Origin: a virus
Direction: 5' to 3' (one strand)
Length of the DNA stretch: 20,372 nt
Virus record (IMG/VR): IMGVR_UViG_3300009184_000283
Span: 1-20,372 of that record
Below the pieces are notes generated by a model. It worked only from the letters and a program-made list of their open reading frames with translations, did not search any database and had not been told where the DNA came from. Made by a program: the position numbers and the translations under genes. Each line of letters starts with the position of its first letter. Position 1 is the first letter of the stretch. This document shows, piece after piece, positions 1 through 20,372 of the stretch.

Positions 1-195
1 CAATTTGATGAACTTGCGCCCGCCGTCGAATGGGCGAAAGAGCGCGCTAAAAAATACAACCACGCCCACGTCTGGGATAATCGAATTTACGGCACGGTGT
101 GGAATGAATCTCTTCCGCCCAACACCGCAGTCAGCCACGCCGGGAGGACGGGGCCGGAATCGCCCTGCGGGCCAAGCCCCGGCGTTGCGCTGTAG
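1..195 (+). CDS. 3' end of an unknown gene, running into an attC-like site
   Basis: An open frame enters from the left edge with no start inside the window and ends at TAG 193-195. The first 40 or so residues look like ordinary protein (for example EWAKERAKKYNHAHVWD followed by a VWNES stretch). From about base 117 onward the translation becomes Pro/Gly-rich and low in information. This is because the DNA there is an imperfect inverted repeat (117-208), and the stop codon lies inside its right arm. That arrangement is common for genes carried in integron cassettes, whose stop often falls inside attC. I do not recognise the family. The alternative small frame starting at ATG 8 in another phase looks less protein-like. 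Confidence 0.55.
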   Translation, partial: QFDELAPAVEWAKERAKKYNHAHVWDNRIYGTVWNESLPPNTAVSHAGRTGPESPCGPSPGVAL

Positions 196-208
196 TGCAT
201 GGTTAGCC
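117..208 (+). repeat. attC-like integron recombination site (59-base-element-like inverted repeat)
   Basis: The left end GCCCAAC (117-123) fits the R'' core RYYYAAC. The right end GTTAGCC (202-208) is an R'-like GTT core. Pairings I can trace: AAC 121-123 with GTT 202-204; unpaired 124-126 against 199-201; GCA 127-129 with TGC 196-198; T131 with A194; CAGC 132-135 with GCTG 189-192; C136 with G187; ACGCCGGG 137-144 with CCCGGCGT 178-185. Bases 186, 188 and 193 bulge out on the right arm only. Core boxes, a central unpaired spacer, one-sided extrahelical bases and a variable loop of about 33 nt are the known hallmarks of attC. The next gene starts 10 nt after the site. No integrase gene is in the window. 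A chance hairpin or other mobile repeat remains possible. Confidence 0.55.
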
Positions 209-218
209 TCTTTTTTCT

Positions 219-524
219 ATGAGCACCGAAACCAAAACTGACCCAGCGGTAATTGTCGCCGAGGGATACTACCGGCTCAAAGCCGAGAACGAAACGCTTC
301 GCGAGAAGCTGGAAGAAATGGCCGCTGAACTCGCACACTGCGCGGGATACATCGCAAGCGTGCGCACAGACCGGCAAATAACATGGCACGAAGAACTCTA
401 CGCGCTGCAAACCGCGGAATGGGCGGAGGGCGCGGTCGAGATCGCGGAAAAGGCAAACGCGGTCCTAGAGGCACACGATGCCTTCTTGGCTAACAAGGCA
501 GATATGCCGACTTGCAGCAAATAA
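219..524 (+). CDS. Small helical/coiled-coil protein of unknown function
   Basis: This 101-residue acidic protein begins at ATG 219 shortly after the attC-like site and ends at TAA 522-524. Residues 15-45 form a Glu/Leu-rich heptad-like helix (YYRLKAENETLREKLEEM) typical of a short coiled coil. The rest is also predicted helical and Ala/Glu-rich, with no signal peptide or membrane segment. No Shine-Dalgarno is visible; a pyrimidine tract (209-217) precedes the start. The next gene starts 9 nt downstream. Its position ahead of the large terminase could suit a packaging accessory protein, but it shows no DNA-binding motif that I can see. If the upstream repeat is a true attC, this could be a former cassette gene. 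I do not recognise it. Confidence 0.7.
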   Translation: MSTETKTDPAVIVAEGYYRLKAENETLREKLEEMAAELAHCAGYIASVRTDRQITWHEELYALQTAEWAEGAVEIAEKANAVLEAHDAFLANKADMPTCSK

Positions 525-533
525 CGCCCGCTA

Positions 534-863
534 ATGCTCGCCGCCCTCCTCCGCTACTCCCGCCGCGAACGCCGCGCCGTTGCCCAATCGTGGGCGCGGC
601 GGTCGCACGCGACGCGGGCTGCTCGGCGCATGGAGCGCGGGCCGGATGCCGACACGCTCCGCCGTCGTGCGCTGCACGATGCGCGCGGGCAGATCGTGCG
701 CGATGGTGTCACTTACCACGGAGACGGGCGCGTTACGCCGTGGTGCGTGCGGCGCTCGGTTGCGGGGCGCACGGATCAATTCGATGTTGTGCTTGCCGGT
801 ATTGTTTGGCGCACGGGTGGAGCGCGATTGCTTGCGGGATGGTTTGGAAAGGTCGCGGTATGA
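534..863 (+). CDS. Unknown basic protein translationally coupled to the terminase
   Basis: This is a 109-residue, very Arg-rich protein. Its stop codon TGA (861-863) overlaps the terminase ATG at 860 in an ATGA junction, which supports it as the real gene over the competing long frame. The N-terminal half (residues 5-50) is strongly basic and helical. The C-terminal half looks like a small beta-rich unit (DGVTYHGDGRVTPWCVRRS, then GRTDQFDVVLAG and a WRTGG stretch). It sits where phages usually encode the small terminase subunit, and its basic charge would allow DNA binding. However, I see no clear helix-turn-helix, so a small-terminase role is only a positional guess. No Shine-Dalgarno is seen before ATG 534. 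Confidence 0.65.
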   Translation: MLAALLRYSRRERRAVAQSWARRSHATRAARRMERGPDADTLRRRALHDARGQIVRDGVTYHGDGRVTPWCVRRSVAGRTDQFDVVLAGIVWRTGGARLLAGWFGKVAV

Positions 864-2650
864 CTATTGCCGACGCACTCCTCGCCAAGCTGCGCCTCCC
901 GCAGCCCGACCGCTCTCCGATCTACGAGTGGGCTCGGAAGCACATCACGCTCCCCGAGAGCTACGCAACGCCGGGACCGTTCAACGCGCGCATCACGCCG
1001 TGGCTGATTCCTATTTTCGACGCGCTCCAAAATCCACTCGTGCGCCGAGTGCATTTCCGCAAGGCCGTGCAAATCGGCGGCACGCTCGTCGCTGACATTT
1101 GGATTCCGTGGCTGATTGCGAACGACGCCGGGCCGATCTCGTGGACGATGCAGACCGACGAAATGGTCGAGAAGCATTGCAAATCGCGCCTGAACCCATT
1201 GCTCGAACGGTGCAAGCCCGTCGCGTCGATGCTCCCGAAGCCGGGACCGAACCGGATGACTACCGAGATTTACTTCGGCGGATTCTTCCTCTCGCTCAAC
1301 CCGGCGAATCTTTCAACGCAGCAGTCGCAGTCGATTCGATACAAGGTGAACGATGAAATCTGGCTCCCGCGCTGGCAGGAGGTTTACGGTCACGCCGTCG
1401 CGCGCGTGTCGAAGTTTGAAGAGGTCGGGCGTTCGAAGATTTACAACGTGTCGCAAGCGCCCGAAATGTCCGCCGAGGTCGGCAACGTCGAGGATACGAG
1501 CTACCGCGCCGGCAATCAGCAGGAGTGGCACGCGCTTTGCCCGTCGTGCGGCAAGGCTCATCCCGTGACGTTCTCGCAGCCTTCGATCGACGACAAGGAA
1601 ACGCGCGGCGGAGTCATCTGGGACCGCACAGCGAAGCGGGACGACGAGACGTGGGACGTTGCGCGAGCGGTCGAGAGCACGCGCTTTCGCTGCATCCACT
1701 GCGGCCACGAGTCGCCGGACACCGACGCGACGCGTAACCATTGGCGCAAAACTGGGCATTACATCGCCGAGCGACCCGACGCGCCGGCTGAAATCCAAAG
1801 TTTTCGCATCGAGGCGCTTGTTGCTCGCCCGATGAAGATGCTCGTGGAGGAGTTTTGCGAGGCCGAGAACCAATGGGCGAAGCGCGGCGAGGACAGGATG
1901 AAGATGGAGTTTCGCACCAAGCGCGAAGCCAAGCCGTGGATTGTGGAGAAGAAGACCGTGAATCTTTTCGTGCAGTCGAGCGGCTACAAGCTCGCCGACT
2001 ACACGCAAGGTCAAGGCATCGAGAACGAGGCGATCCGATTTATGACCATCGACCGCCAGCTTGACCATTGGTGGGTCGAGATCGGCGCATTCGCAACCAA
2101 CGGCGGCACGCGTTACCGACAGCTGCACTTCGGGCGCATTGACACGCGCGACCAATTGCGCGCGCTGCAACTGCGTTACAAGGTCGCCGACGCGTGCGTT
2201 GCGCAGGACCGCGGCTACCGTCCGAGCGACGTTGACCGCGACTGCGCCGACTTTGGGTGGCGCTCGATGCGAGGACACGCGCGCAAGACATGGACGATGC
2301 GGGACGACGCGACGGGCAAGCTGATTAACTTCCCGTTTTCCGATCCGCAGGTCAGCGACTACCGCGGCGGTGACGTTTACTTCTACAACTGGAGCGGCGA
2401 CTACTTCAAGGACGTGCTCCAGACCGCGCTTGAAGGCAAAGGAGACCTCAAATGGGAGCTTCCCGACGACGTGAACCCGCTGTATTTGCAGCACCTCAAA
2501 GGCGAATCCAAGGTCGAGGTTCGCGCGGGCGTCTGGGAGTGGCGCGAAGTCAAAAGCAACGCCGCAAATCACGGTCTCGACACGTCGGCGATGATGCTTT
2601 GCATCGCCACGATTGCGGGCGTGGTGCGCTACGTTCCGGCGACCGCCTAG
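860..2650 (+). CDS. Terminase large subunit, GpA family (DNA packaging ATPase/nuclease)
   Basis: This protein pumps phage DNA into the prohead and cuts it at the ends. I start it at ATG 860, giving 596 residues and overlapping the upstream stop (ATGA). The open frame extends to 512, but that extension is Cys/Arg/Pro-rich noise. The N-terminal ATPase domain has a Walker A-like RKAVQIGGT (67-75) and a Walker B-like KVNDE (162-166). A zinc-ribbon-like pair CPSC (227-230) and CIHC (278-281) follows, as in lambda gpA relatives. The nuclease domain shows candidate metal-binding acids D398 (MTIDRQ), D450 (AQDRGY) and D574 (HGLDTS). Length fits the family. The gpW-like joiner and portal follow, as in lambda A-W-B. 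The family call is secure; residue assignments are by eye. Confidence 0.93.
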   Translation: MTIADALLAKLRLPQPDRSPIYEWARKHITLPESYATPGPFNARITPWLIPIFDALQNPLVRRVHFRKAVQIGGTLVADIWIPWLIANDAGPISWTMQTDEMVEKHCKSRLNPLLERCKPVASMLPKPGPNRMTTEIYFGGFFLSLNPANLSTQQSQSIRYKVNDEIWLPRWQEVYGHAVARVSKFEEVGRSKIYNVSQAPEMSAEVGNVEDTSYRAGNQQEWHALCPSCGKAHPVTFSQPSIDDKETRGGVIWDRTAKRDDETWDVARAVESTRFRCIHCGHESPDTDATRNHWRKTGHYIAERPDAPAEIQSFRIEALVARPMKMLVEEFCEAENQWAKRGEDRMKMEFRTKREAKPWIVEKKTVNLFVQSSGYKLADYTQGQGIENEAIRFMTIDRQLDHWWVEIGAFATNGGTRYRQLHFGRIDTRDQLRALQLRYKVADACVAQDRGYRPSDVDRDCADFGWRSMRGHARKTWTMRDDATGKLINFPFSDPQVSDYRGGDVYFYNWSGDYFKDVLQTALEGKGDLKWELPDDVNPLYLQHLKGESKVEVRAGVWEWREVKSNAANHGLDTSAMMLCIATIAGVVRYVPATA

Positions 2651-2679
2651 CCGGTAGTTTTAACGGGCCGCGCAACAGC

Positions 2680-2919
2680 GTGGCACTCGACAACCCATTT
2701 CTCGGTCTCGAAACGGCGACTTTGACGACTCTCAAGACGCGGGCAACCGACGCGATCTTGGCGGTTTTGAGCAATCAAAGTTACTCGCTCAACGGCAAAA
2801 GCGTCACGCGCGCTGACCTCAATTCGCTCAATCAAATGCTGGGTCAAATCCAATGGGCGCTCGATGACGCAAACGGCACGGCGCGCACGACCTCGTTCGT
2901 CAGTTTTAACGGTCTCTAA
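2680..2919 (+). CDS. Head-tail joining protein, gpW-like
   Basis: This small protein (79 residues) lies between the terminase and portal, exactly where lambda has gpW, which plugs the filled head and prepares it for tail attachment. I chose GTG 2680; the frame is open further upstream but that part overlaps the terminase and reads as noise. The visible pattern is a first helix (ETATLTTLKTRATDAILAVL), a short turn with SYSLNGKSVTRADL, and a second helix (LNSLNQMLGQIQWALDD). This matches the helix, hairpin, helix layout of gpW and the 'GKSVTxxxLxxL' turn common in its relatives. No good Shine-Dalgarno is present, so the start is tentative. The portal ATG follows 11 nt after the stop. Confidence 0.72.
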   Translation: MALDNPFLGLETATLTTLKTRATDAILAVLSNQSYSLNGKSVTRADLNSLNQMLGQIQWALDDANGTARTTSFVSFNGL

Positions 2920-2930
2920 CACTGGCAACC

Positions 2931-5084
2931 ATGGAAACCTTCGACCCGTCCAAAGTCATCGCAGAGCGCCCGTGGATTGACAAAGCGATTGAAGCCGTGG
3001 CGCCGTCGTGGGGCAAACAGCGTTTGCAGTCTCGCGTCGAGACCGCGCTTTTCAGCTACAACGCGGCGCAGACGAATCGGCTTTATGCGCCGAAGACCTA
3101 CGGGCAACCGAGCGAATCGACGCAGACCTCGCGCTCGCGTGTCGTGATGATGTGGGAAGCGCGCGACCTCGTGGAAAACTTTCCCGAAGCGCGCGAGATC
3201 ACGCGCAAATTCGGGAACTACCTTACGCCGAACGAATACTCGCCGACGACGCAGGACCGCGCCTATAACCAAATCGTTTCCGAGTTCTTTCACGAGTGGT
3301 GCAAGCGGTGTGATGTGACTGGCCGGCACACGTTCAAGAAGCTCGTGCAGCTCGGATGCGAAGAGCGCCCGGTTGACGGCGACTGCGGCTTTGCGATTCG
3401 CCGCGTAGGTGACGAGTTGAAGATTCAACTGGTTCCAGGGACGCGCATCGGAAATCCGAACGCGCTCGGCGCTGAGTCCGACAACTACTATCAGGGGATC
3501 ATCACCGACGAGTTTGGCAAGCCGGTCGCGTATCGCGTTTATCGAGTCACGCGCGAAGGCGTTTACTTCGGCGCCGAGGACGTGGAGGCGCATAACTTCT
3601 GCCACTACTTCGACCCGTTCCGCGTCGATCAATACCGCGGCATAACCGACTTCCACGCAGCAATCAAAACGTCGCGGATGCTTTACGAGATTCTCGAAGC
3701 CGAGAAAGCGGGCGTGCGCTTCGCGTCGCAGCAGGCCGCGCTCGTGTTTAACGACCGCGGGAGCGCAAACCCGCGCAATCTGTTCACGCCGTCGCCGACC
3801 GTAACCATGCCGAACGGACAGTCGCAGCAGAACGAGATGTCGGAGGTGGGAATGATTCGTTACATGGGGACGGCCGACCGCGTCGAGGTCATGCCATCGC
3901 GCCCGTCCGCGGCCTTCGCCGGCTTCGTGCAACATCTGATGCACGAGATTGCAATCGGCGTCGGCGTTCCCGAGGGAGTGCTTTTCGGGACGCAGGATTA
4001 CAAGGGGCCCAGCGTGCGCGCAGAGTTCGCCGCGGCTGACCGCGTGTTCACGCGGCATCAGGGCGTGCTCACCGACAAGGTGCTCGACCCGATCAAAAAC
4101 GCCGTAATTCTCGATGCCATCGCGCGCGGAGAAATTCCGCCGCCTCCGCTGCAAGCGGGCGAAACGATGGTCGCCGCGCTCCGTCGCGCGACTTCCGGCG
4201 AATGGCGTTTCCCGGCCAAGCTTTCAATCGACGTGGGCCGCGAGTCGGCGGCGAATCTAAACGAAAACCGCCAAGGCGCGAAGTCGCTCCAAGAGATCGC
4301 CGGTGAAGAGGGCACGGACGCTTTCGCTCGCTTGGAGCAAATCGCGATTGAGGCGAGCTACGTCAAGGAGCTGGCGAACAAATACGGCGTGCCAGAAACC
4401 GCGATTCGTCTCGTCACGAGTTCGCTCCCAAGCACGCCGGCGGCGGCGGCAGCGGTCGGCGATAACGTCGCGGCGGCAGCAGCGCAGGCACAAGTCGACT
4501 CGACTGCGGCGACCAACTCGGGCGCAGCGTCGGACGGCGGCGAATCTGAAGATTCAGCGGCGCTCTCGATGAAATTCGCGGCGGCATCCTACGTGCCGAA
4601 CGACGCGATGGTCGCAAATGCGAAACGTGCGCTCGACGTGCGCGAGAAAGCCTCGCCGTCGAACCGCGGAATGACTGACGTCGGCATCGCTCGCGCTCGC
4701 GACATTATGAACAAGCGACCGCTCTCCGAAGATACGGTGCGGCGCATGAAGGCATATTTCGACCGGCACGAGATCGACAAGCAAGGCGAGACATGGGGAG
4801 AGCAGGGCAAAGGCTGGCAGGCGTGGAACGGCTGGGGCGGCGACGCCGGCCAGACGTGGGCCAATGCAATCGTCGAGCGCCTCAACACTGGGCGAAACAG
4901 CTCGGCGCGCGAACGCATCGCGCTCGCTCTCGCTGGTCCGACCGCACGCAAGCTCGCTCGCAACGAGGTGATCGTGCGAAAACAGGTTCGCATCTCCGCG
5001 ATGCGAAAACGGCTCGGCAACAGCAACGCTTCGCCCGAGATGACGCGTCACACGTTTGAACGTATGGGCGTGGCGAAGAAGTGA
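2931..5084 (+). CDS. Portal protein, lambda gpB family, with an extra C-terminal domain
   Basis: The portal forms the ring at one head vertex through which DNA passes. Residues 1-495 follow the lambda gpB-type pattern: an N-terminal region with SRSRVVMMWEARDLVENFP (67-85), a core with VDGDCGFAIRRVGDELKIQLV (148-168), the helix region DFHAAIKTSRMLYEILEAEKA (240-260), and VGVPEGVLFGTQDYKGPSVRAE near 344-365. An Ala-rich low-complexity linker (about 500-548) then leads to a separate domain at about 554-652 (YVPNDAMVANAKRALDVRE, then TVRRMKAYFDRHEIDKQG and WNGWGGDAGQTWANAIV). That domain is one I associate with other phage head proteins. At 717 residues the protein is much longer than lambda gpB (about 530). 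The start ATG 2931 has a CCATG context without a Shine-Dalgarno. Confidence 0.9.
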   Translation: METFDPSKVIAERPWIDKAIEAVAPSWGKQRLQSRVETALFSYNAAQTNRLYAPKTYGQPSESTQTSRSRVVMMWEARDLVENFPEAREITRKFGNYLTPNEYSPTTQDRAYNQIVSEFFHEWCKRCDVTGRHTFKKLVQLGCEERPVDGDCGFAIRRVGDELKIQLVPGTRIGNPNALGAESDNYYQGIITDEFGKPVAYRVYRVTREGVYFGAEDVEAHNFCHYFDPFRVDQYRGITDFHAAIKTSRMLYEILEAEKAGVRFASQQAALVFNDRGSANPRNLFTPSPTVTMPNGQSQQNEMSEVGMIRYMGTADRVEVMPSRPSAAFAGFVQHLMHEIAIGVGVPEGVLFGTQDYKGPSVRAEFAAADRVFTRHQGVLTDKVLDPIKNAVILDAIARGEIPPPPLQAGETMVAALRRATSGEWRFPAKLSIDVGRESAANLNENRQGAKSLQEIAGEEGTDAFARLEQIAIEASYVKELANKYGVPETAIRLVTSSLPSTPAAAAAVGDNVAAAAAQAQVDSTAATNSGAASDGGESEDSAALSMKFAAASYVPNDAMVANAKRALDVREKASPSNRGMTDVGIARARDIMNKRPLSEDTVRRMKAYFDRHEIDKQGETWGEQGKGWQAWNGWGGDAGQTWANAIVERLNTGRNSSARERIALALAGPTARKLARNEVIVRKQVRISAMRKRLGNSNASPEMTRHTFERMGVAKK

Positions 5085-5104
5085 AGTCCACAAAAACCAA
5101 AACC

Positions 5105-5386
5105 ATGAGCGAACCAATCAACGATCCGCTGAACCTTTCTTGCGTCGAGCTAGTCGCCGAGAAAACGGGCGAACTCAACACGCGAGTCGGCAGCATCGAG
5201 CGCAGCCTCGGCTCGCAGACTGCCGCGCTTGACGCTGCCGTCGTTGCGCTCAACGCGAGCATCGAGGCCGTGGGCTTGCTCCGCTCCAACGTGCTCCGCA
5301 ACGACCTCGTGCAATGGAAGCACGCAATGTCGGCGCGCGTCGCCAACCTCGAACTCGCCCTCGAAAAACTCAACTCAACGAAATGA
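5105..5386 (+). CDS. Short coiled-coil protein, paralogue of the next gene's N-terminus
   Basis: This is a 93-residue helical protein with no membrane segment. From CVELVAEKTGELNTRVGSIE onward it aligns almost without gaps to residues 17-90 of the fibre-like protein that follows (ELVAEKAGELNDRVGRIE). The two genes therefore arose by tandem duplication or exchange of a shared N-terminal module. I chose ATG 5105 because the N-terminus (MSEPINDPLN) then lines up with the paralogue's start (MKHNDPQDID). GTG 5081, which overlaps the portal stop, would add eight residues and cannot be excluded. Its stop overlaps the next start (ATGA at 5383-5386), so the two are probably co-translated. The likely role is a partner, anchor or trimerisation helper for the fibre; the function is inferred only from this homology. 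Confidence 0.75.
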   Translation: MSEPINDPLNLSCVELVAEKTGELNTRVGSIERSLGSQTAALDAAVVALNASIEAVGLLRSNVLRNDLVQWKHAMSARVANLELALEKLNSTK

Positions 5387-7374
5387 AACACAACGACCCG
5401 CAGGACATCGACCTCAACTTCGAAGAGCTGGAATTAGTAGCCGAAAAAGCGGGCGAACTCAACGACCGCGTCGGACGCATCGAGAACGAGATCGGCACGC
5501 AGGCGAAGGCGCTGGAGTCGGCCGCAATGGTGCTCAACGCCGCGGTCAAGGGACTCGGCGCGCTACGGCACGAGACGCTCGAAAGCGACATCGGCACGCT
5601 GCAACTTTCGATCAACGACAAGACCGAGCACCTTGCGCGCGAGATTGCGCGATTCGAGGCGGCGGTCGCCGAGATCGACCGACGCTCCGAGGCGGGCGAC
5701 GAACAACTGGGCGCCGCGCTGCGCGACATCGCGCTCGGACTGCGTTCGTCCTTCGATGCCAAGTCCGCGGAGGTCGCCGAGTGGTCGGCGCGCGTGGAGC
5801 GCGAGATTGCAGCCCATTCCGTCGCATTAGCGGCGATTCCTCCCGTGCTCAAGGGAGCAGACGCAAAACAGCTAAACCCGCGCGGAGAATGGGAGGCCGG
5901 CATGATCGTGAATGCGCTCGACGTAGTGAGCTACAACGGGTCGAGCTACATCAGCAACGTGGACGGCAACACCGACAAACCGTCGCGCTCGGACAGATAC
6001 ACCGTGCTCGCGAAACGCTCGGGCAATGGCGCGGGCGGCGCGACCGACTTCGGCAGTCTCACCGGCACGATTGCGCCTTCGCAGCTCGTTCCAGGCTCCA
6101 CGACCTACGCGGTCGGTGACGTGCTTTACGCCGGAACGACGGGCGCGCTTTCCAAGCTCGGAGCGGGCAGTTCCGGCCAACTTCTCAGCACGCAGGGCGC
6201 GGGCGCCGCGCCCATCTGGGTCACGGCAACGGGCGGCGCCGGCGACATGAATGGGCCGGCGAGCGCGACCGACAACGCCGTCGTGCGTTTCGACGGCACG
6301 GGCGGCAAGACGGTGCAGAACTCGACCGTGACGATTTCAGACACGGGCGACATTACCGCAGCCGGCAAGCTCTTCACGGCTGACGGCACGAACGCGGCTC
6401 CTGCGATTGCAATCGCGAGCAGCACGGGAACGGGACTGTATCTCGACGCCGCCAATACGCTCGGAGTTGCAACGGGAGGCAACGGCGCGGTGACATTTTC
6501 GACCGCGAGCGGAGTAGCCAACGTCACGGGTCACGGGGTGCGCTCGCTCACCCTCGCAGGCGGCAGCTCGGGCGCGAGTCTGGTGCTGGGGCAGGGGACG
6601 ACGGCGGCAAACGCGACGATCGTGCCGAAGGGCACCGGCAGCATTGGCCTCGCAACGGCTTCGGCGACTCTCTACGGCAAGGTCGCGACGGCACTCGCGA
6701 CGGCAACTTCGCCAGCAACCATCGCCGGTGCAAGTTTCGACGCGACTTACGCAACATTTGGCGGAGTCACCTCAGCTTCCGCGTCCACATTTGGAATTGG
6801 GGTCACGTCCGGTGGCACAAGCGGGACCAATTTGCTTAGTCTAGCCGCGGGCTCCGATTGGCTCGATATAAACTACTACGGTTTGAACCACAAATTCTTC
6901 GGAATCGGCGCGGAGAAGGCCCGCCTTACCTCCACCGGCAACCTCCTCATCGGCACGACGACGGACATCACCGGCACGGGCGGGCTGCACGTCGCAGGCA
7001 CGAGCACGGCCACGGCAGTGGGCGCAGGCGGCGGCGGCGCGTTCCGCGTAGGAACGAACGTGAATCTGAGCGGCAACTCGGGCGGGGCGAGTTATTTTGG
7101 GGGCGACGTGATCACCTCGGTAGGTAACTTTAAGGGCAACATCTATCTCGGCGGAAACTCCGATGCCACACTTTACCGCAGCGCGGCGAACACCGCGACG
7201 GTAAACAACAATTTTACAGTCGGCGGCACGCTTGGAGTCGGAGGAGCCGCCACCTTCGCGGGCGCGGTCGCCATCGGCAACACAACCTCCGTGTCCGTTG
7301 CCGCTGCATCCACTCACAAAGTCGCCATCCTGATCGGCGGCGTCCAATACTATCTTCTCGCAAGCAACGTCTAA
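5383..7374 (+). CDS. Tail-fibre/receptor-binding-like structural protein
   Basis: This 663-residue protein starts at ATG 5383 within the previous stop. Residues 1-150 are a long charged coiled coil, the part shared with the preceding gene. Residues about 163-210 (LNPRGEWEAGMIVNALDVVS, then YNGSSYISN) match the short aromatic carbohydrate-binding-like module often seen in phage fibres. Residues about 293-330 contain the repeat-type phrase NAVVRFDGTGGKTVQNSTVT common in fibre and tail-appendage proteins. The rest is Gly/Ser/Ala/Thr-rich beta-repeat sequence, ending in a small hydrophobic tip (VAILIGGVQYYLLASNV). No S74 intramolecular chaperone is visible. Finding a fibre between portal and protease is unusual for lambda-type order. 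The fold class is well supported, while the receptor is unknown. Confidence 0.8.
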   Translation: MKHNDPQDIDLNFEELELVAEKAGELNDRVGRIENEIGTQAKALESAAMVLNAAVKGLGALRHETLESDIGTLQLSINDKTEHLAREIARFEAAVAEIDRRSEAGDEQLGAALRDIALGLRSSFDAKSAEVAEWSARVEREIAAHSVALAAIPPVLKGADAKQLNPRGEWEAGMIVNALDVVSYNGSSYISNVDGNTDKPSRSDRYTVLAKRSGNGAGGATDFGSLTGTIAPSQLVPGSTTYAVGDVLYAGTTGALSKLGAGSSGQLLSTQGAGAAPIWVTATGGAGDMNGPASATDNAVVRFDGTGGKTVQNSTVTISDTGDITAAGKLFTADGTNAAPAIAIASSTGTGLYLDAANTLGVATGGNGAVTFSTASGVANVTGHGVRSLTLAGGSSGASLVLGQGTTAANATIVPKGTGSIGLATASATLYGKVATALATATSPATIAGASFDATYATFGGVTSASASTFGIGVTSGGTSGTNLLSLAAGSDWLDINYYGLNHKFFGIGAEKARLTSTGNLLIGTTTDITGTGGLHVAGTSTATAVGAGGGGAFRVGTNVNLSGNSGGASYFGGDVITSVGNFKGNIYLGGNSDATLYRSAANTATVNNNFTVGGTLGVGGAATFAGAVAIGNTTSVSVAAASTHKVAILIGGVQYYLLASNV

Positions 7375-7383
7375 TTTACACCC

Positions 7384-7635
7384 ATGAACGATCCCATCAT
7401 CACTACTACGCTCCAGCGCATCCAGACCGACCCGCAGGGCGAGTCTCCTATTGCTACGGCCTATTTCGAGCAGCGCACCGTCATCGGCGAGCAGACGTTT
7501 GTCGCGCCGTGGACGCAGGTTTCTTGGCCGCTAAATAGCGACAAGACCGTTGCAGTGAACGGCATCACGCTGACCTACGCGGAGGTTTCGGCGTTTGTGG
7601 TTGCGATTGCGACGCAGGAAAAAGCGGGCGGCTGA
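7384..7635 (+). CDS. Small unknown protein downstream of the fibre
   Basis: This 83-residue protein starts at ATG 7384, nine bases after the fibre stop. It is a mixed beta/alpha sequence: QRIQTDPQGESPIATAYFEQ is followed by a Trp-containing section (APWTQVSWPLNSDKTVAVNG) and a final helix (YAEVSAFVVAIATQEKAG). It has no signal peptide, membrane segment or known motif. Its place right after the fibre gene hints at a fibre-assembly or tail-appendage accessory, but nothing in the sequence proves this. I do not recognise the family. Confidence 0.65.
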   Translation: MNDPIITTTLQRIQTDPQGESPIATAYFEQRTVIGEQTFVAPWTQVSWPLNSDKTVAVNGITLTYAEVSAFVVAIATQEKAGG

Positions 7636-7648
7636 AAGGACAAACATC

Positions 7649-7792
7649 ATGACGAAAGACCAAGCACTCCAGATCGTCGCGCAACTCGCGGCGCAGTTTC
7701 GCGCGACTCCGCAGGAGCACGAGGTAATCAAGAGCGCGATTCAGTTCCTCGCGACGCTCGACGCACCACCGAGCCGAGCGGACAGCGTTTGA
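7649..7792 (+). CDS. Tiny helical protein of unknown function
   Basis: This 47-residue protein begins at ATG 7649 and is preceded by one of the few convincing Shine-Dalgarno-like stretches in the window (GAAAGGA, 7634-7640). The protein looks like two amphipathic helices (DQALQIVAQLAAQFR and EHEVIKSAIQFLATLD) with a short disordered tail. No membrane segment or motif is visible. It lies between the fibre-linked gene and the S26-like membrane protein. The good ribosome site and the coding-like composition support it as a real gene. I do not recognise it. Confidence 0.6.
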   Translation: MTKDQALQIVAQLAAQFRATPQEHEVIKSAIQFLATLDAPPSRADSV

Positions 7793-7802
7793 CCAAGCGC
7801 CG

Positions 7803-8273
7803 ATGAACACGCGGACGACACTTCTCACTGCGGGCGTCGTCTGCGTGCTCGGCGCGTTGCTTTTACTCGGGCTGCGCAATCATCGCGCGCTTGAGCGAGG
7901 ACTCCCGCCGCGGATCGCGTGCGAATCACAGGCCGCGGCAAAGATCGCAGCGGGGCCGAACGCGATTGCGATTCTCGGCACCGGCTCTATGGCGCCTTTC
8001 ATTTCGCCGGCTCCAGCGGGCAGTAATCCGCTGGAGACCGTCGTCGCCTACGCTGCGCCGGCACCGGGCGGAACTTACGAGCAGATCAAAACTGGGTCGC
8101 TCGTTGTTTACGCCGCGGAATGGTCGCCGCAGTTCTCGGTTATTCATCAGGCCGCGCAACGGGAGGACGACGGATGGGTGATGACCGGACTGAACAACAA
8201 GGGATATGAAAACCGATACCGCGTAACTGCGGCAAACTTTCGGGCGCTCGTTTCGACAATATACGTATGGTAA
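7803..8273 (+). CDS. Membrane-anchored S26 signal-peptidase-like protein
   Basis: This 156-residue protein has an N-terminal membrane anchor (residues 7-24, LLTAGVVCVLGALLLLGL). The next part looks like a signal-peptidase/LexA-type core: ILGTGSMAPFI (57-67) resembles the catalytic Ser box (GxSMxP), with S62 as candidate nucleophile. IKTGSLVVY (95-103) resembles the 'GDIVVY' strand, SVIHQA (112-117) places H115 where archaeal/ER-type S26B enzymes have their catalytic His, and WVMTGLNN (125-132) resembles 'xxTKGDNN'. It would therefore use a Ser/His pair rather than the bacterial Ser/Lys pair. Substrates could be phage membrane or virion proteins, but this is inference. The match is by motif only; an inactive or receptor-like derivative is possible. 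Confidence 0.6.
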   Translation: MNTRTTLLTAGVVCVLGALLLLGLRNHRALERGLPPRIACESQAAAKIAAGPNAIAILGTGSMAPFISPAPAGSNPLETVVAYAAPAPGGTYEQIKTGSLVVYAAEWSPQFSVIHQAAQREDDGWVMTGLNNKGYENRYRVTAANFRALVSTIYVW

Positions 8274-8279
8274 GCAGCC

Positions 8280-8963
8280 ATGCGTTCCAATTTCACAAGC
8301 CAGCAGCGGACTTCGGCGCGTGCGCTTGGGGTGATTTTCTTCGCGCTTGGCATCGTTGCAGTCGCGGTTTTCTGCGTCGGGTGCGGCTCGATGAAGAGCG
8401 CGAGCGCAATCGTAGCGCAGCAGACTCCAGGGCAATCGTCCGGCGCTGGTGCGACGTTTCAAGGGCCGGCGAATAGCGCAGCACCCAGCACGCAAATAGC
8501 GCAGCGCCGCGCGTCCTACTATCCGGCGCCTACCCGCCAGTGGCCTTTGCCGACCACCGGCATCAAACCGGCGCAAGATGCCGCGCCGCAAACGAGCGTG
8601 CCCGTATTGCGAACAGACGAGCCGCAAACGGCCATGCCGCCGATGCCTTCGCCCGCGTGGATTGACGAGCGCACCGAGACGACGTTCGGACAGCATCAAG
8701 ACGCAGCCGGACTAGTGCAGGCCGCGACCGCAATGGGGAGCTGGGGTCGCGCTCGATGGTTCGGGATTCTCTGTGTGCTGTTCGCTGCGTTCGCGTTGGC
8801 GTGGGCGCATAATAACCCGGAGGGCTATCCGCTCATCGCGTGGAAGATCGGCGCCGTGGGGATGTTCCTCGTCGTTTTCGACCCGAGTCCGTGGTGGCTG
8901 CTCCTGCTCATCATTCCGGGGGTTTTCTACATCGTGCAAAAACTAAAGATAACTCTGCCATGA
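8280..8963 (+). CDS. Lipoprotein-like multi-TM protein, candidate unimolecular spanin
   Basis: This 227-residue protein has a basic N-terminus, a hydrophobic stretch (about 15-34) and CVGC with Cys35 at a lipobox-like place (the -3 Cys is atypical). A long Ala/Pro/Gln-rich, disordered linker (about 40-150) follows. Three hydrophobic segments then end the protein (about 160-176, 184-200, 204-219). A lipidated N-terminus plus Pro-rich periplasmic linker plus C-terminal membrane anchor is the plan of unimolecular spanins, which fuse inner and outer membranes at the end of lysis. Known examples such as T1 gp11 have one C-terminal TM, so three is unusual. The next gene overlaps it (ATGA). It could instead be a different membrane protein; no endolysin is visible in the window. 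Confidence 0.55.
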   Translation: MRSNFTSQQRTSARALGVIFFALGIVAVAVFCVGCGSMKSASAIVAQQTPGQSSGAGATFQGPANSAAPSTQIAQRRASYYPAPTRQWPLPTTGIKPAQDAAPQTSVPVLRTDEPQTAMPPMPSPAWIDERTETTFGQHQDAAGLVQAATAMGSWGRARWFGILCVLFAAFALAWAHNNPEGYPLIAWKIGAVGMFLVVFDPSPWWLLLLIIPGVFYIVQKLKITLP

Positions 8964-9280
8964 GCGAAAAAACGAAATCGGTCATCAACGCTTGGCTCCC
9001 GGCGCTGCTGGCGCTCGCAGGATTTGTCGGAAACGGCCTATGGTTCGCAAAATGGACCGGCGAAATGGAGATGCGGCTCGTGGCCGTGGAGTGCAACGTG
9101 CGCGACCACAACTCCGATCTAAAGTCTGAGCGATTCGTGCACCGCTCCGAGTATTTGTCGGCGGTGAAATCACGCGACACGGAGATGGGCGACCTCAAGC
9201 AAGGTATGCGCGAAATCAACACCAAGCTCGACGCGTTGCTTACCAGAAATTCGCCGTTCTCGCACAAAACCGATCAATAG
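8960..9280 (+). CDS. Small TM plus coiled-coil protein, holin/lysis-type
   Basis: This 106-residue protein overlaps the preceding stop (ATGA at 8960-8963). One membrane helix (about 11-30, WLPALLALAGFVGNGLWFA) is followed by a soluble helical tail with heptad character (EMRLVAVECNV, then VHRSEYLSAVKSRDTEMGD and REINTKLDALLTR). This layout is common in phage lysis-region proteins, as holin-like or i-spanin-like partners. The phrase pattern 'RxxxxExxxxxH...SEY...KLDxLL' recurs in small phage membrane proteins. The coupling to a candidate u-spanin gene supports a lysis role, but a single TM does not prove holin function. It could equally be a membrane-bound adaptor. Confidence 0.62.
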   Translation: MSEKTKSVINAWLPALLALAGFVGNGLWFAKWTGEMEMRLVAVECNVRDHNSDLKSERFVHRSEYLSAVKSRDTEMGDLKQGMREINTKLDALLTRNSPFSHKTDQ

Positions 9281-9314
9281 AAGCGGCCGTTTTCTGACAA
9301 AATCAGCATATCCA

Positions 9315-10253
9315 ATGAACGCACCGACATCGTTTTGCCGATTCTCCGCTGTTGATACTACGCGCATCGACGAGAAAACGGGCGTGATTTACGGCGTCTC
9401 GCTCATCACCGAAGGGCCGGCGCTCGGTCACGGTGTATTCATCGACTCGACTACGCTCCAGCAAGTGCAAGCCGCGGCCGGGAACTACGCCGGCGGGCTG
9501 AAAGTGAAGATGAACCACGGCGGCGGCGCCGGTGACATCGTGGGATTCATCGACAACTTGCGCGTCGCTGGTCCGAAGCTAATCGGCGACTTCCATCTCC
9601 TCAACTCGTCCGAGCATCGGCAATACATCCTCGAAATCGCGACGAAGATTCCCGACACGTTCGGACTCTCGATTGCGTTCTCTGGTCCGGCCGAAGTCGG
9701 CGCGGACAAACGCGCGATGCAGCGTTGCACCGAAATCTATTCCGTGGATCTCGTCTCCGAGCCGGCCGCAAATCCCAACGGACTTTTTTCCCGTATGAAA
9801 CTCCAAGCCGAAGAACCTTCGGTAAACATCGAAATCGAACTACCAATGAACGAAGAAACGAAAGCGGCCATCGAGGCCATGATTCAATCCGCACTCGCCG
9901 GCATCGGCGAACGTATGTCGAAGCTCGAAGGCGCAATGCCTCCTGCCGTTGACCCGAAAGTAATCGCTGCCTCCTCGCAGGCCGACGCTGTGCAGCTCGC
10001 TGCAAAAGAGGGCGCGCTCTCTGCGCTTAAAGAGTTCTCCAAGAGCTTCGGCGCTCCTCCCGCTCCCGCGACTCCCGCTCCCGCTGCCTCGCCCGTCGTG
10101 GTCGTGGAAAAGTTTGAGCAGCTCGTCGCGAAGAAGGCCGTCGAACTCAAGGGCGACAAAGCCGCGGCGATCTCTCTCTGCATCAAAAATCATTCGACCG
10201 AATACGTCGCTTACCGTGCGCGCGTCGCAGCTGGCGAGGTCGTAAAACTCTAA
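9315..10253 (+). CDS. Prohead protease fused to capsid scaffold
   Basis: This 312-residue protein combines a maturation protease (residues 1 to about 165) with a scaffold (about 175-312). In the protease, KVKMNHGGG (63-71) supplies a candidate catalytic His68, and TFGLSIAFSG (115-124) supplies Ser119, with acidic residues near E140/D145. YSVDLVSEPAANPNGLFS (142-159) is a signature end motif of this protease family. The scaffold half is helical, with an Ala/Pro-rich hinge (about 236-258) and a basic C-terminus likely to bind the capsid protein. The decoration and major capsid genes follow directly. An in-frame ATG (9846) may also make free scaffold. It takes the place of lambda C/Nu3 but with a herpes/HK97-like serine protease rather than lambda's ClpP-like one. 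Confidence 0.85.
   Translation: MNAPTSFCRFSAVDTTRIDEKTGVIYGVSLITEGPALGHGVFIDSTTLQQVQAAAGNYAGGLKVKMNHGGGAGDIVGFIDNLRVAGPKLIGDFHLLNSSEHRQYILEIATKIPDTFGLSIAFSGPAEVGADKRAMQRCTEIYSVDLVSEPAANPNGLFSRMKLQAEEPSVNIEIELPMNEETKAAIEAMIQSALAGIGERMSKLEGAMPPAVDPKVIAASSQADAVQLAAKEGALSALKEFSKSFGAPPAPATPAPAASPVVVVEKFEQLVAKKAVELKGDKAAAISLCIKNHSTEYVAYRARVAAGEVVKL
9846..10253 (+). CDS. Possible internally initiated scaffold protein (Nu3-like)
   Basis: ATG 9846 is in frame with the protease-scaffold gene and begins exactly where the scaffold half starts (MNEETKAAIEAMIQS), giving 135 residues. Its context CCAATGAACG is nearly the same as that of the full-length gene's own start at 9315 (CCAATGAACG), which argues that it could be a working start. 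In lambda, Nu3 scaffold is made the same way inside gene C. No Shine-Dalgarno is seen at either start. The product would lack the protease and serve as bulk scaffold. This is an inference from position and start context. Confidence 0.4.
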   Translation: MNEETKAAIEAMIQSALAGIGERMSKLEGAMPPAVDPKVIAASSQADAVQLAAKEGALSALKEFSKSFGAPPAPATPAPAASPVVVVEKFEQLVAKKAVELKGDKAAAISLCIKNHSTEYVAYRARVAAGEVVKL

Positions 10254-10270
10254 CCTAACCAAGAAATAAA

Positions 10271-10624
10271 ATGGCTACTAACTACATCGGCAGCGGCACG
10301 TTCGTTGCTAACTCTGCTATCACCGCGTTTCGCAACGTCGTGATTTCCAACAATCGCGGCGTCGGACTTTCCGCCACCGCTGGCTCCGTTGACGGCGTTG
10401 CGCTCGTTGACGCTGCTTCGGGCGACTACATCTCCGTAGCGTTCCTCACGAACAACGGCACGCTGAACGGCACGCTGATTGGCGCGCCCGTCACCATCGG
10501 CGACACGCTGTTCGCTGGTGCGTCCGGCCAAGTCTCCACGAGCGGCACCGTCACCATCGGCAAGTCGCTCACCACCGCTTCAACCGACGGCTCGATCATC
10601 GAGTTCATCCCGAAGGGTCTCTAA
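10271..10624 (+). CDS. Head decoration (capsid cement) protein
   Basis: This is a 117-residue beta-rich protein with no Cys and many Gly/Thr/Ser/Ala residues. Its order of features (TFVANSAITAFRNVVIS, then GVALVDAASGDYISVAF, ending in SLTTASTDGSIIEFIP) fits the small phage decoration proteins of the DUF2190/cement type that clip onto the mature capsid. Such proteins usually sit between the protease-scaffold and the major capsid genes, as gpD does in lambda, and this gene sits there. The start ATG 10271 follows an A-rich leader (AAGAAATAAA) rather than a classic Shine-Dalgarno, consistent with strong expression. The family assignment rests on size, composition and position. Confidence 0.8.
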   Translation: MATNYIGSGTFVANSAITAFRNVVISNNRGVGLSATAGSVDGVALVDAASGDYISVAFLTNNGTLNGTLIGAPVTIGDTLFAGASGQVSTSGTVTIGKSLTTASTDGSIIEFIPKGL

Positions 10625-10644
10625 GAATCAACTAACTAAATACC

Positions 10645-11610
10645 ATGTATACAAATTCAGCTGCCGTTTTTCGCGGCGATGTCGCTGGTGTTCTCGAACA
10701 AGCCAAGGACTGGGAGACTGGTCTCATCGGCTTGAGCGTGATGCCCGTTCTCAACGTGCCGGTTCGCGCCGGTCAATACCCCTCGTTCCTCCTCAAGGAG
10801 GGCCAACTGCTCAAGAGCGAGGTGAAGAACCGCGCTCCGTATTCCGCCTTCGCCCGCGGCACGCGCTCCTTCAATCAGGAGACCTACGCCGCGCTCGAAT
10901 ACGGTTTCGAGGAGGCTGTTGACGACACCGTAGTTGCCGACGTGTCGCGCTTCTTCGACGCCGAGGTCATCGCCGCAAAGCTCTCGAAGCGCAAGCTGCT
11001 CCTCGCTCACGAGCTGCGCGTCGCCGCTCAAATCTTCAACACGTCGAACTTCACCTCGACGAACAGCGCGACGGCCTACACGGTCGCTAACATCGCGACG
11101 TTCGACGCCGCGCTCGACGTGCAGGATGCGATTGACCGCCTTACCGCCAAGGGCGAGGCCACGAACAACCTCAAGGTTGTCATCCCGTATCCCGTGTGGA
11201 CCCGCATCCGCGCCTCGACAAAGTTCCAGAACCGTCTCCGCGGCGCCGGCATGTCGTCCGACACCATCCTCAACGCGTCGCTCGCGAACGCTGCCGAGGT
11301 GTTCGGCGTCTCCGAAGTGCTGATCGGTCGCGCGAGCTACGACTCCGCTGCCGAGGGTCTCGCGTTCGTGTCCGCGAACGCATGGGCGAACACCTATATC
11401 TGGGTCGGCTCGGTCACCGAGTCGTCCTCCGGGTTCTTCGGTGGCGGCGCTGGCTTCACGCTCAACTGGTCCGAATACGGTCCCGCGGTCGGCGTGTTCA
11501 CCTACCGTGACGAGACGATCAAGTCGAACATCGTGCGCGCATCGCACTACGTGTCCGAGAAGATCGTTAACGGCAATGCGGGCCAGCTGGTCGCGACCCA
11601 ATACAGCTAA
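10645..11610 (+). CDS. Major capsid protein
   Basis: This 321-residue protein should form the icosahedral shell. It lies directly after the decoration gene and ahead of a strong terminator, the usual place for the major head protein. Visible features are an N-terminal arm, a basic/aromatic stretch near 50-80 (KEGQLLKSEVKNRAPYSAF), a long helix around 93-126 (DDTVVADVSRFFDAEVIAAK), and a central domain with VVIPYPVWTRIRASTKFQNR. A C-terminal GFFGGGAGFTLNW region is followed by YRDETIKSNIVRASHYVSEK, which is like the closing strand of many HK97-fold capsids. The start ATG 10645 has an AATACCATG context. Codon use is strongly biased to C/G endings, as expected for a highly expressed gene. The call is secure; exact fold family is inferred. 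Confidence 0.88.
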   Translation: MYTNSAAVFRGDVAGVLEQAKDWETGLIGLSVMPVLNVPVRAGQYPSFLLKEGQLLKSEVKNRAPYSAFARGTRSFNQETYAALEYGFEEAVDDTVVADVSRFFDAEVIAAKLSKRKLLLAHELRVAAQIFNTSNFTSTNSATAYTVANIATFDAALDVQDAIDRLTAKGEATNNLKVVIPYPVWTRIRASTKFQNRLRGAGMSSDTILNASLANAAEVFGVSEVLIGRASYDSAAEGLAFVSANAWANTYIWVGSVTESSSGFFGGGAGFTLNWSEYGPAVGVFTYRDETIKSNIVRASHYVSEKIVNGNAGQLVATQYS

Positions 11611-11632
11611 TCCGTAGCGGATTCAGCTCAAC

Positions 11633-11669
11633 GCCTCGCGCTCCAAAAGGGCGCGAGGCTTTTCGTTTT
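11633..11669 (+). terminator. Intrinsic terminator after the capsid gene
   Basis: A perfect 9-bp stem GCCTCGCGC (11633-11641) / GCGCGAGGC (11651-11659) can extend by a T-G wobble and a C-G pair, leaving a small A-rich loop. It is followed at once by TTTTCGTTTT (11660-11669). It lies 22 nt after the capsid stop and separates the head genes from the glycan-modification cassette. Confidence 0.85.
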
Positions 11670-11687
11670 GACGCGGACGCAAGCGTC

Positions 11688-13388
11688 ATGCCACGAATCT
11701 CCCTTTGCGTCATCTGCGGCAACGAGTCCGAGCACATCGCCGCAATGCTCAATTCGTTCGTGCCGTGCTTCGACGAACTCTCGCTTGTGCGCGCCATCGG
11801 CAAGCGCGAGTCGGATGACACGATGCAGCAGGCGCAAGCGTGGTGCGCGGCGAACGGAAAGGCGTTTCTCTTTGGCGAATACCGCAACGGATTCACGGCG
11901 CGCGATTGGGACCACGTCGATTCGTTCGGTGCGGCGCGCAATCAGGCATTCCGGCAGGCAACGGGCGACTGGCTGATTTGGGCCGACTGCGACGACACAT
12001 CGGAAGGCGCGGAAAAACTGCGCGACGATCTCGGCGCAATTCCCGCAGATGTCTCGATGGTGCGCTACGCCTACGACGTGCGCGGAAGCGGGAAAAAGCT
12101 CATGAGGGAGCGAGCGATTCGCTCGGCAGCGTTTCGCGATGGGCGCGTCTGGCATCATGCCGTGCACGAAAACCTTTTGATTCTTCCCGGCGACAAGCAC
12201 GAGGACCGGCACGCGTGCGTCTGGGTCCATTCGCCCAACAGCGTAAAGCGCGAGAACCGTCGGCGAAATCTGCGCATCCTCGGCAATAGCGTGATCGAGT
12301 GCGCAACGCAGTATTTCTACATTCACCAAGAGCACTACTGCAACCAAGACAAGCAGGCCGCGGAGCAGTTCGGCAAACTCGCGTTGCAGTTCCCGAATCT
12401 GCAACCGTCGTTTCGTTACGAGACGCTCCTCAACCTCGCGCGCATCTGCGGCAATTATCGCGAGGCGATGACGTATTGCATGGAGGCGCACGGCATCTTT
12501 CCGTGGTGTCGCGAGGCCGTCGCCGCGATGATCTTGCTGCACTTCGAGAAACGCGACGCTCGGCGCGCGACATGGTGGGCCGATCGAATGCTGGAGCTGC
12601 GCGAGCCCGCCGAGGCCGAGCGTCCGTGGACTCACGAGGCGAAGTATTACGGCTGGGCCGGCTTGGACATCGCGGCGCGCGCGTATCGCATGGCGGGAAA
12701 TCGCGTGCAAGCCGACGGACTTCAAGAGAGATTTCACGCTCAGGCCAAGCCGACGATCTCGCTCCTTCACGCGACGCGCGGGCGCTCGACGAAGGCCGTC
12801 GGATGCCGCGAGGCGTGGCTGAACACGGCGGCAAATCCTTGGAACGTCGAGCACATCTTCGCAGTCGATTCCGACGACAAGGAAAGCGCGCAAATGTCGA
12901 AGCAGTTTGTGAGCGTGCGCAGTGAGAAAAGGTCGTGCGTCGCGGCGTGGAATCTCGCGGCAAAGGCGGCGCGCGGAGATTTAATTGTGCAGCTTTCCGA
13001 CGATTGGTTGCCGACGCCGAACTGGGATTTGAAGTTGCTGGACCTCGTGAAAGGACGCGACCTCGCGCGCGAGCAAATCGTGATCGCGGTAAACGACGGT
13101 CATCGGCGCGATGACCTGCTCTGCATGGCGATTCTTTCGCGCGCTCGGCTAGAGGCCCAGGGCGAGCTTTTCTTCGACGGCTACGAATCCGTTTTCAGTG
13201 ACAACGAGTTTTCCGTTCGCGCTTTCGCCGACGGCGTGGTGATCGACGCGCGCGACAAGATCACGTTTGAGCACGCGCACCCGGCTTTCGGCAAGGCGCC
13301 GATTGATAAGACCTACGAGCACAACAATTCAAGCGAACGCTACAAGGCCGGCAAGGCGTTGTTCGACGCTCGCAACCCATCAAAATGA
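11688..13388 (+). CDS. Double glycosyltransferase (GT2) with TPR-like middle
   Basis: This 566-residue protein appears to hold two GT-A domains. The first (about 1-185) begins ISLCVICGNESEHIAAML and has the DxD-type metal site ADCDD (99-103). It also has the WHHAVHENL patch (155-163) typical of GT2 enzymes that carry TPR repeats. Residues about 195-350 are helical TPR-like repeats (AAEQFGKLALQFPNL, then RICGNYREAMTYCMEAHGIF). The second domain (about 355-566) starts TISLLHATRGRSTKAV, with DSDD (394-397) and QLSDDWLP (435-442) as metal/nucleotide-site candidates. It likely transfers sugars to a phage or host surface target. It is the first gene after the capsid terminator and overlaps the methyltransferase start (ATGA). 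No Shine-Dalgarno is visible. Domain calls are motif-based. Confidence 0.82.
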   Translation: MPRISLCVICGNESEHIAAMLNSFVPCFDELSLVRAIGKRESDDTMQQAQAWCAANGKAFLFGEYRNGFTARDWDHVDSFGAARNQAFRQATGDWLIWADCDDTSEGAEKLRDDLGAIPADVSMVRYAYDVRGSGKKLMRERAIRSAAFRDGRVWHHAVHENLLILPGDKHEDRHACVWVHSPNSVKRENRRRNLRILGNSVIECATQYFYIHQEHYCNQDKQAAEQFGKLALQFPNLQPSFRYETLLNLARICGNYREAMTYCMEAHGIFPWCREAVAAMILLHFEKRDARRATWWADRMLELREPAEAERPWTHEAKYYGWAGLDIAARAYRMAGNRVQADGLQERFHAQAKPTISLLHATRGRSTKAVGCREAWLNTAANPWNVEHIFAVDSDDKESAQMSKQFVSVRSEKRSCVAAWNLAAKAARGDLIVQLSDDWLPTPNWDLKLLDLVKGRDLAREQIVIAVNDGHRRDDLLCMAILSRARLEAQGELFFDGYESVFSDNEFSVRAFADGVVIDARDKITFEHAHPAFGKAPIDKTYEHNNSSERYKAGKALFDARNPSK

Positions 13389-14005
13389 CACATCACGAAG
13401 GATACGAAATCTGCAAAGAAACGGGCGCATTGAAATCAATCAGCCGAGAAATCACGGCGCGCTATGACCACGCCTACGTTGCGCGATACGAGAACTACCC
13501 GCAGGCCGAACTTTCCGAGATTCGCGCGGGTATTGTGATGTATCACGCGGGGCAGTTTGAGAGCATTTGCGACGTAGGATTCGGCACGGGCGCCTTCCTT
13601 TCCGAGATCGGCCACCGGAACCCGATGGCAACGCTTCACGGCTTCGACGTGTCGCCCTACCCGCCGCCGCACTTCGTGCGAATCGAGCCTAGCTGGCAGG
13701 AAAAGGAATGGGACGTTGTGACGTTCTTTGACTCGCTCGAACACTTCGTCGAGCTGCCGAAGGTCCGGGCGAAGTTCGTCGTCGTGTCGGTCCCGTGGTA
13801 TGACGGAGCAGCCGACCCAAAATGGTTTGCCGAATGGAAACACCGGCGCCCGGGCGAGCATCTCTGGCATTTCAACTCGGTTTCGCTTTCGCGCGTATTT
13901 CAGCGAATGGGAATGCGCGAGATTTATTGCAGCAATCCGGAGGACGCGATTCGCAAGGGCGACGGCAAGCGGCCGAACATCCTGACGGCGGTGTTCGCCC
14001 GATGA
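13385..14005 (+). CDS. SAM-dependent methyltransferase (class I)
   Basis: This 206-residue protein has the Rossmann motif I ICDVGFGTGAFL (61-72), the acidic ribose-binding end of strand 2 (HGFDVS, D88), and a motif-II-like strand WDVVTFFDSLEHF (109-121). It resembles the small-molecule/sugar methyltransferases often found in glycan clusters (Methyltransf_23-like). The N-terminus (ETGALKSISREITARYDHAY) is a short substrate-side cap. Both ends overlap neighbours by ATGA (start in the glycosyltransferase stop, stop in the GT9-like start), so the three genes form one translational unit. The most economical inference is that it methylates a sugar added by the flanking transferases. A DNA methyltransferase is unlikely because no DPPY/NPPY-type motif is present. 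Confidence 0.85.
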   Translation: MTHHEGYEICKETGALKSISREITARYDHAYVARYENYPQAELSEIRAGIVMYHAGQFESICDVGFGTGAFLSEIGHRNPMATLHGFDVSPYPPPHFVRIEPSWQEKEWDVVTFFDSLEHFVELPKVRAKFVVVSVPWYDGAADPKWFAEWKHRRPGEHLWHFNSVSLSRVFQRMGMREIYCSNPEDAIRKGDGKRPNILTAVFAR

Positions 14006-14715
14006 AAATCTGCATCGCATATCCGCAGCGACTCGGAGACATCATCCGCATACTGCCAATCGCGCGACACTTCGCCGCGGATGGCAATCGGGTGTTTATC
14101 GAGTGCCTGCCGCAGTATCACGAGTTTTTCGACTGCGTGAGCTACTGCGTCCCGACGCTCAAGATTCAGCGCCCGTTTTATGAGTTCGACATGGTCCTCG
14201 ATCTGGAAATCTGGCCAAACCGTTTCGCCGACTTCGTGGATTCGGGGATGACGTGGCTCGACTACGTTTATGGCACGAACCCGCTGCTCGCCAAAATCGA
14301 CCGCAAACCCGTTTTCGATCTTATCGCGGCAATGCCGAGTCTCGCCGACTACGGTCTGCCGGCCGACACGAGTATCTTTTCGCCGTTCGGCTATTCGCAG
14401 CTCAACCGCTACACACTCAAAACCCTCGCGGAGGCGGCAAGGAAACGCATTCCGGGGCATTTCGTGACGCTGGCCGACCCAATACACGCAGACGCACTTT
14501 TAAGGGCTGGAATCGCAAAGGAAACCATTCTGACTGCGCGCCGTTCGTCGCATCTCACGCGACTACTGCGCGATGCGAAAAACGTCTTCACGATCAATTC
14601 CGCGCCGTCGATCATTTGCGGGGCCGTGCGCTCGGAGTTTTGGCACGTCCTGAGCGGCGATGCACAGAACGATGCGATCTCACCGGCCTCGCGGATTGTG
14701 ACATTTGACGCCTAA
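14002..14715 (+). CDS. GT9-like (heptosyltransferase-type) glycosyltransferase, short
   Basis: This protein starts at ATG 14002 within the methyltransferase stop and is 237 residues long. Its N-terminus, AYPQRLGDIIRILPIARHFA (6-25), matches the opening of GT9 enzymes such as ADP-heptose:LPS heptosyltransferases. Later sequence gives AKNVFTINSAPSIICGAV, similar to the C-terminal donor-site region of that family. GT9 enzymes are usually about 330-350 residues, so roughly a third is missing, mostly in the middle, and activity is uncertain. It may modify LPS, or a glycan made by the two neighbours. The next gene begins 2 nt after its stop and returns to tail/head morphogenesis. Confidence 0.65.
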   Translation: MKICIAYPQRLGDIIRILPIARHFAADGNRVFIECLPQYHEFFDCVSYCVPTLKIQRPFYEFDMVLDLEIWPNRFADFVDSGMTWLDYVYGTNPLLAKIDRKPVFDLIAAMPSLADYGLPADTSIFSPFGYSQLNRYTLKTLAEAARKRIPGHFVTLADPIHADALLRAGIAKETILTARRSSHLTRLLRDAKNVFTINSAPSIICGAVRSEFWHVLSGDAQNDAISPASRIVTFDA

Positions 14716-14717
14716 AT

Positions 14718-15035
14718 ATGGCCGTCCGCGACTTCGACCCAACCCAACTCTCGACCGACTTCGACGCGATCTTGTCGCAAGCCGGAATCACGTTCTCGTT
14801 TCTTGGCGCGAGCGTAACCGGCGTTTGGTCATCCTCGCGCGATGCGTTCGCCGACTTCGAGAATCAACGACGCGATGAATCGAAGTTCACGGTTTTTCTG
14901 ACCACGAGCCAAGTGAGCACGACGCCGGCGCAGACTCAGACGCTCGTGCGCAACGGCGTCACCTACTTTGTGGAGCAGGTGCGGTTCGATGCCGAGGGCA
15001 CCGGCGTCGAGATGGACGTTTGCAAGGTGATATGA
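14718..15035 (+). CDS. Head-tail connector / FII-like protein
   Basis: This 105-residue protein lies directly upstream of the gpZ-like gene, as the FII-type joiner does in lambda. It has an N-terminal helix (DFDPTQLSTDFDAILSQAG) and a beta-rich remainder (KFTVFLTTSQVSTTPAQTQT, then VRNGVTYFVEQVRFDAEGTG). This resembles small head-completion or adaptor proteins that close the head and bind the tail. Its stop overlaps the next start (TGA 15033-15035 with ATG 15032). The assignment rests on size, secondary structure and gene order; direct sequence similarity to lambda FII is not obvious to me. Confidence 0.7.
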   Translation: MAVRDFDPTQLSTDFDAILSQAGITFSFLGASVTGVWSSSRDAFADFENQRRDESKFTVFLTTSQVSTTPAQTQTLVRNGVTYFVEQVRFDAEGTGVEMDVCKVI

Positions 15036-15910
15036 ACTTTTCGGTCAAAGTGGACTCGAAGAAGCTGGAGTTTGCGCTGGCTCGGCTGGCCGATGCTGCG
15101 CGCGTGGAGCTGGGCCAAGTGATAAAACAGGAGGGTGGACTCGTCGCAAAAACGCTGATGCTGATCATCCCGCCGACTACCGGAAAATCGTCCGCAGGCT
15201 CTCCCGGCTCGGGCGGTATGAGCACGGCGGCAAAGCAACAGGGCGAGAGCGCAATCAAGGGCGATCTATTTGGCGGCAAGCGAACATCAAGCGCGCGCTA
15301 TTCTTCCGTCGGACTGTTTCAGCGCATAGGCTCATCGAGCCTCGTTCCGCCAAAGAACGGAATCAGCGAGACGGTCGGCGTTCGCCTAGGCTGGGAGCAG
15401 TCCAAGAAGATTCGCATCATGTCGCGATTCTGGAAACCCGCTGCATCGGTTTCCGAGATGTCGTCGTTCCATCGTCGTTACCGCAACGCGCGCGGGCGCA
15501 CCGGCAATGTTTCGCGCAGCGTCATCGGTCGCTGGCAAGTTCAAGACCAGATGTGGGTGCAAGACGCATCGGCGGATGCCTATTTCAACGTGTTGAAATC
15601 GCGCGTCGGCTGGAGCAAATCGGGATTCGCCGCGGCTGCGCTCGCTTGCGGCATTCGCGTTCCCGCGTGGATTCGCCGACACGCTTCCGCGTCTGGAACT
15701 ACTTCGTTCAACTTCGGGCGAAACCCTTACATCGTCGGGACTGCGACGAACACGAAGATTCCCGACATCAATCGTTACGTCGATAACGCGATGGCGATTC
15801 GCGTGAAGGTCACGCAGCAGAAGGTTGACCGCATCCTCGCGAACAAGGCCGTCAATCTGGGCTTCGCCAAAGTGGACGGCGCCGGGAAAATCGAATACAA
15901 AGAACCATGA
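15032..15910 (+). CDS. Minor tail protein, gpZ-like
   Basis: This 292-residue protein is placed between the connector and the tail terminator, where lambda encodes gpZ. The N-terminus (VDSKKLEFALARLADAARVE, then QVIKQEGGLVAKTLMLIIPP) is a helical region ending in a 'PPxTGK' turn that is common in gpZ/HK97-gp10-type tail completion proteins. The middle is basic and aromatic (RFWKPAASVSEMSSFHRRYR). The C-terminus is helical (RYVDNAMAIRVKVTQQKVDR). I start it at ATG 15032, which overlaps the upstream stop; an ATG-less extension to 15020 is not needed. Its stop overlaps the next start in ATGA. Function in tail completion is inferred from position and general pattern. Confidence 0.72.
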   Translation: MNFSVKVDSKKLEFALARLADAARVELGQVIKQEGGLVAKTLMLIIPPTTGKSSAGSPGSGGMSTAAKQQGESAIKGDLFGGKRTSSARYSSVGLFQRIGSSSLVPPKNGISETVGVRLGWEQSKKIRIMSRFWKPAASVSEMSSFHRRYRNARGRTGNVSRSVIGRWQVQDQMWVQDASADAYFNVLKSRVGWSKSGFAAAALACGIRVPAWIRRHASASGTTSFNFGRNPYIVGTATNTKIPDINRYVDNAMAIRVKVTQQKVDRILANKAVNLGFAKVDGAGKIEYKEP

Positions 15911-16338
15911 GCACTCGCACCGACATTCGCAACGCAATCGGGACCGCGCTGACCACGGCGGGCGTCGTCGTCACGGCCAATCTGATTCGCGGGCGAAACA
16001 ACACCATCGCGAGCGTCAGCTTTCCATCGGCTGCGGTCTACGCGATCAACGAGCAGATCGAGGTGCGCACCATGCCAATTGGCCGCGGCGAGCAGTTCCG
16101 CCAGCTCCAGGTCATGGTTGATTATTTCACGGCGCAGACCTCGGCTACCATCATCGACGATCTATTCGACACGGGCTCCGCCGCAGTTGAGGCCGCAATC
16201 TTGGCAGACCCGACCCTTGGCGGCGCGTGCAGGGATACGCATTTAACGTCCGTTGATTATGTGATCGAGCCTGACGAAGACAAACGCTGGGGCGTCGCTC
16301 GGCACACTTTCAACTGCATCTATTTAACCACCGAATAA
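15907..16338 (+). CDS. Tail terminator, gpU-like
   Basis: This is a 143-residue protein with the expected size and place for the tail terminator, which caps the growing tail tube and meets the head. It starts with an amphipathic helix (RTDIRNAIGTALTTAGVVVT). The beta-rich middle has EQFRQLQVMVDYFTAQ, like the 'rrlplavev' strand of gpU relatives. A helix (SAAVEAAILADPTLGGACRD) and a final strand pair (TLTSVDYVIEPDEDKRWGVA-type region ending in FNCIYLT) close it. The 'ADPTLGG...LTSVDY' phrase is typical of this family. Tail tube protein follows after a 1-nt gap (stop TAA 16336-16338, ATG 16340). Confidence 0.82.
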   Translation: MSTRTDIRNAIGTALTTAGVVVTANLIRGRNNTIASVSFPSAAVYAINEQIEVRTMPIGRGEQFRQLQVMVDYFTAQTSATIIDDLFDTGSAAVEAAILADPTLGGACRDTHLTSVDYVIEPDEDKRWGVARHTFNCIYLTTE

Positions 16339-16339
16339 T

Positions 16340-16726
16340 ATGGCCAACCAACTCGGACGCTCCGGCGTCGTCAAAATCTCCTCCACCACCATCGGCGAGT
16401 TGCGCAACTACTCGCTTTCTCACTCGTCTGACACCGTCGAAGATTCCGTCATCGGCGACACCTACCGCACGCGCCGCGGCACGATGAAGACGTGGAACGT
16501 GTCCGGCTCCGTTTACTGGGACCCGATTGACGCCGGCCAAGTGCTATGCTCCATCGGCTCATCCGTGACTGTGAACCTTTATCCGATGGGCATCACGGCG
16601 ACCTCGACTTACTACTCTGGCGGCGGCGTGGTCACGAAGTTCGACATCACCGCGGCTTTCGACGGCATGGTCGAAGGCTCGATCTCGGTCGAAGGCAACG
16701 GCGCGCTCTCGACTTTGACAGTCTGA
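16340..16726 (+). CDS. Major tail tube protein
   Basis: This 128-residue beta-rich protein lies between tail terminator and tail chaperone, the position of lambda gpV. Sequence features are a short N-terminal arm (NQLGRSGVVKISSTTIGELR), a middle with SDTVEDSVIGDTYRTRRGTM, then NVSGSVYWDPIDAGQ and KFDITAAFDGMVEGSISVEG. The 'VxxFDITAxFDGMVExSIxxxG' ending is typical of phage tail tube proteins. It should polymerise as stacked hexamers around the tape measure. There is no Ig-like C-terminal domain as in lambda gpV. Its stop overlaps a good Shine-Dalgarno (GAGGTG, 16725-16730) for the next gene. Confidence 0.85.
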   Translation: MANQLGRSGVVKISSTTIGELRNYSLSHSSDTVEDSVIGDTYRTRRGTMKTWNVSGSVYWDPIDAGQVLCSIGSSVTVNLYPMGITATSTYYSGGGVVTKFDITAAFDGMVEGSISVEGNGALSTLTV

Positions 16727-16734
16727 GGTGACGC

Positions 16735-17058
16735 ATGGACGCAATCGACCTTGTCAGAGAACACTTCGCATCGCTCGGCACCAAGAAAATCGAGGTGCCC
16801 GAGTGGAAGCTCACGGTTTACGCAACACCAGTCACGCTCTCGGAAAAGAATAAGCTCTACCGAAAGAGCCGAGAGAATGACATGGAGTTGCTCGTGGACA
16901 TTCTGATTCTCAAGGCGACGGATGCCGACGGAAAGAAGTTGTTCGAAGTCGATCACAAGCCGACGCTGCTGAACAAGGCTGACAGCAACGTCGTCGCGCG
17001 AGTCGCAAACGCAATCATCTCGACGGAGGCTCCCGCGGTTGAAGAGCTAAAAAACTGA
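16735..17058 (+). CDS. Tail assembly chaperone, gpG-like (zero-frame product)
   Basis: This 107-residue acidic/charged helical protein ends at TGA 17056-17058 directly after a slippery sequence. It is the short product of the gpG/gpGT chaperone pair that coats the tape measure and recruits tube protein. The pattern VPEWKLTVYATPVTLSEKNK, LVDILILKATDADGKKLFEV, VVARVANAI fits the family (the 'LxxATDADGxxLF' stretch is characteristic). A clear Shine-Dalgarno GAGGTG lies 5 nt before ATG 16735. The extended frameshift product is given as a separate entry. The tape measure follows, as expected. Confidence 0.88.
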   Translation: MDAIDLVREHFASLGTKKIEVPEWKLTVYATPVTLSEKNKLYRKSRENDMELLVDILILKATDADGKKLFEVDHKPTLLNKADSNVVARVANAIISTEAPAVEELKN

Positions 17059-17216
17059 TTCACGGCGGGGACGGTGCCGACTTCCTCGCCGTGTATGCGA
17101 TTGCAGATCGACTCGGCAAATTTGCGCACGAGGTCGCGGCGATGCCGGTGCAGGAATTGAACGGATGGCTCGCTTATATAGACCACCAGAACAAACTGAA
17201 CAAACCAAATGGCTAG
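16735..17216 (+). CDS. Tail assembly chaperone gpGT-like, made by -1 frameshift
   Basis: After decoding to AAC 17053-17055, a -1 slip on AAAAAAC (17049-17055) puts the ribosome in the frame starting CTG at 17055. That frame stays open to TAG 17214-17216 and adds 53 residues, for 160 in total. The extension reads LIHGGDGADFLAVYAIADRL, KFAHEVAAMPVQELNGWLAY and ends NKLNKPNG. It looks like a real T-domain: aromatic, helical and with normal composition, in a stretch (17059-17208) that otherwise holds no gene. The T domain binds the tape measure in lambda. The tape-measure ATG (17209) overlaps its last 8 bases. No independent start is needed. This is strong sequence evidence for programmed recoding; the efficiency is unknown. 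Confidence 0.85.
17049..17093 (+). promoter_or_regulatory. -1 programmed frameshift signal: slippery heptamer plus stem-loop
   Basis: The heptamer A AAA AAC (17049-17055) is in the zero-frame phase required for -1 slippage (X XXY YYZ). The spacer is TGATT (17056-17060, including the stop). A stem then forms between CACGGCGGGG (17061-17070) and CCTCGCCGTG (17084-17093): ten pairs including one G-U, with a 13-nt loop. Slippery site, short spacer and stable hairpin together form the standard stimulatory arrangement for tail-chaperone frameshifting. Confidence 0.85.
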
Positions 17217-18576
17217 CGCGACATTTCAACTTAGGGCGGTGGACGAGACGGCGCAGGCGTTTGCGAGCGTGCAGAACTCGCTCGGTAGGTTAGAGAAATC
17301 CGCGCAAGGACTTTCGAAGATTACCAAGCTTGCGTTCGGCGGTGAGGCTATACTCGGAACGCTGAACATGATGAAGCAGCGGCTCGACAATGTCGCTACC
17401 GCCGGCGAAGAAGTGGGGTTCAATGACGAGCAAATTCTGGCCGCGATGAAGATGCAAAATCTCGTCGAGGGAACGCTAAATACTTTAATGAAGCTGCCGC
17501 TGGCTCTTGCGCAAGTTGGCATCAGCATTGGCAACGCGTTCAGTCCATTAACCGAGGACGATATAAAGAAAAAGCTCGATGCTTTACGAGCGGACAAATT
17601 TAAGAAGGAGCTGGATGCGTCTCGCGCAACGCTGTCGGAATTAAACAAAGAATTTGACCAGATAGGAATGTCGCAGGAGAAACTTACCGAGGCGAAGAGG
17701 AATCTCGCTGCAACGCTTGGAGATGAACTCGCCGCGATGCGCGGAAAAGGTGATCCGGTCGCTACCGCCAAAAAGGATATCGAGCTGCAAAAGGTTGTTA
17801 ATGACCTGAAAAAGCAAGACACCACCGAGACGCAAAAACTGAACGATCTTGAGAAGCAGGCCGGTGCTCTTCGCACTCAAAATATGTCTCAAGGGCTGAA
17901 AGATATGCAGCTCAAACTTGCGGCCGACAAAGAGCGACTCAGCGCTCTAACATTCGGAGGCAGGGATGCTAACTCATTTGCCCTAAATATGCAGGCCGAG
18001 GAAAAGACCACGGCGCAGAAAATCAAAGACCAAGAGGAGATTATTAGGCTCCTGCCGCAAGTCGCAGCAGGAGAGGAAAAAATCAACGCGCTATTGAAGG
18101 AGCAGAACAGGCTCGCATACGATGCCGGAAGTATTCTCGCGTCCGGATTCGAGGACGCAATTTTCAGCGGTCAAAAACTAGGCGAAGTCATCAGATCGAT
18201 CGGCATGGATTTAGTGCGAATGGTATTTCAGCAGACCGTCAGCGGACCGCTTGCAGCCGGAATCAGCGGCGCGATCATAAAGGGTTTCGGCGCTCGCGCA
18301 ATGGGTGGTCCCGTAAGTGCAAATTCACCCTACGTCGTCGGCGAGAAAGGCCCCGAGCTTTTCGTTCCCGGTTCATCGGGCAGTATTGTGCCGAATGGCG
18401 CGATGGGCGGGGGCGGCGGAAAATCCGGCGCGGCCGTCAACGTCACATACAACATCGCATCCGGCGTTTCGCGCTCTGACCTCGTCCCGATCCTCGAACA
18501 AGAGCGCAAGCGGCTCAAGGCTGAGATTCCCGACATGGTGCGTCGCGGCGGCGCCTATCGCGCTGCGTTCGCCTAA
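17209..18576 (+). CDS. Tape measure protein (short)
   Basis: This 455-residue protein sets tail length and is probably ejected ahead of the DNA. It follows the gpG/gpGT pair and starts at ATG 17209 inside the T frame. The N-terminus (residues 1-60) is a helical coiled region, and a hydrophobic stretch lies near 95-112 (KLPLALAQVGISIGNAF). Residues 115-315 are a long charged coiled coil. The C-terminal part has a hydrophobic segment (about 330-358) and the familiar motif GARAMGGPVSANSPYVVGEK with GPELFVPG next (361-388), seen at the end of many tape measures. By the lambda ratio of about 1.5 angstrom per residue it predicts a tail of roughly 65-70 nm. The middle is visibly more A/T-rich and uses AGG and TTA codons more than the neighbours. 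Confidence 0.87.
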   Translation: MASATFQLRAVDETAQAFASVQNSLGRLEKSAQGLSKITKLAFGGEAILGTLNMMKQRLDNVATAGEEVGFNDEQILAAMKMQNLVEGTLNTLMKLPLALAQVGISIGNAFSPLTEDDIKKKLDALRADKFKKELDASRATLSELNKEFDQIGMSQEKLTEAKRNLAATLGDELAAMRGKGDPVATAKKDIELQKVVNDLKKQDTTETQKLNDLEKQAGALRTQNMSQGLKDMQLKLAADKERLSALTFGGRDANSFALNMQAEEKTTAQKIKDQEEIIRLLPQVAAGEEKINALLKEQNRLAYDAGSILASGFEDAIFSGQKLGEVIRSIGMDLVRMVFQQTVSGPLAAGISGAIIKGFGARAMGGPVSANSPYVVGEKGPELFVPGSSGSIVPNGAMGGGGGKSGAAVNVTYNIASGVSRSDLVPILEQERKRLKAEIPDMVRRGGAYRAAFA

Positions 18577-18587
18577 CGCTCAATCGC

Positions 18588-19169
18588 ATGGCTATCACAT
18601 ACCCGCTTTCCTCTCCGTCGCCGTTTCGCGCGAGTCGCTTGAGCTTCACCGGCGTCTCTGCGATCTCGCGAAATATGTCGCCGTTCACGATGCAGGTGCA
18701 GCAATACAATTGGCCGGGGCAGGCGTGGATTGGTTCGGTGGAATGCCCGCCGATGACTCGCGCCGATGCCGAAGCGGTCATCGCGTTCCTGTTGGCGGCG
18801 CAGCGCGGCACGTTCTACTTTCAAGATTACGCGAACACGACCAACCGCGGCGGCGTTACTGGCACGCTCACCGTCACGACCGCGACGGCCAACGGGACCA
18901 CGCTGACCTTCGGCGGCGCCACCGGCTCGTTCGCGCTCGGGGACTGGCTGCAAATCTCGACCTCGCTTTACAAGGTCATCCAGGTCAATTCGTCGTCATC
19001 CGTTGACGTGTTCCCAGCGCTGCGGTCGAGTTACGCGGCAAGCACGCCGATTACCTACGCGAACGCCAAGGGCGTGTTCCGATTGGCGTCAGCCTCGACC
19101 GAATGGTCAATCGACCTCGCCTCGATTTACGGAATTAACTTTTCCATCGTCGAGGACGTAGCAACATGA
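18588..19169 (+). CDS. Distal tail / minor tail protein (gpM position)
   Basis: This 193-residue beta-rich protein follows the tape measure where lambda encodes gpM. The N-terminal part (QVQQYNWPGQAWIGSVECPP, then a helix TRADAEAVIAFLLAAQRG) resembles the domain by which distal tail proteins form the ring under the tube. The middle (GGVTGTLTVTTATANGTTLT, then ALGDWLQISTSLYKVIQV) and end (VFPALRSSYAASTPITY, FRLASASTEWSIDL, GINFSIVED) form the 'aGDxIxI...lyxV...PxLR' pattern common to this phage family. It should link the tube to the tip complex. ATG 18588 has no clear Shine-Dalgarno; the stop overlaps the next start (ATGA). Confidence 0.78.
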   Translation: MAITYPLSSPSPFRASRLSFTGVSAISRNMSPFTMQVQQYNWPGQAWIGSVECPPMTRADAEAVIAFLLAAQRGTFYFQDYANTTNRGGVTGTLTVTTATANGTTLTFGGATGSFALGDWLQISTSLYKVIQVNSSSSVDVFPALRSSYAASTPITYANAKGVFRLASASTEWSIDLASIYGINFSIVEDVAT

Positions 19170-19819
19170 GCATAACAACCGCAGGCCGCACGATCTCGGC
19201 GGACATGGTGACGGAAGTCACGACCGCGCATCTCTCGCCGATTCTAATGGCGTCGCTTGATTTCTCGACTCCTCTCTACCTCTGGACGGGTTACGGCACG
19301 CTGACCTACAATGGCATTGGCTACCTCGGTCTTGGCACGCTTGGCACCATTTCTCCGGTGCAGGAGACGACGGACTTGGCTGCGCGAGGAATCACGATGC
19401 AGCTTTCGGGCGTGCCGACTGCGATGGTTTACGACGCGCTGACCGAGGACTATCAGGGCCGCGCGTGCTCGATCATGTTCGGCGCACTCTCGCCGACGGC
19501 GGGGCTTATTTCGTCGCCAATCACTGTTTTCTCCGGGCGCATGGATGTGATGCAAATCAGCGATGACGGGCAGTCGTCGCAAATCACGATGACGGCAGAG
19601 AACAAGCTCATCGACTTCAAGCGCACGCGGGAACAGCGATACACCGACGAAGACCAGCAAACGCTTTTCCCGACTTACGCCTCGATCACTTTGCCGGACC
19701 TCGGGCTTGAGTTTGTTAACGCCATCCAAGAAAAAACGATTTATTGGGGCAACCAGAACCACACAAACGGCACGGAATGGAACGGAGGAGGCGACACCAC
19801 TCCGCTAGGCAACGAGTAA
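19166..19819 (+). CDS. Tail tip protein, DUF2163-like (gpL position)
   Basis: This 217-residue beta-rich protein occupies the lambda gpL position. It carries the sequence pattern of DUF2163-type hub proteins found in siphophage and gene-transfer-agent tails: LSPILMASLDFSTPLYLWTG, then YNGIGYLGLGTLGTISPVQE, GITMQLSGVPTAMVYDAL, VFSGRMDVMQISDDGQSS and REQRYTDEDQQTLFP. The 'RYTxEDQQxxFP' phrase near the end is a family hallmark. No iron-sulfur Cys cluster like that of lambda gpL is present. The start overlaps the preceding stop and the stop overlaps the next start (TAATG at 19817-19821). It should form part of the tail tip with the next gene's product. Confidence 0.8.
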   Translation: MSITTAGRTISADMVTEVTTAHLSPILMASLDFSTPLYLWTGYGTLTYNGIGYLGLGTLGTISPVQETTDLAARGITMQLSGVPTAMVYDALTEDYQGRACSIMFGALSPTAGLISSPITVFSGRMDVMQISDDGQSSQITMTAENKLIDFKRTREQRYTDEDQQTLFPTYASITLPDLGLEFVNAIQEKTIYWGNQNHTNGTEWNGGGDTTPLGNE

Positions 19820-20238
19820 TGAAACGCGCTGCAAACTGGCCGACGCTGCTGACCGCCTTCATCGAGGAGCGGCGCGATGTTCCGTTTGCGTGGGGGCGTG
19901 CCGATTGCTGCCTATTTGCGGCCGACTGGGTGCGTCTGACTACTGATCTGGACCCCGCGGCTGATTTGCGCGGCAAATACGATTCTGCGCGGTCTGGCGC
20001 GCGCTTGCTGCGCAAGCTTGGTGGCGTTTGCGGAATACTTTCAGCGGTGGGCGAATCTTACGGAATGGTTGAAATCACTTCGGCGCAATGCTCGCGCGGT
20101 GATCTCGTCGTGCACGACACGGGGCGGGGAGACGCAATTGGGATTCAGCTCGGGAACTGCTCGGCTTTCGTAGGACGCGACGGACTGATCTTCGCCCCGG
20201 TGGCGACGCTCAACGGTGCGCGGTGCTGGCGAATCTAA
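19819..20238 (+). CDS. DUF6950/NlpC-P60-like tail tip protein (gpK position)
   Basis: This 139-residue protein begins NWPTLLTAFIEERRDVPFAW with GRADCCLFAADWV next (26-38), the typical opening of the DUF6950 phage family, which is related in pattern and position to the NlpC/P60 tail-tip peptidases (lambda gpK). Cys30 or Cys31 would be the nucleophile position. The later strand pair VVHDTGRGDAIGIQLGNCSA and GRDGLIFAPVATLNG lacks an obvious His at the usual second catalytic place. It may thus be structural or a degenerate peptidase. The start overlaps the upstream stop (TAATG). It stands in order M-L-K before the next tail gene. Confidence 0.78.
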   Translation: MKRAANWPTLLTAFIEERRDVPFAWGRADCCLFAADWVRLTTDLDPAADLRGKYDSARSGARLLRKLGGVCGILSAVGESYGMVEITSAQCSRGDLVVHDTGRGDAIGIQLGNCSAFVGRDGLIFAPVATLNGARCWRI

Positions 20239-20241
20239 AAC

Positions 20242-20372
20242 ATGGCCGAAACAGTCGCAATCTGGCTCATCACAACATTCGCCGCAGCGAATACGGCAGG
20301 AGTCGTAGTCGTCAGCATGGCGGCACTCCAAGCGGTCACTGCTGTCGTCTCGTTTATCGGCGTCATGGCCGC
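20242..20372 (+). CDS. 5' end of a further tail-tip/hub protein (partial)
   Basis: ATG 20242 opens a frame that runs off the right edge (43 residues seen). It starts MAETVAIWLITTFAAANTAG and continues with a long hydrophobic stretch (VVVVSMAALQAVTAVVSFIG). A hydrophobic N-terminal hairpin is common at the start of the gpI/gpJ-type tail assembly and central hub proteins that follow gpK in this gene order. Only 3 nt separate it from the previous stop. Position supports a tail-tip role, but identity cannot be fixed from this fragment. Confidence 0.6.
   Translation, partial: MAETVAIWLITTFAAANTAGVVVVSMAALQAVTAVVSFIGVMA

Follow-up and report, generated by a model that had tools for sequence, protein, structure and literature searches.

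The question raised by this locus is whether the hairpin element at the left end of the window, 5' of the terminase gene of a phage, is part of an integron, and if it is, how the adjoining genes are arranged with respect to it. Integrons are familiar from bacteria, as platforms whose gene cassettes stand behind a promoter located beside the attI site. The window is an entire IMG/VR record, a linear fragment of 20,372 bases. The original prediction placed an attC-type integron site at positions 117-208 and suggested that, if the site was real, the phage had acquired a gene cassette or had attC sites beside its packaging genes. The site and the acquisition of gene cassettes beside the packaging genes were both borne out, the first by a match to a model of chromosomal attC sites and by covariation of the hairpin arms. 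The element was confirmed as a real feature of the sequence. With a probability of roughly 0.87, it is an integron attC site on the minus strand, within a cassette array 5' of the terminase that would be recombined by an integrase and has its genes antisense to the attC sites.

The window carries a set of genes typical of tailed phages, recognized with PHROG and Pfam. The large terminase subunit (860-2650, plus strand; phrog_15, PF05876) has the cassette array immediately 5' and is accompanied by a portal gene (2931-5084) and by genes for a head protease, a major head protein, a glycosyltransferase and a tail tape measure protein. The glycosyltransferase (Glycos_transf_2, phrog_14945) is found at 11688-13388, with the major head protein on one side and the tail genes on the other. 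No named phage was found to resemble the window at the DNA level, and the closest named terminases, including that of Verrucomicrobia phage P8625, are only about 22% identical to the terminase of the window. When bacterial genomes were scanned with the terminase, one MAG contig (L082) was found, which was without the elements described here.

On the plus strand the parts of the element are as originally described. The end boxes are GCCCAAC (117-123) and GTTAGCC (202-208). In the inner arms, ACGCCGGG (137-144) pairs with CCCGGCGT (178-185) and CAGC (132-135) with GCTG (189-192). A central spacer is formed by 124-126 opposite 199-201, and the unpaired bases 186, 188 and 193 occur on one arm only. 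The stop codon of the upstream gene is inside the element (193-195), and the next ATG is at 219. The strand originally assigned had to be reversed, both from the strand matched by the chromosomal model and from the position of the extrahelical bases. These belong by definition to the R''-L'' arm of an attC site (PMC2727003), and because they sit on the right arm of the plus strand (178-198), R'' corresponds to 208-202, GGCTAAC on the minus strand, and R' to 123-117, where GTTGGGC fits GTTRRRY. The canonical top strand is then the minus strand, with 124-126 as the R' side of the spacer and 127-144, including the variable stem, as the L'-side arm. Read in this direction, 117-208 displays inverted R''/R' and L''/L' boxes, a spacer, and extrahelical bases on the R''-L'' arm, the parts that define the structure of attC. 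Folding of the single strand left the spacer unpaired in the centroid, as had been proposed, but the folding energy was ordinary with respect to shuffled sequences (z = -0.27 for 117-208, and -0.07 and -1.37 for the two strands of 100-225) and is therefore uninformative. A search of the element against Rfam gave no match.

Relatives of the window provided the material for comparison. Contigs L003 and L007 have terminases about 98% identical to that of the window, and their genes 5' of terL are different. Between those genes there are elements of one plan: a box ending in AAC, GTCAGC, a variable stem, its complement, GCTG and a box beginning with GTT, often followed by a run of T. The exact right-arm pattern of the window had no match in the viral contigs searched, and a degenerate pattern drawn from the relatives matched 18 stretches in IMG/VR. 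A covariance model made from four elements (R1) found further copies. The refined model, R2, gave 91 matches, of which about 85 had E < 0.003, with as many as 14 in one array; the match in the window was at 113-216 in the orientation of the genes. Both R1 and R2 include the window, and sites in the same contig are related, so that these counts are not numbers of independent events. In contig L005, which has a terminase 95% identical to that of the window, neither an array nor an anchor of the kind described below is present between a gene resembling the small terminase subunit and terL (1000-1510, compared with 1-860 of the window); the array is therefore polymorphic at this place beside terL.

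Among 40 elements, 84% of the cells pair, compared with 65.6 ± 1.1 in shuffles. The inner helices (helices 3 and 4 of the family, to which the L'-side arm at 127-144 of the window contributes) pair in 99.5% and 97% of the cells, with many double changes. Covariation of this strength across some 85 copies does not agree with conservation purely as coding sequence, the outcome against which the original prediction had been set. The pairing is Watson-Crick, G-U pairs being nearly absent among 751 cells, and this scarcity is expected of a structure formed in DNA rather than in RNA. It bears directly on the idea that the element functions at the RNA level, as a terminator or a translation-coupling structure between late genes, with a coincidental likeness to attC. 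The GC-rich inverted repeat followed by a run of T at 209-216 would suit such a function, but the T-run begins more than 20 nt past the strong stem. Termination also leaves unexplained the complementarity of the boxes that flank genes, the gene swaps that have their boundaries at a box, and the matches to a model of chromosomal attC sites. On the distance of the T-run, the scarcity of G-U pairs, and the box and swap evidence, the terminator was rejected, and an RNA-level element is barely credible.

The identity of the elements as attC sites was assessed with a third model. Loci containing intI, together with adjoining DNA, were taken from gammaproteobacterial genomes with bona fide integrons, and 12 of their chromosomal attC sites were used to build the covariance model R3, which contains no phage sequence and thus avoids circularity. 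As a positive control, it gave 93 matches in 250 kb of chromosomal integrons. R3 matched 34 phage elements at E < 1, namely that of the window and 33 sisters, the best with 45.3 bits (E = 4e-10), and all 34 matches were on the strand opposite to the genes and to R2, which is oriented in the direction of the genes. Among related contigs totalling 285 kb, most of them free of arrays, R3 gave three marginal matches (E of at least 0.3) and one true site, in L107. Reciprocally, the phage model matched chromosomal attC sites almost solely on the strand opposite to the array. The R boxes of the phage family often deviate from GTTRRRY, as in GTTCGGC and GTTAGCC.

In the window, R3 matched exactly 117-208 of the minus strand, so that an attC model does recognize the element, as the original prediction demanded; with 17.5 bits and E = 0.053 over 243 kb, this match is weak alone. 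When the right arm was modelled as a sequence profile from which the window, L003 and L007 had been left out, 180-209 of the window ranked first with 17.3 bits; the best in 100 simulated windows was 12.2 bits. Like this profile, R3 excludes the window. Taken by itself, the window site is a marginal attC call.

The strand on which R3 matches also weighs on the initial reading of the elements, that of a plus-strand attC with R' at 202-208, in a standard array with genes sense to attC. GCCCAAC fits RYYYAAC, GTTAGCC fits GTTRRRY at 6 of 7 positions, and some chromosomal cassettes, such as the one from Treponema, have a stop codon at or in attC. All 34 of the R3 matches are on the other strand, however, and the extrahelical bases are on the plus-strand right arm. 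Further evidence against it comes from the anchors, which have the left box but neither a hairpin nor a right box after it, and from attI, which adjoins the start of intI in three relatives and thereby fixes the direction of the array. A plus-strand attC is very unlikely, having been overturned by the chromosomal model together with the anchor junctions.

The minus-strand attC makes a further prediction about the boxes. In a circular cassette, the end box pairs with the R'' box at the other end, and the two boxes of an arrayed hairpin derive from different cassettes. In 41 of 57 cases, the boxes flanking a gene in the phage arrays were complementary throughout their four variable positions; 8.1 were expected, and none of 5000 shuffles reached as high a number. 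Boxes flanking a hairpin matched at the level of chance (2.36 of 4 positions vs 2.33 in shuffles). This pattern is the signature of integron cassette recombination, which we infer from it. In the window, GTTAGCC at 202-208 is perfectly complementary to GGCTAAC at 488-494, a box close to where the next gene ends, and pairs poorly with its partner in the hairpin. The window, L003 and L007 are different before the box at 488-494 and nearly identical from its AAC onward. No hairpin lies behind this box, nor behind the last box found in most arrays. Because of the box pairing, the boundary of the swap at AAC and the lack of a hairpin after 488-494, the crossover is assigned to the left box (AA^C on the plus strand, G^TT on the minus strand), the box at 488-494, GTTAGCC on the minus strand, is regarded as an attI-like anchor, and the cassette is taken to extend from 123 to 493. 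The putative crossover points are between 122 and 123 in the R' box, on the side indicated by the anchor junctions, and between 493 and 494 in the anchor.

Box complementarity and the junctions in L003, L007 and L021 thus delimit a cassette consisting of the attC site and the ORF at 219-524 without its tail. This ORF, of 101 aa on the plus strand and antisense to attC, remains in frame across the anchor, where AAC at 492-494 is one of its codons, and ends at a stop codon beyond it; the ORF had no match in Pfam or PHROG. The gene that travels with the attC of the window would be this downstream one, and not, as originally supposed, the gene that ends inside the site. The latter (1-195, plus strand), whose 5' end is outside the record, is the ORF of the preceding cassette; AAC at 121-123 is in its frame and its stop codon is inside attC. 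Alignment of the window with L003, L007 and L021 defines a constant flank of the anchor at 495-533, which encodes the tail KADMPTCSK and a stop codon, and the tail NKADMPTCSK is common to unrelated genes in the window, L003 and L007, where the genes themselves have turned over. Across the family, 49 of 62 left boxes have their AAC in the reading frame of the upstream ORF; this ORF ends before the right box in 54 of 62 cases, and the downstream ORF has an in-frame ATG within attC in 24 of 53. With junctions of this kind, a protein acquires its C-terminal tail from whichever attC follows, or from the anchor. In L109, two attC sites of opposite arrays (3078-3202 and 8200-8324; G019) are near-identical inside and are flanked on either side by different genes, a pattern that would arise if exchange could take place at both boxes.

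The attC sites have the normal direction relative to attI and intI in the phages; it is the ORFs that are turned round. By a single scoring rule, 58 of 66 phage cassettes had their ORF antisense to attC, and 44 of 67 chromosomal cassettes had it sense to attC; with the open frame as the only measure, 57 of 66 in the chromosomal control were sense. In the phages, the coding strand is identified as the one antisense to attC by open frames and by codon-position composition alike, and this strand encodes the domains Dam, N6_N4_Mtase, C5 methylase, PAPS reductase, RNA ligase, ASCH and DUF5131. Eighty intI loci were fetched from IMG/VR, and 32 could be tested, having two or more attC sites close enough. 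ORFs were mostly antisense in 29 of these (78 of 90 segments), most of the 32 being viral by their IMG/VR listing rather than by a locus-by-locus check of phage genes. One exception, L241, has mixed ORF directions, and its record number resembles that of an isolate genome. The typical orientation, with ORFs sense to attC and diverging from intI, is not that of the phage arrays.

These proportions could in principle arise from true attC sites if the antisense ORFs were an artefact of strand choice in GC-rich DNA, or if bacterial contigs had been misfiled as viral. GC-rich DNA has long antisense frames, and 29 of the 66 phage segments are more than 90% open on the other strand too; the PHROG coverage of G293 and G295 is thin, and the classification of most intI loci by listing leaves room for misfiling. 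Such an artefact is nevertheless very unlikely, in view of the codon-position composition, the known domains on the antisense strand, and the opposite result that the same score gives for chromosomal arrays. Head, portal or terminase genes are present in all six contigs checked, and the window itself is phage by PHROG and Pfam.

The original prediction had also called for a search for further attC sites and for intI. Related contigs yielded arrays that extend to about 19 sites in the fully read main array of G295, and some of them contain intI; no intI was found in the window record or its nearest relatives. The window thus presents an attI-like anchor without intI. It also has one attC, where a CALIN has at least two, and the record starts 116 bases before it. 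Other arrays without intI are those of L007, with four attC sites, and G305, with about ten. An IntI scoring above the NCBIfam cut-off is encoded in four array-bearing contigs. The residues R, K, H, R, H and Y are invariant in the phage IntI proteins, the catalytic residues being intact, and their best solved structural relative is an integron integrase (2a3v, E = 1.9e-58). Three of the related phage contigs, G293, G295 and G296, contain complete integrons, in which the anchor is 35-40 nt before the start codon of intI, and intI reads away from attI. Phage genes in the contigs with intI include a major head protein and a tail fibre in G296, a terminase in G293 and in G304, and an SU10-type portal in G295.

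Several other features of these recombinases were observed. In the IntI of G304 (L179, 1396-2298, minus strand), the N-terminal part is replaced by the start of an apparent methyltransferase ORF; a cassette-made fusion or a product of decay is possible. A motif located between the attI box and the start of intI, AAC..TGATTC..TTCGTATATCAAAATG, is shared by G293, L272, L275, L277 and L278, and is possibly a phage attI consensus or a promoter of intI. There are further tyrosine recombinases in G293, G300 and G304, outside the scoring with the IntI model. Virus Rctr41k, a named virus from a methane-oxidising enrichment, has an IntI-like gene annotated as xerD (L200, 4680-5678), and no attC of the phage type was found in the 17.6 kb read.

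The most likely mechanism would be that of known integrons: an integron integrase binds attC as a folded bottom strand and recombines it at the R' box, here the left box of the plus strand. The partner would be an attI-like anchor, as at 488-494 of the window, or another attC. In relatives the integrase would be encoded by the phage, and for the phage of the window it may be supplied in trans by the host or a co-infecting element. Each cassette would consist of an attC followed by a gene antisense to it. Since each gene is antisense to attC, the array would form a single operon, co-directional with the late genes and with any intI, which follows attI, and presumably expressed from a phage promoter. 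For the same reason, an inserted cassette would extend the phage operon and adjoin attI at its end, so that the entry point for new cassettes would be the distal end, next to intI, and not beside a Pc promoter. The genes would be read in frame through the junction, with the next attC or the anchor supplying their C-terminal tail and stop codon, and in many cases would start inside their own attC.

The recognizable cassette genes encode DNA methyltransferases, a PAPS-reductase-like protein, an RNA ligase, an ASCH protein and DUF5131. Judging from these gene types, the array probably serves as a variable stock of genes for counter-defence and accessory functions. Gene-swapping by integrons appears to exist in phages in a form of their own. 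We consider it reasonably likely that they possess an integron class of their own, with a conserved layout of attC sites and antisense, stop-less genes in one operon ending in attI-intI, and that whole genes and in-frame tails are reassorted in it as a counter-defence store; some phages, including that of the window, would keep only the anchor and attC array and depend on an integrase in trans. If such a recurrent inverted version exists, expression would be from the phage operon instead of Pc, the newest cassette would be last, beside intI, and strand selection at attC would serve the opposite gene direction. Phages would have a defined mechanism for turnover of small accessory genes near the terminase, and their trade in counter-defence genes would become testable by the existing plasmid assay. 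Pipelines that assume ORFs to be sense to attC could misread such arrays.

Integron sites in phages, thought in the original prediction to be rarely reported, have been described before: attC sites and integrons are known from 21 named phages, and 5 of 6 phage attC sites tested were active with IntI1 (PMC9892861). The same study noted that attC sites may also be weak terminators, and described typical arrays as running in the same direction, with one phage having divergent attC sites; it mentioned no inverted class (PMC9892861). The present arrays resemble those of Qi et al. 2023 (PMC9892861) in having phage attC sites and arrays with or without intI, and methyltransferases among the cassette genes. 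What sets them apart is that they form a recurrent family in which the ORFs are antisense, the junctions are in frame, and a conserved anchor adjoins terL or intI. No description of the inverted-cassette layout was found in the literature searched, the scope of which excluded preprints and most subscription journals. With the chromosomal (sedentary) integrons of gammaproteobacteria they share the structure of attC, the location of attI at the start of intI, the IntI family, and the complementarity of boxes within a cassette. In chromosomal integrons, the ORFs are sense to attC and diverge from intI, whereas the phage ORFs run toward attI and are co-directional with intI. A different inversion is known in Treponema, the "reverse integron", in which intI is flipped and reads toward attI, and the cassette described in detail has its stop codon at R'', i.e., an ORF sense to attC (PMC3607928, PMC7691350). 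That arrangement is not the one in G293, G295 and G296: what is inverted in Treponema is intI, and in the phage arrays it is the cassette ORFs, with intI in its usual direction.
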